Assembly (NCBI RefSeq): GCF_002237655.1
Contig: NZ_NOKT01000033.1
Span: forward strand, 1-64,000
Direction of reading: 5' to 3'
DNA from: Streptomyces sp. XY006
GTDB lineage: Bacteria > Actinomycetota > Actinomycetes > Streptomycetales > Streptomycetaceae
Length of the DNA: 64,000 nt
In this document: in pieces, positions 1 through 64,000 of the stretch
Layout: each line of letters begins with the position of its first letter
Position numbering within the stretch: position 1 is the stretch's first letter
The notes under the pieces: generated by a model
What the model was told of the DNA's origin: nothing
Databases searched by the model: none
What the model saw: only the letters and a program-made list of their open reading frames with translations
Translations under genes and position numbers: made by a program

Positions 1-250
1 CTTTGTACTCACCCTCTCGGGCTTTCCTCCGGGCGCTTCCCTTCGGTCTTGCGTTTCCGACTCTATCAGATCTTTTCTCGACCCGATTTCCTCGGCGCTT
101 TCCAGGTTTCCGCTTTCGCGTTTCCCTTTCCGGCGGTTCCGACTCTATCAGATCCTTTCGGGCCTGATTCCCAGTCAGCGGGATTTGTCTTCGCGGCTGT
201 TGGGCCGTTCCGACGAGTGAGACTTTAGCGGATTCCCCGGCTCCCGAGCC
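1..250 (-). promoter_or_regulatory. Tandem leftward promoters and 5' leader of an rRNA operon lying outside the window
   Basis: Read on the minus strand, this stretch has three -10-like hexamers at nearly equal spacing: TAAAGT (222-227), TAGAGT (142-147) and TAGAGT (60-65), about 80 bp apart. The last two sit in an 18-bp direct repeat (55-72 and 137-154, GATCTGATAGAGTCGGAA read leftward). None has a good -35 box. The final 55 bases, read leftward (GAAGGGAAGCGCCCGGAGG and on to GTGAGTACAAAG), match my memory of the leader before the 16S gene in Streptomyces rRNA operons. Multiple promoters without consensus -35 boxes are known for Streptomyces rRNA operons. The 16S gene itself would lie left of base 1. 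No protein gene is seen here. Confidence 0.65.
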
Positions 251-467
251 AATCGGGGGCCGCGTCCTTTCGAACGGGGATTCCTCATTCCGCACATACG
301 CATGCCAATGAAACGACGACAGGGCTACTGCGTCGAGTAGTGGTGAGTACCTGCGGATTGGCTGTCCGGGGACCGACCGGAGTCGGCGCTCACGTCGGAC
401 AACTCGGAGAACAGTACGGACCGGCTCTGGGCGTGTCAACTCACGGGCGGACGGCACTCCCGGGGCG

Positions 468-473
468 TACGGT
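468..473 (+). promoter_or_regulatory. -10 element of the trpS leader transcript
   Basis: TACGGT lies 7 nt before the ATG of the leader peptide, so the transcript probably starts at or next to that ATG and the leader peptide mRNA would be leaderless. I see no convincing -35 box at the expected distance. The stretch 251-467 otherwise holds no recognisable gene or site. Confidence 0.45.
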
Positions 474-480
474 GGGGTGC

Positions 481-522
481 ATGACGACGCGTACGTGCAG
501 CCAGTTCTGGTGGGCCGCCTGA
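481..522 (+). CDS. trp attenuator leader peptide (13 aa)
   Basis: This is a 13-codon open frame, MTTRTCSQFWWAA, with tandem Trp codons (TGG TGG at 508-513) immediately before a set of competing hairpins upstream of a tryptophanyl-tRNA synthetase gene. This is the classic layout of a ribosome-mediated attenuator: ribosomes stalled at the Trp codons when charged tRNA-Trp is short favour the antiterminator. Such control was reported for the auxiliary, indolmycin-resistant TrpRS gene of S. coelicolor. The frame is far too short for most gene callers. Start choice rests on the TACGGT -10 element 7 nt upstream and on the stop falling inside the first hairpin. Confidence 0.85.
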   Translation: MTTRTCSQFWWAA

Positions 523-572
523 CGGCGGCCGTCCTCACGTATGCACTCGACGGCCGCCGCTTCGGCGGCCGT
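513..572 (+). promoter_or_regulatory. Transcription attenuator upstream of trpS
   Basis: Four segments can pair in mutually exclusive ways. Segment 1 (513-519) pairs with segment 2 (524-530), 7 bp. Segment 2 extended (523-533, CGGCGGCCGTC) pairs perfectly over 11 bp with segment 3 (549-559), the antiterminator. Segment 3 (550-558) pairs with segment 4 (564-572, GGCGGCCGT), 9 bp with a 5-nt loop, the terminator, followed by a weakly T-rich run (TTCGCGTTTCTCCC). Segment 1 overlaps the last two sense codons of the leader peptide, right after TGG TGG. A stall at the Trp codons would mask segment 1 and free segment 2 to pair with 3, letting transcription reach trpS. Confidence 0.85.
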
Positions 573-646
573 TCGCGTTTCTCCCTCCTGGATCACCGAG
601 GGGCGGCCGCTCGGGGCGGTGGTCACGACCAGGAGGTGGAGAAGAG

Positions 647-1690
647 ATGACACGGGTCTTCAGCGGGGTCAAGCCGACCGGGCATCTGACGCTGGGGAAC
701 TATCTGGGGGCCATGCGGCGGTGGGCCGAGGTCGATCAGCACGCGGCCGACGCCCTGTTCTGCGTGGTGGATCTGCACGCGCTGACCGTGGACCACGATC
801 CCGCGCGGGTGCGGCGGCTCAGCCGGCAGGGGGCGACGCTGCTGCTGGCGTCCGGGCTGGATCCCGAGCGGTGCACGGTGTTCGTGCAGAGTCATGTGGA
901 CGAGCACGCGCGGCTGTCGTACCTGCTGGAGTGCGTGGCCACCGACGGTGAGATGCGGCGGATGATCCAGTACAAGGAGAAGGCCGCGCGGGAGCAGCGG
1001 AGGGGTGGGAGTGTGCGGCTGTCGCTGCTGACGTATCCCGTGCTGATGGCGGCCGACATCCTGGCCTACGGGGCCGACGAGGTGCCGGTGGGGGACGACC
1101 AGCGGCAGCACGTGGAGCTGGCGCGTGATCTGGCCGTGCGGTTCAACCAGCGGTACGGGCACACGTTCGTGGTGCCGCGGGCCACGAAGCCCGGGGTGGC
1201 GGCGCGGGTGATGAATCTGCAGGACCCGGCGTCGAAGATGGGCAAGAGCGACGACGTCGGGCCGGGGATCGTCTATCTGCTGGACGAGCCGGACGTGGTG
1301 CGCAGGAAGGTCATGCGGGCGGTGACCGACAGCGGGCGGGAGGTCGTGTACGACCGGGAGGCCCGGCCGGGGCTCGCCAATCTGCTGGAGATCCTCGCCG
1401 CGTGCACGGGTGGTGACCCCGAGCTGCTGAGGGGTGCGTACACGTCCTACGGGGAGCTGAAGCGGGACACCGCCGAGGCCGTGGTGGAGATGCTGCGGCC
1501 CGTGCAGCAGCGCCACAAGGAGTTGTGCGCGGATCCGGCGTATGTGGAGGGGGTGCTGCGGGAGGGGGCGGAGCGGGCCCGGGGGATGGCCCGGCCGACG
1601 GTGGATGCCGCGTACCGGGCGATCGGGCTGCTGCCGGCGGTGGCGGAGCCTGCGGTGGCGGAGAGGGAGGCGGCCGGGGCCGGGGTGTGA
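647..1690 (+). CDS. trpS: Tryptophanyl-tRNA synthetase (auxiliary, attenuator-controlled)
   Basis: The 347-residue protein is a class I aminoacyl-tRNA synthetase that charges tRNA-Trp. The HIGH-type signature is TGHLTLGN at residues 11-18 and the KMSKS-type loop is KMGKS at residues 197-201. The length fits bacterial TrpRS. The ATG at 647 has a strong AGGAGG-type ribosome site (631-642). The upstream Trp attenuator and the gene neighbourhood suggest this is the ortholog of the S. coelicolor auxiliary enzyme TrpRS1, which gives resistance to indolmycin; a second, housekeeping trpS would be elsewhere. The attenuator is seen in the sequence; resistance is inferred from the family and not visible here. 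Confidence 0.93.
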   Translation: MTRVFSGVKPTGHLTLGNYLGAMRRWAEVDQHAADALFCVVDLHALTVDHDPARVRRLSRQGATLLLASGLDPERCTVFVQSHVDEHARLSYLLECVATDGEMRRMIQYKEKAAREQRRGGSVRLSLLTYPVLMAADILAYGADEVPVGDDQRQHVELARDLAVRFNQRYGHTFVVPRATKPGVAARVMNLQDPASKMGKSDDVGPGIVYLLDEPDVVRRKVMRAVTDSGREVVYDREARPGLANLLEILAACTGGDPELLRGAYTSYGELKRDTAEAVVEMLRPVQQRHKELCADPAYVEGVLREGAERARGMARPTVDAAYRAIGLLPAVAEPAVAEREAAGAGV

Positions 1691-1698
1691 CGGGGCTG

Positions 1699-1725
1699 CG
1701 GGGGCGGGGGTCGGACCCGCCCCCG
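1699..1725. terminator. Bidirectional hairpin terminator between trpS and proC
   Basis: A 10-bp perfect stem (1699-1708 with 1716-1725, CGGGGGCGGG) with a 7-nt loop lies between the convergent trpS and proC genes. It has no strong T-run, as is usual in Streptomyces. Confidence 0.6.
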
Positions 1726-1728
1726 TGG

Positions 1729-2541
1729 TCAGCTGTTGTTGCCGGTGGCCAGGGCGCGGCTGCGGTCGCGGGCGGCTTCGAGGGCGGCGATGAGGGCGGC
1801 CCGTACGCCGTGGTTCTCCAGTTCGCGGATGGCGTTGATCGTCGTGCCGGCGGGTGACGTGACGTTCTCGCGGAGCTTGACCGGGTGTTCGCCGCTGTCG
1901 CGGAGCATCGTCGCGGCGCCGATGGCCGACTGGACGATGAGGTCGTGGGCCTTGTCGCGGGGCAGGCCGAGGAGGATGCCGGCGTCGGTCATGGCCTCGA
2001 CCAGGTAGAAGAAGTAGGCCGGGCCGGAGCCGGAGAGGGCGGTGCAGGCGTCCTGCTGGGACTCGGGGACGCGGAGCGTCTTGCCGACGGCGCCGAAGAT
2101 CTCCTCGGTGTGGGCGAGGTGGTCGGCGGTGGCGTGGGTGCCGGCGGAGATGACGGACATGGCCTCGTCGACCAGGGCGGGGGTGTTCGTCATGACGCGG
2201 ACGACCGGGGTGCCGGGGGCCAGCCGCTCCTCGAAGTAGGCCGTGGGGGTGCCGGCGGCGCCGCTGATGACCAGGCGGTCGGCGGGGACGTGCGGGGCGA
2301 GTTCGTCGAGGAGCGTGCCCATGTCCTGCGGCTTGACCGTGAGGATCAGGGTGTCGGCGGTCTTGGCGGCCTCGGCGTTGCTGACCGGGGTGACGCCGTA
2401 GCGGGTGCGGAGTTCCTCCGCCCGTTCCTGGCGGCGGGCGGTGACCAGGAGGTCGGCCGGGGTCCAGCCGGCGCGGATCACTCCGCTGAGCAGGGCTTCG
2501 CCGATCTTGCCGGTGCCGAGGACTGCGACTTTCTGGGTCAT
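1729..2541 (-). CDS. proC: Pyrroline-5-carboxylate reductase
   Basis: The 270-residue enzyme reduces 1-pyrroline-5-carboxylate to proline with NAD(P)H in the cytoplasm, the last step of proline synthesis. The N-terminal Rossmann motif is VAVLGTGKIGEA (residues 5-16). The C-terminal dimerisation domain carries the family signature around ENVTSPAGTTINAI. Length is typical for the family. A GGAGGG ribosome site precedes the ATG at 2541. It stands alone, convergent with trpS. Confidence 0.95.
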   Translation of the reverse strand: MTQKVAVLGTGKIGEALLSGVIRAGWTPADLLVTARRQERAEELRTRYGVTPVSNAEAAKTADTLILTVKPQDMGTLLDELAPHVPADRLVISGAAGTPTAYFEERLAPGTPVVRVMTNTPALVDEAMSVISAGTHATADHLAHTEEIFGAVGKTLRVPESQQDACTALSGSGPAYFFYLVEAMTDAGILLGLPRDKAHDLIVQSAIGAATMLRDSGEHPVKLRENVTSPAGTTINAIRELENHGVRAALIAALEAARDRSRALATGNNS

Positions 2542-2684
2542 GGCTTTCGGTGCCCTCCGGAGGTTGCGCGTCGTCCGGGTTCATCCTCGCACCCGGGGGT
2601 GGGGGGACGGGGTCGTGTCCGGTGGGCGGGATGCGGACGGGTGGCTGCGCGGGCGGGTGGCCGCGCGGGCGGGTGGCCGCGCGG

Positions 2685-3497
2685 TTATGTGGTGCGGCGC
2701 CTGAGGGTTGCCGCTCCGAGGGTCAGGACCAGCAGGGCGCAGCCCGCGACGACCAGGACGTCCCGGACGAAGGTGGCCGTCATGTCGGTGTGGCGGAGGA
2801 CCTCGTTCATGCCGTCGACGGCGTAGGACATGGGGAGCACGTCGGAGAGGGCCTCCAGGGCGGGGTGCATGTCGTCGCGCGGGGTGAACAGGCCGCACAG
2901 CAGGAGCTGGGGGAAGATCACCGCCGGCATGAACTGGACCGCCTGGAATTCCGAGGCCGCGAAGGCCGAGACGAAGAGGCCGAGGGCCGTGCCGAGGAGG
3001 GCGTCGAGGAGGGCCACCAGGAGCAGGAGCCAGGGGCTGCCCGTGACGTCGAGGCCGAGGAACCAGAGGGCGAGGCCGGTGGCCAGGGCGGACTGGATGA
3101 TCGCGAGGGTGCCGAAGGCGAGGGCGTACCCGGCGATGAGGTCGCCCTTGCCGAGGGGCATGGCGAGGAGGCGTTCGAGGGTGCCGGAGGTGCGTTCGCG
3201 CAGGGTGGCGATCGACGTCACCAGGAACATCGTGATCAGCGGGAAGATCCCGAGGAGGGACGCGCCGATGCTGTCGAAGGTGCGGGGGCTGCCGTCGAAG
3301 ACGTAGCGGAGCAGGAGCAGCATCACGCAGGGGATGAGGATCAGCAGCGCGATGGTGCGGGGGTCGTGGGTGAGCTGGCGCAGGACCCGGGCCGCGGTGG
3401 CGGTGGTGCGGGAGGCGCTCAGGGCGCGGGGGCGGGGGGTGCGCGCGGGGGCGGGGGCCGTGGGGGAGGTGGAGGTGGGGGTGGTCGTGGGGGTCAT
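2685..3497 (-). CDS. ABC-2 type transporter permease
   Basis: The 270-residue membrane protein has a Thr/Pro/Ala-rich N-terminus, then about six hydrophobic segments typical of the ABC-2 (DrrB/YhhJ-like) family, including the stretch with TLRERTSGTLERLL that is characteristic of ABC-2 permeases. The ATG at 3497 overlaps the ATPase stop codon (ATGA), so the two are translationally coupled and form one exporter. The longer upstream frame is ATPase coding in another frame, hence this start. The substrate cannot be told; related Streptomyces pairs export drugs or lipids. Confidence 0.88.
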   Translation of the reverse strand: MTPTTTPTSTSPTAPAPARTPRPRALSASRTTATAARVLRQLTHDPRTIALLILIPCVMLLLLRYVFDGSPRTFDSIGASLLGIFPLITMFLVTSIATLRERTSGTLERLLAMPLGKGDLIAGYALAFGTLAIIQSALATGLALWFLGLDVTGSPWLLLLVALLDALLGTALGLFVSAFAASEFQAVQFMPAVIFPQLLLCGLFTPRDDMHPALEALSDVLPMSYAVDGMNEVLRHTDMTATFVRDVLVVAGCALLVLTLGAATLRRRTT

Positions 3498-4306
3498 CGG
3501 GTCGTCTCCTTGGTGCGGGCTGCCGCCTTGGCCTCGTCGACCAGGTGGAGGAAGGCCTCTTCGACGGTTTCGGCGCCGGTGCGGGTGCGCAGGGCGTCCG
3601 GGGTGTCGTCGGCGAGGACCTCGCCCTCGCGCATGAGGAGGAGGCGGTCGCAGCGCTCGGCCTCGTCCATGACGTGGGAGGAGACGAGGAGGGTGGCGCC
3701 GCGGCTCGCCGCGATGTCGTGGAAGAGGGCCCACAGGTCGCGGCGCAGGACCGGGTCGAGGCCGACGGTCGGTTCGTCGAGGACCAGGAGTTCGGGGGTG
3801 CCGAGGAGGGCGACGGCCAGGGAGACGCGGTTGCGCTGGCCGCCGGAGAGGTTGCCGGCCAGGGCGTCGGCGTGGCTGGTGAGGTCGACGTCGGTGATGG
3901 CCCGGGTGACGTGCTCCTGGCGGCGGTCCGCGGCGGTGCGGCCCGGGTCGAGGATCGCGGCGAAGTAGTCGAGGTTCTGCCGGACGGTCAGGTCGTCGTA
4001 GACGGACGGGGCCTGGGTGACGTAGCCGATGCGGGTGCGCAGGGCGGGGTGGCCGGCGGGGTGGCCGAGGACGTCGAGGGTGCCGGTGACCTTGGCCTGG
4101 GTGCCGACGACGGCACGCATGAGGGTGGACTTGCCGCAGCCGGAGGGGCCGAGGAGGCCGGTGATCCGGCCCCGGGGGACGGTGAAGGCGAGGTCGCGCA
4201 GGACGGTGCGGGGGCCGCGGGTGACGGTGAGGTGTTCGGCGTGGACGGCCGTCACGTCCTGGCCGGTTGCATGGCGGGGTGGCGGCCCGGGAGCATTATT
4301 CATCAT
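3494..4306 (-). CDS. ABC transporter ATP-binding protein
   Basis: The 270-residue ATPase shows Walker A (GPSGCGKST), the signature LSGGQRNRVSLA, Walker B (LLVLDEPTVGLDP) and the switch His (SSHVMDEAERC). It energises the downstream ABC-2 permease. I take the ATG at 4306 as the start: it lies at the centre of a 42-bp palindrome, has no Shine-Dalgarno, and is 7 nt downstream of a CATTAT -10 box with TTGACG 17 bp further up, so the mRNA should be leaderless. A second ATG follows immediately at 4303. An internal GTG (GTGACGGCC, near 4256) is a less likely alternative. Confidence 0.9.
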   Translation of the reverse strand: MMNNAPGPPPRHATGQDVTAVHAEHLTVTRGPRTVLRDLAFTVPRGRITGLLGPSGCGKSTLMRAVVGTQAKVTGTLDVLGHPAGHPALRTRIGYVTQAPSVYDDLTVRQNLDYFAAILDPGRTAADRRQEHVTRAITDVDLTSHADALAGNLSGGQRNRVSLAVALLGTPELLVLDEPTVGLDPVLRRDLWALFHDIAASRGATLLVSSHVMDEAERCDRLLLMREGEVLADDTPDALRTRTGAETVEEAFLHLVDEAKAAARTKETTR

Positions 4307-4327
4307 GCGATGAATAATGCTCCCGGG
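4286..4327. promoter_or_regulatory. 42-bp perfect palindrome, probable repressor operator
   Basis: Two 19-bp arms (CCCGGGAGCATTATTCATC at 4286-4304 and its exact complement at 4309-4327) flank a 4-nt centre. The palindrome is AT-rich inside and covers the -10 box, the predicted transcription start and the first codons of the ABC ATPase gene. This position and shape suit a dimeric or double-dimeric TetR-like repressor. No regulator gene is adjacent, so the repressor would act from elsewhere. As RNA the arms could also fold into a strong hairpin that ends transcripts from the upstream methyltransferase gene. Confidence 0.75.
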
Positions 4328-4342
4328 GGTGGGGTGCGTCAA
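4314..4342 (-). promoter_or_regulatory. Sigma-70-type promoter of the ABC transporter operon
   Basis: On the minus strand TTGACG (4337-4342) is followed by a 17-bp spacer and CATTAT (4314-4319). The start point 7 nt downstream of the -10 box coincides with the A of the ATG at 4306. The match to consensus is unusually good for Streptomyces. Confidence 0.7.
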
Positions 4343-4367
4343 GCGGTCGGTGTCGGGGGGGCCGGTG

Positions 4368-5417
4368 TCAGGCGCACGGGGTCCTGGCGAGCAGAAGGAT
4401 CACCTCGTAGACCTCTTCGACCCAGCCGTCCGGGAAGGCCCTGAGCAGGTGCTCGCGTTCGGCGGCGAGGAAGGCCGCGGTGTGTTGCTCGCCGTGGACG
4501 AGGAAGACCGAGTGGCTGCCGATGTTGGCCAGGTGGGTGTCGACCGGGACGCGGCGGCTCCAGCGGACCGTGCGGCGCGTGAAGTCGAGGCGTCCGGTGG
4601 GGTCGGCGGCACGGGCGTTGACGTTGCGCTTCTCGGCGGAGACGTCGATGCCGAAGTGGCGGGCGGTGCGTTCGGCGGCCTCGGCGATCCAGGGGACGTC
4701 GAGGGCGTCGGTGTTCCACCACAACGCCAGGGAGCCGCCGGGGCGCAGGACGCGGATCGCCTCCGGGATCGAGCGGGCCGGGTCGGTCCAGTGCCAGGCC
4801 TGGGCGTAGGTGACGAAGTCGAGGGAGGCGGTGGCCAGGGGCAGGTCGTCGCCGGTGCCGCGGACGAGAGGGATGCCGGGGTGGGCGCGGCGGAACTGGG
4901 CCGCCATGCCGTCGCCGGGTTCCACGGCGACGACGTGGGCGCCGCGGACGTGCAGGAGGGCGGTGGCTATGCCGGTGCCGGCACCGATGTCCGCGACGCG
5001 GGAGCCGGCGAGGGGGTGGCCGGCCAGGGTCTCCACGGCGTCGAGGAGGGGTGGGGGGTAGGTGGGGCGGTTGGCCGCGTACTGGGCCGCGGCGGCGTTG
5101 AAGGAGTGGGCTCTCGTTGAGCGGGAGGTGGGCTCGTGGGCCGGGGGGTGAGCGGGGTGTGGGGGTGCAGCCTGTGGGGGCGGGAGCTGTGTGCCCGGCG
5201 GCTGTGTGGGCGGGGAGTGTGTGGCCGACGGCTGTGTGAGCGCGGACTGTGTGCCCGACGGCTGTGTGGCCGACGGCTGTGTCGGCGAGGGCTGTGTGGC
5301 CGACGGCTGTGTCGGCGAGGGCTGTGTGCCCGACGGCTGTGTCGGCGAGGGCTGTGTGGGCGACCGTTGGGGTTGAGGGGGTGGGGCTCCGGTGGGGGCG
5401 TGGGCAGGGTCCGTCAT
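4368..5417 (-). CDS. SAM-dependent methyltransferase with repetitive N-terminus
   Basis: The 349-residue protein has a class I methyltransferase domain from about residue 110, with the SAM-binding motif VADIGAGTGIATALL and the later motif FVTYAQAWHWTDP, which places it in the UbiE/Methyltransf_11 group. The first ~95 residues are low-complexity Pro/Thr/Ser/Gln built from 5-residue TQPSx repeats. Substrate unknown. The ATG at 5417 has a weak ribosome site, so translation might really begin later, for example near the SRSTRAHSFNAAAAQYAANR segment where homology should start. It lies upstream of, and in the same direction as, the ABC operon but is separated from it by that operon's own promoter. 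Confidence 0.78.
   Translation of the reverse strand: MTDPAHAPTGAPPPQPQRSPTQPSPTQPSGTQPSPTQPSATQPSPTQPSATQPSGTQSALTQPSATHSPPTQPPGTQLPPPQAAPPHPAHPPAHEPTSRSTRAHSFNAAAAQYAANRPTYPPPLLDAVETLAGHPLAGSRVADIGAGTGIATALLHVRGAHVVAVEPGDGMAAQFRRAHPGIPLVRGTGDDLPLATASLDFVTYAQAWHWTDPARSIPEAIRVLRPGGSLALWWNTDALDVPWIAEAAERTARHFGIDVSAEKRNVNARAADPTGRLDFTRRTVRWSRRVPVDTHLANIGSHSVFLVHGEQHTAAFLAAEREHLLRAFPDGWVEEVYEVILLLARTPCA
5188..5367. repeat. Minisatellite of 15-bp units inside the methyltransferase gene
   Basis: About a dozen imperfect tandem copies of a 15-bp unit (GGCTGTGTGGCCGAC and variants such as GGCTGTGTCGGCGAG) encode TQPSA/TQPSP/TQPSG on the minus strand. Because the unit is a multiple of three, copy-number change would keep the reading frame and only alter the length of the N-terminal tail. 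Confidence 0.85.
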
Positions 5418-5474
5418 ACCGCCATGGTGGTCTCGGGGCGGCGTGGTGGCGGTGAGTATGCGGTGTGAGCCGTG

Positions 5475-5969
5475 TCAGGCGCGGCGCTTCCTGGAGGGGT
5501 TGCCCGAGCGGCGGGTCGTGCGCTTCTCGTGCTGCTTGCGCGCTGCCTCGTACTCGGCGCGGTGGAGCTTCTCGCCCGGGGCCTCGGTGAGGGAGCGGAA
5601 GAAGTACGCGAGGAGGGAGCCGACGAAGCCGATGGAGAGAAGGCCGCGGAGGGAGGCCTGGCGGCCGGGGTCGGGGCGGCGGGTGAAGCCGTCCCAGGTG
5701 TGCCGGAAGGCCATCGCGCTGCAGACCGCGAACATGACGATCATGAGGAGTGAGACGAAGCCGCCGATCGCGGCGATCTGCAGGCCCTGGTAGGCGAGGC
5801 GGAGGACGACGCAGGCGGCGACGGCCGCGGCGAGGGAGCCGGCGGCGACGGCGACGCGGCGGGCGGTGTAGCCGTTGTCGTGGTTCAGCCAGGTCGTGCC
5901 GAAGAAGCGCAGGGGTTCGGGCTGCGGCCCGTCGTGGGTGGGGGTGGGGGTGCCCGTCTCTGTGCTCAC
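5475..5969 (-). CDS. Small integral membrane protein, unknown function
   Basis: The 164-residue protein has an N-terminal soluble part (PEPLRFFGTTWLNHDNGY), three or so hydrophobic segments (around VAVAAGSLAAAVAACVVL, IAAIGGFVSLLMIVMFAVC and GLLSIGFVGSLLAYFF) and a very basic C-terminal tail ending KRRA. The GTG at 5969 is chosen because CATAAT stands 6 nt before it, which suggests a leaderless mRNA, and because the upstream frame is Arg/Pro-rich and not protein-like. I do not recognise a named family. Confidence 0.72.
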   Translation of the reverse strand: MSTETGTPTPTHDGPQPEPLRFFGTTWLNHDNGYTARRVAVAAGSLAAAVAACVVLRLAYQGLQIAAIGGFVSLLMIVMFAVCSAMAFRHTWDGFTRRPDPGRQASLRGLLSIGFVGSLLAYFFRSLTEAPGEKLHRAEYEAARKQHEKRTTRRSGNPSRKRRA

Positions 5970-6071
5970 GGCTCGATTATGGCTTTCCGGTGCGCGCGGG
6001 TGCCTGCGGCGGCCTGTGACCGAGGTGACGGCGCGCACCCCCACCAAGGCGCGATCGACGCGGCCGCGGGC

Positions 6072-6102
6072 GGTGTGGCCCGCAGTGGGGGCGGGCCACA
6101 CC
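6072..6102 (-). terminator. Hairpin terminator downstream of the SH3-domain gene
   Basis: A 12-bp perfect stem (GGTGTGGCCCGC at 6072-6083 with 6091-6102) and 7-nt loop begins just after the stop codon of the leftward SH3-domain gene. Confidence 0.65.
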
Positions 6103-6113
6103 TGCCGGGGCGG

Positions 6114-6455
6114 TCAGGAGCAGCGGGGGCGGATGTAGCCGTCGCTGCCCGTGTTCACATAGGCGTCCGAGATGTACTGGCCGCTGGCGATGTTGTCCCA
6201 GATGTTCGTCGTGCCGTACGGGCCCGTGATCCAGGTGCCGGGTGTCTGGCAGTGGATGGCGACCCGGGATCCCGCGGGCAGGACCTTGACGATCGGGTAG
6301 CCCGTGCCGGGGCCGCTGCGGACGTTGACGCTGACGCCGGGCGCGATCGGGAACGTCGTGGCCGCCGCGGCCAGTGTGGTGACCACCGGCGCGGCGGCGC
6401 CGGCCGCTTCCTCGGGCTGTTCGGTGCGCTCGATCTCGACAGGCTCGACTGACAT
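6114..6455 (-). CDS. Small SH3b-domain protein
   Basis: The 113-residue protein consists of an acidic N-terminus, an Ala-rich stretch and a bacterial SH3 domain recognisable by VNVRSGPGTGYPIVKVLPAG (residues about 43-62), followed by GTWITGPYGTTNIWDNI. SH3b domains usually bind peptidoglycan or other envelope targets. No clear cleavable signal peptide is seen, so export is uncertain. A GGGAGG ribosome site precedes the ATG. It is divergent from the kinase gene at 6637. Confidence 0.75.
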   Translation of the reverse strand: MSVEPVEIERTEQPEEAAGAAAPVVTTLAAAATTFPIAPGVSVNVRSGPGTGYPIVKVLPAGSRVAIHCQTPGTWITGPYGTTNIWDNIASGQYISDAYVNTGSDGYIRPRCS

Positions 6456-6472
6456 GGTGTACCTCCCCCGTT

Positions 6473-6495
6473 GACCCCATGGCTGCCATGGGGTC
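6473..6495. promoter_or_regulatory. Inverted repeat upstream of the SH3-domain gene
   Basis: Two perfect 11-bp arms (GACCCCATGGC at 6473-6483 and its complement at 6485-6495) with a 1-nt spacer lie 18 bp upstream of the SH3 start codon, in the shared upstream region with the divergent kinase gene. The tight spacing favours a protein-binding operator over a terminator. Confidence 0.5.
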
Positions 6496-6636
6496 CCGTT
6501 GATTCCCCTGCATCACGCCTTCAAACACCAGTGCGTGAATCGCCTGAGGAAGCTGGCAAGCCGCCTCTGTCCCGTACGACTCATCGACTAGGCTCCGTCC
6601 GTCGCGCGCGCGGACGAACAGCACGGGGGTGGTTCC

Positions 6637-8760
6637 ATGGCGCCACAGCGAAACGCCGGGGCGGGCGCGGAAGCGGAACTTCCTGAATACGCCGGTCACT
6701 ACCGTCTGGAGTCCTGTCTGGGCTCGGGTGGCATGGGCGTGGTGCACCTGGCCCGGAGCACCTCCGGGATGAAGCTCGCCGTGAAGGTCGTGCACGCGGA
6801 GTTCGCCAAGGACCTTGAGTTCAGGGGGCGTTTCCGGCAGGAGGTGGCGGCTGCCCGGCGGGTCAGCGGGGCCTTCACCGCGCCGGTCGTGGACGCCGAC
6901 CCCGAGGCCGGACGGCCCTGGATGGCCACGCTGTTCATCCCGGGTCCGACGCTCGCCCAGGAGGTGAAGCGGAACGGGCCGCTGGCCCCTGCCCAGTTGC
7001 GCCGGCTGATGGCCGGGCTCGCCGAGGCCCTGCGGGACATCCACCGGGTCGGGGTCGTGCACCGGGACCTGAAGCCGAGCAACGTGCTGCTCGCCGAGGA
7101 CGGGCCGAAGGTCATCGACTTCGGCATCTCCCGCCCCGCGGACAGCGAGTTGCGGACCGAGACCGGCAAGCTCATCGGCACACCGCCCTTCATGGCGCCC
7201 GAGCAGTTCCGGCGGCCGAGGGAAGTCGGGCCCGCCGCCGACGTGTTCGCCCTCGGCTCCGTGATGGTGCACGCGGCGACCGGGAGGGGGCCGTTCGACT
7301 CCGACAGCCCGTATGTCGTCGCCTACCAGGTCGTGCACGACGAGCCCGAGCTGACCGGAGTGCCGGAGGAGCTGGTGCCGCTCGTGCGGCGCTGTCTCGC
7401 CAAGGAGCCCGAGGACCGGCCCTCGCCCGACGCGTTGATGCGGGAACTGCGGTCGGTGGCCGCCTCGTACGACACGCAGGCCTTCATACCGCAGCAGCGT
7501 GTGGCGGAGCAGCCGGTGGAGGAGGGGGCGGAGCCGGGTGGGCCCGGGGGCGCCCCCGAGGCGGAGGAGAAGCCGGCCCGGCGGATCGGCAGGCGGGGGG
7601 CGCTGGCCGCCGGGGCCGCCGGGCTGGTTCTGGCCGGGGCGCTGGCGTCGGTGTCCCTGGCCGGGGGCGGAAGCCCGGCGCCGGAGGTCACCTCGCCGCG
7701 GACGACGGCTGCCGCGTTCTCCGGCTGGGAGGCGGAGCCGGTGGGCCGCGAGGGCGTGCCGCAGTGCTCGTACGGGAAGGGCACGCTGCTCTGCGCCCGG
7801 GACGGGCTGGTGTTCGCGCTCGACGCCGCTGACGGCCGGGTGCGGTGGCGGCATCCGCTGGAAGGCGCCGCCGCCGATGGGCCGCCGGCCGGTCCGCCGG
7901 CCGTGGCGGACGGGCTGGTGCTGGCGGGGCTCGGGCAGGGGCGGGGGCTGACCGCGCTCGACATCGCCTCGGGTGACGTGGTCCGGGACGCGGAGCTGCC
8001 CGTCCACGGGGGCTTGCGGGAAGTGGACGGCATGGTGCTGCTCACCGCGGCGGACGGCACGGTCAGCGGGGTGGACGCCGCTTCCGGTGACGTGAAGTGG
8101 AGCCATCGCGTCGCGGGGCAGGACGTGCCGTACTTCGTGTCGTTCGCCGGTGATCCGCTGGCGTACGCGGCGAGTGTGTCCGGGGACGGGGGCAGCACCC
8201 GCGTCACGGCGGTGGATCCGCACTCGGGGGACGTGCGGTGGGACGCGCGGCTCGACGGAGGTCTGGAACCGCTCGGGACGGTGGACGGGGCGGTCGTCCT
8301 CCTCTCGGTCGACGCGGCCACGCAGGAGGCCCGGGCCGTGGTGCGCTACGACCCCCGGACCCGGAAGAGCGTGCGGGTGCCGTTGCGGGTGCCGCTGCAG
8401 CAGGCGGAGGGCAGTGTGCGCGGGGACGTCGTGCACCTCATGGCGACGGGCGGTTCGCTGGTCGCGGTCGACCTGGCGGCGCGCGAGGAGCTGTGGCGGC
8501 TGGAGACGGGTGTGGTGCGGGGGTCCAGGCCGGCCGCCGACGGCCGGCATGTGTACGTCACCGCGCCGGACGGGCGGCTGCTCGGCGTCGACGCGCGGCG
8601 CGGCAGGCTCCTCGGGGAGACGCCGCCGCGGCTGGGGACGCGCTCGGACCGGGTCCCGGCCGCCCTGCCCGAGCCGGTGGTGGTGGGCGACCGGGTCTAC
8701 GGCAGCGCGCCCGACGGCACGGTCTTCGCCGTCAGCGGGCGCGCTCCGGCCGGCTGGTAG
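6637..8760 (+). CDS. Membrane Ser/Thr protein kinase with PQQ-type beta-propeller sensor
   Basis: The 707-residue protein is a Hanks-type kinase (G-loop LGSGGMGVV 28-36, Lys50, HRDLKPSN 142-149, DFG 161-163), then a Pro/Glu-rich linker, one membrane helix (about 320-342) and an outer-surface domain (about 365-707) with repeated blades of the type VFALDAADGRVRW and LTALDIASGDVV that mark PQQ/beta-propeller repeats. It probably senses an outside ligand through the propeller and phosphorylates cytoplasmic targets. The GGGGGTGG stretch before the ATG serves as ribosome site. It is transcribed alone and followed by a strong terminator. Confidence 0.93.
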   Translation: MAPQRNAGAGAEAELPEYAGHYRLESCLGSGGMGVVHLARSTSGMKLAVKVVHAEFAKDLEFRGRFRQEVAAARRVSGAFTAPVVDADPEAGRPWMATLFIPGPTLAQEVKRNGPLAPAQLRRLMAGLAEALRDIHRVGVVHRDLKPSNVLLAEDGPKVIDFGISRPADSELRTETGKLIGTPPFMAPEQFRRPREVGPAADVFALGSVMVHAATGRGPFDSDSPYVVAYQVVHDEPELTGVPEELVPLVRRCLAKEPEDRPSPDALMRELRSVAASYDTQAFIPQQRVAEQPVEEGAEPGGPGGAPEAEEKPARRIGRRGALAAGAAGLVLAGALASVSLAGGGSPAPEVTSPRTTAAAFSGWEAEPVGREGVPQCSYGKGTLLCARDGLVFALDAADGRVRWRHPLEGAAADGPPAGPPAVADGLVLAGLGQGRGLTALDIASGDVVRDAELPVHGGLREVDGMVLLTAADGTVSGVDAASGDVKWSHRVAGQDVPYFVSFAGDPLAYAASVSGDGGSTRVTAVDPHSGDVRWDARLDGGLEPLGTVDGAVVLLSVDAATQEARAVVRYDPRTRKSVRVPLRVPLQQAEGSVRGDVVHLMATGGSLVAVDLAAREELWRLETGVVRGSRPAADGRHVYVTAPDGRLLGVDARRGRLLGETPPRLGTRSDRVPAALPEPVVVGDRVYGSAPDGTVFAVSGRAPAGW

Positions 8761-8770
8761 CAGGCATACG

Positions 8771-8805
8771 CGAGGGCCGCTCCCCGGGACGGGGAGCGGC
8801 CCTCG
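8771..8805. terminator. Bidirectional hairpin terminator
   Basis: A perfect 15-bp stem (CGAGGGCCGCTCCCC at 8771-8785 with 8791-8805) and 5-nt loop lies between the convergent kinase and ilvD genes. Confidence 0.85.
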
Positions 8806-8818
8806 GCCGTGCGGGGGT

Positions 8819-10672
8819 TCAGCCCAGCTTCGACACGTCCCGGACGGCGCCCTTGTCCGCGCTGGTCGCCATCGCCGCGTAGGCGCGCAGCGCGGCGGAG
8901 ACCTTGCGGTCGCGGTTCTTCGGGGCGTACCGGCCGTTCAGCGCCTGCTCGCGGCGGGCCAGCTCGGCGTCGTCGACCAGCAGGTCGATCGAGCGGTTGG
9001 GAATGTCGATGCGGATGCGGTCGCCGTCCTCGACCAGGGCGATGGTGCCGCCCGCTGCCGCCTCGGGCGAGGCGTGGCCGATGGACAGGCCCGAGGTGCC
9101 GCCGGAGAAGCGGCCGTCGGTGACCAGCGCGCAGGTCTTGCCCAGACCGCGGCCCTTCAGGTACGAGGTCGGGTAGAGCATCTCCTGCATGCCGGGGCCG
9201 CCCTTGGGGCCCTCGTAGCGGATGACGACGACGTCGCCGTCCTTGACCTGCTGGGTGAGGATCTTCTGGACGGCCTCCTCCTGCGACTCGCAGACGACCG
9301 CCGGGCCCTCGAAGGTCCAGATGGACTCGTCGACGCCGGCCGTCTTCACGACGCAGCCGTCCACGGCCAGGTTGCCCTTGAGGACCGCGAGGCCGCCGTC
9401 CTTGGAGTAGGCGTGCTCGGCGGAGCGGATGCAGCCGCCCTCGGCGTCCTCGTCCAGGGCCTCCCAGCGCTCGGACTGGGAGAAGGCCTCGGCGGAGCGG
9501 ACGCAGCCGGGGGCCGCGTGCCACAGCTCGACGGCCTCGGCGGACGGGGAGCCGCCGCGCACGTCCCAGGTCTTCAGCCAGTCGGCGAGGGACGGGCTGT
9601 GCACGGAGTGCACGTCCTCGTTGAGCAGGCCCGCGCGGTGCAGCTCGCCGAGCAGGGCGGGGATGCCGCCCGCCCGGTGCACGTCCTCCATGTAGTACGT
9701 GCGGTCCTTGGCCACGTTCGGGGCGACCTTGGCCAGGCACGGCACGCGGCGGGAGACCTCGTTGATCTCCTCCAGGCCGAAGGGGACGCCCGCCTCCTGG
9801 GCGGCGGCCAGCAGGTGCAGGATCGTGTTGGTGGAGCCGCCCATGGCGATGTCGAGGGCCATGGCGTTCTCGAAGGCCGCGAAGGACGCCACGCTGCGCG
9901 GCAGGACCGTCTCGTCGTCCTGCTCGTAGTAGCGGCGGGTGATGTCCATGACCGTCTTCGCGGCGTTGACGTAGAGCTGTTTGCGGGCCGTGTGCGTGGC
10001 CAGGACCGAGCCGTTGCCCGGCAGGGACAGGCCGATGGCCTCGGTCAGGCAGTTCATCGAGTTGGCGGTGAACATGCCGGAACAGGAACCGCAGGTCGGA
10101 CAGGCGTTCTCCTCGATGCGGAGGATGTCCTCGTCCGAGATCTTGTCGTTCACGGCGTCGGAGATCGCGTCGACCAGGTCGAGCGTGCGGACGGTGCCGT
10201 CGACGAGGGTGGCGCGGCCGGACTCCATCGGGCCGCCGGAGACGAAGACCGTGGGGATGTTCAGCCGCAGGGCGGCGTTGAGCATGCCCGGGGTGATCTT
10301 GTCGCAGTTGGAGATGCAGATCAGGGCGTCGGCGCAGTGGGCCTCGACCATGTACTCCACGCTGTCCGCGATCAGGTCGCGGGAGGGCAGGGAGTACAGC
10401 ATGCCGCCGTGGCCCATGGCGATGCCGTCGTCCACGGCGATGGTGTTGAACTCGCGCGGGATGCCGCCGGCCTCCCGGACGGCCTCGCTGACGATCCGGC
10501 CGACCGGCGCGAGGTGCGTGTGGCCGGGGACGAACTCCGTGAAGCTGTTGGCGACGGCGATGATCGGCTTGCGGCCGATGTCCGCACCCGGTACACCGGA
10601 GGCGCGCATCAGGGCGCGGGCGCCCGCCATGTTGCGGCCGTGGGTGACTGTGCGGGACCTCAGCTCGGGCAT
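8819..10672 (-). CDS. ilvD: Dihydroxy-acid dehydratase
   Basis: The 617-residue enzyme dehydrates dihydroxyisovalerate and dihydroxymethylvalerate to the 2-keto acids in valine, isoleucine and pantothenate synthesis. Iron-sulfur ligands are seen in [11 protein letters not shown] and [16 protein letters not shown], typical of IlvD/Edd. The start at 10672 ([19 protein letters not shown]) is the usual family N-terminus and has a GGAGCGAGC ribosome site; the 43 upstream residues of the frame are not conserved in character. Confidence 0.95.
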
Positions 10673-10810
10673 CGTCGCTCGCTCCTTCAGAGACTGCGTC
10701 AGAGGATTCGGAGATTTCTGACTGCTGTCGAGCGTACGCCGCTCATCCAGAGGGCGGGACGCGGTGTCCGGAATGCGGGATGACCGTCTCGTCCGCGGCA
10801 CCCGCGAGGC

Positions 10811-11443
10811 TTACGGATCGGTCAGGTGTCCCTGCACGACCGGGGCCAGCCGGGCGATGATCTGCTCCGGGTCCGCCGAGGCCAGGGGCTCGACCTTGAT
10901 GACGTAGCGCAGGATCGCCGTGCCCACGAGCTGGGCGGCGGCCAGCTCGGCCCGCAGCTCCGCGTCGGGCAGGTCCAGGCGTACCGCGATGCGGCGCAGC
11001 ACCTGCGTGGCGACGATCCGGCGGAAGACGGCGGCCGCGGTGTCGTTGGTGAGGGCGGAGCGGACGATGGCGAGCAGGGGCGCGCGGGTCGCCGGGTTCT
11101 CCCAGACGCCGAAGAAGAAGCGGGCCAGCCGCTCGCCGACGCCGTCGAGCGGGCCCTCCTCGATGGCCTTCGGGGCCTGCAGCGCGGGTCCGAAGGACTG
11201 GGTGATCGCCGCTTCGAAGACCTGTTCCTTGGTGCCGAAGTAGTGGTGCACGAGGGCCGAGTCGACGCCGGCGGTCTTGGCGATGCCGCGCACGGACGTC
11301 TTCTCGTAGCCGCGCTCGGAGAACTCGTCGCGCGCGGCGGTGAGGATGCGGTCGCGGGTGTCGGCCGACTCCGTGCGCGGGGGGCGGCCGCGGCGGCGGG
11401 CCGCGGGGCCGGGCCCGGTGCCGGACGGGGGCCGGCCGGTCAT
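10811..11443 (-). CDS. TetR-family transcriptional regulator
   Basis: The 210-residue protein has the TetR helix-turn-helix at about 30-75 ([37 protein letters not shown]) after a basic Arg-rich tail ([11 protein letters not shown]). The C-terminal ligand domain does not identify the inducer. The ATG at 11443 overlaps the stop of the sugar-isomerase gene (ATGA), so they form one unit; the longer frame upstream is the isomerase in another frame. Confidence 0.9.
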
Positions 11444-12264
11444 CGGCGCGGCACCTTCGCGGCCGAGGCCAGGTGGAGGCGGGTGAAGGCCAGGGCCTCG
11501 GCGAGGTCGGCCTCGCGCTCCGCGCTGGACATGGCACGGCGGGTGTTGACCTCGATGACGACGTGGCCGTCGAAGCCGGTCAGGGCGAGCCGCTCCAGCA
11601 CCTCGGCGCAGGGCTGCGTGCCGCGGCCGGGCACCAGGTGCTCGTCCTTGGCGGAGCCGCGGCCGTCGGCGAGGTGGACGTGGCCGAGGCGGTCCCCCAT
11701 GCGGTCGACCATGGCCAGCGCGTCGGAGCGGGCCGTCGCCGTGTGGCTGAGGTCGATCGTGAAGTGACGGTAGTCGTCCTTCGTGACGTCCCAGTCGGGG
11801 GCGTAGGCCAGCATCTCGCGGTCGCGGTAGCGCCAGGGGTACATGTTCTCGACGGCGAAGCGCACGTCCGTCTCGTTCGCCATGCGCCAGATGCCGGCGA
11901 CGAAGTCGCGCGCGTACTGGCGCTGCCAGCGGAACGGGGGGTGGACCACGACCGTGCTCGCGTCCAGCTTCTCGGCCGCCGCGCGGGCCCGCTGCAGCTT
12001 GGTCCACGGGTCGGTGGACCACACGCGCTGCGTGATGAGCAGGCAGGGGGCGTGCACCGCCAGGATCGGGATGCGGTGGTAGTCGCTGAGTCGGCGCAGG
12101 GCCTCGATGTCCTGGCTGACCGGGTCGGTCCAGACCATGACCTCGACCCCGTCGTAGCCGAGGCGCGCGGCGATCTCGAAGGCCGTGGCCGTCGACTCCG
12201 GGTAGACCGAGGCCGTCGAGAGGGCGACCTTCGCGTCCGGGATCTTCACGGCTGGCTCTGCCAT
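11440..12264 (-). CDS. Sugar phosphate isomerase/epimerase-like TIM-barrel protein
   Basis: The 274-residue protein belongs to the AP endonuclease 2/xylose isomerase-like TIM-barrel family. Metal-site features are visible in [35 protein letters not shown] and the terminal VVIEVNTR. The substrate is unknown. It is probably leaderless: TAACCT (12272-12277) lies 7 nt before the ATG. It is followed by, and coupled to, the TetR gene. Confidence 0.85.
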
Positions 12265-12362
12265 GCAGGACAGGTTACGGGGTGGGATGGGCAGGTCGTG
12301 GGGTGCCTATTCGCCGTTGTGGTGATTGCCACGTGGTGAGCTCCGCGCACGCCGAATCTTCC

Positions 12363-13295
12363 CTACACCGAGTCCATGTGGTCGAGCCGGCGCAGGATCA
12401 CGCCCTCCCGCAGCGCCCACGGGCAGATCTCCACGCGCTCCACGCCGAACAGGTCCATCGCGGCCTCCGCCACCAGGGCACCGGCCAGCAGCTGGCCCGC
12501 CCTGCCCTCCGAGACGCCGGGCAGTTCGGCCCGCTCCCGCTCGGTCATGCCGGACAGCTTGGGGACCCAGCTCTCCACGGACTCGCGCTTGAGTTCGCGC
12601 TGGACGTAGGGGCCCTCGGCGGAGCGGGCGGCGCCGGCTATGCGGGCCAGCTGCTTGAAGGTCTTGGACGTGGCGACGACGTGGTCGGGGGCGCCGAGGC
12701 GGCTGAACTCGCCGACCGTGCGGGCGATCTCGGTGCGGACGTGGCGGCGCAGGGCCCGGACGTCGTCGGGGGCGGGCGGGTCGCCGGGCAGCCAGCCTGC
12801 GGTGAGGCGGCCGGCGCCCAGGGGCAGGGAGGCGGCCGCGTCGGGCTCCTCGTCCATGCCGTAGGCGATCTCCAGGGAGCCGCCGCCGATGTCCAGCACC
12901 AGCAGCTTCCCGGCCGACCAGCCGAACCAGCGGCGGGCCGCGAGGAACGTGAGGCGCGCCTCCTCCTCGCCGGTCAGGACCTGGAGCTCGACGCCGGTCT
13001 CGGCGCGCACGCGGGCGAGGACCTCGTCGGCGTTGCGGGCCTCCCGGACGGCGGAGGTCGCGAACGGCAGGATCTCCTCGACGCCCTTGTCCTCGGCGGC
13101 CTGGAGCGCCTCGTGGATGACCGAGATCAGCCGGTCGACGCCGGCGGGGCCGATCGCGCCGTCGCCGTCGAGGAGCTGGGCGAGGCGCAGTTCGACCTTG
13201 TGCGAGTGCGCGGGCAGCGGGCACGCGCCGGGGTGCGCGTCCACCACGAGCAGATGCACCGTGTTCGAACCCACGTCGAGGACACCGAGTCTCAT
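12363..13295 (-). CDS. Exopolyphosphatase / pppGpp phosphohydrolase family protein
   Basis: The 310-residue protein is a Ppx/GppA-type phosphatase of the actin/HSP70 ATPase fold. The N-terminal [19 protein letters not shown] is the phosphate-1 motif, and [14 protein letters not shown] is the second. Length matches the short actinobacterial form. It would hydrolyse polyphosphate and/or pppGpp, linking to the stringent response. TAGCGT (13303-13308) sits 7 nt before the ATG, so the transcript is likely leaderless. Confidence 0.9.
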
Positions 13296-13366
13296 GTACG
13301 GAACGCTACTGCGAGCCGGGCCGTCCGCCGTCCTCGGTGCGGGGATGCGGCCCGTACCCTGGAGGC

Positions 13367-14167
13367 GTGCCAAAGACGAAAAAGGCCAAGCGCGACAAAT
13401 CACCGGGCGTCGCGGTACCCGACGAGCAGGGGCTCGACTTCGCTCGCGCGTGGGTGGAGTTTCCCGATCCGGCGGACGACGAGCAGGTGTTCCGCTGCGA
13501 TCTGACATGGCTGACCTCTCGCTGGAACTGCATCTTCGGCAGCGGCTGCCAGGGCATCCAGGCCGGCCGCGCGGACGACGGGTGCTGCACCCTGGGTGCC
13601 CATTTCTCCGACGAGGACGACGAGAAGCGCGTCGCCGAGCATGTGGCCAGGCTCACGCCGGACATCTGGCAGCACCACGCCGAAGGCACGGCCAACGGCT
13701 GGGTCTCCGAGGACGAGGACGGCGACCGGCAGACCCGGCCCTTCCAGGGGTCCTGCATCTTCCAGAACCGGCCCGGCTTCCCGGGCGGCATGGGCTGCTC
13801 GCTGCACATCCTCGCCCTGAAGGAGGGCCGCGAGCCGCTGGAGACCAAGCCGGACGTGTGCTGGCAGCTGCCGGTGCGCCGGACGTACGAGTGGATCGAC
13901 CGGCCCGACGACACGCGCGTGCTGCAGGTGTCGATCGGTGAGTACGACCGCCGCGGCTGGGGCCCGGGCGGGCACGACCTGCACTGGTGGTGCACCTCGG
14001 CGACCTCGGCGCACGGCGCGGGCGATCCGGTCTACGTCTCCTACCGGCCCGAGCTCATCGAGCTCATGGGCAAGGCAGGCTACGACCGGCTGGTCGAGCT
14101 GTGCGAGGAGCGACTGGCCTCGCAGCTGCCGCTTCTCGCGCCGCACCCCGCGGATCCGGTGGTCTGA
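13367..14167 (+). CDS. Cysteine-cluster protein (YkgJ/zinc- or iron-chelating type)
   Basis: The 266-residue soluble protein has a cysteine array: RCDLTWL, then [36 protein letters not shown] and [13 protein letters not shown]. This resembles the UPF0153/YkgJ putative metal-chelating domain. Function is unknown. The GTG at 13367 is chosen because TACCCT (13355-13360) is 6 nt upstream, giving a leaderless message; the GGAGG directly before the GTG is too close to act as a ribosome site. The gene is divergent from ppx/gppA, and the two leaderless promoters nearly abut. Confidence 0.75.
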
Positions 14168-14178
14168 GCGGCCGGGCG

Positions 14179-15897
14179 CTACGACGTGGCCGGGCTCGGG
14201 TCGCCGCTGTCCGACGGCGGGGGCGTCGAGCCCGCCGGCTCGGTGGGCTCCGGGTCCGTCGGCGTGGGCGTGGGGTCCGGGCCGGGCGACGGGGGCTGCG
14301 TGGTCGGTGTCGGGTCCGGGGCGGACGTCGTGGGCGTCGGGTCGGGCCGGGTGGAGGGCGGCTCGGCCGGGCTGCTGGGGCGCGGGCCGGGGCCGGAGGG
14401 GCTGGGCGCGCTGCCGTAGCCCTCGATGTGGACGACGGCTCCGACGGGGGCGACCGCCACCTGCGCGTGCCAGGGGCCGGCGGGCTCCCGCAGGTGGTCG
14501 ACGTACACCTTGATCGTCAACGACTCGCCGGGGCCGAGCGTTCCCGAGGACTGGCTGAGGTAGAGCCAGTCCGCTCCCGTGCTGGCCGACCAGCGGACCG
14601 GGGCGGTCCCGGTGGCGGTGAGGGTGACGAGGGTGGTGTCGCCGCTGTTGTCCGCCGTGACCTCCAGGGCGGTCCCGCGGCCGGCGCCGGCGACGCCGAT
14701 GACCTCGACGGAGACGTCGGCCTTGCCGTCCTTGCCGAACCGGGGGCCGGGCCGGGTGCCGGCGTTGCCGGTGTTCTCGTAGCCGCCGCCCGCCATCTCG
14801 CCGTCCAGGGCGAACGGGTCGTCCGCCTCGCGCGCGGAGGCCGAGCGGCCGTCGTGGCCCTCGCCGACCGGGGTGCCCCGGTAGGCGGCCCACAGGGCGA
14901 GCACGGGCGCGGCGACGACGGTGGCGACGACGGTCGTGGTGACGGCACGCGCGCGGAGCCGGTCGCGGCGGGCGGCGTGGTCCTTGGGGTCCATCGGGAA
15001 ACCGCGCCGGTCGAAGCGCGGCCCGGCGCTCCGCGCGCGCGGGTGGTGCGCCATGGCGACGTGCAGCGCCGCCCGGGGCGCCGGCAGGACGGGCAGTTCG
15101 GCGGGGGTGACGCTGGTGCCGGGCCAGCGGCCGGGGATGGCGCGCTCGGCAGCCCGGCGGCAGCGCGGGCAGTCGTCGACGTGCCGGACGAGCTCGCGGC
15201 GCAGGGCCGTGCCGAGCACCAGCCGGTCGTCGCCGACGAGGTGCGCGACGCTCGGGCACGCCCCGGTCTCGACGACGGCGAGGGCCGCGCGCGTGCGTTC
15301 CACCTCGCAGGCGGCGGAGGCGAGCAGATCGCGGGCGGCGGCCTCGTCCATGCCGAGCACGGCGGCGACCTCGTGGGCGGCGAGGTGGTGGCGCACGGCC
15401 AGTTCGAGCGCCTCGCGCTGCTCCGGGGTGGTGCCGGCGGCCTCGGGCCAGGCCAGCAGGGCCAGTTCGCGGCGGCGCCGCTCCTGGACCTCCTCCGAGG
15501 GGGCCGGGGCGGCCGGCCGGTCGGCGCGCTGCCGGCCGGCGCGGCCCGCCGCGTGGCTGCTCTGACGTTTCTGCTTGGCCTCGGCCAGCTTGCGCAGGCA
15601 CGCCCAGCGGGCCAGCGCGTAGAGCCAGGCCCTGCGGTCCGCGGGCGCGTCCGGGACGTGCCGGCCGCGGCGTTCGGCGAGGGCGAGGACGTCGCCCAGG
15701 GCGGCGGTCGCGGCGTCGTGGTCGCACAGCACGGACAGGCAGTAGGTGAACAGGCCGTCCAGGTACGGCTCGTAGCGCGCGGGCGGCCGCTGCGCCAGCG
15801 TGCGAGCCGCCGCGCGGTCACGCGCTTCCCGGTGCGCCCGATGCGCGCCGGCCGTGCGGGTCGAGCGGGTCGAGATCTCCGGAGAACTGCTCATCAT
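14179..15897 (-). CDS. Sigma-factor-like/anti-sigma zinc finger/BACON fusion membrane protein
   Basis: The 572-residue protein has four parts. Residues 40-205 look like ECF sigma regions (RYEPYLDGLFTYCL, WLYALARWACLRKL, then HHLAAHEVAAVLGMDEAAARDLL). Residues 239-246 form an H-x3-C-x2-C motif (HVDDCPRC) like zinc anti-sigma domains. A membrane helix follows at about 319-338. The outer part has a BACON-like beta domain (around TGTAPVRWSASTGADWLYLSQSSG) and a long Pro/Ser/Thr tail. It may be a membrane-tethered sigma-like regulator or a degenerate one. TACGGT 6 nt before the first of two ATGs (15897, 15894) suggests a leaderless start. Confidence 0.78.
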   Translation of the reverse strand: MMSSSPEISTRSTRTAGAHRAHREARDRAAARTLAQRPPARYEPYLDGLFTYCLSVLCDHDAATAALGDVLALAERRGRHVPDAPADRRAWLYALARWACLRKLAEAKQKRQSSHAAGRAGRQRADRPAAPAPSEEVQERRRRELALLAWPEAAGTTPEQREALELAVRHHLAAHEVAAVLGMDEAAARDLLASAACEVERTRAALAVVETGACPSVAHLVGDDRLVLGTALRRELVRHVDDCPRCRRAAERAIPGRWPGTSVTPAELPVLPAPRAALHVAMAHHPRARSAGPRFDRRGFPMDPKDHAARRDRLRARAVTTTVVATVVAAPVLALWAAYRGTPVGEGHDGRSASAREADDPFALDGEMAGGGYENTGNAGTRPGPRFGKDGKADVSVEVIGVAGAGRGTALEVTADNSGDTTLVTLTATGTAPVRWSASTGADWLYLSQSSGTLGPGESLTIKVYVDHLREPAGPWHAQVAVAPVGAVVHIEGYGSAPSPSGPGPRPSSPAEPPSTRPDPTPTTSAPDPTPTTQPPSPGPDPTPTPTDPEPTEPAGSTPPPSDSGDPSPATS

Positions 15898-16095
15898 TCG
15901 GCGACCGTAGGCGGCCGGAAGGGGCGCCTTCCGACGGCTTGAGCACATTTAATCCGTACGGGTGAAACGATCCCTCAAACGGGGACACGAACCCCCCGCC
16001 CCGGACCCCGGCGGGGGGTGGCGGACCCCTGGCGCGAGGGCGGCCGGCGCCGTCCGGTCGCCGCGTTGTCAGTGGCGGGGGCTACGGTTCGGTCC

Positions 16096-17505
16096 ATGGC
16101 TGCCCGTACGAAATCCACCAAGGACCGCCCGTCCTACCGCTGCACGGAGTGCGGCTGGCAGACGGCGAAGTGGCTCGGCCGCTGCCCCGAGTGCCAGGCC
16201 TGGGGGACGATCGAGGAGTACGGCACGCCCGCGGTCCGCACGACGACCCCCGGGCGGGTCACCACCTCCGCCCTGCCCATCGGCCAGGTGGACGGCCGCC
16301 AGGCCGCCGCCCGCACCACCGGCGTGCCCGAGCTGGACCGCGTGCTCGGCGGCGGGCTGGTCCCCGGCGCGGTGGTGCTCGTCGCGGGCGAGCCCGGCGT
16401 CGGCAAGTCGACGCTGCTGCTGGACGTGGCGGCCAAGTCCGCGAGCGACGAGCACCGCACGCTGTACGTGACGGGCGAGGAGTCGGCGAGCCAGGTCCGG
16501 CTGCGCGCCGACCGCATCGGCGCCATCGACGACCACCTGTACCTGGCGGCCGAGACGGATCTGGCGGCCGTGCTGGGCCACTTGGACGCGGTGAAGCCGT
16601 CGCTGCTGATCCTGGACTCGGTGCAGACGGTGGCCTCCCCGGAGATCGACGGCGCGCCCGGCGGCATGGCCCAGGTGCGCGAGGTCGCCGGAGCCCTGAT
16701 CCGCGCCTCCAAGGAGCGCGGCATGTCCACGCTCCTGGTGGGCCACGTCACGAAGGACGGCGCGATCGCGGGCCCGCGCCTGCTGGAGCACCTGGTGGAC
16801 GTCGTCCTGCACTTCGAGGGCGACCGGCACGCCCGCCTGCGGCTCGTACGCGGCGTCAAGAACCGCTACGGCACCACCGACGAGGTCGGCTGCTTCGAAC
16901 TGCACGACGAGGGCATCACGGGCCTCGCGGACCCGAGCGGACTTTTCCTGACACGCCGGGCGGAACCGGTCCCCGGCACCTGCCTGACCGTCACCCTGGA
17001 GGGCCGCCGCCCCCTGGTCGCCGAGGTCCAGGCGCTCACGGTCGACTCGCAGATCCCCTCCCCGCGCCGCACCACCTCGGGCCTGGAGACCTCCCGCGTC
17101 TCGATGATGCTGGCGGTGCTGGAACAGCGCGGCCGGATCAGCGCCTTGGGCAAAAGGGACATCTACTCCGCGACGGTCGGCGGGGTGAAGCTCTCCGAGC
17201 CCGCGGCGGACCTCGCGGTCGCCCTCGCCCTGGCGAGCGCCGCGAGTGACACACCTCTCCCCAAGAACCTCGTCGCGATCGGCGAAGTGGGCCTCGCGGG
17301 CGAGGTGAGACGAGTCACGGGCGTGCAGCGCCGCCTGGCGGAAGCCCACCGCCTGGGCTTCACGCACGCCCTGGTACCGGGCGATCCGGGGAAGATCCCG
17401 GCGGGTATGAAGGTCCTGGAAGTCGCGGACATAGGGGACGCCCTGCGGGTCCTCCCCCGGTCCCGTCGCAGAGAGGCCCCACGGGACGAGGAGGGTCGCC
17501 GGTAG
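16096..17505 (+). CDS. radA: DNA repair protein RadA
   Basis: The 469-residue RecA-like ATPase processes branched recombination intermediates. Seen are the N-terminal C4 zinc finger (Cys16, 19, 30, 33), Walker [10 protein letters not shown], the RadA-specific [10 protein letters not shown] motif and the C-terminal Lon-protease-like domain. TACGGT (16083-16088) lies 7 nt before the ATG with no Shine-Dalgarno, so a leaderless mRNA is likely; the frame upstream of 16096 is not conserved in character. It is followed 80 bp downstream by disA, a common actinobacterial pairing. Confidence 0.96.
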
Positions 17506-17585
17506 ACTTTGCCCTGGTCTCGCCCGTCCGTGCGAACCGAGCGCGCGACACGGGGGCGCCCAGAACCTGCGACCGGAGGAGTGCA

Positions 17586-18710
17586 GTGGCAGCCAACGAC
17601 CGGGCTTCAGCTCCCGGAAAGTCCGGCGTGAGTGCCGGTACCGATGGCCTGATGCGCGCCTCACTGAGCGCTGTGGCACCCGGCACCGCCCTGCGCGACG
17701 GCCTGGAGCGCGTCCTGCGCGGCAACACCGGCGGTCTCATCGTGCTGGGCTCCGACAAGACGGTCGAGGCGCTGTGCAGCGGCGGTTTCGTACTGGACGT
17801 CGAGTTCACGGCGACGCGCCTGCGCGAGCTGTGCAAGCTGGACGGCGGCATCGTGCTGTCCTCTGACCTGTCGAAGATCCTGCGCGCGGGCGTGCAGCTG
17901 GTCCCGGACCCGACGATCCCCACGGAGGAGACGGGCACCCGGCACCGCACGGCGGACCGCGTCAGCAAGCAGGTCGGCTTCCCGGTCGTCTCCGTCTCCC
18001 AGTCGATGCGCCTGATCGCCCTGTACGTGGACGGCCAGCGCCGCGTCCTGGAGGACTCGGCGGCGATCCTGTCCCGCGCCAACCAGGCCCTCGCCACCCT
18101 GGAGCGCTACAAGCTCCGGCTGGACGAGGTCGCGGGCACGCTGTCCGCGCTGGAGATCGAGGACCTGGTGACCGTCCGGGACGTCTCGGCGGTCGCGCAG
18201 CGCCTGGAGATGGTCCGCCGGATCGCCACGGAGATCGCCGAGTACGTGGTGGAGCTGGGCACGGACGGCCGGCTGCTCGCCCTGCAGCTGGACGAGCTGA
18301 TCGCGGGTGTCGAGCCGGAGCGCGAGCTGGTCGTGCGGGACTACGTCCCCGAGCCCACGGCCAAGCGGTCCCGCACGGTCGACGAGGCCCTCGCCGAGCT
18401 CGACGCGCTCAGCCACGCCGAGCTTCTCGAACTGCCCACGGTGGCACGGGCGTTGGGCTACACGGGCTCTCCCGAGACGCTGGACTCGGCGGTCTCCCCG
18501 CGGGGCTTCCGGCTCCTCGCGAAGGTGCCGCGCCTGCCCGGCGCGATCATCGACCGCTTGGTGGAGCACTTCGGCGGTCTGCAGAAGCTGCTCGCCGCGA
18601 GCGTCGACGATCTGCAGACGGTGGACGGCGTGGGCGAGGCCCGGGCGCGCAGCGTGCGCGAGGGGCTGTCGCGGCTGGCGGAGTCGTCGATCCTGGAGCG
18701 GTACGTCTAG
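17586..18710 (+). CDS. disA: DNA integrity scanning protein, diadenylate cyclase DisA
   Basis: The 374-residue protein makes c-di-AMP from two ATP and scans DNA for branched structures. The DAC domain carries the DGG motif (KLDGGIVL) and the RHR motif ([12 protein letters not shown]). A helical linker and a C-terminal helix-hairpin-helix DNA-binding domain ([22 protein letters not shown]) follow. The GTG start has a GGAGGAG site. RadA, encoded just upstream, is known in Bacillus to inhibit DisA, so the pairing is functional. A 19-bp terminator hairpin follows. Confidence 0.96.
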
Positions 18711-18735
18711 CGCGCGCAGCGCACGGACCGGCTGA

Positions 18736-18778
18736 ACGGCTGAGGGCGGTACCCGGTGCGGGTACCGCCCTCAGCCGT
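18736..18778 (+). terminator. Terminator of disA
   Basis: A perfect 19-bp stem (18736-18754 with 18760-18778; core GAGGGCGGTACCC) and 5-nt loop starts 25 nt after the disA stop. Confidence 0.85.
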
Positions 18779-18835
18779 CCGGGCCGCCGCCCGCGCCATC
18801 GGCCCGGCATCGGCCCGGCTTCAGCCCACAGCCGG

Positions 18836-18998
18836 TTTCGATCGGCAGTCGGATCCAGCCGGCAGTCGGTTTCCATCGGCAGTCGGTTTTTATCGGCAGC
18901 GAATCGGACTCAGTCGGCCGTCGGATCCAGTCGGCCGTCGGATTCCGTCGTCTGCCTGATTCAGTCGGCCGTCGGATTCCTTCGGCAGTCCGCCTCAG
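18836..18998. repeat. Degenerate tandem array of TCGGCAGTCGGATTCCA-like units
   Basis: Ten or so imperfect copies of a roughly 16-17 bp unit (variants of TCGGCAGTCGGATTC, TCGGCCGTCGGATCCAG) run from 18836 to the stop codon region of the secreted-protein gene. It is not coding on either strand as far as I can tell. It sits between the disA terminator and the convergent gene. Confidence 0.75.
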
Positions 18999-19864
18999 TC
19001 GGCGGACAGTACGAAGGACGTCTGTACCTTCGCAAAGCCCGGAGCCTTGGCCTCCACCAGGTAGGTGCCGGGCTTCGCCGAACCCGCCGGGGGCGTGGCG
19101 CACTCGGGGGCGCTCGGCTTGCGGTCCCACTTCACCATGTAGGTGATGTCGCTGCCCGCCGGCACCCGGAACAGCTGGTGCGCGGCCGCCTTGGGGCAGT
19201 CCGCGGAGGACCAGTAGTCGTCGTCGCTGCTCGCCGGCGTGACGGTGAACACCGCGTTCTTCGGCCCGAGGTCGATCTTGCAGTCGTTGCCCGAGATGTT
19301 CCGCGCGGTCAGCAGGAACGTGGGCGTCTTCTCGGGGTCGTAGGTGTTGTTCCGGCTGCGCAGGCTGAACTTGACCACGCCGGCGGTGCAGTTGGGCAGG
19401 GTGGAACCGGCCGGCAGCGTGTCGCCCGCGCCGACGCCGCCCACCGTGCTGCCGCTCCCGGAGCCGCCGGCGCCGCCCGACCCGGCGGATCCGCCGGAGC
19501 CGTCACCGGAACCGTCGCCCGAGCCACCGCCGTCGGAACCGTCGCCCGAGCCGTCACCGGAGCCGTCACCGGAACCGTTTCCGGACCCGGACGACGAGCC
19601 GCCCGAGCCCGAGCCGCCCGACTCGTCGCGTCCGCCCGGGGCTTGGCTGATGGCCGGGCCCGAACTCGACGGGCCGGGGGTGATGGAGGGCGCGGGATTC
19701 TTGCCGTTGGCGCCGTTGTCGCCGTCCTTGCCGCCCCCGCCGCCCATGGTCACGATCCAGGTGATCAGCAACGCCAACAGGGCGACCACAGACACGAGTA
19801 CGACCCTCCGACGCCAGTAGATGGAGGAGGGAAGCGGCCCGACCGGATTGCGCAGAGATCCCAC
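18995..19864 (-). CDS. Membrane-anchored secreted protein with Gly/Ser/Asp-rich linker
   Basis: The 289-residue protein has a short cytoplasmic N-terminus, one membrane helix (VVLVSVVALLALLITWIV), a long low-complexity linker rich in GSGDGSGDG repeats, and a C-terminal beta-rich domain (about 175-289) with two Cys pairs (around NDCKIDLG, SADCPKAA, PECATPPAG) that resembles DUF4232-type extracellular domains. Function is unknown. The GTG at 19864 is preferred because TAAGGT is 7 nt upstream (leaderless) and the 64 residues before it are not protein-like. Confidence 0.75.
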   Translation of the reverse strand: MGSLRNPVGPLPSSIYWRRRVVLVSVVALLALLITWIVTMGGGGGKDGDNGANGKNPAPSITPGPSSSGPAISQAPGGRDESGGSGSGGSSSGSGNGSGDGSGDGSGDGSDGGGSGDGSGDGSGGSAGSGGAGGSGSGSTVGGVGAGDTLPAGSTLPNCTAGVVKFSLRSRNNTYDPEKTPTFLLTARNISGNDCKIDLGPKNAVFTVTPASSDDDYWSSADCPKAAAHQLFRVPAGSDITYMVKWDRKPSAPECATPPAGSAKPGTYLVEAKAPGFAKVQTSFVLSAD

Positions 19865-20039
19865 GGCGCAAACCTTACGAGAGAACGGCGCGTTCGCTTG
19901 TCCCACCCGCCGCTCGAGGCACAACTTTTCCGGATCATCATCTCGGAAGAACGCCGTTCCACCCCTGTCTTTCGTCAGGTACGGCACCCGACGATCGCAG
20001 GGTGTGACGGTTCCGGACCGCCGCCTACCGTCCGTGACC

Positions 20040-20687
20040 ATGACCTTCGACGACACCGCGCTCTACCGCGACATCACCGACTTCGCCCACGACACCCCGA
20101 TGTGGGTACGGGAGGGGGCCGGACTGTGGACGGAGGCCGGACTGCTGGTCTTCGTCGCGCTGTTCGCCGCCGTGTGGTGGCGGGCCCGCCGCGACGGTCC
20201 CCGGGCGTTCGCGATCGCGGCCCTTGCACCTCTGGCCACGGCAGGGGCGTACGTGTGCAGTGAGCTGCTCAAGTCCGTGGTGACACAGGAGCGTCCGTGC
20301 CGCGCGGTCGCCGGTGCGGCCGCGTCCCTGGCCGCGTGCCCGCCGCACGGCGACTGGTCGTTCCCGTCCAACCACGCGACGATCGCGGGCGGATCGGCCG
20401 TAACGCTGGCCCTGGTGCGGCGCGCGCTGCTGTGGCTGACCGCCCCGCTCGCCCTGCTGATGGCCTTCTCCCGGGTCTTCGTCGGCGTGCACTATCCGCA
20501 CGACGTCCTCGCCGGGCTGGTGCTGGGCGCCCTGGTCGCCCTGGTCGCGGTCCGGCTGGGCACGGGGCCCATGACGCGGCTCAGCGGCGCGCTGCGCGGC
20601 TCGTCGGCCCCCGTCGTGCGCTGGGTGGTGGGGCCGGGCCGCCCGGCGGGCGCACGGTCCCGCGAGGTGCCGGCCGGGCGGCGGTGA
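20040..20687 (+). CDS. PAP2-family membrane phosphatase
   Basis: The 215-residue membrane protein has the three PAP2 phosphatase motifs: KSVVTQERPC (K-x6-RP), FPSNHATIAGGS (PSGH-like) and SRVFVGVHYPHDVLAG (SR-x5-H-x3-D), within about five membrane helices. It probably dephosphorylates a lipid phosphate such as undecaprenyl diphosphate or phosphatidate at the outer face. The ATG at 20040 lies 8 nt after TACCGT, so the message may be leaderless. Confidence 0.88.
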   Translation: MTFDDTALYRDITDFAHDTPMWVREGAGLWTEAGLLVFVALFAAVWWRARRDGPRAFAIAALAPLATAGAYVCSELLKSVVTQERPCRAVAGAAASLAACPPHGDWSFPSNHATIAGGSAVTLALVRRALLWLTAPLALLMAFSRVFVGVHYPHDVLAGLVLGALVALVAVRLGTGPMTRLSGALRGSSAPVVRWVVGPGRPAGARSREVPAGRR

Positions 20688-20715
20688 GCGGGCGCCCGGG
20701 CGGGACGCGTGGGCC

Positions 20716-21372
20716 CTACTGCTCGACCAGGCCCGCCTCGTACGCCACGATCGCCGCCTGCACCCGGTTGCGTACCTCCAGCCGCTCCAGGACCGCGCTC
20801 ACGTACGCCTTGACCGTGCCCTCGACGAGATGGAGCCGGGCGGCGATCTCCGGGTTGGACAGGCCCGCGCCGACCAGCCCGAGCACCTCGCGTTCGCGGG
20901 GGCTCAGCACCGCCACGCGCGCGCGTGCCCGTGCCTCTCGGGTGAGCCGGCCGCCGCCGAGGCCCTCGTCGATGACGTACCGGGCCACCTTCGGCGACAG
21001 GAACGCGGCGCCCGCCGCCACCGCCCGTACGCCCGCGATGAGTTCGTACGGGTCGCCGGACTTCAGCAGGAAGCCGGTGGCGCCGCCGCCGAGGGCGCGG
21101 GTGACATACGCGCCCTCGGAGAAGGTGGTGAGCATGGCGACGGCCGTACCCGGCACGGTCCGTACGATCTCCTCCGCCGCGGTGAGCCCGTCCAGGCGCG
21201 GCATACGGATGTCGAGCAGCGCCACGTCCGGGCGGTGGGCGCGGGCCAGTTCGACCGCCTCGCGTCCGTCACCGGCCTCGGCGACGACCTCCGTCCCGTC
21301 GGTGCTGCCCAGGATGGCCCGCACCCCGGCCCGCACCATCGTCTCGTCGTCGGCCAGCAGTACGCGGATCAC
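20716..21372 (-). CDS. NarL/LuxR-type response regulator
   Basis: The 218-residue regulator has a receiver domain (acidic ADDE 8-10, phosphoacceptor Asp54 in LLDIRMPRL, K in LLKSGDP) and a C-terminal LuxR helix-turn-helix (LSPREREVLGLVGAGLSNPEIAARL). The GTG start at 21372 overlaps the stop of the kinase gene (GTGA), so the pair is cotranslated and is a cognate two-component system. Confidence 0.93.
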   Translation of the reverse strand: MIRVLLADDETMVRAGVRAILGSTDGTEVVAEAGDGREAVELARAHRPDVALLDIRMPRLDGLTAAEEIVRTVPGTAVAMLTTFSEGAYVTRALGGGATGFLLKSGDPYELIAGVRAVAAGAAFLSPKVARYVIDEGLGGGRLTREARARARVAVLSPREREVLGLVGAGLSNPEIAARLHLVEGTVKAYVSAVLERLEVRNRVQAAIVAYEAGLVEQ

Positions 21373-23030
21373 CGTGCGAACTCCTCGTATTCCTCTCGCC
21401 CTTCGCCGGACAGGCCGACGCGCGGGACGACGTCCTTGGCGACCAGCCGCCCGGCCTTGAAGCACAGTCTGAAGTGGTCGACGGAGACGAAGAGTTCACC
21501 GCTGGCGCGGTAGTAGCGGCAGTCGGCTCCGGCGGGTGGTGCGGGGGCCCGTTCCGCGGGCGGGTCGGCCACCTCGCGCCCGGGCAGCACGGGCGCGACC
21601 TCGGCGGCCGGGGCGCCCGGCTGGAGCCGCGCGTAGACGGCGGGCGCCAGGACCGAGTGCGTCTCCGCGTACGCGTACCAGCCGAAGGCCGCGCCGACCA
21701 CGGCCACGCCCGCACCGGCGGCGCTGCCGAGGCCGACGGCGAAGCGGCGGCGGGCGTGCGCGAACGGGGCCGGGGCGGAGGCGAGGCGCGAGGGCTCGGC
21801 CGGGGTGGACGCGGGGCGCTGGGGCTCGGCCGGGGCGGACGCGGGGTGCGGGGGCTCGGCCGGGGGCCGCTGCCGTGGGACGTACGCCCGGACCCGGAAG
21901 CCGTCCTCGTGCGGGCCCGCCTCGAACACGCCGCCCGCCGACGTGACCGCGGCGCGCAGCCCGAGCAGCCCCGTGCCGCCCCCGGACGGGCCCGAACCAC
22001 CGCTGGCAGGCGGGCCGTTGGTGACACTGGCGGGCGGGCCGTTGGTGACGCTGACGGACGTGCCCGCGGCCCGCCCCGCCACCGACACGGTCACGGGGGC
22101 GCCCGGCGCGTGCCGGGCCGCGTTGGTGAGCGCCTCACGGACCACGCGGTGCAGCAGCCGCTCGGCGACCTCGCCGGGCTCCGGGTCCGTCCCCCGTCCG
22201 GCGGGCTCCCAGCGCACGGGGAGTCCCGACTCCGCGGCCCGGGCGACGAGTTGCTCCAGTGTCTCGCCGGGCGGGGCGAGGGGCGCGGGTTCGTCGTCCT
22301 CGCGCAGGACGCCGATGATGCGGTGCAGCCGGTCCGTGGCGTCGGCGGCGGCCACGCGCAGGTCGGCCGCCGCGCTGCGGTGCGCGTCGCCCAGGCCGGG
22401 GGCGACCTGGAGGGCGCCCGCGCGCAGGGCGATGAGGCTCAGCTCGTGCCCGAGGGAGTCGTGCATGTCCTGGGCGATCCGGGCGCGTTCGCGCAGCCGG
22501 GCGCGTTCCTCGGCGTGGCGCTGCTCGTCCTCCAGCCGGGCGGCCCGCAGCCAGCCCGCCTCGGCCAGCTGCCGGCTCTGCCGCCAGTACCGCCCGCCGA
22601 GCCAGGGGAAGACACAGCCGAAGAGCAGCGTGCCGGTCATGACGAACCACTCCGGGGCGGGGTCGACCCCGACGAGCGCGATGCGCGCGGTGCCGGCACA
22701 GCCGAGGGCGGTGAAGCACAGCGCGGCGGGGCGCGCCCGGGCCGCGCGCAGCCCGAGCAGCAGCGCGAACACGCCGAGGGCGGGGCCGTACGAGACGGTG
22801 AACAGGGCGGGAGCGGCGGCGAGACTCACGGCGGCCGCGAGCGCGAAGGCGGCCAGGGGGGCGCGGCGCGCGAGCCCGGCCGCGACGGCCAGCACCGCCA
22901 CGCCGGCGGCCTGCTGCCAGAGCGGCCGCGGCTCGTTCAGCCCGAGCCGGTCCGCGGCGAGCGCGGGCAGCGCGAGGACCACCCACAGCAGGGCACCCCG
23001 GGCGAGAGGGACCGGACGAGGACGTTCCAT
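21369..23030 (-). CDS. Sensor histidine kinase (HisKA_3) with C-terminal extracytoplasmic domain
   Basis: The 553-residue kinase has about five N-terminal membrane helices (to residue ~150), a HisKA_3 dimer domain with His190 (RARIAQDMHDSLGHELSL) and an HATPase domain ending near residue 395. Unusually it continues through PAEPxRxAS repeats into another membrane helix (about 430-452) and a 100-residue tail with two Cys (DCRYYRASGELF, FRLCFKAGRL) that recalls SmpA/OmlA or BLIP-like modules (ARLQPGAPAAEV). The ATG at 23030 is supported by TAGCGT 7 nt upstream (leaderless). Confidence 0.88.
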   Translation of the reverse strand: MERPRPVPLARGALLWVVLALPALAADRLGLNEPRPLWQQAAGVAVLAVAAGLARRAPLAAFALAAAVSLAAAPALFTVSYGPALGVFALLLGLRAARARPAALCFTALGCAGTARIALVGVDPAPEWFVMTGTLLFGCVFPWLGGRYWRQSRQLAEAGWLRAARLEDEQRHAEERARLRERARIAQDMHDSLGHELSLIALRAGALQVAPGLGDAHRSAAADLRVAAADATDRLHRIIGVLREDDEPAPLAPPGETLEQLVARAAESGLPVRWEPAGRGTDPEPGEVAERLLHRVVREALTNAARHAPGAPVTVSVAGRAAGTSVSVTNGPPASVTNGPPASGGSGPSGGGTGLLGLRAAVTSAGGVFEAGPHEDGFRVRAYVPRQRPPAEPPHPASAPAEPQRPASTPAEPSRLASAPAPFAHARRRFAVGLGSAAGAGVAVVGAAFGWYAYAETHSVLAPAVYARLQPGAPAAEVAPVLPGREVADPPAERAPAPPAGADCRYYRASGELFVSVDHFRLCFKAGRLVAKDVVPRVGLSGEGREEYEEFAR

Positions 23031-23067
23031 ACCCCGGACGCTACAAGCGCCACCCGGGCCCCGACTG

Positions 23068-23081
23068 CTGACGATCGTCAG
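23068..23081. promoter_or_regulatory. 14-bp perfect palindrome upstream of the two-component operon
   Basis: CTGACGATCGTCAG is self-complementary and lies about 38 bp upstream of the kinase start codon, near the expected -35 region of its leaderless promoter. It is a candidate autoregulatory site for the LuxR-type response regulator encoded in the operon. Confidence 0.45.
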
Positions 23082-23569
23082 GTACCAGCGGCCCACGACG
23101 CGCCGATGACAGCGCACCCGCGACGCCACCGACGCGCCCACGGCAACGGCGGCCACAGCGCGGTCCCGGCCCTCAGCAGCCTGCCTACGACGGACAGCGC
23201 CGCCGCCGGAGGCGGCATGCCCCCGCCGGGACGCTGCGTGCCCACCACGGCGACGCGCCGCGATGGCCACAGCGCGCGCCGTCGCGGCGCGTGCGCCCGC
23301 GGCGGTCGCGCCAAGCACCGCGGATATGGCGTACCCCCGCCGTCGGCGGCGCGCCCACAGCGGCAGCGGCGCACCCACGACCGCGGGGGTACGCCGCTGG
23401 AGGCAGCGTGCCCCGTCGCCGGCGGCGCGACCGCGGCAGTGGCGGGGCGGGGCGACCGCGAGGGCCGCGGTGTGCGCCGCCCGCGGCGGTGTGCCCCCGT
23501 CGGCCGCAGCGTGCCTGGCGGTGGCGGTGTGCCCGGGATGGGGTTGGTGCGTGGCACCATCGGGAGGTC
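23082..23569. other. Gene-free GC-rich intergenic stretch
   Basis: About 490 bp between the divergent kinase and mutY genes is very GC-rich and low in complexity, with recurrent GGCGGCG/CGCCGCC and CCCCCGCCG-type words that could fold extensively. Open frames exist in several phases but are Arg/Ala/Gly-rich shadows with no family resemblance. I see no gene; the mutY ribosome site GGGAGG is at the right end. Confidence 0.6.
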
Positions 23570-24541
23570 ATGACTGCTCCCACGAAGCCCTCGCAGCCCG
23601 AACCCGCCGGGACCCCCGCGGTCCCTTCTCCCGCCGCTGCTCCGGCCGTCCCTTCCCCCGCGTCGCCCGGCACGGACCTGCACTCCCCCGTCATCGACTG
23701 GTTCGACGAGAACGCCCGCGACCTGCCCTGGCGGCGCCCCGAGGCCGGGGCGTGGGGCGTGATGGTCAGTGAGTTCATGCTCCAGCAGACGCCGGTGAGC
23801 CGCGTCCTGCCCGTCTACGAGCAGTGGCTGGCCCGCTGGCCGCGCCCCGCCGACCTCGCCCGGGAGGCGCCCGGCGAGGCCGTGCGCGCCTGGGGCCGGC
23901 TCGGCTACCCGCGCCGCGCCCTGCGGCTGCACGGCGCCGCCGTCGCGATAACGGAACGGCACGGCGGCGACGTACCGTCCGACCACGCCCAGTTGCTGGC
24001 CCTGCCCGGCATCGGCGAGTACACGGCCGCCGCAGTCGCCTCCTTCGCCTACGGGCAGCGCCACCCCGTGCTGGACACCAACGTGCGCCGGGTCCTGGCC
24101 CGCGCGGTCACCGGCGTGCAGTACCCGCCCAACGCCACCACCGCCGCCGAACGCAGGCTGGCCCGCGCGCTGCTGCCCGACGACGAGCCGACCGCCGCCC
24201 GCTGGGCCGCCGCCTCCATGGAGCTGGGCGCGCTGGTGTGCACGGCCAAGAGCGAGTCGTGTCACCGCTGCCCGATCGCCGCGCAGTGCGCGTGGCGGCT
24301 GGCGGGCAAGCCGGCGCACGACGGCCCGCCGCGCCGCGGCCAGACGTACGCGGGCACCGACCGTCAGGTGCGCGGGCGGCTGCTCGCCGTGCTGCGGGAG
24401 GCGCACGGACCGGTGCCGCAGGCGGCCCTGGACCGGGTGTGGCACGAGCCGGTGCAGCGGGCCCGCGCCCTCGACGGGCTCGTCGCCGACGGTCTGGTGG
24501 AGCCGATGGCGGGCGGGCTGTACCGGCTGCCGCTGACCTGA
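23570..24541 (+). CDS. mutY: A/G-specific adenine glycosylase
   Basis: The 323-residue base-excision repair enzyme removes adenine mispaired with 8-oxoguanine. Seen are the catalytic Glu68 in SEFMLQQTPVSRV, the helix-hairpin-helix LPGIGEYTAAAV (145-156), Asp169 in LDTNVRRVLAR and the 4Fe-4S loop Cys224-x6-Cys231-x2-Cys234-x5-Cys240. The C-terminal MutT-like domain is reduced, as in other actinobacterial forms. The N-terminal 35 residues are Pro/Ala-rich. ATG 23570 follows GGGAGG. Confidence 0.94.
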   Translation: MTAPTKPSQPEPAGTPAVPSPAAAPAVPSPASPGTDLHSPVIDWFDENARDLPWRRPEAGAWGVMVSEFMLQQTPVSRVLPVYEQWLARWPRPADLAREAPGEAVRAWGRLGYPRRALRLHGAAVAITERHGGDVPSDHAQLLALPGIGEYTAAAVASFAYGQRHPVLDTNVRRVLARAVTGVQYPPNATTAAERRLARALLPDDEPTAARWAAASMELGALVCTAKSESCHRCPIAAQCAWRLAGKPAHDGPPRRGQTYAGTDRQVRGRLLAVLREAHGPVPQAALDRVWHEPVQRARALDGLVADGLVEPMAGGLYRLPLT

Positions 24542-24834
24542 CGCACAGGAACGTCACAGACGCTTCCCCGCCGCCGCCCTGCTTCAGCGGCTTCAACGGC
24601 CGGGCAAATCACCCCATAACCATCTCAACTGGCCCACCGTTTTACCCCGTTCCGACATCCGTTACACAACCGACGGACAGCCGAGCGCTGGCCGCAGGCT
24701 GCTTCGGACAGCGCCGTGACAAGGCCTCCGTACCTTCGGATGCGTTCCCGGAAGACCCGGGACGACTGAGGACCACAGGCAGTGCACGGGCGGCGGGGAG
24801 CCGGCCCGGACGGGGAAACGGGAGGCGGTTCACC

Positions 24835-25374
24835 ATGGCGCAGGGCGAGGTGCTCGAGTTCGAGGAGTACGTCCGCACCCGGCAGGACGCGCTGCTGCGC
24901 AGCGCCCGCCGCCTGGTCCCGGACCCCACGGACGCCCAGGACCTGCTGCAGACGGCACTGGTGCGGACGTACGGCCGCTGGGAGACCATCGAGGACAAGC
25001 GGCTGGCCGACGCCTACCTGCGCCGGGTGATGATCAACACCCGGACGGAGTGGTGGCGGGCCCGCAAGCTGGAGGAGGTGCCCACCGAGCAGCTCCCGGA
25101 CGCCTCGGTCGACGACTCCACCGAGCAGCACGCGGACCGCGCCCTGCTGATGGACGTGCTGAAGGTCCTCGCCCCGAAGCAGCGCAGTGTCGTGGTGCTG
25201 CGACACTGGGAGCAGATGTCCACGGAGGAGACGGCCGCCGCCCTCGGCATGTCGGCCGGAACGGTCAAGAGCACGCTGCACCGGGCGCTCGCCCGGCTCC
25301 GCGAGGAGCTGGAGTCCCGCGATCTGGACGCACGCGCGCTGGAGCGTGAGGAGCGGGAGCGGTGCGCGGCCTGA
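24835..25374 (+). CDS. sigE: ECF sigma factor E (cell-envelope stress)
   Basis: The 179-residue ECF sigma factor has region 2 (ARRLVPDPTDAQDLLQTALV, INTRTEWWRARKLEE) and region 4 (APKQRSVVVLRHWEQMSTEETAAALGMSAGTVKSTLHRAL). Sequence and neighbours match the S. coelicolor sigE operon, in which CseC/CseB sense wall damage and switch on sigE. There is no anti-sigma gene, as expected for this system, where control is at transcription of sigE. A GGGAGG site precedes the ATG. The 293 bp upstream (24542-24834) hold no gene and should contain the CseB-dependent promoter, which I cannot place with confidence. Confidence 0.96.
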   Translation: MAQGEVLEFEEYVRTRQDALLRSARRLVPDPTDAQDLLQTALVRTYGRWETIEDKRLADAYLRRVMINTRTEWWRARKLEEVPTEQLPDASVDDSTEQHADRALLMDVLKVLAPKQRSVVVLRHWEQMSTEETAAALGMSAGTVKSTLHRALARLREELESRDLDARALEREERERCAA

Positions 25375-26018
25375 CCGGCGAGGGTTCCCCGGGGAACCGG
25401 GGCGGCATCCAGGCGGTGATCACGGCACTGGCCGTGTTCGCCGCCCTCGCCCTTTTCGCGTCCTCGTGTGCCGCCGGCGGCACCGGAGCCCGGGACGAGG
25501 GCCCGGCGCACGCCGACTCGGTGGCGGGTGCCGCCGCGGCCACCCCGACCGCGGTGCCGTCGAAGACACCCGACACCGTGAACGCGGTCGCGCTCATCAA
25601 GGACGACCCGAAGGTCGCGCCGGAGGTCAAGCGGGACCTCAAGCCGTGCGTGGCCGACGAGTACCCGGTCGACGTCTCCTACGGGAATCTGACCGGCGGC
25701 TCGGCCGACGACGTCGTGGTCAATGTGCTGACCTGCGGCGACGCGGTGGGCGTGGGCAGTTATGTGTACCGCGAGCAGGACGGCTCGTACCAGAATGTGT
25801 TCAAGGCCGAGGAGCCCCCGGTCTACGCGGAGATCGACCGCGGCGACCTCGTGGTGACCAAGCAGGTGTACGAGAAGGGCGACCCGGTGTCGAGTCCCTC
25901 CGGGGAGAACGTGATCACGTACCGGTGGTCGTCCGGCCGGTTCGACGAGGAGTACCGCACGCACAACGACTACGGGAAGGTCGTCGGCGACACCCCGTCG
26001 CCGGCGCCCGCGAGCTGA
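25362..26018 (+). CDS. cseA: CseA lipoprotein, modulator of the sigma-E response
   Basis: The 218-residue protein starts with a signal sequence (AVITALAVFAALALFASSC) ending in a lipobox-like FASSC, so Cys37 should be lipidated. The rest is an extracytoplasmic domain. In S. coelicolor, CseA dampens expression from the sigE promoter. The GTG at 25362 overlaps the end of sigE by 13 nt, which implies coupling despite the hairpin at 25383-25398. Confidence 0.9.
   Translation: MRGLTGEGSPGNRGGIQAVITALAVFAALALFASSCAAGGTGARDEGPAHADSVAGAAAATPTAVPSKTPDTVNAVALIKDDPKVAPEVKRDLKPCVADEYPVDVSYGNLTGGSADDVVVNVLTCGDAVGVGSYVYREQDGSYQNVFKAEEPPVYAEIDRGDLVVTKQVYEKGDPVSSPSGENVITYRWSSGRFDEEYRTHNDYGKVVGDTPSPAPAS
25383..25398 (+). 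terminator. Possible partial terminator just after sigE
   Basis: GGTTCCCCGGGGAACC is a 16-bp perfect palindrome 8 nt after the sigE stop and inside the start of cseA. Most sigE transcripts of S. coelicolor are reported to end just after sigE, with some readthrough into cseABC. This hairpin is the obvious candidate here, though the stem is short once a loop is allowed. Confidence 0.45.
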
Positions 26019-26146
26019 CGCCGCCGCACGGCCGCGTGAACCGTTCGGGCGCCCCGGACCGATGACTCGGTGAACGCGGCGCCCGTTTCGCGCGTCACAG
26101 CGAAGAGAACGCACCCCACGAACCCCTAAGGACAGAGAGCACCGGG

Positions 26147-26848
26147 ATGGCAGACCAGACCCACGTCCTGTTCGTCGAGGACGACGACGTCATCCGCGAG
26201 GCCACGCAGCTGGCCCTGGAACGGGACGGCTTCGCGGTCACCGCCATGCCCGACGGGCTGTCGGGCCTGGAGGCGTTCCGGGCCGACCGGCCCGACATCG
26301 CGCTGCTGGACGTGATGGTCCCCGGCCTGGACGGGGTCAGTCTGTGCCGCCGTATCCGGGACGAGTCGACCGTGCCGGTGATCATGCTGTCGGCCCGGGC
26401 CGACTCCATCGACGTGGTGCTGGGCCTGGAGGCGGGCGCCGACGACTACGTGACCAAGCCGTTCGACGGGGCCGTGCTGGTCGCCCGGATCCGCGCGGTG
26501 CTGCGGCGGTTCGGGCATGCGGGCGGGGGCCGCGCCGAGGAGCAGGCCGCCCCGGCCGACGGCGGGGTGCTGACCTTCGGGGACCTGGAGGTCGACACCG
26601 AGGGCATGGAGGTCCGCCGGGCCGGGCAGCCGGTGGCGCTGACGCCGACCGAGATGCGGCTGCTGCTGGAGTTCTCCTCGGCGCCGGGCACGGTGCTCTC
26701 CCGGGACAAGCTGCTGGAGCGGGTGTGGGACTACGGCTGGGGCGGGGACACCCGGGTCGTCGACGTGCACGTGCAGCGGCTGCGGCAGAAGATCGGCCAG
26801 GACCGGATCGAGACGGTCCGGGGTTTCGGCTACAAGTTGAAGGCCTGA
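26147..26848 (+). CDS. cseB: Response regulator CseB
   Basis: The 233-residue OmpR-type regulator has a receiver domain (EDDD 11-14, phosphoacceptor Asp55 in LLDVMVPGLDG, Lys in VTKPF) and a winged-helix effector domain (TPTEMRLLLEFSSAPGTVLS, RVVDVHVQRLRQKIG). Phosphorylated by CseC it activates sigE. It follows cseA after 128 bp of gene-free sequence. Confidence 0.95.
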   Translation: MADQTHVLFVEDDDVIREATQLALERDGFAVTAMPDGLSGLEAFRADRPDIALLDVMVPGLDGVSLCRRIRDESTVPVIMLSARADSIDVVLGLEAGADDYVTKPFDGAVLVARIRAVLRRFGHAGGGRAEEQAAPADGGVLTFGDLEVDTEGMEVRRAGQPVALTPTEMRLLLEFSSAPGTVLSRDKLLERVWDYGWGGDTRVVDVHVQRLRQKIGQDRIETVRGFGYKLKA

Positions 26849-26855
26849 GCGGGGT

Positions 26856-28205
26856 ATGAGGGGGCACTTCCGGCGCCTGGTCGCCACGGGTCTGGAGCGC
26901 GCGGGCATCCGCACGGGCCTGAGATGGAAGCTGAGCGCGGCCATCGCGCTGGTCGGCGCGCTGGTGGCGATCGCGCTGAGCCTGGTCGTGCACAACGCCG
27001 CGCGGGTGTCGATGCTGGACAACGCGCGCGACCTCGCCGACGAGCGCATCATGATCGCCCAGCGCAACTTCGAGCTGTCCGGGCGTATGAACTTCCCCAA
27101 CACCAAGATCGACGACCCGAACCTCCCGGAGGAGCTGCGGGACCGGGTCGAGGCGGGCCAGCGGGCCACCTACGTGGCGGACCGGCCCGGTGACGCGCCG
27201 GACATATGGGCCGCGGTGCCGCTGAAGAACGGGCACGTGATGTCCCTGCACTCGGGCTTCACGGACCGCAGCTCGGACATCCTCAAGGACCTCGACCAGG
27301 CCCTGGTGATCGGGTCGATCGCCGTCGTCCTCGGCGGCAGCGCGCTCGGCGTGCTCATCGGCGGCCATCTGTCGCGGCGGCTGCGCAAGGCGGCCGTCGC
27401 GGCCAACCAGCTCGCGGGCGGCGAGACGGACGTGCGCGTGCGGGACGCCATGGGCGGGGTCGTGCGGGACGAGACCGACGACCTGGCCAGCGCGGTGGAC
27501 GCCATGGCGGACGCCCTGCGCCAGCGCATCGAGGCCGAACGGCGGGTCACCGCCGACATCGCGCACGAACTGCGCACCCCGGTGACCGGGCTGCTGACCG
27601 CCGCCGAACTGCTGCCGCCCGGCCGCCCGACCGAGCTGGTGCTGGACCGGGCCAAGGCCATGCGCACGCTCGTCGAGGACGTGCTGGAGGTGGCCCGTCT
27701 CGACGGCGCCTCGGAGCGGGCGGAGCTGCAGGACATCATGCTGGGCGAGTTCGTCGCCCGGCGGGTGGCGGCCAAGGACCCGGACATCGAGGTGCGGATC
27801 GTGCACGAGTCGGAGGTCACCACGGACCCCCGGCGCCTGGAGCGCGTGCTGTTCAACCTGCTGGCCAACGCGGCCCGGCACGGCAAGCCGCCCGTCCAGG
27901 TCACCGTCGAGGGCCGGGTCATCCGGGTGCGCGACCACGGCCCGGGCTTCCCGGAGGACCTGCTCGCCGAGGGGCCGAGCCGCTTCCGCACCGGCAGCAA
28001 GGACCGGGCCGGGCACGGCCACGGCCTCGGCCTGACCATCGCGGCCGGGCAGGCCCGCGTGCTGGGCGCCCGGCTGACCTTCCGCAACGTCCGCACGCCG
28101 GGCGCGCCGGAGGGCGTACCGGCCGAGGGCGCGGTGGCGGTGCTGTGGCTGCCGGAACACGCGCCGACGAACACGGGCAGCTACCCGATGCTGCCGGCGT
28201 CCTGA
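26856..28205 (+). CDS. cseC: Sensor histidine kinase CseC
   Basis: The 449-residue kinase has two membrane helices (about 26-46 and 148-170) around a roughly 100-residue extracytoplasmic sensor, a HAMP segment, the HisKA box with His237 (TADIAHELRTPVTGLL), the N box (LFNLLANAARHG) and G boxes (RDHGPGFPEDLL, GHGHGLGLTIA). It senses envelope damage and phosphorylates CseB. The start is 7 bp after cseB. Confidence 0.95.
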   Translation: MRGHFRRLVATGLERAGIRTGLRWKLSAAIALVGALVAIALSLVVHNAARVSMLDNARDLADERIMIAQRNFELSGRMNFPNTKIDDPNLPEELRDRVEAGQRATYVADRPGDAPDIWAAVPLKNGHVMSLHSGFTDRSSDILKDLDQALVIGSIAVVLGGSALGVLIGGHLSRRLRKAAVAANQLAGGETDVRVRDAMGGVVRDETDDLASAVDAMADALRQRIEAERRVTADIAHELRTPVTGLLTAAELLPPGRPTELVLDRAKAMRTLVEDVLEVARLDGASERAELQDIMLGEFVARRVAAKDPDIEVRIVHESEVTTDPRRLERVLFNLLANAARHGKPPVQVTVEGRVIRVRDHGPGFPEDLLAEGPSRFRTGSKDRAGHGHGLGLTIAAGQARVLGARLTFRNVRTPGAPEGVPAEGAVAVLWLPEHAPTNTGSYPMLPAS

Positions 28206-28221
28206 CGGCCCGCCCCCCGGA

Positions 28222-28668
28222 TCAGCAGGTCCAGTCCTGGTCCAGGTCGAGACCGCCCTCGCGGCGCTGGGTGAACGAGAACCAGTTGCCGGAGTCGTCG
28301 CGGAAGAGCGCCTCCGTGCCGTACGGACGCTCCTGCGGCTCCTGGAGGAACTCCACGCCCCGGTCCTTGAGCTTGCGGTAGTCGCCGTGGATGTCGTCGG
28401 TGGTCAGCACGCCCGCGCCGAGCGCGCCCTTGGTCACCAGCGTGCGAAACATCTCGGCGGACTCGGGGTCCGTCGCGGGCCCGCCGGGCACCATCAGGGT
28501 GAGCTCGACGTCGGGCTGGTTCGGCGAGCCGACCGTGAGCCAGCGCATGCCGCCCTCGCCCATGGTCATGTCCGTACGGACCTCCAGACCCAGCTTCTCC
28601 GTGTAGAACTCCTTGGCCCGGTCCTGGTCGAGGACCCAGACGGTCGAGATGGCGAGACCCTTGATCAT
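28222..28668 (-). CDS. VOC/glyoxalase-family protein
   Basis: The 148-residue protein has two beta-alpha-beta-beta-beta halves of the vicinal-oxygen-chelate fold (ISTVWVLDQDRAKEFYTEKLGLEV; GVEFLQEPQERPYGTEALFRDDSGNWFSF). Metal ligands are less obvious than in true glyoxalase I, so the activity is not known. An AGGAGC ribosome site precedes the ATG. It is convergent with cseC and lies just downstream of, and in the same direction as, the AraC-type regulator. Confidence 0.85.
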   Translation of the reverse strand: MIKGLAISTVWVLDQDRAKEFYTEKLGLEVRTDMTMGEGGMRWLTVGSPNQPDVELTLMVPGGPATDPESAEMFRTLVTKGALGAGVLTTDDIHGDYRKLKDRGVEFLQEPQERPYGTEALFRDDSGNWFSFTQRREGGLDLDQDWTC

Positions 28669-28730
28669 GGCGTGCTCCTGCTGCTTCGCGGCTCGTCGTG
28701 CGTGCCCTGCCACCGTAGGCAGCGGGGATG

Positions 28731-29204
28731 TCAGCGCGCTTCTCCGGAATTGCGCTGCTCGTCGGCGGGGGCCGGCGCGGGGGCGGAACGGAAGCCGCCG
28801 GCCCAGAGCATGGCGTAGCAGCCCGGTATCAGGGCGGCTCCGCGGCCGACGTGCCTGGACCGGTACGCGCTGGGGGTCATCCCCGTCCACGCCTTGAAGC
28901 GGGCCGAGAAGGTGCCGACGCTGCTGAAGCCGACCAGGTGGCAGATCTCCGTCACCGAGAGGTTCGCCGTGCGCAGCAGGTCCTCGGCGCGGTCGATCCG
29001 GCGGTGCGTGAGGTACTGGCCGGGGGTCTCGCCGTAGGCCTCCTTGAAGGCGCGGATGAAGTGATACCGCGAGTACCCGGCGTGCGCGGCCACCGTGTCC
29101 AGGTCGAGCCCGGGGTCGGCCCAGTCCCGGTCCATGGCGTCCTTGGCGAGCCGGACCTGCCGCATCCTGTCCATGCGACCGATGGTGACACGGGGGTCTG
29201 ACAT
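28731..29204 (-). CDS. AraC-family regulator, short form
   Basis: The 157-residue protein carries the AraC double helix-turn-helix near the N-terminus (LDLDTVAAHAGYSRYHFIRAF and LSVTEICHLVGFSSVGTFSARFKAWTGMTPSAYR) followed by a short tail with no recognised ligand domain. It precedes the VOC gene by 62 bp and may control it. The start at 29204 is uncertain; an in-frame ATG at 29174 (MDRMRQVRLAKDAM) is possible. Confidence 0.82.
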   Translation of the reverse strand: MSDPRVTIGRMDRMRQVRLAKDAMDRDWADPGLDLDTVAAHAGYSRYHFIRAFKEAYGETPGQYLTHRRIDRAEDLLRTANLSVTEICHLVGFSSVGTFSARFKAWTGMTPSAYRSRHVGRGAALIPGCYAMLWAGGFRSAPAPAPADEQRNSGEAR

Positions 29205-29242
29205 CGGCCGGTGCGCAGAGGGACGGGGGCGCGGGACAGCGG

Positions 29243-29347
29243 AGTGCGGGCACGGGCTGGGGGTCGTCCCCGTGTGCGCCGGAACGCGAGTGCGGGCACG
29301 GGCTGGGGGTCGTCCCCGTGTGCGCCGGAACGCGAGTGCGGGCACGG
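29243..29347. repeat. Perfect 46-bp tandem repeat (2.3 copies)
   Basis: Copies at 29243-29288 and 29289-29334 are identical, followed by the first 13 bases of a third copy. The unit begins AGTGCGGGCACGGGCTGGGG. It lies upstream of the AraC gene. Perfect identity suggests recent duplication. Confidence 0.95.
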
Positions 29348-29349
29348 CA

Positions 29350-29378
29350 AAGCCCCCGGGGCCGGAACCCGGGGGCTT
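29350..29378. terminator. Hairpin terminator
   Basis: An 11-bp perfect stem (AAGCCCCCGGG at 29350-29360 with 29368-29378) and 7-nt loop stands between the MFS gene's 3' end and the AraC gene, both read leftward. It probably ends MFS transcripts. Confidence 0.7.
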
Positions 29379-29404
29379 GTACGCGAGCCGATGTGCAACA
29401 CGGC

Positions 29405-29582
29405 CGTAAGTCGGTGATGTGCCACTCGGCGACAGGCCGGTCAGTGACGTGCCGCTCGGTGACCTGCCGCTCGGTGACAGGCCAGTCGGTCACGTACCGG
29501 TCAGTGACGTGCCACTCGGCGACAGGCCGGTCGGTGACGTGCCGGTCGGCGACAGGCCGGTCGGTGACGTTGTCGCCGTTTC
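29405..29582. repeat. 15-bp minisatellite downstream of the MFS gene
   Basis: About eleven imperfect copies of a 15-bp unit (GGCGACAGGCCGGTC, GGTGACGTGCCACTC and variants) fill the space between the MFS stop and the terminator. The unit keeps frame in all phases, so long repetitive frames appear on both strands (for example GDRPV or VTDRP repeats), but I see no start region or homology that would make them genes. Together with 29205-29404 this 390-bp stretch holds no recognised CDS. Confidence 0.85.
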
Positions 29583-29594
29583 GCGCGGCGTCGG

Positions 29595-31211
<1,617 letters not shown>

Positions 31212-31219
31212 CTACCGCT

Positions 31220-31289
31220 ACTTACTTGCCGACCGGCTAGTGACTACACTCGGAAGCTAGCCGCGGAACTAGCCGGGCGTCAAGTAAGT
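31220..31289. promoter_or_regulatory. Operator region: 21-bp near-perfect inverted repeat between MFS and tetR
   Basis: The arm ACTTACTTGCCGACCGGCTAG with its 31220-31240 position pairs with 31269-31289 with only 2 mismatches in 21. The 28-bp centre contains further GCTAGC-like half sites (31256-31260, 31269-31272). The arms cover the MFS -35 box and end next to the regulator's first ATG, so one protein could repress both genes. Confidence 0.8.
31254..31283 (-). promoter_or_regulatory. Promoter of the MFS exporter gene
   Basis: On the minus strand TTGACG (31278-31283), an 18-bp spacer and TAGCTT (31254-31259) make a good sigma-70-type promoter lying within the inverted repeat. Confidence 0.65.
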
Positions 31290-31327
31290 TTATGGAAAGC
31301 GAGCGGCGTAGGAGGATGGGCGGCACC

Positions 31328-31912
31328 ATGGACGGCACCAGGCAGCGGCGCCGCGGGGACACCCGCCGGCGCATCCAGGACGTGGCCCTCGAACTCTTCG
31401 CGGAGCAGGGCTACGAGAAGACGTCCTTGCGCGAGATCGCCGAGCGCCTGGACGTCACCAAGGCGGCGCTCTACTACCACTTCAAGACGAAGGAAGAGAT
31501 CCTCGTCAGCATCTTCGAGGACCTCACGCAGCCGATCGAGGACCTGATCGACTGGGGCCGGAGCCGGCCGCACACGCTGGAGACCAAGCAGGAGATCATC
31601 CGCCGCTACGCCGACACGCTCGCCGAGGCGGCCCCGCTGTTCCGCTTCATGCACGACAACCAGGCATCGGTGCGGGACCTGCGGATCGGCGAGTCCTTCA
31701 AGGCGCGCGTGCACAGCCTGCGCGACATCATCGTCGACCCGGACGCGGACCTGGTCGACCAGGTCCGCTGCGCCAGCGCGATCTTCACGCTGCACGCCGG
31801 GATGTTCCTGCTCCAGGACGTGGGAGACGACCCCGAGGAGCGGCACAAGGCCGTTCTCGAGGTCGCCACGGATCTGGTGACCCAGGCCCACCGGGGAGCC
31901 AGGAGCTCCTAG
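31328..31912 (+). CDS. TetR-family repressor, probable regulator of the MFS exporter
   Basis: From the ATG at 31328 the protein is 194 residues with a TetR helix-turn-helix (TRRRIQDVALELFAEQGYEKTSLREIAERLDVTKAALYYHFKTKEEIL, split here only for description) and a ligand domain. I prefer 31328 because AGGAGG (31310-31315) lies 12 nt before it; in-frame ATGs at 31292 and 31316 are alternatives, the first directly beside the operator arm. Confidence 0.88.
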   Translation: MDGTRQRRRGDTRRRIQDVALELFAEQGYEKTSLREIAERLDVTKAALYYHFKTKEEILVSIFEDLTQPIEDLIDWGRSRPHTLETKQEIIRRYADTLAEAAPLFRFMHDNQASVRDLRIGESFKARVHSLRDIIVDPDADLVDQVRCASAIFTLHAGMFLLQDVGDDPEERHKAVLEVATDLVTQAHRGARSS

Positions 31913-31937
31913 CGGACCCGGTCGGCGCGGGGCCGGG

Positions 31938-32651
31938 TCAGACCTTCACGCCCTTGGCGCGCAGGAACTTGACCGGGTCGACCGCCGAGCCGTAGTTCGG
32001 GGTCGTGCGGATCTCGAAGTGCAGGTGGGGACCGCTGGAGTTGCCGGTGTTGCCGGACCGGGCGATCTCCTGGCCGGTCTTGACGACCTGGCCGATGCGC
32101 ACGTTGACCTTCGACAGGTGGGCGTACTGCGAGTAGGTGCCGTTGCCGTGCTTGATCACGACGGCGTTGCCGTAGGCGGGGCCGTCACCGGCGCCGTTGC
32201 CGCCGGCCTTGACCACCGTGCCGCCGTGGGCGGCGACGACCTGGGTGCCGCTCGGGACGGCGTAGTCCTGGCCGCTGTGGGTGGACTGCCACATGCCGCC
32301 GTTCTGGGCGAAGCTCGCGGAGAGCTTGTACTTCTTCACCGGGTCGACCCAGGACGGCTTGGCCTTCTTCGCGGCCGCCTTCTTCGCGGCGGCCTTCTTC
32401 TCGGCCGCCTTCTTCGCCGCGGCGGCCTGGGCGGCCTTCTCGGCCTTCACGGCCTCGGCCTTGGCGGCCTTGGCCTGGGCGGCGGCCTGTGCCTGGACGG
32501 CACTGGCGGCACCGGACGCGGCCGTGGTGTCGGCGGCGGACGCGACCCCGGCTCCCAGTGCGACCGAGACACCGAGGCCGGCGGCCAGCACGGTCGCACG
32601 GGTGCGGAGCTGGGACGTACGGAAGGAACGGGACGTGACGCGCTGGGACAT
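31938..32651 (-). CDS. Secreted M23-family peptidoglycan endopeptidase
   Basis: The 237-residue precursor has a signal peptide (VLAAGLGVSVALGAGVASA), an Ala/Lys-rich helical linker (about 45-100) and a C-terminal LytM/M23 domain with zinc ligands in HSGQDYAV and HLHFEIR. It cuts cell-wall peptide cross-links outside the cell. The ATG at 32651 has an ACGAGG ribosome site. The upstream untranslated region is long, AT-richer than its surroundings and may be regulatory. Confidence 0.92.
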   Translation of the reverse strand: MSQRVTSRSFRTSQLRTRATVLAAGLGVSVALGAGVASAADTTAASGAASAVQAQAAAQAKAAKAEAVKAEKAAQAAAAKKAAEKKAAAKKAAAKKAKPSWVDPVKKYKLSASFAQNGGMWQSTHSGQDYAVPSGTQVVAAHGGTVVKAGGNGAGDGPAYGNAVVIKHGNGTYSQYAHLSKVNVRIGQVVKTGQEIARSGNTGNSSGPHLHFEIRTTPNYGSAVDPVKFLRAKGVKV

Positions 32652-33091
32652 CGAAACCTCGTGGGGAAGGGGACGGAGAAAACCACCCGGCGCGCAGTCG
32701 CTCGCCGAATGGCCATCCCTTGGTAACCCGAGGCCCGACAAACTCCCAAAAACGTGATCTACGACAGAAGTTAGTAATTTCGTTCAGTGTTCTACGTCTC
32801 TTGACACACCCCTCATTCGGGACGAAACAGAGCATGAGCCTGCACTTCCGCCCCTTCCACGGGGGCGATGCCCGTTTCCTCCCGGGCCGCTCACCACTAT
32901 TCCAGGTAGTAACGGACATATCGCCTGTGCGGCATGTCACCGGAGCCCTTCTGCGGTCCTTCCGGAAATGTGGCGCACGCTACTAGGCACCTACCGTCCG
33001 GTAACCCTACGGTTCCCCTCGCGCCACCCTCGCCCACGAGCATGCACACGACATGTTGGCAGCGTCATTGACGTGAGAGGACCCCCACGAC
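32652..33091. other. Long divergent intergenic region, unidentified 5' leader of the M23 gene
   Basis: These 440 bp lie between the divergent M23 and HAD genes and are clearly richer in A+T than the window, mostly at 32740-32830. Short pairing segments exist near the M23 side (GGGCC at about 32731-32735 with GGCC at 32711-32714, leftward). Streptomyces wall-hydrolase genes often carry c-di-AMP riboswitches, but I could not find the conserved core of that class here. Small frames on both strands look random. Confidence 0.5.
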
Positions 33092-33733
33092 ATGCAGACC
33101 CGACGCCCCTGGCTGCACCGCGCATCCGTCACCGCCGTCTCGGCGGCCGCCCTGGTGGCCATGGCCGCACCGGCCGACGCGGCGACCCCCACCCGCGCCT
33201 CCGCGCCCGCCACAGCCGCCGCCACGACCGCGGCGGCGGACGTCGACTACGCCACCTGGCAGCGGGACTGTCAGGCCGTGATGGACCAGGCGCTGCCCTA
33301 CCTGAAGCAGCGGATCGCGGCCCCGAAGCCGGGCGAGAAGCAGGCTGTCGTCCTCGACATCGACAACACGGCGCTGGAGACGGACTTCGGCTTCAGCTAC
33401 CCGCAGCCGGCCAACAAGCCGGTCCTGGAGGCCGCCAGATACGCGCAGGAACGCGGCGTCGCCGTGTTCTTCGTGACCGCCCGCCCCGGGATCATCTACT
33501 CGTTCACCGAGTACAACCTGAAGCAGACCGGCTACCGGGTCTCCGGGCTCTACGTCCGCAACTTCATCGACCTCTTCAAGAACGTCGCCGACTACAAGAC
33601 GGCCCAGCGCGTCGACATCGAGAAGAAGGGCTACACGATCATCGCGAACATCGGCAACAGCGCCACCGACCTCTCGGGCGGCCACGCCGAGCGGACGTTC
33701 AAGCTGCCGGACTACGACGGCCAGCTCTCCTGA
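33092..33733 (+). CDS. Secreted HAD-family acid phosphatase (class B-like)
   Basis: The 213-residue precursor has a signal peptide (to about APADAATP), an Ala/Thr-rich stretch and a HAD IIIB phosphatase domain with motif I AVVLDIDNTALE, motif II VFFVTARPG and a final NIGNSATDLSGG. It resembles plant vegetative storage protein/class B acid phosphatases and should hydrolyse phosphate esters outside the cell. A GAGAGGA site precedes the ATG. Confidence 0.9.
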   Translation: MQTRRPWLHRASVTAVSAAALVAMAAPADAATPTRASAPATAAATTAAADVDYATWQRDCQAVMDQALPYLKQRIAAPKPGEKQAVVLDIDNTALETDFGFSYPQPANKPVLEAARYAQERGVAVFFVTARPGIIYSFTEYNLKQTGYRVSGLYVRNFIDLFKNVADYKTAQRVDIEKKGYTIIANIGNSATDLSGGHAERTFKLPDYDGQLS

Positions 33734-33754
33734 CCGCCTGACCGACTGCGGGCA

Positions 33755-33789
33755 GTCTCGCCCCCGTTTCGTGATCCCGGGGGCGAGAC
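33755..33789 (+). terminator. Terminator of the HAD phosphatase gene
   Basis: A 12-bp perfect stem (GTCTCGCCCCCG at 33755-33766 with 33778-33789) and 11-nt loop lies 22 nt after the stop. Confidence 0.75.
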
Positions 33790-33829
33790 GGCCGGCCCCG
33801 ACGGTGCTCGACAGCAGCCCGGCGCCCCC

Positions 33830-34480
33830 ATGGGCGACGTCCAAGCGGTCCGCCTCGGCCACCGCGAGCCGGCCAGGCGGCTGCACCGCTCGGGCCCCGC
33901 CCCCGACGGCCTGGCCGGCCTGCCGCTCACCGATCTGGTGCTCGCCCACCTGGTGCTCTCCGCCCCCGACGCGGTCCTCACCGGACTGGCGGTACCTGCG
34001 GCGGCTCACCCGGCTCTCCATCACCCGGAGCCTCCCGGGAGACCGGCTCACCGGCACCCTGCCCACCGAGGCGCCCCTGCTCAGCCTCTTCCTGGGGATG
34101 GACTCCACCCTCTCCACGGGCCTGCGCGGCCTGTCCCGGTGGCCCACGCTGCCGTCCCTCACGTCCGGCGTGTCCGGCCGGCAGTGCCTGAGCGCCGAGG
34201 ACTGGTCCGAGGTGGCCGCCCTGCCGGTGCTGGCGTCGCTGTCCCGCTACGGCGCCCGGAGGCCTACGCCCACGAGGCCGCCATGTCGGAGCTGCCCGGC
34301 GGGCGGGATCCGCGGATTCTCGGCGATCCGCCGGCCATCAAGGCGCTGCCGGTCATCGCCTCCCGGCTGCCCGGGCCGCCCACGGTGGGTGTCGGCCCGC
34401 TCCACGGCGGCTCCCTCGCCCCCTACGCCGACGGCTTCCCCACCGTCGAGATCATCCGCGTCCGACCCCGGACACGGCGA
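33830..34480 (+). pseudogene. Decayed gene with leucine-rich-repeat-like fragments
   Basis: Protein-like segments change frame along the stretch. About 33830-33985 reads GLAGLPLTDLVLAHLVLSAP. About 33985-34255, in the next frame, reads YLRRLTRLSITRSLPG and LRGLSRWPTLPSLTSG, which look like leucine-rich repeats. About 34255-34460, back in the first frame, reads ILGDPPAIKALPVIASRLPG and PYADGFPTVEIIRV. At least two frameshifts and no plausible single ORF mark it as a pseudogene. LRR/NACHT-like Streptomyces proteins are a possible source, but this is inference. Confidence 0.5.
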
Positions 34481-34511
34481 AGGGGCCGGTGCCCGGAAGG
34501 CACCGGCCCCT
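34481..34511. terminator. Terminator of clpC
   Basis: A perfect 13-bp stem (AGGGGCCGGTGCC at 34481-34493 with 34499-34511) and 5-nt loop follows the clpC stop (leftward). Confidence 0.85.
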
Positions 34512-34538
34512 CTCGTCCGGCTCACTCGGCCGTGACGG

Positions 34539-37064
<2,526 letters not shown>

Positions 37065-37268
37065 CGTTAATCGCTCCTCAGAGCGGTCAGGCAGTGGGGG
37101 GAACTTCCCCTCCCTGTCCTTCCGCAGCTTAGTCCCGCAAGCGGGGACCGCTCATTCCAACTGCCGACACCGTCCTTGGCCTCCTGACCCCGAACGCCGA
37201 CATCTGCTCCAACCCGATGGTGCGAGACGATGTTCCCGCAGGCCAGGCAGATACCCCACTCGCCAGTA

Positions 37269-37282
37269 CGCCGATGGCGAAC
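37269..37282 (-). promoter_or_regulatory. Putative ClgR binding site upstream of clpC
   Basis: On the minus strand the 14-mer GTTCGCCATCGGCG fits GTTCGC-N5-GCG, the motif I recall for ClgR, the activator of clpC and clpP genes in Streptomyces. It is 205 bp before the clpC ATG. The interval 37065-37505 holds otherwise no gene I can support; it includes the clpC leader and the upstream region of the divergent gene at 37506. Confidence 0.55.
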
Positions 37283-37505
37283 GTGAGACGTCCTTTCCTG
37301 CGTGTCGCCCCCTCCCACTAGGGATGTCTTACCCGGGGGGACCGACAGTCCATGCCGAGCGCCCCCGTTCCCTCCGCTACGGGCGAACAACCTTGCGCCT
37401 CCGCGCACCCCCCGCACGCCCCCGTTTCGCCACGCTGTGCGCTCACATCAGCACACAAAGTCACAGCAGCGTAACCCGCGCGCCCTTCCGGCGGTTGCAC
37501 TTGGC

Positions 37506-38276
37506 ATGTTCGGCGCCCTCCCCTCCGTGACCGGCCGCACACCCGGCGCGATCCCGCGGCCCCGCCGCTGCCGGGTCCGGCGGTGGTACGAGGACGCCCT
37601 GGGCTGGCCGACGGCGCCCGGGGACCCGGTGCGGCTGGCGCTCGGGGTGCGCTTCGACGTCCTGGACGTACCGGCGGAGGCGGGAGCCGCCGCGCTGCGG
37701 CGCCTGGGGCCGCGCTCTCCGGTGGCCGTCCGGGGCGGGCGCGTGCAGCTGCTGGTGGCCGCGGGCAGCGCGGAGGAGCTGCCGGGGCTGCTGGAGTGGC
37801 TGGACTGGGGAACCCTGCCGCTGGACCTCAGGGCCCTCGGCTCGGGCGCTTGCCTTCAGGCGCCGCTGCCGCCGGCGGCGTCCCTCCGGGAGGAGGCGCC
37901 GTCGCTTCGCGTACCGGACGCGCGGTCGGCCGGCGGTACGGGCGACGCGGGCGTCCCGTCACCCCCCGCTACGGGCGTCGCGGGCGTCCCGTCACCCCCC
38001 GGTGCGGACGTGCCGCCGCCGCGTGCTCCCGGCCCGGGTGCCGGCCGGCCGCTTCCCCTGGGCCGGCTCGGTTCCCAGGGGGCCGCCGTGTGGCTGCGGC
38101 CCCCCGAGCCGGGATGCGAGGTCGAGGCCTCGCTGCCGACGCTGTCGGCCTTGGGGGGCGGTGGAGACGCCCCCGATCTCGTGCGGCTGGTGGACACGGT
38201 GGCCACGCACTGCCACCGGGTCCGGCTGCGGCGCGCGGGCGCCCAGCCGCCGGCCTCGCGTACGCAGGGTCGGTAG
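37506..38276 (+). CDS. Hypothetical protein with primase/polymerase-like N-terminal region
   Basis: The 256-residue protein begins RWYEDALGWPTAPGDPVRLALGVRFDVLDVP, which recalls the N-terminal domain of bifunctional DNA primase/polymerase (prim-pol) proteins, but at this length no catalytic site is evident. A Pro/Gly-rich middle (33-bp direct repeat at about 37938-38003) and a C-terminal Val/Leu-rich part follow. The start is uncertain; the ATG at 37506 has no clear ribosome site. Confidence 0.6.
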   Translation: MFGALPSVTGRTPGAIPRPRRCRVRRWYEDALGWPTAPGDPVRLALGVRFDVLDVPAEAGAAALRRLGPRSPVAVRGGRVQLLVAAGSAEELPGLLEWLDWGTLPLDLRALGSGACLQAPLPPAASLREEAPSLRVPDARSAGGTGDAGVPSPPATGVAGVPSPPGADVPPPRAPGPGAGRPLPLGRLGSQGAAVWLRPPEPGCEVEASLPTLSALGGGGDAPDLVRLVDTVATHCHRVRLRRAGAQPPASRTQGR

Positions 38277-38285
38277 TGCCGCTGT

Positions 38286-38621
38286 TCAGCCGTTGGCCTT
38301 CTCGTAAGCCTCGCGGATGGTCGCGGGAACACGGCCGCGGTCGTTGACCTCGTAGCCGTTCTCCTTCGCCCAGGCGCGGATCGCCGCGGTGTCCTGGCTG
38401 CCGCTGGAAGCGGCGCGCGTCTTTCCGCGCCCGCCCGAAGCACGGCCTCCGGTACGACGACCGCCCTTCACGTAAGGCTCGAGAAGGCCACGGAGCTTGT
38501 CCGCATTGGCGGTGGTGAGATCGATCTCGTACGTCTTGCCGTCCAGCGCGAACGTCACGGTCTCGTCCGCCTCGCCACCGTCGAGGTCGTCGACAAGAAG
38601 GACCTGAACCTTCTGTGCCAC
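38286..38621 (-). CDS. lsr2: Lsr2 nucleoid-associated xenogeneic silencer
   Basis: The 111-residue H-NS-like protein has the N-terminal oligomerisation domain (VQVLLVDDLDGGEADETVTFALDGKTYEIDL, given in part) and a C-terminal DNA-binding domain with the AT-hook-like RGR in NDRGRVPATIREAYEKANG. It bridges AT-rich DNA and silences foreign and secondary-metabolite genes. The GTG start at 38621 has AAGGA upstream. The linker is Gly/Arg-rich. Confidence 0.95.
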   Translation of the reverse strand: MAQKVQVLLVDDLDGGEADETVTFALDGKTYEIDLTTANADKLRGLLEPYVKGGRRTGGRASGGRGKTRAASSGSQDTAAIRAWAKENGYEVNDRGRVPATIREAYEKANG

Positions 38622-38690
38622 CGGATTTCCTTTCATCGATATCTTCAGGGCCGGGGTGTGCCGGCGTCCGCCGTATCGCCGTCCCCTGTT

Positions 38691-38709
38691 ATATGCAGTA
38701 CTGCAGTAC
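38691..38709. promoter_or_regulatory. Overlapping palindromes in AT-rich lsr2 upstream region
   Basis: Two overlapping perfect palindromes, GCAGTACTGC (38695-38704) and GTACTGCAGTAC (38698-38709), lie 74-88 bp upstream of the lsr2 start in the most AT-rich part of the intergenic region. They could bind a regulator or Lsr2 itself (autoregulation). Confidence 0.45.
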
Positions 38710-38892
38710 CTCGGAAAGCAAACCGCTTTTGCCGGAAAAACACAAACCCTCGGCAGAGACCGGTAGCCCCGCCTCCGTCCGGAAACGTGCGCGTTTCGGA
38801 CATAGGGCACCGGGGCAGGGGGCGCGCCTCGGAATATGCCTTGACGAACCGGGCGGGCCCAGTTGTGGCCGGACTGTTGTCCGCCTCGGCGA

Positions 38893-39426
38893 TCACAGAT
38901 GCAGAAGCATCCGGCTGTTGCCCAAGGTGTTCGGTTTCACTCGTTCGAGACCGAGGAACTCCGCGACACCCTCGTCATAGGAACGCAGCAGCTCCGCGTA
39001 GACATCCGTGTCGACCGGGGTCTCGCCGATCTCCACGAAGCCGTGCTTGCCGAAGAAGTCGACTTCGAAGGTCAGACAGAAAACCCGGCGAACGCCGAGC
39101 CAGCGGGCGGTCTGCAGCAACTTCTCCAGCACCAGGTGCCCGACGCCCGCGCCCTTGAGGCCGGGCTGCACCGCGAGAGTGCGCACTTCCGCGAGGTCTT
39201 CCCACATCACGTGCAGGGCGCCGCAGCCGACGACCTCGGCGTTGTCGTCGCGTTCCGCGACCCAGAACTCCTGGATGTCCTCGTAAAGGGTCACCGTTGC
39301 TTTGTCGAGGAGGATGCCCCCGCGGACGTAGGCGTCAAGGAGGCGACGCACGGCCGGGACATCGCTGGTGCGCGCCCGCCGGACGGTGATGGCTTTTGCG
39401 GGGGCGTCGGGGCTCTTCGCGGACAT
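38893..39426 (-). CDS. argA: GNAT acetyltransferase, probable amino-acid N-acetyltransferase
   Basis: The 177-residue GNAT protein has the acetyl-CoA loop in LAVQPGLKGAGVGHLVLEKLL and a NAGS-like region (FCLTFEVDFFGKHGFVEIGETPVDTDVYAELLRSYDEG, cited in part). It matches the short single-domain N-acetylglutamate synthase type (ArgA-like) known in actinobacteria, which makes N-acetylglutamate for arginine synthesis. The exact substrate is inferred from the family. Confidence 0.78.
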   Translation of the reverse strand: MSAKSPDAPAKAITVRRARTSDVPAVRRLLDAYVRGGILLDKATVTLYEDIQEFWVAERDDNAEVVGCGALHVMWEDLAEVRTLAVQPGLKGAGVGHLVLEKLLQTARWLGVRRVFCLTFEVDFFGKHGFVEIGETPVDTDVYAELLRSYDEGVAEFLGLERVKPNTLGNSRMLLHL

Positions 39427-39435
39427 GAACGGACG

Positions 39436-39945
39436 CTATCGCCCGCCGGACCCCTGAGCCGAGGCGGGGTTCTCCGGGGGGCCTTCCGCGGGTTCTGCCT
39501 GTTCCGGCTGTTCCGCCTGTTCCGGCTCGGTTGCGGCTTCCCGGGCTTCCGCGGATTCCGACGGTTCGGTCGGTTCCTGCGTTTCCGGGCCCTGGACGAT
39601 GCGTACGGCATCGCTGAGAGCCTGACGCTGTTCCTCGCTCATCATGCCGAAGAAGGCGACGAGAGCGGCGGCGGGGTTGTCGCTCTGCGACCAGGCGTCG
39701 TTCATCAGGGCGGCGGCGTAGGCGGCGCGGGTGGAGACCGCCTCATATCGATAGGCGCGGCCTTCCGCCTCGCGGCGCACCCAGCCCTTCTGGTGGAGAT
39801 TGTCCAAAACGGTCATCACCGTGGTGTAGGCGATGGACCGCTCCTTCTGAAGATCTTCCAGGACTTCTCGAACGGTCACGGGGCGGTTCCACTTCCAGAC
39901 CCGCGACATGACCGCGTCTTCGAGTTCTCCCAATGGGCGAGGCAC
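39436..39945 (-). CDS. BlaI/MecI-family winged-helix repressor
   Basis: The 169-residue protein has the BlaI winged helix (LGELEDAVMSRVWKWNRPVTVREVLEDL, IAYTTVMTVLDNLHQKGWVRRE, cited in part) and an acidic Glu/Pro/Gln-rich tail not found in short BlaI proteins. The usual partner, a BlaR-type membrane peptidase gene, is not adjacent. The GTG at 39945 lies 8 nt after TATTGT, so the mRNA is probably leaderless. Confidence 0.9.
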   Translation of the reverse strand: MPRPLGELEDAVMSRVWKWNRPVTVREVLEDLQKERSIAYTTVMTVLDNLHQKGWVRREAEGRAYRYEAVSTRAAYAAALMNDAWSQSDNPAAALVAFFGMMSEEQRQALSDAVRIVQGPETQEPTEPSESAEAREAATEPEQAEQPEQAEPAEGPPENPASAQGSGGR

Positions 39946-40019
39946 AGCTCAGAACAATAGTGGGAGATCTCGGTAATGGCGTGGCGGACGTGCGCTTCAC
40001 CGACGAACGGGAACAAAAA

Positions 40020-40077
40020 GGGCGTACGACTCGGAGGCGCGGGCACCGTGCGACGGGCCCCGCGGAGTCGTACGCCC
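40020..40077 (-). terminator. Rho-independent terminator of the small membrane protein gene
   Basis: A 13-bp perfect stem (GGGCGTACGACTC at 40020-40032 with 40065-40077) closes a 32-nt loop, and on the minus strand it is followed by TTTTTGTT, a canonical intrinsic terminator with a U-run that is uncommon in Streptomyces. Confidence 0.8.
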
Positions 40078-40091
40078 TGGGAGAGGTGAGG

Positions 40092-40280
40092 TCAGGCGCC
40101 GGTCTTCGGAGCGGGCGCGGAGGGCTGGCGGACGCCCTCCACACGCGTGAGGGCGGCGTCGACGGCCGCGTCCTCCTTGGCCTTGTTGGCGCCGCCCTGT
40201 GTCTTCACGATCACCCGGATCACGCCGATGAAGAACACGGCCATGACGACCGGGGGCAGCAGCGCGGAGACGTAGTCCAT
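40092..40280 (-). CDS. Small membrane protein (62 aa)
   Basis: It has one N-terminal membrane helix (VSALLPPVVMAVFFIGVIRVIV) and a short charged cytoplasmic tail. Its conserved position between BlaI and coaX genes in related genomes, its own terminator and good codon use support a real gene. Function unknown. Confidence 0.72.
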   Translation of the reverse strand: MDYVSALLPPVVMAVFFIGVIRVIVKTQGGANKAKEDAAVDAALTRVEGVRQPSAPAPKTGA

Positions 40281-40298
40281 GGATCCAGGGTAGCCACG

Positions 40299-40955
40299 TC
40301 AGCCCGCGGCGAGCTGCTGGGGGTTCGCCGGGGGTGGCGGGGCGGGTTTGCGGCGCGGGAAGACCTCGCCCGGGGTGGGGATCGGGCGGGAGGGCTTCGG
40401 GCCGCCCGGGGCGGGCGCCGGATCCGGGGCCGGGGAGGGCTTGGGAGCGGGCTTCGGGGCCGGCGGCTTGCGGGCGGGCTTCTTCTCGGGCTGCCGGTCG
40501 GCTCCGCCGGGCAGGGCCAGGAGGCGGGTGCGGGCGGCGGGGACGGTGGAGTGCACGCCGGGGTCCGCCGGGGCGCTGGTGGTGACGAGGGTGACCGTGC
40601 AGCGGTCCAGCAGGGCCGCGGCGGCGGGGTTGCCGCGCAGGGCGCGCAGGGCGGTGAGGTCGTCGGGACGGGGGCGGTAGCCGGCGGCCAAAGCCTCGTC
40701 GAGGAGTGTGAGGTAGCCGGCGGCGGTGCCGGGGAGTGCGGCGCGGTACCGGCCCAGGTCGGCCACGAGGAAGGCACGGAGCCTGGCCCCCTCCCGCATC
40801 GCCTCGTCGAGCGACTCTGCGAGACGGAGACAGTCCTGGACGTCGTCGGACGAGGCGGAGGTCGGGTGGAGGGCGAGGGCGAGAGCGCGGCGGAGCACAC
40901 GCAGCTCCTCCACGCCGAACGCCATGCCGCCGCGGGATCCGTAGGGCGTGGGCAT
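40299..40955 (-). CDS. Hypothetical protein with Pro/Lys-rich tail
   Basis: The 218-residue soluble protein has a helical N-terminal part (GVEELRVLRRALALALHPTSAS, SLDEAMREGARLRAFLVADLGRYRAALPG, cited in part) and a Pro/Ala/Lys-rich C-terminal 70 residues. I recognise no family with known function. TATCGT 6 nt before the ATG at 40955 suggests a leaderless start; an internal ATG at 40925 is an alternative. Confidence 0.72.
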   Translation of the reverse strand: MPTPYGSRGGMAFGVEELRVLRRALALALHPTSASSDDVQDCLRLAESLDEAMREGARLRAFLVADLGRYRAALPGTAAGYLTLLDEALAAGYRPRPDDLTALRALRGNPAAAALLDRCTVTLVTTSAPADPGVHSTVPAARTRLLALPGGADRQPEKKPARKPPAPKPAPKPSPAPDPAPAPGGPKPSRPIPTPGEVFPRRKPAPPPPANPQQLAAG

Positions 40956-41062
40956 GCGGCGACGATACGCGCTAATCAGACAATTTCGACATAGCGGACG
41001 GGTGTGGCGCGGGGGACCACCCGGGTGGGCGGGGGTGCGGGTGCCCGCTGAGCTGCGGGCCG

Positions 41063-41084
41063 CCGTGCCGCCGGGGCGGCACGG
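41063..41084. terminator. Possible terminator after coaX
   Basis: An 8-bp perfect stem (CCGTGCCG at 41063-41070 with 41077-41084) and 6-nt loop lies 72 nt beyond the coaX stop, within a very GC-rich 200-bp gap that otherwise holds nothing recognisable. Confidence 0.4.
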
Positions 41085-41155
41085 GTGGGCGCGGCGGTGC
41101 CCCGCCGCGCCGGGCTGCGCACCCACCCGGCCCTGGTGGCGACGCCCCGCACCGC

Positions 41156-41953
41156 TCACATGCGGGAGACGTTCCGCTCGTACACCAGGCGCAGGCCGAT
41201 CAGGGTCAGCCACGGCTCGTGCTCGTCGATGACCGAGGACTCGCCCAGGACCATCGGCGCCAGGCCGCCCGTGGCGATGACGGTGACGTCGTCGGGGTCC
41301 TCCGCCAGCTCGCGGGCCACCCGGTTGACCACGCCGTCGACCTGGCCGGCGAAGCCGTAGATGATGCCCGACTGCATCGCCTCGACCGTGTTCTTGCCGA
41401 TCACGCTGCGCGGCCGGGCCACCTCGATCTTGCGGAGCTGGGCGCCGCGGACGCCGAGGGCCTCGACGGAGATCTCGATGCCGGGGGCGATGACGCCGCC
41501 GACGTACTCGCCGCGCGCGCTGACCGCGTCGAACGTCGTCGCCGTGCCGAAGTCGACGACGATCGCGGGGCCGCCGTAGAGCTCGACGGCCGCGACCGCG
41601 TTGATGATGCGGTCCGCGCCGACCTCCTTGGGGTTGTCCATGAGGATCGGGACGCCGGTCTTGACGCCCGGTTCGACGAGGATGGCGGGCACGTCGCCGT
41701 AGTAGCGGCGCGTCACCTCGCGCAGCTCGTGCAGGACCGAGGGGACGGTCGCGCAGATGGCGATGCCGTCGATGCCGTCGCCCAGCTCGTCGCCGAGCAG
41801 CGGGTGCATGCCCATCAGGCCCTGGAGGAGGACCGCCAGCTCGTCGGCGGTGCGGCGCGCGTCCGTGGAGATGCGCCAGTGTTCGACGATCTCCTCCCCG
41901 TCGAACAGGCCCAGGACCGTGTGGGTGTTTCCTACGTCGATCGTCAGCAGCAT
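41156..41953 (-). CDS. coaX: Type III pantothenate kinase
   Basis: The 265-residue enzyme phosphorylates pantothenate in the first step of CoA synthesis. The actin-fold phosphate motif TIDVGNTHTVLGLFDG (4-19), the DNPKEVGADRIINAVAA segment and VVDFGTATTFDAV are type III hallmarks. It begins 17 bp after nadC and is the last gene of the cofactor operon. Confidence 0.95.
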   Translation of the reverse strand: MLLTIDVGNTHTVLGLFDGEEIVEHWRISTDARRTADELAVLLQGLMGMHPLLGDELGDGIDGIAICATVPSVLHELREVTRRYYGDVPAILVEPGVKTGVPILMDNPKEVGADRIINAVAAVELYGGPAIVVDFGTATTFDAVSARGEYVGGVIAPGIEISVEALGVRGAQLRKIEVARPRSVIGKNTVEAMQSGIIYGFAGQVDGVVNRVARELAEDPDDVTVIATGGLAPMVLGESSVIDEHEPWLTLIGLRLVYERNVSRM

Positions 41954-41970
41954 GGCCCGTACCCGCTCCC

Positions 41971-42954
41971 CTACTCCGCCGGCCGCAGGTCCAGGCCGAT
42001 GTCCAGGATCGGCGAGGAGTGGGTGAGGGCTCCGACGGCCAGGTAGTCGACGCCGGTGTCGGCGTAGGCCTTGGCGTTGTCGAGGGTGAGGCGGCCTGAG
42101 GCCTCCAGCGCGGCGCGGCCCTGGACGATCGCGACGGCCTCCGCGCACTCGGCGGGCGTGAAGTTGTCCAGAAGGATCAGGTCGGCGCCGGCGTCCAGCA
42201 CCTCGCGGAGCTGGTGCAGGGTGTCGACCTCGACCTCGATGGGGACCTCGGGGAAGCGGGCGCGGACCGCCTGGAAGGCCTGGGCGACGCCGCCCGCGGC
42301 GACCACGTGGTTGTCCTTGACGAGTGCCGCGTCCGAGAGGGACATGCGGTGGTTGACGCCGCCGCCGCAGCGGACCGCGTACTTCTCCAGGCTGCGCAGG
42401 CCGGGGGTGGTCTTGCGGGTGTCGCGGACCCTGGCCTTGGTGCCCTCCAGGACGTCCGCCCACGCGCGCGTGGCCGTCGCGACACCCGACAGGCGGCACA
42501 GGATGTTCAGCGCGCTGCGCTCGGCGGTGAGCAGGTCGCGGGTACGGGTGGTGACCGAGAGCAGCTTCTGGCCCGCCTCGACGCGGTCGCCGTCCTCGGC
42601 GTGGCGCTCGATCTCCAGCTCCTCCTCGCAGACGACCGAGATGACGGCCTCGGCGACGCGCAGGCCGGCCACGACGCCCGCCTCGCGGGCGGTGAAGTCG
42701 GCCGTGGCCACCGCGTCCTCGGGGATCGTCGCGACCGTGGTCACGTCCACGCCGTGGGCCAGATCCTCCTGGAGTGCCACGTTGGCGATGTCCTCGACCT
42801 CGACGGGGTCGAGACCGGCGTCGGCCAGGAGCTGGGCGAGCGCGGGGTCGAGGCCGCACTCCAGGTACGTCTCGTCGTCCGCGCCGCAGGCGCAGCCGTC
42901 GCCGCAGCCGCCGGAGGAGGCGAGGGGAAGGTCGGGGGTGGTCACGTCGGTCAC
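41971..42954 (-). CDS. nadC: Nicotinate-nucleotide pyrophosphorylase (quinolinate phosphoribosyltransferase)
   Basis: The 327-residue enzyme converts quinolinate and PRPP to nicotinate mononucleotide. Typical segments are LQEDLAHGVDVTT, TRKTTPGLRSLEKYAVRCGGG, NHRMSLSDAALVKDNH and LILLDNFTP. The N-terminal ~40 residues are an extra, Cys-rich extension (GGCGDGCACG, YLECG) not part of the core enzyme. The GTG start overlaps the nadB stop (GTGA). Confidence 0.94.
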   Translation of the reverse strand: MTDVTTPDLPLASSGGCGDGCACGADDETYLECGLDPALAQLLADAGLDPVEVEDIANVALQEDLAHGVDVTTVATIPEDAVATADFTAREAGVVAGLRVAEAVISVVCEEELEIERHAEDGDRVEAGQKLLSVTTRTRDLLTAERSALNILCRLSGVATATRAWADVLEGTKARVRDTRKTTPGLRSLEKYAVRCGGGVNHRMSLSDAALVKDNHVVAAGGVAQAFQAVRARFPEVPIEVEVDTLHQLREVLDAGADLILLDNFTPAECAEAVAIVQGRAALEASGRLTLDNAKAYADTGVDYLAVGALTHSSPILDIGLDLRPAE

Positions 42955-44660
42955 TGCTCCTGGAGGGCGGGGGGCGGGAGGGTCGCGGGGAAGTGTGTCG
43001 TGTCCGTGGTGTGCACGGCCAGGCTCCGGTCGGGGTTCAGGCGTACGACGATGTGGCGGCGCCAGGCCGTGTCGTCGCGCTCGGGGTGGTCCTCGCGCCA
43101 GTGGCAGCCCCGGGTCTCCTCGCGCAGCCGGGCGGCGGCGACCAGGACGCGGGCCACGCACAGCAGGTTGGTGGCCTCCCAGGTGTCGACGCCGGGCTCG
43201 GCCGTCTTGCCGTTCTCGGCGAGGGCCTCCCGGGCGTCCGTGTGCAGGCGCTGGAGCTGGTCGGCGGCCTTGGTGAGCGACTCCGCCGAGCGCAGGACGC
43301 CCGCCCCGACGGTCATGATCCGCTGGATGGTGAAGCGGGCCTCGGCGGTCTGCAGGGGGTGCTCGGGGATCTCGGGGTGCGGCAGCGGCCGCGGCACGCG
43401 CGCGTGCAGGCCGGTCGCCGCGATGTCGGCCGCGATGCGCTCGGCGTAGACGAGCCCTTCGAGCAGGGAGTTGGAGGCCAGGCGGTTGGCGCCGTGCACG
43501 CCGGTGCAGGCGACCTCGCCGCACGCGTACAGGCCCGGGACGGTCGTACGGCCGTGGGAGTCGGTGCGGACGCCGCCGGAGGCGTAGTGGGCGGCCGGGG
43601 CTACCGGTACGGGCTGGGTGACCGGGTCGATGCCGTGGGCGCGGCAGGCGGCCAGGATCGTCGGGAAGCGGTGCTCCCACATCTCGGCGCCGAAGTGGCG
43701 GGCGTCGAGGTACATGTGCTCGGCGTCCTGCTCCTGCATGCGGCGCGTGATGCCCTTGGCGACGATGTCCCGGGGGGCCAGCTCGGCGAGTTCGTGCTGG
43801 CCGACCATGAAGCGCACGCCGTCGGCGTCCACCAGGTGGGCGCCCTCGCCGCGCACCGCCTCGGAGACCAGGGGCTGTTGCCCCTCGGCGTCCGGGCCGA
43901 GGAACAGCACGGTCGGGTGGAACTGGACGAACTCCAGGTCGCTGACCTCGGCGCCCGCGCGCAGGGCCAGGGCCACGCCGTCACCGGTGGACACCGACGG
44001 GTTGGTCGTGGCGGAGAAGACCTGGCCCATGCCGCCCGTGGCGAGGACCACCGCGGGGGCGTGGACGGCGCCGACGCCGTCGTGCTGGCCCTCGCCCATC
44101 ACGTGCAGGCTGACGCCGGCCGTGCGGCCCTCGGCGTCCGTGAGGAGGTCCAGCACGAGGGCGTTCTCGACGGTGCGCACACCGCGCGCGCGGACCGCCT
44201 CGACCAGGGCGCGGGAGATCTCGGCGCCGGTGGCGTCGCCGCCGGCGTGGGCGATGCGGCGGCGGTGGTGGCCGCCCTCGCGGGTCAGTTCCAGACCGCC
44301 CTCGGTGGACTCGTCGAACCGGGCGCCGGTCTCGATCAGCCGGCGCACGGCGTCGGGTCCCTCGGTGACGAGGAGACGCACGGCCTCCTCGTCGCACAGG
44401 CCCGCGCCCGCGACCAGGGTGTCGTCGAGGTGCTGCTCGGGGGTGTCGCCCTCGCCGAGGGCCGCGGCGATGCCGCCCTGCGCCCAGCGGGTGGAGCCGT
44501 CGTCGAGCCGGGCCTTGGTGACGACCACGGTGCTCAGTCCGGCCGCCTCGCAGCGCAGGGCCGCGGTCAGCCCCGCCACGCCGGAGCCGACGACGACCAC
44601 GTCCGCGGCGATGGACCACCCGGGGGCGGGCGCGTGCAGTCGTATGCCTGTGGAGGTCAC
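42951..44660 (-). CDS. nadB: L-aspartate oxidase
   Basis: The 569-residue flavoenzyme oxidises aspartate to iminoaspartate for quinolinate synthesis. FAD-binding GxGxxG is seen in [15 protein letters not shown]; active-site segments include [30 protein letters not shown] and [22 protein letters not shown]. The GTG at 44660 overlaps the panC stop (GTGA). nadA, the next pathway gene, is not in the window. Confidence 0.95.
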
Positions 44661-45658
44661 GAGGCGGCTCCGAGGGTTCCGAAGGTGAGGGGGATGTTGT
44701 CGATCAGCCGGGTCGCCCCGACCCGGGCGGCGACGGCCAGGACCGCCTCGCCGGTGAAGTCGTCGCCGATCTCGGTGAAGTCGGTCGGGTCGACCAGGGC
44801 GAGGTAGTCCAGCCTGAGCGGCGGTTCGAGGCGGGCGGCCTCGTCGAGGACCTGGCGGGCGGCCGCGCGGACGGCGGCCGGGCCGCCCGGGACGGCCGTC
44901 GCCACGGCGTGCGCGTCGGCCGCCGCGCGGGACTCGCCGAGGGCGCTGAGGGCCTCGGCACGCGCGCGTGTGGCGGGCACCTCGCGAGCCCGGGCGCGCA
45001 GCGCCTCCTGCGCGGCGTGCCGGTCCTGGCCCGCGAACAGCGCCCGGGACAGGGCGAGGGCCGTGCGCCGCTCGGCGGCGGAGAGGTAACGGTTGCGGCT
45101 GGACAGGGCCAGGCCGTCCTCCTCGCGCACGGTGGGCACGCCGACGATCTCCACGCCGAAGTTCAGGTCCCGCACCATGCGGCGGATCAGCGCGAGCTGC
45201 TGGGCGTCCTTCTGGCCGTACAGGGCGACGTCGGGGCGGGTGAGGTGCAGCAGCTTGGCGACGACCGTCAGCATGCCGTCGAAGTGCCCCGGGCGGGAGG
45301 AGCCCTCCAGGCGCTCCCCCATGGGGCCGGCGGTGACGCGGACCTGGGGTTCGCCGCCCGGGTAGACCTCGTCCACGGCGGGGGCGAACACGACGTCGGC
45401 GCCCGACCGCCCGGCGAGCTCGACGTCGGCGTCCAGGGTGCGCGGGTAGCGGTCGAGGTCCTCGCCCGCGCCGAACTGCAGCGGGTTGACGAAGACGGTG
45501 ACGACGACCTCGCCCCCGGGTCCGGCGATGGCGCGGGCCGTGCGGATGAGCGTGGCGTGGCCCTCGTGCAGGGCGCCCATCGTCATCACCACGGCACGGC
45601 GGCCCGTACGCGCGCGTGCGTGCAGTTCACCGGCGGTGCGCAGCAGGGTGGTGGTCAT
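44657..45658 (-). CDS. panC: Pantothenate synthetase
   Basis: The 333-residue enzyme joins pantoate and beta-alanine with ATP. The HIGH-like motif is [38 protein letters not shown] and KMSKS-like [12 protein letters not shown] follow. It overlaps the DUF2520 gene by ATGA and nadB by GTGA. Confidence 0.95.
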
Positions 45659-46593
45659 CGGGCGTCCCCCTCGGTGCCTCGGGTCCCGTCGGTCTCGTCG
45701 GCGAGTACCCCGAGGAGGTTCTCGGCGAGCTCCGGCTTCAGCAGGCCGTGCGCCAGGGCGCGGTCGGCGGTGGCGCGGGCCATGGCCAGGTATCCGGCGA
45801 CGGTCTGCGGGGCGTGCCGGCGCAGCTGCGTGACGTGCGCGGCGACCGTGCCCGCGTCCCCGCGCGCGACCGGGCCGGTGAGGGCCGCGTCGCCGGAGCG
45901 CAGGGCGTTGTCCAGGGCCGCGCCGAGCAGCGGGCCGAGCATCCGGTCGGGGGCGGACACCCCGGCCGCGCCGAGCAGTTCCATCGACTGGGCGACCAGC
46001 GTGACCAGGTGGTTGGCGCCCAGGGCGAGGGCCGCGTGGTACAGCGGCCGGTTCTCCTCGGCGATCCACTCCGGCTCGCCGCCCATCTCGATGACCAGGG
46101 CCTCGGCGGCCAGGCGCAGCTCCTCGGGCGCGGTGACGCCGAAGGAGCAGCCGGCCAGGCGCTGGACGTCCACGGGCGTGCCGGTGAAGGTCATCGCCGG
46201 GTGCAGGGCCAGCGGCAGCGCGCCCGCGCGCAGGGCGGGGTCGAGCACGCCCACGCCGTACCGGCCGGAGGTGTGCACGAGCAGCTGCCCCGGCCGTACC
46301 GAACCGGTGTCGGCGAGACCCGCGACCAGCTTCGGCAGGGCGTCGTCCGGGACGGTCAGCAGCACCAGGTCGGCCCGCTTCAGGACGTCCTCGGGCGGCA
46401 GCACCGGCACGTCGGGCAGCAGCTGCGCGGCCCGGCGCCGGGAGGCGTCGGACACCGCGGAGACGGCGACCGGGCGGTGCCCGGCGAGCTGGAGGGACGC
46501 GGCCAGTGCGGGTCCCACGCGGCCGGCGCCGACGACGCCGACGGTGAGCCGCGCGGGGCGGTCCCTGGGGTCTGGCTGTGGGGTTGTGTTCAC
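45655..46593 (-). CDS. Rossmann-fold DUF2520 protein
   Basis: The 312-residue protein has an NAD(P)-binding Rossmann domain ([17 protein letters not shown]) and a DUF2520 C-terminal half ([31 protein letters not shown]). It resembles ketopantoate reductase-like/F420-dependent oxidoreductase folds. Being first in a panC operon without panE, it is a reasonable but unproven candidate for a pantoate-related dehydrogenase. GTG start at 46593. Confidence 0.85.
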
Positions 46594-46791
46594 TCGACGG
46601 CGGCCTTCCCGTTCCAGTCCGCTCCGGGTACCGGACGATTTCTCGTCATGTTAACGCGATCGGTTCCGGGGGCGTCCGGTTGTCCACAGGCTGTGCGTTC
46701 CGGTGGACACGGCGGCGATGGGCTCGTGTGCGGCCCGGGCGTACGGAAATGCGGGTGCCGGGCCGCACGCGCGCGGGGGAGGATCCGGGGC

Positions 46792-47973
46792 ATGACTGAC
46801 ACGGCGGAACAGCACGAGCGGGTCCCGGACGAGGACCGGAAGGCACGGCTCCGGGAGCGGCGGCTGGCCGCGCACCGCGCCGCGCACCGGGTGATGGCGC
46901 GCTTCGGCTTCCACCAGACGCTGCGCGAGCGCCTGGCCCGGCTGGACGGGGCGGCGGACGTGTACGACCTGGACGCGCTGTCCGACGTGTACGGCGACGG
47001 CGTCGTCGAGGCCCTGGAGACGAAGGTCGCCGCGCTGCTCGGCACCGAGGCCGCCGCCTTCTTCCCGACCGGCACGATGGCCCAGCAGGTGGCGCTGCGC
47101 TGCTGGGCGGGCCGCACCGGCGACCCGGCCGTCGCCCTGCACGCGCTCGGCCATCCCGAGGTGCACGAGCGGAACGCGTTCCGCGAGGTCGGCGGCCTGC
47201 GCCCGGTGCGCGTGACGAGCGAGCCGCGGCAGCCGACCGCGGCCGAGGTCCGTGACTTCGAGGAGCCGTTCGGCGCGCTGATGCTGGAACTGCCGCTCAG
47301 GGACGCCGGTTTCGTGCTGCCCTCCTGGGAGGAGCTCACCGAGGTCGTCGCGGCCGCCCGGGAGCGGGACGCGGTGGTGCACTTCGACGGCGCCCGGCTG
47401 TGGGAGTCCACCGTCCACTTCGGCCGGCCCCTGGAGGAGATCGCGGGTCTGGCCGACAGCGTCTACGTGTCGTTCTACAAGTCCCTGGAGGCGTTCGGCG
47501 GCGCGGCCCTCGCCGGTCCGGCGGAACTCGTCGCCGAGGCGAAGGCCTGGCGGCACCGGTACGGCGGCCTGGTCTTCCAGCAGTTCCCCACCGCTCTGTC
47601 GGCGCTGGTCGGGCTGGAGCGGGAACTGCCCCGGCTGCCGGAGTACGTGGCGCACGCGCGCGTGGTGGCCGCCGCCCTGCACGAGGGGTTCGCGGCGGCC
47701 GGGACGCCATGGGCGCGGGTGTACCCGCGGGTGCCGCACACCCACGACTTCCAGGTCTGGCTGCCCTACGACCCCGACGTCCTGGCCGAGGCGGCGGTCC
47801 GCACCGCCGAGGAGACGGGCGTCGTCCTGTTCGGCAACGCCTGGGACCGGCGCGGCCCGGACGTGGCGGTCACGGAGATCCACGTGCGGGCCGCCGCGCT
47901 GGAGTGGACCGCCGAGGACGTCAAGGCCGCGGTCGGGGAGTTCGTGGCCCGGCTTCCGGAGCAGGCCGGGTAG
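46792..47973 (+). CDS. PLP-dependent beta-eliminating lyase (threonine aldolase family)
   Basis: The 393-residue protein is a fold-type I PLP enzyme: GDGVVEALETKVAALLGTEAAAFFPTGTMAQQVAL (cited in part) forms the cofactor phosphate site, HFDGARLWE carries the Asp that binds the pyridine N, and SFYKSLEAFGGA carries the Schiff-base Lys. It matches low-specificity threonine aldolases but has a longer N-terminus. GGGGGAGG precedes the ATG. Confidence 0.88.
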   Translation: MTDTAEQHERVPDEDRKARLRERRLAAHRAAHRVMARFGFHQTLRERLARLDGAADVYDLDALSDVYGDGVVEALETKVAALLGTEAAAFFPTGTMAQQVALRCWAGRTGDPAVALHALGHPEVHERNAFREVGGLRPVRVTSEPRQPTAAEVRDFEEPFGALMLELPLRDAGFVLPSWEELTEVVAAARERDAVVHFDGARLWESTVHFGRPLEEIAGLADSVYVSFYKSLEAFGGAALAGPAELVAEAKAWRHRYGGLVFQQFPTALSALVGLERELPRLPEYVAHARVVAAALHEGFAAAGTPWARVYPRVPHTHDFQVWLPYDPDVLAEAAVRTAEETGVVLFGNAWDRRGPDVAVTEIHVRAAALEWTAEDVKAAVGEFVARLPEQAG

Positions 47974-48169
47974 GGCGCCGCCACCACCGGGCCAGGGCCG
48001 CCCGGAGCCCGGGGCGGACCGGGCGGCCCGCCAGGACGGCCCGGAACCGCCGTTCCGCGCGCCAGGCCCGCAGCAGCCGCCACTCGTGGGTGCCCGGCGC
48101 GGGCGGGGCGGCCTCGCCCAGGGACCGGGCGCGGTGGGCGTCGAGGAGGTACTGCTGCGTGATGCTCAT
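47921..48169 (-). CDS. Small basic hypothetical protein (82 aa)
   Basis: The frame starts MSITQQYLLDAHRARSLGEAA, then WRLLRAWRAERRFRAVLAG and an Arg/Pro-rich tail. An AGAGGCG ribosome site precedes the ATG. It is divergent from the ArsR-type gene and shares the inverted repeat at 48271-48289. Its 3' end overlaps the lyase gene antisense by 53 bp, which lowers confidence. Confidence 0.5.
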   Translation of the reverse strand: MSITQQYLLDAHRARSLGEAAPPAPGTHEWRLLRAWRAERRFRAVLAGRPVRPGLRAALARWWRRPTRPAPEAGPRTPRPRP

Positions 48170-48270
48170 GACTGATCGCCTCTGCGGGACGGAAAGGGGG
48201 AGGTCCGAAGGCTCCGCGGACGGCCCCGGTCGTCCCACCGTGCGCCTCGGCCCCGCACGGCGTCGCGCCG

Positions 48271-48289
48271 ATTGACGACCCCCGTCAAT
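48271..48289. promoter_or_regulatory. Inverted repeat, probable ArsR-type operator
   Basis: ATTGACG-N5-CGTCAAT is a perfect 7-bp inverted repeat in the divergent region before the ArsR-family gene (58 to 40 bp before its ATG). A related GACGGGG follows. Position and size fit autoregulation by the adjacent winged-helix protein. Confidence 0.55.
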
Positions 48290-48328
48290 CGACGGGGCGT
48301 TGTCGGTGGCGGGGTGCACCATGAGGTC

Positions 48329-49435
48329 ATGAGCGTGCGGATCGACATCACGGGGCTGCGGCAGGAGAGGGTCGCCGTCGTCCCCTCCCCCCTGGCCGAG
48401 CTGGGCATGGCCCTGCACGCGCTGTCCGAGCCGGCGCACCATCCGGGGCTGCAGGGCTGGGTCACGGGCGTGACGGCCCGGCTCGACCCGCATCTGGCCG
48501 ACCGGATGTGCGAGGCGGACTTCCTGTGGCGGACGACGTTCTCCGACCTGTTCCTGCCGTGCGCCGGCCTGCCGGACCGCACCGCCCTGCCGGGCGGCAC
48601 CCTCGCCGAGGAGCTCGACCTGCTCGACAAGCTGTCCGACGAGCAGTTCGTGGACGCCGCGCTGGAGTTCACCTGCGCCACCGGGTACGGCGAGTGCGCG
48701 CCCACGGCGCTGACCGACCCGGAAGTGCGCCGCCGCGCCCTGGACCTGGCCGCCGCGCGCGGGCCGCGGCAGCTGCGGTTCAGCGAGCGGCTGCTGGCCG
48801 ACCCGCCCAGGATCCGGCAGTGGCTGCGGCAGTTCCTCCAGGACTGCGACGAGGCGTTCTTCGCGGAGGCCTGGTCCCGGCTGCGCCACCAGCTCGCGGC
48901 GGACACCCGCCACAAGACGGACCTGCTGCGCCGCAAGGGCCTGGCCGGAGCGCTGGCCGCGGTCTCCCCGGCGGTGACGCTGGACGAGCCGGCCGCCGTG
49001 ATCTCGGTCGACAAGCTCGGCGACGGCCGCACGGCCACCGGCGACGGCGGTCTGCTGCTCGTCCCGACGAGCCTCGGCTGGCCGCATCTGATGGTCCTGC
49101 ACCGCCCCGGCTGGCAGCCGGTGCTGCACTACCCGGTCGGCTCCCCCGAGCTCGCCGCCCCGCCCACGCTGGAGCAGCTGGCCCTGCGCATGACCGCGCT
49201 GTCCCACCCCGTCCGCATGCGCCTGTGCCGCTATCTGGCCCGCAGCGCCTACAGCACCGGCGAGCTGGCGCAGGTGCACGGCATGACGGCCCCGGAGATA
49301 TCCCGCCACCTGGCCGTGCTGAAGAAGGCGGGCCTGGTCACCACCCGCCGCCGCGGGCGCTACGTGCTGCACCAGCTGGACGTGACGGTGGTGGCCCGGC
49401 TCGGCAGTGACTTCCTGGAGGGCATCCTCCGGTAG
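48329..49435 (+). CDS. ArsR-type winged-helix regulator with long N-terminal domain (DUF5937-like)
   Basis: The 368-residue protein has a large N-terminal domain of unknown function and a C-terminal ArsR helix-turn-helix (LSHPVRMRLCRYLARSAYSTGELAQVHGMTAPEISRHLAVLKKAGLV, cited in part). The Cys residues in the N-terminal half (RMCEADF, FTCATGYGEC) could bind an effector but this is a guess. Confidence 0.85.
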   Translation: MSVRIDITGLRQERVAVVPSPLAELGMALHALSEPAHHPGLQGWVTGVTARLDPHLADRMCEADFLWRTTFSDLFLPCAGLPDRTALPGGTLAEELDLLDKLSDEQFVDAALEFTCATGYGECAPTALTDPEVRRRALDLAAARGPRQLRFSERLLADPPRIRQWLRQFLQDCDEAFFAEAWSRLRHQLAADTRHKTDLLRRKGLAGALAAVSPAVTLDEPAAVISVDKLGDGRTATGDGGLLLVPTSLGWPHLMVLHRPGWQPVLHYPVGSPELAAPPTLEQLALRMTALSHPVRMRLCRYLARSAYSTGELAQVHGMTAPEISRHLAVLKKAGLVTTRRRGRYVLHQLDVTVVARLGSDFLEGILR

Positions 49436-49453
49436 CGGACCGGGCGCCCCGGG

Positions 49454-50122
49454 TCAGCCGTGTCCGCCGGCCCGCACCAGCCCGGTCTCGTAGGCCAGCA
49501 CCACGACCTGCACCCGGTCCCGCAGCCCCAGCTTGGTCAGGATGCGGCCCACATGGGTCTTCACGGTGGCCTCCGACAGCACGAGCCGGGCCGCGATCTC
49601 GCCGTTGGACAGGCCCTGCGCGACCAGCACCATGACCTCGCGCTCGCGGTCGGTGAGCCGTTCCAGCTCCTTGTGCTGGGGCTGCTTGGTGCCCGGCAGC
49701 ATCGGCGCGAAGCGGTCCAGCAGCCGCCGGGTGGTGGACGGCGCGACGACCGCGTCCCCGCTGTGCACGGACCGGATGGCGGCGAGCAGCTCACCGGGCG
49801 GCACGTCCTTGAGCATGAAACCGGAGGCACCGGCCTTCAGCCCGGAGAAGGCGTACTCGTCGAGGTCGAAGGTGGTCAGGATGAGCACCTTCGGCGGGTC
49901 GGTGTCGGCGCAGATCCGCCGGGTCGCCTCGACCCCGTCGAGCTTGGGCATGCGGACGTCCATCAGCACGACGTCCACCTCGGTCGTCCGCAGCGCCTGG
50001 ATGGCCTCGACGCCGTCGCCCGCCTCCGCCACGACCTCCATGTCCGGCTGGGCGGCGAGCACCATCCGGAACCCGGTGCGCAGCAGCACCTGGTCGTCGA
50101 CGAGCATCACGCGGATCGTCAT
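49454..50122 (-). CDS. NarL/LuxR-type response regulator
   Basis: The 222-residue regulator has a receiver domain (VDDQ, phosphoacceptor Asp55 in LMDVRMPKLDG, Lys in FMLKDVPPGELL) and a LuxR helix-turn-helix (LTDREREVMVLVAQGLSNGEIAARLVLSEATVKTHVGRIL, cited in part). It follows the kinase gene at 50251 after 128 bp, so the pair is a second two-component system. Confidence 0.93.
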   Translation of the reverse strand: MTIRVMLVDDQVLLRTGFRMVLAAQPDMEVVAEAGDGVEAIQALRTTEVDVVLMDVRMPKLDGVEATRRICADTDPPKVLILTTFDLDEYAFSGLKAGASGFMLKDVPPGELLAAIRSVHSGDAVVAPSTTRRLLDRFAPMLPGTKQPQHKELERLTDREREVMVLVAQGLSNGEIAARLVLSEATVKTHVGRILTKLGLRDRVQVVVLAYETGLVRAGGHG

Positions 50123-50174
50123 CGGGGCCTCTTCCGTATCTGTGGCGGTGTCTGGGACGGTATTTGTGGCTGTG

Positions 50175-50210
50175 GGGGAAAAGCGGGGTGGTGGGGAAAA
50201 GCGGGGTGGT
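50175..50210. repeat. Perfect 18-bp tandem duplication
   Basis: GGGGAAAAGCGGGGTGGT occurs twice in a row (50175-50192, 50193-50210) in the gap between the kinase and response-regulator genes. Confidence 0.9.
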
Positions 50211-50250
50211 GGCAGGGGGCGTGACAGGTGTCAGCGGGCGCGCGCCGACG

Positions 50251-51441
50251 TCAGTGCGCGGGTTTGAGCGGCAGCAGGGCGCTGATGCGGAATCCTCCGC
50301 CCGGGCGCGGACCGGCGTCCAGGGTGCCGCCGACCATACCGACCCGTTCCCGCATGCCGATCAGGCCGTGGCCCTGTCCGTCGAACCCGCCCTCCTCGTA
50401 CAGCTCGTGCGGTGCGCCCTTGCCGTCGTCCTCGACGAGCAGGCCGAGGCCGTCGTCGAAGTAGACCAGGCGGACGCTGGCGCCGGCGTTGGGCCCGCCG
50501 TGCTTGCGGGTGTTGGTCAGCGCCTCCTGCACGATGCGGTAGGCGGTGAGCTCCACGCCGCTGGGCAGCGGGCGCGGCGTGCCCTCGACCTTGAAGTCGA
50601 CCGGGAGCCCGGATCCCCGGCACTGTTCGACGAGGTCCTCGATCTGCTGCACGTCGGGCTGGGGCACGTACTCGCCGGCCTCCTGGTGCTCGCCGGTGCG
50701 CAGCACGCCGAGCAGGCGGCGCATCTCGGCGAGGGCCTGGCGGCCGGTGGAGGAGATGGTCTCCAGGGCCTTCTTCGCCTGGTCGGGCGCGGCGTCCAGG
50801 ACATAGGCGGCGCCGTCGGCCTGCACCACCATCACCGAGACGTTGTGGGCGACGACGTCGTGCAACTCCCGGGCGATACGGGCGCGTTCGGCGGCGACGG
50901 CCACCTTGGACTGCGCCTCGCGCTCCCGCTCCAGACGGGCCGCCCGCTCCTCCAACTGCGCGAAGTAGGCGCGGCGGGTGCGGATGGAGTCGCCCAGCAC
51001 CCAGGCGAGGGCGAAGGGCACGGTCATGAAGACGGTCAGGGCGATGTTGCCCGCGAGGCCCGTCTGGTCGCTGGGCCAGCGCAGGTGGGCGACGGGCGCG
51101 GCGCACAGACCGGCGCCCAGCGCGAAGCGGGAGGCCCAGCGGGCGCCCTCCGCCGCGACCGTGTAGACGATCACCAGCATGGCGAAGTCGGCCGGGCCGA
51201 TCTCCACGTCGGTGATCAGCTGGGCCAGACCGGCCACCGCCGCGAGCAGCAGCATCTTCTCCGGCAGCCGGCGGCGCAGCGCGACGACCAGGCACAGCAT
51301 CAGCGTGATCGGCACGGCGGCGGCCGGGGAGCCGTAGCCGCCCGCCACTCCGCCCACCAGCGAAATCCCGAGGAGGACGACGGCCCAGGTGGCGTCGACC
51401 CACGTCGGGTGCCTGCGGAGGAAGTCATAGAGGCGCTGCAC
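50251..51441 (-). CDS. Sensor histidine kinase (HisKA_3, DesK/NarX-like)
   Basis: The 396-residue kinase has four or five N-terminal membrane helices, a coiled linker, HisKA_3 (ARIARELHDVVAHNVSVMVVQADG, His at the HD pair) and HATPase (YRIVQEALTNTRKHGG, GHGLIGMRERVGMVGGTLDAG). It has no large extracellular domain and may sense membrane state. The GTG at 51441 lies 7 nt after TACGCT, suggesting a leaderless mRNA. Confidence 0.92.
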   Translation of the reverse strand: MQRLYDFLRRHPTWVDATWAVVLLGISLVGGVAGGYGSPAAAVPITLMLCLVVALRRRLPEKMLLLAAVAGLAQLITDVEIGPADFAMLVIVYTVAAEGARWASRFALGAGLCAAPVAHLRWPSDQTGLAGNIALTVFMTVPFALAWVLGDSIRTRRAYFAQLEERAARLEREREAQSKVAVAAERARIARELHDVVAHNVSVMVVQADGAAYVLDAAPDQAKKALETISSTGRQALAEMRRLLGVLRTGEHQEAGEYVPQPDVQQIEDLVEQCRGSGLPVDFKVEGTPRPLPSGVELTAYRIVQEALTNTRKHGGPNAGASVRLVYFDDGLGLLVEDDGKGAPHELYEEGGFDGQGHGLIGMRERVGMVGGTLDAGPRPGGGFRISALLPLKPAH

Positions 51442-51558
51442 GTAACCCAGCGTAGGGAAGCGGATAGGTGCAGGGGTCAACCGGAGGGCCGATCCGCGTC
51501 CGGGGCACGTACTCCGCAAGGTGGAGTTGCGTGCGTTGTGTGCGCATAGCCTGGCCCG

Positions 51559-52569
51559 GTGACGGCGGGTGCGAGGGACGAGTGGCGTGGGTGGCGGGCG
51601 GCGGCGCAGGAGGCGCTGTACGGGCCGCGCGGGTTCTACCGCCGGGCCGAGGGGCCCGGGGCGCACTTCCGCACCTCCGTGCACGCGTCGCCGCTGTTCG
51701 CGGGGGCCGTGGCGCGGCTGCTGTGCCGGGTCGACGAGGCCCTGGGCCGGCCCGCCGTGCTGGACTTCGTCGACATGGCCGCCGGGCGGGGCGAGCTGGC
51801 CGCCGGCGTGCTCGCCGCGCTGCCCGCCGAAGTGGCGTCCCGCACGCGCGCGTACGCCGTGGAGATCGCCGAGCGGCCCGCGGGCCTCGATCACCGGATC
51901 GAGTGGCGGTCCGCGCCCCCGCCGGGAACCACGGGGCTGCTGTTCGCGAACGAGTGGCTGGACAACGTGCCGGTGGAGGTCGCGGAGGTGGACTCCGCGG
52001 GCCGGGCCCGGCGGGTCCTCGTCCGGGAGGACGGGACCGAGCGGCTCGGTGAACCGGTCGGCGGGGCTGACGCTCGCTGGCTGGAGCGGTGGTGGCCGCT
52101 GCCCGGCGAGGAGGGGCTGCGGGCCGAGATCGGGCTGCCCCGGGACGAGGCCTGGGCCGCGGCGGTCGCGACCGTCGGCCGGGGGCTCGCCGTCGCCGTG
52201 GACTACGCCCACACGGCGGGGGCACGGCCGCCGTACGGGACGCTCACCGGCTTCCGGGAGGGCCGCGAGACACCGCCCGTACCGGACGGCACCCGCGACA
52301 TCACGGCCCACGTCGCCCTGGACGCGTGCGCGCTGCCCGGCGGCCGGGTGCTCGCGCAGCGCGAGGCGCTGCACGCCCTCGGCGTGACCGGCGCACGCCC
52401 CCCGCTGACGCTGGCGTCCACCGACCCGGCCGGCTACGTGCGCGCCCTCGCGGGCGCCGGGGAGGCCGCCGAGCTCACGGCGGCGGGCGGCCTCGGCGAC
52501 TTCGGCTGGCTGGTGCAGCCGGCCGGGATCCCCGACCCGTTCCGGAACCCCGGCCCTTTCGGGACGTGA
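51559..52569 (+). CDS. SAM-dependent methyltransferase, MidA/NDUFAF7 family
   Basis: The 336-residue protein starts with the family hallmark [29 protein letters not shown] and has the SAM site [15 protein letters not shown] and the [12 protein letters not shown] motif. MidA/NDUFAF7 proteins methylate an arginine of the complex I 49-kDa subunit in eukaryotes. The convergent neighbour is a NuoD (49-kDa homologue) gene. TAGCCT 6 nt before the GTG suggests a leaderless start. Confidence 0.87.
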
Positions 52570-52593
52570 GCCCGTGCCTGGCCCGGCCCGCCC

Positions 52594-53745
52594 CTACTTG
52601 TCGATGTCCCCGACCACGAAGAACATCGACCCCAGGATCGCCACCATGTCCGCGACGAGCGTCCCCGGCAGCAACTCCGTGAGCGCCTGGATGTTGTTGT
52701 ACGAGGCGGAGCGCAGCTTGAGCCGGTACGGCGTCTTCTCGCCCTTGCTCACCAGGTAGTAGCCGTTGATCCCGAGGGGGTTCTCGGTCCAGGCGTACGT
52801 GTGCCCCTCGGGTGCCTTGAGGACCTTGGGGAGGCGCTGGTTGACCGGCCCGGGGGGCAGCTCGGCGAGGCGGTCGAGGCAGGCGTCGGCCAGGTCGAGC
52901 GCGTTGTGCGTCTGCTCCAGGAGGCACTCGAAACGGGCGAGGCAGTCGCCCTCGGACCGGGTCACGACCTTCAGGGTGTCCTGCAGCTCGCCGTAGGCGA
53001 GGTACGGCTCGTCGCGGCGCAGGTCGAAGTCGACGCCGGAGGCGCGGCCGATCGGCCCGCTGACGCCGTAGGCGTGGACGGCCTGCGGGCTGAGCACGCC
53101 GACGCCCCGGGTACGGCCACGGAAGATCTCGTTGCCCAGCACCAGGTCGTCGAAGCGGTCCATGCGGGAGCGGACGTCGGCGACGGCGGTCCGCGCGCGG
53201 CCGGTCCAGCCGGCCGGCAGGTCCTCCTTGAGCCCGCCGACGCGGTTGAACATGTAGTGCATCCGCCCGCCGGAGAGCTCCTCCATGACGTGCTGGAGCT
53301 CCTCGCGCTCCCGGAAGGCGTAGAAGATCGGGGTGATCCCGCCGAGTTCCAGCGGGTAGGACCCGAGGAACATCAGGTGGTTGAGCACCCGGTTGAGCTC
53401 GGCGAGCAGCGTGCGCAGCCACACCGCGCGCTCGGGCACCTCCATGCCGAGCATCCGCTCCACGGCGAGGACCACGCCGAGTTCGTTGGAGAACGCCGAC
53501 AGCCAGTCGTGGCGGTTGGCGAGCATGATGATCTGGCGGTAGTCGCGCGCCTCGAACAGCTTCTCGGCGCCGCGGTGCATGTAGCCGATCACCGGTTCCG
53601 CGTGCGTGATGCGCTCGCCGTCCAGGACGAGCTTCAGGCGCAGCACGCCGTGCGTGGACGGGTGCTGGGGCCCGATGTTGAGCACCATGTCGGTGCTCTC
53701 CGCGGCGCCGCCGATTCCGACCATGGTCTCCGTCGTAGGAGTCAT
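52594..53745 (-). CDS. nuoD: Orphan NADH-quinone oxidoreductase subunit D
   Basis: The 383-residue protein is a NuoD/49-kDa subunit with [20 protein letters not shown] (24-43), [11 protein letters not shown] and [15 protein letters not shown]. It is transcribed without other nuo genes and is a second NuoD type known in Streptomyces. It is somewhat shorter than NuoD of complete nuo operons. A GGGAGA site precedes the ATG. Whether it joins complex I or works with another partner is unknown. Confidence 0.9.
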
Positions 53746-53776
53746 GGACACAGTCTCCCCTACGTACCCTGACCTC

Positions 53777-54364
53777 ATGGAGACGGGGAGCCCGCACGCG
53801 GCGGGGGCTACGGGGGCAGACGGGGCGACCGGACCGGAGGGGGCGGCCGGAGCGGAGGAGACGGCCGGAGCGGAGAGGGCGAGTGGACCGGAGGGGGCGG
53901 CCGAGCCTGCCTGGATCGCACTGCCGCCCGGTCTGCTGAGGATGCGGCGGCTGCTGCTCGTCGTCTGGCTCGGGCTGGTCACCCTGGCCGCCGGGCTCGT
54001 GCCGGGGCTGCTGGCCGGGCCCGTCTGGGCGCTGTTCGCGCTGCCGCCGCTGGCGCTGGCGGTCTGGGGCTGGGTGATGACCGAGCGCAACTGGCGTTCC
54101 TGGCGCTACGCCGAGCGGGCCGACGACCTGTTGATCAGCCGGGGAGTGCTGTGGCGCGAGGAGACCGTCGTGCCGTACGGGCGGATGCAGCTCGTGGAGG
54201 TGACCTCCGGGCCCGTGGAGCGGCACTTCGGGCTGGCCAGCGTGCAGTTGCACACGGCCGCCGCGGCGACCGACGCGACCATCCCCGGCCTTGACCCGGC
54301 CGAGGCGGAACGCCTGCGCGACCGGCTCACCGAACTGGGCGAGGCCCGATCGGCGGGGCTGTGA
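53777..54364 (+). CDS. Membrane protein with bacterial PH domain (YdbS-like)
   Basis: The 195-residue protein has a Gly/Ala/Glu-rich N-terminus (about 40 residues), two membrane helices ([38 protein letters not shown]) and a bPH2 domain with [31 protein letters not shown] 6 nt before the ATG suggests a leaderless mRNA. Its stop overlaps the next gene (GTGA). Confidence 0.87.
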
Positions 54365-55827
54365 CGACCGACCGGGCCGCCGAGCCGGCCGAACCCCGGG
54401 GCGGATTCGTCAAGCCCGCCGGGCCGGCCGAACCCCTGGGCGGACGCGTCGAGCCCGCCGGGCCGGCCCACCCCACGGAACCCCACGGGCCGGCCCACCC
54501 CACGGAACCCCACGGCCCCGACCGTGCCCCGGGGGACGTGATCGAGCGGCGGCTGCACCCCGTCACTCCGCTGCGGCGGGCCTGGGCCCCGGTCGCCGTC
54601 GTGATCGGCTGGGCCGTGCACGACCCCGACGGCGCGCAGCGCCACCTGACCCGCCTGACCACGACGACCCTGCTCATCGGCCTCGCGGTGATCGTCCCGG
54701 CCGCCGCCCTCTACGGCTTCTGCTCCTGGTGGTTCACGCACTTCGCGGTGACCGGCACCGACCTGCGCATCCGCACCGGCCTGGTCTTCCGGCGCACCGC
54801 CCACATCCGCCTGGAGCGGATCCAGGCCGTCGACGTCACCCAGCCGCTGCTCGCCCGGGTCGCGGGCGTCGCCAAGCTCCGGCTCGACGTCATAGGCACC
54901 GACAAGAAGGACGAACTGGCCTTCCTGGGCGCCGACGAAGCCCGGGCCCTGCGGGCCGAACTGCTCGCCCGGGCCGCCGGTTTCGCCCCCGAGACCGCGC
55001 ACGAGGTCGGTGAGGCTCCCTCCCGGCAGCTGCTCCGGGTGCCGCCGGGCGTGCTCGCGATGTCCCTGGTGCTGACCGGCGCGACCTGGGGGTCACTGGC
55101 CGCGGCGCTCGTCGTGCCGCCGGTGCTGTGGCTGGCCACCCACAGCCTGTGGACGGTCCTCGCGGTCGCCCTGCCGCTGCTGGGCGCGGCCGGCGCGAGC
55201 AGCGTGGGCCGGTTCGTCACCGAGTACGACTGGACCGTGGGCGAGTCGCCCGACGGCCTGCGCATCGACCACGGCCTGCTGGACCGGGCCCACGAGACGG
55301 TGCCGCCGGGGCGTGTGCAGACCGTGCGGATCGTGGAGCCGCTGCTGTGGCGCCGGCGCGGCTGGGTGCGCGTGGAACTGGACGTCGCAGGCTCGTCCAA
55401 CTCCGTGCTGCTGCCGGTCGCCCCGCGCGAGATCGCCGAGGAGGTCGTCGCGCGCGTGCTGCCCGGGGTGATGGTGCCGGACCGCACGGCCCTGGCCCCG
55501 TCGCCGCGCCGCGCCCGCTGGTGCGTGCCGCTGTGGTGGCGGGGGTACGGACTGGCCGTCACGGACGCGGTGTTCGCGGCCCGTTCGGGCCTGCTGCGGC
55601 GCAGCCTGGCACTGGTGCCGCACGCGAAGGTGCAGAGCGTACGGATGACGCAGGGGCCGTGGGAACGGGCCCGGGGCCTGGCCGACGTGTCGGTGGACAC
55701 CGGCGCCGGCAAGACGGTCACGGCCCGCCTGCGCGACGCCACCGAGGCCCGCGACCTGCTGTCCGCCCAGGCGGAACGCTCCCGCACGGGCCGCCGAGAC
55801 GCCCGCCCGGACCGCTGGATGTCCTGA
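54361..55827 (+). CDS. Membrane protein with three bacterial PH domains (YdbT-like)
   Basis: The 488-residue protein has a repetitive Pro-rich N-terminus (24-bp direct repeat giving PAHPTEPHG twice), membrane segments and three bPH2 domains marked by LRIRTGLVFRRTAHIRLERIQAV, LRIDHGLLDRAHETVPPGRVQTV and FAARSGLLRRSLALVPHAKVQSV. With the preceding gene it forms a YdbS/YdbT-type pair; in Bacillus these affect resistance to some bacteriocins. Confidence 0.88.
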   Translation: MTTDRAAEPAEPRGGFVKPAGPAEPLGGRVEPAGPAHPTEPHGPAHPTEPHGPDRAPGDVIERRLHPVTPLRRAWAPVAVVIGWAVHDPDGAQRHLTRLTTTTLLIGLAVIVPAAALYGFCSWWFTHFAVTGTDLRIRTGLVFRRTAHIRLERIQAVDVTQPLLARVAGVAKLRLDVIGTDKKDELAFLGADEARALRAELLARAAGFAPETAHEVGEAPSRQLLRVPPGVLAMSLVLTGATWGSLAAALVVPPVLWLATHSLWTVLAVALPLLGAAGASSVGRFVTEYDWTVGESPDGLRIDHGLLDRAHETVPPGRVQTVRIVEPLLWRRRGWVRVELDVAGSSNSVLLPVAPREIAEEVVARVLPGVMVPDRTALAPSPRRARWCVPLWWRGYGLAVTDAVFAARSGLLRRSLALVPHAKVQSVRMTQGPWERARGLADVSVDTGAGKTVTARLRDATEARDLLSAQAERSRTGRRDARPDRWMS

Positions 55828-56034
55828 GCCCCGCCCGACACCCGAAGACCACCCGACGCAGAAGGCCGCAAGGCCTGCGGGGTCGGGTACCGCGGGGCCG
55901 CGAGGCGACCCACTCCCACGTCCAGGACCAGGTCCCGCCGGCCTAGGCGCCCCATCCGCGCCAGGCCGTCCTGCGGGGCCGCGACACCGCAAAGCGCGCG
56001 GGGCCGCAAGGCCTACGAGGCCGCAAGGCCGCGA

Positions 56035-56063
56035 AAGGCCCCCGGCCATGAGCCGGGGGCCTT
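56035..56063. terminator. Bidirectional terminator between convergent genes
   Basis: A 12-bp stem (AAGGCCCCCGGC at 56035-56046 with 56052-56063) and 5-nt loop. The preceding 55830-56034 contains repeated GGCCGCAAGGCC-like words but no gene. Confidence 0.75.
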
Positions 56064-56098
56064 CGCGGGCGTTCTCCCGCGTGGGCGTCGGAGCACGG

Positions 56099-57391
56099 TC
56101 AGGACACCGCGCTGCGCAGCCCCTGCAGGTCGATCTGCTCCGTCTCGTCGTGTGCCGTCAGGTCGATGACCTGGCCGACGCCGCGCGACTCCTCGTCGGC
56201 CGGCTTGTAGCGGGCCTCGGTCTCGGCCTTGTGCAGGGCGAGCGCCTCCTGGCCGACGACATCGGCGAGGTCCTCGTTCTGCACGGCCTCCAGCGCCGCC
56301 CGCGAGGTGCCCTTCTTGGTGCCGAAGAAGTCGAACCCGCCCTCGGTCAGCGGGCGCCGCACCGGCTGCTGCGGCGCGACGGCCACGGCGGTCGGCACCG
56401 TGTAGTGCCCGGACACCCCCTGCCCGGCCCGGGCGGGCGCGGGAAGCCGCCCGGCGTCAGCCGTCTGCCTCGCCGTGGCGGGGGTCGCGTGCTCGTGCCC
56501 GTCCACCGCCTCGGACCGCCCCTGCGGCTTCCCCTCCCGGGACGGCTCCGGCTGCTCCGGCTGTTCCGGCCGCGCGGCCTGCTCCGCCTTGGTCTCCTGC
56601 GCGGGCTCCCCGGCGTCCTCGGTCTCCTGGGTCTCCTTCGCGGGCTCCGCCGCGTCGTCACCCTTCGGCACGCCGTCCCCGTCGCCGTCACCGCCGCCGT
56701 CCGGGTCCGGCACCCGCTCGCCGTCGAACCGGGCGAGCGCGGCGGCGGCCCGCAGGAACAGCCGGGAGCCCTCCGGCGAGAACACCGCCGGAACCCCGGT
56801 CTCCGCCTCGACGGAGAGGCCGGCGGTCTTCGCCTCCGCCTCCGCCTCCACCTGAGCGGCATCCGTCGCGTCCGCCGCATCCGTTGCGTCAGCCGCGTCC
56901 GCGGCCCCCGCCGGCAGTGCCGCCCGTACCGGAGCCGTCGCCTCGATCTCCAGGACCCGGCGCTCCTCCAGGACGCTCGCGCGCTCGGTCTCCGACGTGG
57001 CGTACCGGCGCAGCAGCGCGGCGTGTTCGTTGCGCAGCCCGGCCAGTTCCGTGCGCTTGGCACGCAGCCGCTGTTCCAGCTTGGCGCGCAGCTCGCGGGA
57101 TTCGTCCAGGTCGGCCTCGAGTTCGGCGACGCGCTCCTCGAAGCGCCACTCGTCGCTCGCCCGCGCGCGCGTGAGGTCGGCGACGCGCTTGCCCGCCTGG
57201 GTGTCCCAACGGCGCAGCACCACCGCGCCGATGACCGCCGTCGCCGCGGCGGCCGCGGCCAGACCACGGAGCACCGCCGGCTCCGTGAAGACCCAGGGCC
57301 CCAGGGCGCAGACGAGGGAGACGCCTGCGATCGCCGACGGGGGCAGCAGCCTGTGCAGGGGCGGGGAATGGCGATGACGTCCACGTGGCAT
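56099..57391 (-). CDS. Membrane protein with coiled coil and acidic low-complexity region
   Basis: The 430-residue protein has two N-terminal membrane helices (about 18-62), a coiled coil (about 70-150, RVAELEADLDESRELRAKLEQRL), Ala/Asp repeats (DAADATDAADATDAA), a long acidic/Pro/Glu-rich stretch and a conserved C-terminal segment (FDFFGTKKGTSRAALEAVQNEDLADVVG). It could be an envelope scaffold; function unknown. TAAGTT 7 nt before the ATG at 57391 suggests a leaderless mRNA. Confidence 0.8.
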   Translation of the reverse strand: MPRGRHRHSPPLHRLLPPSAIAGVSLVCALGPWVFTEPAVLRGLAAAAAATAVIGAVVLRRWDTQAGKRVADLTRARASDEWRFEERVAELEADLDESRELRAKLEQRLRAKRTELAGLRNEHAALLRRYATSETERASVLEERRVLEIEATAPVRAALPAGAADAADATDAADATDAAQVEAEAEAKTAGLSVEAETGVPAVFSPEGSRLFLRAAAALARFDGERVPDPDGGGDGDGDGVPKGDDAAEPAKETQETEDAGEPAQETKAEQAARPEQPEQPEPSREGKPQGRSEAVDGHEHATPATARQTADAGRLPAPARAGQGVSGHYTVPTAVAVAPQQPVRRPLTEGGFDFFGTKKGTSRAALEAVQNEDLADVVGQEALALHKAETEARYKPADEESRGVGQVIDLTAHDETEQIDLQGLRSAVS

Positions 57392-57507
57392 GGCCAGAAA
57401 CTTACCGCGCGTAGGCGAATCGTGGTGAGCCACCCCGCAAAAACAAAGCCATACCAAGAGGGTCACGCCGCATCAGAACTCGGGAAGAAACGGAAGACTC
57501 CGTTCAT

Positions 57508-58668
57508 TCAATTCCCAAGATCATTATGAGTGGCCCCCGAGTCACGTGCCGGACCCCGTGTCAGCCGCTCACTCATCCACTCCAGTGTCGCCGGAATCTC
57601 CCGCCGCCAGGTGTTGAAGTTGTGCCCGCCGCTTTCCAGGACGATCGAGGAGATCCGGGTCCGCCCGGTGCCCTTCACCCGCTCTATGAACTCCAGCGTG
57701 TCCCGGTAGTTGCTCTCGCCCTTCCTGCTGCTGGTGACCAGCAGGGACGTGTCGGGAGCGGGCATGTGCGCGAGGTACCACCACAGATCGGCGCGCCGGC
57801 GCAGGTCCTTGTCGCCCTGGAAGAGATCGCCCGTCGTGGCGTCGATCGGCGCCTTGTAGTACGCGGACAGACCCGCCCCGGCGGCGTACACACCGGGATG
57901 GTGCATCGCGATCTTCAACGCGCAGTAGCCGCCCGTGGAGTTGCCGGCGATGCCGAGACCGCCCGGCTTTTCCGACACCCGGTAGTGCGTGCGCAAGGCG
58001 TCCGGCAGATCCTTCGCGAAGAACGACTCCGTCTGCGGACCGCCCGGTATGTCGACGCACTCCGTGTCCCGGGGCGGTGCCACCGTCGGCCGCAGCATGA
58101 CGAGGATCATCGGCCGCATCCGGCCGGCCCGGGCCAGTTCCAGCGCGGTGCGCGGATAGTGGAGCTTCTCCACCAGCGCGGACGCCGTACCCGGATAACC
58201 GGTCAGCACGACCGCGGCGGGGAACCGGTGCGTGCGGTACCGCGGTTGGAAGTACTCCGGCGGCAGATACACGTACGCGGGCGTGGCGATCCGGGTCGTG
58301 CGGCCCACGAGCTGCACCTCCTGGATCCGGCCGCCGGAGGCCGGCCGCACTCCGCCCGCCCCCGGCACCCGCCGCGAGCCGACCACCTCCAGCGGGCCCC
58401 GGCCCGGCGTGTGGTCGACGACCACCCCTTGGTCCTTCTCCTGCCCGAACAGGTCCGCCCAGCTCGCGTAGAAGCCGAAGGCCTGGTTGGCGGCCAGGCC
58501 CACCGCCGCGAACAGCGCCAGTTGCGTGCCCAGCAGCAGGCCGATCCGCCCGGCCACCGCCCGCGGACCGGGCCGGGCCAGCCGCGGCCACAGCCGGACC
58601 GTGCCGGTGAACAGCAGCACGGCCCAGAGCACCGCCAGTGCCAGTGTCTTGTCACTCGTGAGACCCAT
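57508..58668 (-). CDS. Membrane-anchored esterase of the alpha/beta-hydrolase fold
   Basis: The 386-residue protein has two or three N-terminal membrane helices and an outside domain of the esterase D/antigen-85-like family: VVLTGYPGTASALVEKL, the nucleophile elbow AGNSTGGYCALKIAMHHPG and a final His in ESGGHNFNTWRREIP. It may modify or hydrolyse envelope lipids. It is divergent from the LysX/MprF-like gene. Confidence 0.88.
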   Translation of the reverse strand: MGLTSDKTLALAVLWAVLLFTGTVRLWPRLARPGPRAVAGRIGLLLGTQLALFAAVGLAANQAFGFYASWADLFGQEKDQGVVVDHTPGRGPLEVVGSRRVPGAGGVRPASGGRIQEVQLVGRTTRIATPAYVYLPPEYFQPRYRTHRFPAAVVLTGYPGTASALVEKLHYPRTALELARAGRMRPMILVMLRPTVAPPRDTECVDIPGGPQTESFFAKDLPDALRTHYRVSEKPGGLGIAGNSTGGYCALKIAMHHPGVYAAGAGLSAYYKAPIDATTGDLFQGDKDLRRRADLWWYLAHMPAPDTSLLVTSSRKGESNYRDTLEFIERVKGTGRTRISSIVLESGGHNFNTWRREIPATLEWMSERLTRGPARDSGATHNDLGN

Positions 58669-58777
58669 GGTCGGTTACCTGTCCGCGCTCTCCGCCCGGT
58701 CCCGCCCCGCGCGCACACCTTCGCAAGGGGTTGTCCCGGGCTTTCCTCCGCCTTTGAAACGGCTTTGACGTGGGGAG

Positions 58778-58803
58778 TGAACCTCTCTCCCCGAGACACC
58801 GTC
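58778..58803 (+). promoter_or_regulatory. Sigma-E-like promoter of the LysX/MprF-like gene
   Basis: TGAAC (58778-58782) and CGTC (58800-58803) separated by 17 bp match, with one mismatch, the GGAAC...CGTC pattern known for Streptomyces sigma-E promoters. It is 23 bp upstream of the annotated ATG. Confidence 0.55.
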
Positions 58804-58825
58804 CTAGAGGGCGCAATGTCGCCGG

Positions 58826-60736
58826 ATGCCCGAATCGGCACCGGATCCAAGGTCTCTCGCAGAACTACGGGATGCGATGTCTGTCAGGACAGATGAGGAA
58901 ATGTCGGGCGGGGTTCCTCACCGCCACGGCGCCACGGCGCGCACGGGCCGGGCGGGTCGGCTGCTGCGCGGGCCACGCCCCGAGGCCGTGCCGCTCCTCG
59001 TCGGCAGAGCCTGCGCCCTGGTGGGCGCACTGGACATCGCCGCGGGCGTCTTCCCCCGCTTCCGGCACAGCCGCATGCACGCCATCGCCGAGGTGCTGCC
59101 CGGCGCCCTCGGCCCCTTCGCGGCCGCCCTGTCCCTGAGCACGGGCGTGCTGTTGCTGCTGCTCGCCCACGGTCTCAAGCGCGGCAAGCGCCGGGCCTGG
59201 CGGGCCGCCGTCGCCCTGCTCCCGGCCGGTGCCGTCGCGCAGTTCACCTACCGCCACTCGGTCGTCGGCGTCCTCATCTCCCTGGCCCTGCTGGCGCCCC
59301 TGCTGCGCCACCGCGACCAGTTCGACGCCCTGCCCGACCCGCGCAGCCGCTGGCGGGCGCTCGCCAACTTCGTCCTCATGAGCGCCGGTTCGCTGCTGCT
59401 GGGCCTGGTCGTGGTCAGCGTCCACGGCGACCGCATGCTCGGCGACCCGAGCCTGGCCGACCGCATCACCCACGTCGTCTACGGCCTCTTCGGCTTCGAG
59501 GGCCCGGTCGACTACCGCGGCACCACCTCCTGGACCGTGGCCTTCTCGCTCGGCGCCCTCGGCCTGCTCACCGCCGTCACCACCGTCTACCTGGCCTTCC
59601 GCCCCGAACACCCGGCCGCACAGCTCACCGAGGCGGACGAGGCGCGGCTGCGCGCCCTGCTGGACAAGCACGGCGGCCGCGACTCCCTCGGCCACTTCGC
59701 GCTGCGCCGCGACAAGGCCGTGGTCTTCTCCCCCAGCGGCAAGGCGGCCGTCACCTACCGCGTGGTCTCCGGCGTGATGCTCGCCAGCGGCGACCCCATC
59801 GGCGACGTCGAGGCCTGGCCCGGCGCCATCGAACGGTTCATGGACGAGGCCAGGGCCCACTCCTGGACCCCCGCCGTGATGGGCTGCTCCGAGACCGGCG
59901 GCGAGGTGTGGACCCGCGAGACCGGGCTCGACGCCCTCGAACTGGGCGACGAGGCGGTGGTGGACGTCAAGGATTTCTCCCTCGCCGGCCGCGCGATGCG
60001 CAATGTGCGCCAGATGGTCAAGCGCATCGAGCGCGCCGGTTACGAGACCCGGGTACGACGAGTCCGTGACCTCGGCGAGGCCGAGCTGGAGCGCATCCGG
60101 AGCGCCGCCGACGACTGGCGCGGCACCGACACCGAGCGCGGCTTCTCCATGGCCCTCGGCCGGATCGGCGACCCTGACGACGGCGACTGCCTCATCGCCA
60201 CCGCCCACAAGCAGGACGACCACCCCGGCCCCCACGGCGACCTCAAGGCCGTCCTGCACTTCGTGCCCTGGGGCACCGACGGCGCCTCGCTCGACCTGAT
60301 GCGCCGCGACCGCTCCGCCGACCCCGGCATGAACGAACTGCTCATCGTGGCCGCCCTCCAGGCCGCCCCGAAGTTCGGCGTCGCGCGCGTCTCCCTCAAC
60401 TTCGCGATGTTCCGCTCGGCCCTGGCGCGCGGCGAGAAGATCGGCGCGGGCCCGGTCCTGCGCGCCTGGCGCGGCCTGCTGGTCTTCCTCTCCCGCTGGT
60501 TCCAGATCGAGTCCCTGTACAAGTTCAACGCCAAGTTCCAGCCGCGCTGGGAGCCCCGCTTCGTGGTCTACCGCGCCTCCGCCGACCTGCCCCGCATCGG
60601 CTTCGCCGCCATGCAGGCGGAAGGTTTCGTCAACCTCGCCCTGCCGCTGCCCCGCGTCCTGCGCCGCCGCCGCACCGCGGGCCGCCGCCCCTGCGCCCAC
60701 CGCACGGCGACCGAACGCGGCGTGCGCGCGGCCTGA
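58826..60736 (+). CDS. Phosphatidylglycerol lysyltransferase-like protein (LysX/MprF, DUF2156)
   Basis: The 636-residue protein has an N-terminal block of six or so membrane helices and a C-terminal DUF2156 (double GNAT-like) catalytic domain ([64 protein letters not shown], each cited in part). Such proteins transfer an amino acid, usually lysine, to membrane lipid and reduce net negative charge. It lacks the lysyl-tRNA synthetase part of mycobacterial LysX. The start is uncertain: in-frame ATGs at 58877 and 58901 are alternatives. Confidence 0.85.
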
Positions 60737-60809
60737 CCCGGACGCCCGCGCGGGGCCGTCGCCCGGGCCGCGGCGGCTGACGGCCCCTGCCGGGGCCTAC
60801 GCTGAACAT

Positions 60810-61691
60810 ATGAGCAACCAGAGCGGACGCGGGCGCGTGGCGGGCCTACCGGAATGGGACCGCTGCGCGGTCATGGGAGTCGTGAACGTCACCCCCGACT
60901 CCTTCTCCGACGGCGGCCGCTTCTTCGACACCACGGCCGCCGTCAAACACGGCCTCGACCTCGTCACCGAGGGCGCCGACCTGGTCGACGTCGGCGGCGA
61001 GTCCACGCGCCCGGGCGCCACCCGGGTGGACGAGGCCGAGGAACTGCGCCGCGTCCTCCCCGTCGTGCGCGGCCTGGCCTCCGAAGGCGTCACCGTCTCC
61101 GTCGACACCATGCGCGCCTCCGTCGCCGAGCGGGCCCTCGCGGCCGGCGCCGCCCTCGTCAACGACGTCAGCGGCGGCCTCGCCGACCCGCGCATGATCC
61201 CCGCCGTCGCCGACGCCGGCGCCCCCTTCGTCGTCATGCACTGGCGCGGCTTCCTCCAGGGCGGCAACGTCAGGGGCGTCTACGCCGACGTCGTCACCGA
61301 GGTCGTCGACGAGCTGCACGCGCGCGTGGAGGCCGTCCTGGCCGGCGGCATCGCCCCCGACCGCGTCGTCGTCGACCCCGGCCTCGGCTTCTCCAAGGAC
61401 GCCGAGCACGACCTGGCGCTCCTCGCGGGCCTCGACCGGGTCCTGCGCCTCGGCCACCCCCTCCTCGTCGCCGCCTCCCGCAAGCGGTTCCTCGGCCGGG
61501 TGCTGGCCGGACCCGACGCCCCGCCCCCGCCCGCCCGCGAACGCGACGCGGCCACCGCCGCCGTCTCCGCGCTCGCCGCGCACGCCGGCGCGTGGGCCGT
61601 CCGCGTGCACGAGGTACGCGCCACGGCGGACGCCGTACGCGTCGCCCGCGCCCTCGAAGGGGCACGCCCCGGCGCGGAAGGAACCCGGTGA
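60810..61691 (+). CDS. folP: Dihydropteroate synthase
   Basis: The 293-residue enzyme joins p-aminobenzoate and hydroxymethyl-dihydropterin diphosphate. Signatures: MGVVNVTPDSFSDGGRF, LVDVGGESTRPGA, VNDVSGGLADP, VVDPGLGFSK and SRKRFLG. TACGCT 6 nt before the ATG suggests a leaderless mRNA. It overlaps the next gene (GTGA). Confidence 0.95.
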   Translation: MSNQSGRGRVAGLPEWDRCAVMGVVNVTPDSFSDGGRFFDTTAAVKHGLDLVTEGADLVDVGGESTRPGATRVDEAEELRRVLPVVRGLASEGVTVSVDTMRASVAERALAAGAALVNDVSGGLADPRMIPAVADAGAPFVVMHWRGFLQGGNVRGVYADVVTEVVDELHARVEAVLAGGIAPDRVVVDPGLGFSKDAEHDLALLAGLDRVLRLGHPLLVAASRKRFLGRVLAGPDAPPPPARERDAATAAVSALAAHAGAWAVRVHEVRATADAVRVARALEGARPGAEGTR

Positions 61692-62194
61692 GCGCCCCGC
61701 ACACCGACGTCGAGCAGGTCGAGGCCGCCAACACCGCCTTCTACGAGGCACTGGAACAGGGCGACTTCGAGGAACTCGCGTCGCTCTGGCTCACCCCCGC
61801 CGACCTGGGCGTCGACGAGACCTACCACGACCCGGCCGACTCCGGCGTGGTCTCCTGCGTGCACCCCGGCTGGCCCGTGCTCACCGGCCGCGGCGAGGTC
61901 CTGCGCTCGTACGCCCTGATCATGGCCAACACCGACTACATCCAGTTCTTCCTCACCGACGTGCACGTCTCCGTCACCGGTGACACCGCCCTGGTGACCT
62001 GCACGGAGAACATCCTCAGCGGCGGCCCCGCCCCGCAGGGCGAGAACGAGGAGCTCGGCCCCCTCGTCGGGCAGCTCGTGGTCGCCACCAATGTGTTCCG
62101 GCGCACGCCCCAGGGGTGGAAGATCTGGTCGCACCACGCTTCCCCCGTCCTCGCCGAAACCGACGAGGACGAACAGGACGACACACCCGCCTGA
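61688..62194 (+). CDS. SnoaL/NTF2-like protein
   Basis: The 168-residue protein has a single NTF2-like alpha+beta barrel: NTAFYEALEQGDFEELASLW at the N-terminus and VVATNVFRRTPQGWKIWSHHAS at the C-terminus. The cavity residues do not reveal a substrate. It is cotranscribed between folP and folB, so a link with folate or a general stabilising role is possible but unproven. Confidence 0.88.
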   Translation: MSAPHTDVEQVEAANTAFYEALEQGDFEELASLWLTPADLGVDETYHDPADSGVVSCVHPGWPVLTGRGEVLRSYALIMANTDYIQFFLTDVHVSVTGDTALVTCTENILSGGPAPQGENEELGPLVGQLVVATNVFRRTPQGWKIWSHHASPVLAETDEDEQDDTPA

Positions 62195-62430
62195 GTGGGT
62201 AGTCGCCCGGTAGTGGTGGGAATCACCGAGCCGCGGGCAGGAGCGGCCACCAACCCGTGAGCCGCCGGATTCCCCAGGGGAAACGCTGGATGAATCCTGC
62301 CGGGCCCCGGCCGGGCCCGACCCCCGTGGCCCGGCCCCGCCCGGGCTCGCAGGTAGATTCGAGCGAGGCCGGTGTGCCGCCCGCACACGGCACGGACCGG
62401 CCGTGACCGACGATTGCAGGAGTGATTCGC

Positions 62431-62790
62431 GTGGATCGTGTCGCGCTGCGCGGCCTGAAGGCCCGTGGGCACCACGGAGTGTTCCCGAGGGAACGCGAGG
62501 AGGGCCAGACCTTCATCGTGGACCTCGTCCTCGGCCTGGACACCCGACCGGCCGCGGCCGACGACGACCTGGCGAAGACGGTGCACTACGGCATCGTGGC
62601 GGAGGAGGTCGTGGCCGTCGTCCAGGGCGAGCCCGTCGACCTCGTCGAGACGCTCGCCGAGCGCATCGCCCAGGTGTGTCTGAAGCACGAAGTGGTCCAG
62701 CAGGTCGAGGTCTGCGTCCACAAGCCGGACGCCCCGATCACGGTCCCCTTCGACGACGTGACCGTCACCATCACCCGGAGCCGAGTATGA
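62431..62790 (+). CDS. folB: Dihydroneopterin aldolase
   Basis: The 119-residue enzyme cleaves dihydroneopterin to hydroxymethyl-dihydropterin. Seen are LRGLKARGHHGVFPREREEGQ at the N-terminus and VHYGIVAEEVVAVVQ and LVETLAERIAQ motifs. I choose the GTG at 62431 because AGGAG (62418-62422) is 8 nt before it; the upstream GTG at 62422 overlaps that site. Its stop overlaps the folK start (ATGA). Confidence 0.93.
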   Translation: MDRVALRGLKARGHHGVFPREREEGQTFIVDLVLGLDTRPAAADDDLAKTVHYGIVAEEVVAVVQGEPVDLVETLAERIAQVCLKHEVVQQVEVCVHKPDAPITVPFDDVTVTITRSRV

Positions 62791-63398
62791 CCGCGCCCTT
62801 CCTCAAGGGTCCCAGCGACCCGACCGTCCAGCCGGTACCCGCCTCCGTCGTCGACAAGGTCGACGCCGCCGACACGACCCTGTCCAACCCGAAACGCGCC
62901 GTGGTCGCCCTCGGCTCCAACCTCGGCAACCGCCTGGAGACGCTCCAGGGAGCCGTCGACGCCCTGGAGGACACGCCCGGCGTCCGCGTCAAGGCCGTCT
63001 CCCCCGTCTACGAGACCGAGCCCTGGGGCGTGGACCCCGGCAGCCAGCCCTCCTACTTCAACGCGGTCGTGGTCCTCAAGACCACCCTCCCGCCCTCCTC
63101 GCTCCTGGAGCGCGCGCACGCCGTCGAGGAGGCCTTCCACCGCGTCCGCGACGAGCGCTGGGGCCCGCGCACCCTCGACGTCGACATCGTGTCCTACGCC
63201 GACGTCGTCTCCGACGACCCGCGGCTGACCCTCCCCCACCCCCGCGCCCACGAGCGGGCCTTCGTCCTGGTCCCCTGGCACGACCTGGACCCCGAGGCGC
63301 AGCTCCCCGGCCGCGGCCCGGTCGCCGGCCTGCTGGACGCCGTCACCCGGGAAGGTGTCACGCCCCGCGCCGACCTGGAACTCCGCCTGCCCGAGTAG
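62787..63398 (+). CDS. folK: 2-amino-4-hydroxy-6-hydroxymethyldihydropteridine diphosphokinase
   Basis: The 203-residue enzyme activates hydroxymethyl-dihydropterin for FolP. Signatures: VVALGSNLGNRLETLQ, VYETEPWG, YFNAVVVL, WGPRTLDVDIV and LPHPRAHERAFVLVPW. The first ~35 residues are an extra, non-conserved leader compared with E. coli HPPK. Confidence 0.94.
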   Translation: MTAPFLKGPSDPTVQPVPASVVDKVDAADTTLSNPKRAVVALGSNLGNRLETLQGAVDALEDTPGVRVKAVSPVYETEPWGVDPGSQPSYFNAVVVLKTTLPPSSLLERAHAVEEAFHRVRDERWGPRTLDVDIVSYADVVSDDPRLTLPHPRAHERAFVLVPWHDLDPEAQLPGRGPVAGLLDAVTREGVTPRADLELRLPE

Positions 63399-63456
63399 CC
63401 GTTAAGGTCAAGACGGCCGCGAACGGGGCCGGAGCCGGGGGAACCGAAGGGACACC

Positions 63457-63945
63457 GTGAAAGAGCTGCGCATCAGGTTGCTGGCCGGCGTCTTCGTCGT
63501 GGCCGGGGTCCTGTCCTGGGCGGGCGCCCGCCTGTGGAACTCGGTCGGCACGCTCCCCAGCGTTCCCCTGGCCGCCCCCGTCGTCCTGGCCCTGATCGCC
63601 GTGGTCCTGCTGGCCACGGCGCTCTCGCTGCGCTCCCGGCTCAAGGCCCAGCGCGAGCGGCGGCCCGACGCCAAGGGCGTCGACCCCATGATGGCGGCCC
63701 GCGCGGTCGTCTTCGGACACGCCAGCGCCCTGGTCGCCGCCCTGGTCTCCGGCATGTACGGCGGGACCGGCGTCTTCCTCCTGGAGTCCCTGGACATCCC
63801 CGCCCGCCGCGACCAGGCCATCTACGCCGGCTTCTCGGTCCTCGCGGGCATCGGCGTCATAGCGGCGGCGATCTTCCTGGAGCGCGTCTGCAAGCTCCCG
63901 GAGGACGACGAGCACGACGGCACCGGAGCGGCGCCCTCGGTGTGA
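63457..63945 (+). CDS. DUF3180 membrane protein
   Basis: The 162-residue protein has four membrane helices (about 8-28, 40-58, 88-108 and 125-145) and a central cytoplasmic loop RLKAQRERRPDAKGVDPMMAARA. It is a conserved actinobacterial gene that follows folK. Function unknown. Confidence 0.88.
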   Translation: MKELRIRLLAGVFVVAGVLSWAGARLWNSVGTLPSVPLAAPVVLALIAVVLLATALSLRSRLKAQRERRPDAKGVDPMMAARAVVFGHASALVAALVSGMYGGTGVFLLESLDIPARRDQAIYAGFSVLAGIGVIAAAIFLERVCKLPEDDEHDGTGAAPSV

Positions 63946-63954
63946 CCCGGGGCG

Positions 63955-64000
63955 TCAGCGCGCCATGATGAGGCTCATCGCCTCATTGCGCGTCGCCGGG
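63955..64000 (-). CDS. 3' end of a leftward gene cut by the window edge
   Basis: A leftward frame runs in from the right edge and ends ...ATRNEAMSLIMAR followed by TGA (63955-63957). Its regular codon use supports a true gene C-terminus, convergent with the DUF3180 gene. I do not recognise the family from 14 residues. Confidence 0.5.
   Translation of the reverse strand, partial: PATRNEAMSLIMAR

Follow-up and report, generated by a model that had tools for sequence, protein, structure and literature searches.

Counts of sigma factors usually come from domain searches, with action on RNA polymerase taken for granted, and ECF sigmas are known to tolerate large divergence. Some of them are part of larger fused proteins. 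In ECF52, represented by SCO4117 of Streptomyces coelicolor, an ECF sigma part, a zinc finger, a transmembrane (TM) helix, a Pro-rich stretch and a carbohydrate-binding domain are joined in one chain (PMC5826349). Proteolytic release of ECF52 has the status of a proposal (PMC5826349, PMC8999054), and the same layout has been proposed for ECF48 and ECF53 (PMC8999054). In IutY of Pseudomonas putida (ECF243), a sigma factor is fused with a membrane anti-sigma factor and is freed by Prc and RseP (PMC8999054).

A BACON domain in such company has been noticed once in the open-licence literature covered here, as a row of a table: S. venezuelae RS15920 is given in Table 3 of PMC11256431 as a sigma-factor gene with the domains 'r4, BACON', upregulated in three ECF deletion mutants. 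The row carries neither the anatomy of the protein nor its zinc domain or function. RS15920 is very probably the orthologue of the gene studied here; it was matched by domain pair and tag position, since it shares the rare domain pair and stands 30 tag units before RS15950. After RS15950 come a 254-aa protein and a two-component system (PMC11256431), an arrangement much like that of the window at 24.9-28.2 kb. In S. coelicolor, RadA is SCO3351 (PMC3897704) and sco3348 is named as a candidate exopolyphosphatase (PMC4433243), so the counterpart there is probably SCO3350. A keyword check of the work on CisA (PMC12237407) showed no link.

In this study, we analyse this gene in a 64-kb stretch of DNA (the window) from a Streptomyces genome of 8.25 Mb. 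An earlier note on this DNA had suggested that the product is a self-contained sensor, whose sigma-like domain is held at the membrane by an anti-sigma module in the same chain and could be released by proteolysis, or else that a sigma domain has here been turned to a different role. What follows rests on computation: we describe the domain set and zinc ligands of this protein, its closed predicted fold, its wide conservation, the contact residues that it has lost and the extreme constraint on its TM helix.

Domain order and predicted fold

The open reading frame is read from the minus strand (15897→14179). Its bounds agree exactly with those of the earlier note, which gave no strand; a plus-strand reading of 14179-15897 was rejected. 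The features of the gene are collected in Table 1. The linker between the sigma-2 and sigma-4 parts (residues 113-142) is variable, and a further linker separates the TM helix from the BACON domain.

Table 1. Features of the BACON sigma-like gene, listed in the direction of its transcription
Feature	Position in window	Strand	Basis or remark
Conserved upstream block TTGAGGGATCGTTTCACCCGTACGGATTAAA...	15946..15980	(-)	relatives' alignment
TACGGT, -10-like	15904..15909	(-)	six bases 5' of start codon
Whole gene, sigma-like/zinc anti-sigma/TM/BACON protein	14179..15897	(-)	572 aa + stop; ORF bounds, relatives
Sigma-2-like domain, residues 41-112	15562..15777	(-)	profile, AlphaFold, alignment
Sigma-4-like helix-turn-helix, residues 143-205	15283..15471	(-)	profile, alignment; recognition helix net negative
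Zinc anti-sigma domain, residues 206-283	15049..15282	(-)	ligands C214, H239, C243, C246; helix ~275-283 after
Near-invariant juxtamembrane stretch, residues 293-318	14944..15021	(-)	P-R-F-D-R-R-G-F-P ... R-R-x-R-L-R-x-R-A
TM helix, residues 319-340	14878..14943	(-)	hyper-conserved, dN/dS ~0.05
BACON domain, residues 396-495, presumably extracellular	14413..14712	(-)	Pfam, AlphaFold, VIA-align
Pro/Thr-rich variable tail, residues 496-572	14182..14412	(-)	sequence, relatives

Taken alone, the window protein stays below the cut-off in every Pfam sigma match (Sigma70_ECF, E 0.006; Sigma70_r4_2, E 0.097). Its best NCBIfam match is PRK12513 (E 6e-7), it scores 15.6 bits with TIGR02937 against a cut-off of 42.9, and a genome-wide Sigma70_r2 search with 48 matches did not return the gene at 14179-15897. 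At the level of the family, sigma homology is firm by sequence profile. At E <= 0.01, Sigma70_r2 matches 24 and Sigma70_r4_2 25 of 32 distant members. A family profile of 49 rows, hand-picked and thus a subset of the members, finds as its first four PDB matches ECF sigmas at 1e-15 to 4e-14 with both sigma domains covered, and its PDB matches include SigH (E 1e-15), SigL and SigW.

AlphaFold on the same 49-row alignment gave a mean pLDDT of 80 and a pTM of 0.61, with the sigma parts mostly above 90. The best VIA-align matches of the model are sigmas solved together with an anti-sigma, namely RpoE-NepR (Z 12.6, 148 residues, rmsd 3.4), SigW-RsiW (Z 11.5) and CnrH-CnrY (Z 11.3), the sigma matches ranging from 10.8 to 12.6 overall; Z values under about 13 for helical folds may reflect a common arrangement only, and therefore the sequence profile was also relied on. 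With Foldseek, the model lies at rmsd 26 from SigL of an initiation complex (6dv9_F) and at 6.5 from 5uxx_C, so that the predicted sigma fold, compact and closed, fits the inhibited type. The sigma-2- and sigma-4-like helices described in the earlier note are thus borne out by family profile and AlphaFold alike, and with both folds present in the prediction that claim stands.

The zinc motif H-x3-C-x2-C was found exactly at residues 239-246, where it reads H-V-D-D-C-P-R-C, and C214, N-terminal to H239, C243 and C246, is a further conserved ligand. In the wide alignment, which left out L083, L151, L157 and L158, 32 of the 38 distant rows carry H239/C243/C246 and 31 carry C214; six are without C243 and C246. 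Helices are predicted by AlphaFold at residues 215-221, 230-242, 244-253 and 275-283. Used as a profile, residues 200-300 matched RsiW (E 0.003), 3hug_B (0.037), which we take to be the anti-sigma factor RslA, ChrR (0.09, twice) and DdvA (0.57), together five of the ten profile rows up to E 10. The zf-HC2 match of the window sequence alone was below the Pfam cut-off, and folding of the zinc domain in isolation gave a weak model (pLDDT 72) for which Foldseek returned one irrelevant row. As far as sequence and model indicate, the features of zinc class I anti-sigma domains (Hx3Cx2C, an earlier Cys ligand and short helices) are present, and the closed form of the model is consistent with an inhibition of the sigma part by the zinc domain.

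BACON_2 (PF19190) matches residues 411-469 with 36.1 bits against a cut-off of 25, PF13004 stays below its cut-off, and no NPCBM domain appears in the Pfam listing of the protein up to E 10. AlphaFold predicts a beta-sandwich at residues 396-494, and the BACON part resembles a domain of a GH115 enzyme (VIA-align Z 10.2). A viral origin, as the name 'Viral BACON' might suggest, is unsupported, and the chromosomal synteny is conserved. AlphaFold also predicts a helix at residues 304-340 that spans the TM segment. The membrane helix, the BACON domain and the C-terminal Pro/Thr tail (residues 496-572) of the earlier note were accordingly all recovered. The core G-F/W-P of the juxtamembrane stretch can be discerned in many distant family members. 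Since an Arg-rich stretch precedes the TM helix, the topology is presumably N-in/C-out, which would place BACON outside the cell.

The -10-like box lies so near the start codon that the mRNA may be leaderless. A 21-base core of the upstream block has one copy in the genome at up to 3 mismatches; a search for the block drew a blank in 11 of 31 rows from more divergent Streptomyces. In all 20 rows having the block, a TAC(G/C)GT box is kept at six or seven bases 5' of the start used here, which disfavours a longer start at 15948. An ARAGORN call of tRNA-Arg at 14179-14269 (+) was taken as false because it falls in the variable tail and an Rfam search of 14100-16200 yields no tRNA at a threshold as lenient as E <= 5. 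An Rfam sX2 match (15.3 bits, gathering threshold 40) and a PHROG head-protease match (E 0.17) were judged to be due to chance.

Distribution and selection

A search for related loci confirmed at least 444 of 590 candidate stretches, and the nearest named relatives, the best 80 among the matches listed, were all Streptomyces. In a class-wide draw, 74 of 394 genomes matched, 39 of them of the same genus besides the window's own, and none of the 20 listed among the 320 non-matching genomes belonged to that genus. All 61 Streptomycetaceae genomes, from 17 genera, matched the family profile at E <= 1e-20, a count that includes unlinked paralogues. The gene linked to radA and disA is held by 60 of the 61, since a closer search of genome G426 found no copy of it and only a paralogue of the unlinked type. 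Split or divergent copies occur in G433, G418 and G407, and split frames also in G431 (L265). With no copy turning up in G426 and the frame broken in G418, G433 and G431, the linked gene is dispensable somewhere. The window's own genome has no second family match at E <= 1e-20.

In Streptomyces, all 63 of the 80 loci that exceed 11 kb have the same ppx, hypothetical gene, radA and disA around the gene, with ppx on one side and radA-disA on the other. For other genera of the family, 20 loci were picked for their tandem or divergent copies, and 26 sequences were used in the residue counts below; radA and disA are both near in 18 of the 20, and the remaining two are cut by contig ends. Some of these loci (L247-L251, L264) hold a tandem gene pair. 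Outside Streptomycetaceae, 2 of 42 loci (L112, L120) have radA and disA nearby.

In a tree of 71 rows, several of them with long branches or odd composition, the BACON sigma-like family is split from ordinary ECFs with a support of 100/99. The Streptomyces clade (support 100/100) has a stem 1.56 changes per column long and stands next to L112, L120 and others, a placement of weak support (83/75). The pattern resembles a burst of change on the Streptomyces stem, followed by constraint.

The gene is under purifying selection. Among 81 Streptomyces sequences, dN/dS rose from 0.051 (TM helix) and 0.056 (juxtamembrane stretch) through 0.118 (sigma-4), 0.213 (sigma-2), 0.252 (zinc domain) and 0.378 (BACON) to 0.633 (outer linker), ratios that come from a simple counting method at high G+C and are comparative only. 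They were estimated from random pairs, 1500 for a wider set of 117 sequences and 800 for the 81-sequence set and the controls. The wider set gave 0.054 for the TM helix and 0.146 for the juxtamembrane stretch. The housekeeping controls radA and disA gave 0.052 and 0.055 (79 sequences each), so the TM helix with the stretch before it is as constrained as RadA and DisA; the TM helix of a single-TM neighbour gene (18995-20056; 75 sequences, this one gene serving as TM control) gave 0.69. Synonymous change in the TM helix is ordinary (pS 0.29) and hence the constraint acts on the protein. When windows of 22 residues were taken every six residues, eight of the ten with the lowest pN fell in sigma-4 (145-178) and in 295-340, and the other two begin at 43 (sigma-2) and at 193. 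As the TM helix cannot change, it is more than an anchor, and it is natural to guess that either an intramembrane protease or another helix recognises it.

Contact residues and output of the sigma part

The D and Q of the AEDxxQE motif usually contact core polymerase, and arginines of the recognition helix -35 DNA. For comparison, 41 of the 48 own-genome Sigma70_r2 places were fetched in 40 stretches and 33 ORFs were matched, of which 22 ordinary ECFs were kept (E < 1e-7, span < 260); the set omits the four best-scoring places, the one inside the window and two others. In the window protein, the motif site reads A63-T-A-A-L-G-D-V-L71, and the recognition helix is without R191, R194 and R196. 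D65 is found in 1 of 24 sequences of the Streptomyces clade as compared to 19 of the 22 ordinary ECFs, and Q68 in none as compared to 15. Likewise, R194 (18/22) and R196 (11/22) are absent from all 24, and R191 is almost absent across the clade. Among distant members (n=25), D65 occurs in 11, Q68 in 4 (H in 11), R194 in 16 and R196 in 19, and the loss of D65 and Q68 is thus partly common to them. Copies at the locus in other genera (n=26) keep D65 once, Q68 never, R194 in 9 and R196 in 3. The net charge of the recognition helix is +3.3 in the own-genome ECFs, +3.1 in the unlinked paralogues, +1.2 in distant members, -0.4 in the other-genus locus copies and -2.0 in the Streptomyces clade. The radA-disA-linked L120 and L112 score 78.5 and 65.1 bits with TIGR02937 and pass the sigma cut-offs, whereas the window protein fails those of Sigma70_r2, Sigma70_r4_2 and TIGR02937.

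Other positions are kept. W91 and R97 are present in 24/24 sequences of the Streptomyces clade and 25/25 distant rows, with W at 91 in 16/22 and R at 97 in 10/22 of the own-genome ECFs, and W91 in 19/26 other-genus copies. Region 2.3-2.4 carries a net charge of +5.9 in the Streptomyces clade and +4.3 in the own-genome ECFs.

The reading that we prefer, at an even balance of probability in our judgement, is that of a self-inhibited membrane sensor whose sigma module acts mainly by protein contact, a pseudo-sigma. The protein would descend from an ECF sigma factor that was fused with a zinc anti-sigma domain of its own. Outside the cell, BACON would sense a condition of the envelope, the one TM helix together with the invariant juxtamembrane segment would relay the change inward, and the zinc domain would clamp the pair of sigma-like domains in cis; on signal, the sigma-like module might be exposed, or freed through intramembrane proteolysis. 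Within this scheme, the cis clamp and the course of the signal are inferred, as are proteolysis and a partner. The sigma part of Streptomyces is probably no longer a conventional promoter-recognition factor and now a protein-interaction module, its output being more likely by protein contact than by promoter recognition. Somewhat short of even confidence, we propose in particular an ECF fold that does not initiate transcription and has become the ligand of its own zinc clamp, with a sequence-specific TM helix as the switch. Of the earlier proposal of a self-contained tethered sensor, the anatomy and the tether by an own anti-sigma module are upheld by profiles, predicted fold and conservation. 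As for its two alternatives, the Streptomyces clade has lost most of the residues usually needed for contact with RNA polymerase and -35 DNA, and conversion of the sigma domain to a different role is therefore no less likely than a releasable sigma factor.

The protein might still be a working membrane-tethered ECF sigma that upon an envelope signal is released by proteolysis and serves promoters of its own with non-standard contact residues. Such a model has already been proposed for ECF48/52/53 (PMC8999054), and the authors of the work on SCO4117 hold a truncated form to be able to modulate development (PMC5826349). The predicted closed sigma fold is intact, and the retention of W91 and R97 and the basic region 2.3-2.4 are compatible with contact to DNA or promoter. 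With D65, Q68, R191, R194 and R196 almost absent from the Streptomyces clade, an acidic recognition helix and scores under the Pfam and NCBIfam sigma cut-offs, we consider a working sigma possible but doubtful. Were the sigma part on the other hand a decaying relic and the membrane and BACON part all that matters, the loss of hallmark residues would be explained, as would the few other-genus genomes in which the gene is split or was not found; the selection pattern within Streptomyces, with both sigma parts below BACON in dN/dS and the lowest-pN windows concentrated in sigma-4 and 295-340 and otherwise beginning at 43 and 193, constrains the sigma parts and largely refutes the relic, which we hold to be very improbable.

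A partner switch as in PhyR, by which the uncovered sigma-like part would act as a decoy, bind the anti-sigma of another ECF and so free that sigma, draws on weak PhyR profile matches and on PhyR sigma-like proteins and sigma-anti-sigma complexes among the best VIA-align matches (9by5_A 10.8, 4qic_A 10.3), a resemblance, however, to be expected of any ECF-like fold. The protein is without a response-regulator part and no partner can be named: a Pfam scan of six near neighbours gave no sigma or anti-sigma gene, and the sole Sigma70_r2 match within the window lies about 9 kb from the BACON sigma-like gene. We regard such a switch as improbable. The pseudo-sigma and tethered-sigma readings predict opposite behaviour in RNA polymerase binding. 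If the former is true, the protein is a sigma-factor counterpart of the pseudokinases, and the fused ECF proteins include signalling devices of a different type. Near-universal in Streptomycetaceae and, in Streptomyces, fixed next to radA and disA, genes of DNA repair and c-di-AMP, the gene is worth bench tests.

Comparison with other fused sigma proteins

Like ECF52, the window protein holds sigma, zinc finger and TM helix in one chain. The two differ in the outer domain, NPCBM in ECF52 and BACON here, and in the Pro/Thr region, which is terminal in the window protein, whereas the Pro-rich stretch of ECF52 precedes the outer domain. The same genome encodes an ECF52-type protein (L191) with Sigma70_r2, a zinc-finger motif, a TM helix and NPCBM (E 8e-32). 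It passes TIGR02937 (59.6 bits) and Sigma70_r2 (44 bits), does not pass Sigma70_r4_2, and groups with ordinary ECFs outside the BACON sigma-like family (100/99; a single ECF52 row on a long branch).

Among the family matches, the unlinked paralogues of Streptomycetaceae (L267-L278 and L281, 13 fetched), possibly ECF53 or ECF48, rank second as a class (E 6e-42 to 3e-29). They share the order of sigma, Hx3Cx2C and outer domain, with a TM helix suggested by the layout. They differ by an intact DDVVQE, with D in 14/14 and Q in 13/14 sequences, one of the 14 being an ordinary ECF on L277, and the outer domain was CAP in two and a glycosyl hydrolase in one of three scanned. IutY is alike in that sigma and membrane anti-sigma are fused in a single chain; it differs by serving iron cell-surface signalling, and the account of IutY in PMC8999054 mentions neither a zinc motif nor BACON for it. 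With NPCBM in ECF52, CAP or glycosyl hydrolase in the unlinked proteins and BACON in the window protein, the sigma-zinc-TM layout recurs with different outer domains, and the BACON version with an eroded sigma is new.

Upstream region, coding sequence and neighbours

A conserved block upstream of the gene for the sigma-like, zinc anti-sigma and BACON protein was located in 20 of 31 rows, and in all of these 20, to which the count applies, a TAC(G/C)GT box lies 6 or 7 bases 5' of the start codon. The block core occurs as a single genomic copy when up to three mismatches are allowed. Together, block and box look like a putative leaderless promoter with a site for a dedicated regulator. Within the part of the gene encoding the variable Pro/Thr-rich tail, ARAGORN placed its sole tRNA call of the window, Arg (CCG) at 14179-14269 (+); it is regarded as false, because Rfam shows no tRNA at that place.

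Two neighbour genes are conserved among the 63 Streptomyces loci longer than 11 kb. The 276-aa gene is kept in all 63 and is well conserved (dN/dS 0.155), the one-TM gene in 61. At E <= 0.001, no Pfam match was found for the 276-aa product or for the C-terminal domain of the one-TM product.

Features of the upstream region, the neighbour genes and the ECF sigma cluster
Feature	Position	Strand	Remark
Conserved block	15946-15980	(-)	~50 bases 5' of start codon
TAC(G/C)GT box	15904-15909	(-)	5' of start codon
276-aa neighbour	13337-14167	(+)	convergent
One-TM neighbour	18995-20056	(-)	Gly/Ser-rich linker, C-terminal domain
ECF sigma cluster	~24750-28205	(+)	sigma gene, lipoprotein-like ORF, response regulator, histidine kinase
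Response regulator	26147-26848	(+)	in cluster
Histidine kinase	26856-28205	(+)	in cluster

Copies in other Streptomycetaceae

At the radA-disA locus of other genera in the Streptomycetaceae, the gene occurs as a tandem pair (L247-L251, L264); in every pair, the copy that has diverged more carries Leu at the position of W91. The gene was not found in genome G426 and is split across overlapping frames in G418, G433 and G431 (loci L266, L279, L265); three of these four genomes belong to a single genus (g150). Either the gene has been lost or frameshifted, or the assembly is in error.

Related architectures and the ECF sigma cluster

The core-binding motif is intact in the unlinked sigma-zinc-TM-type proteins (L267-L278, L281). 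Three were scanned; the outer domain is CAP in two and glycosyl-hydrolase in one, i.e. one chain combines an enzyme-like domain outside with a sigma factor inside. Distant actinobacteria have tandem pairs of sigma-zinc-TM proteins (L116, 4419-7598; L117, 4788-7769), and neither radA nor disA was found on these two stretches. The ECF sigma cluster, at a distance of some 9 kb from the gene for the BACON protein, looks like sigE-cseABC.
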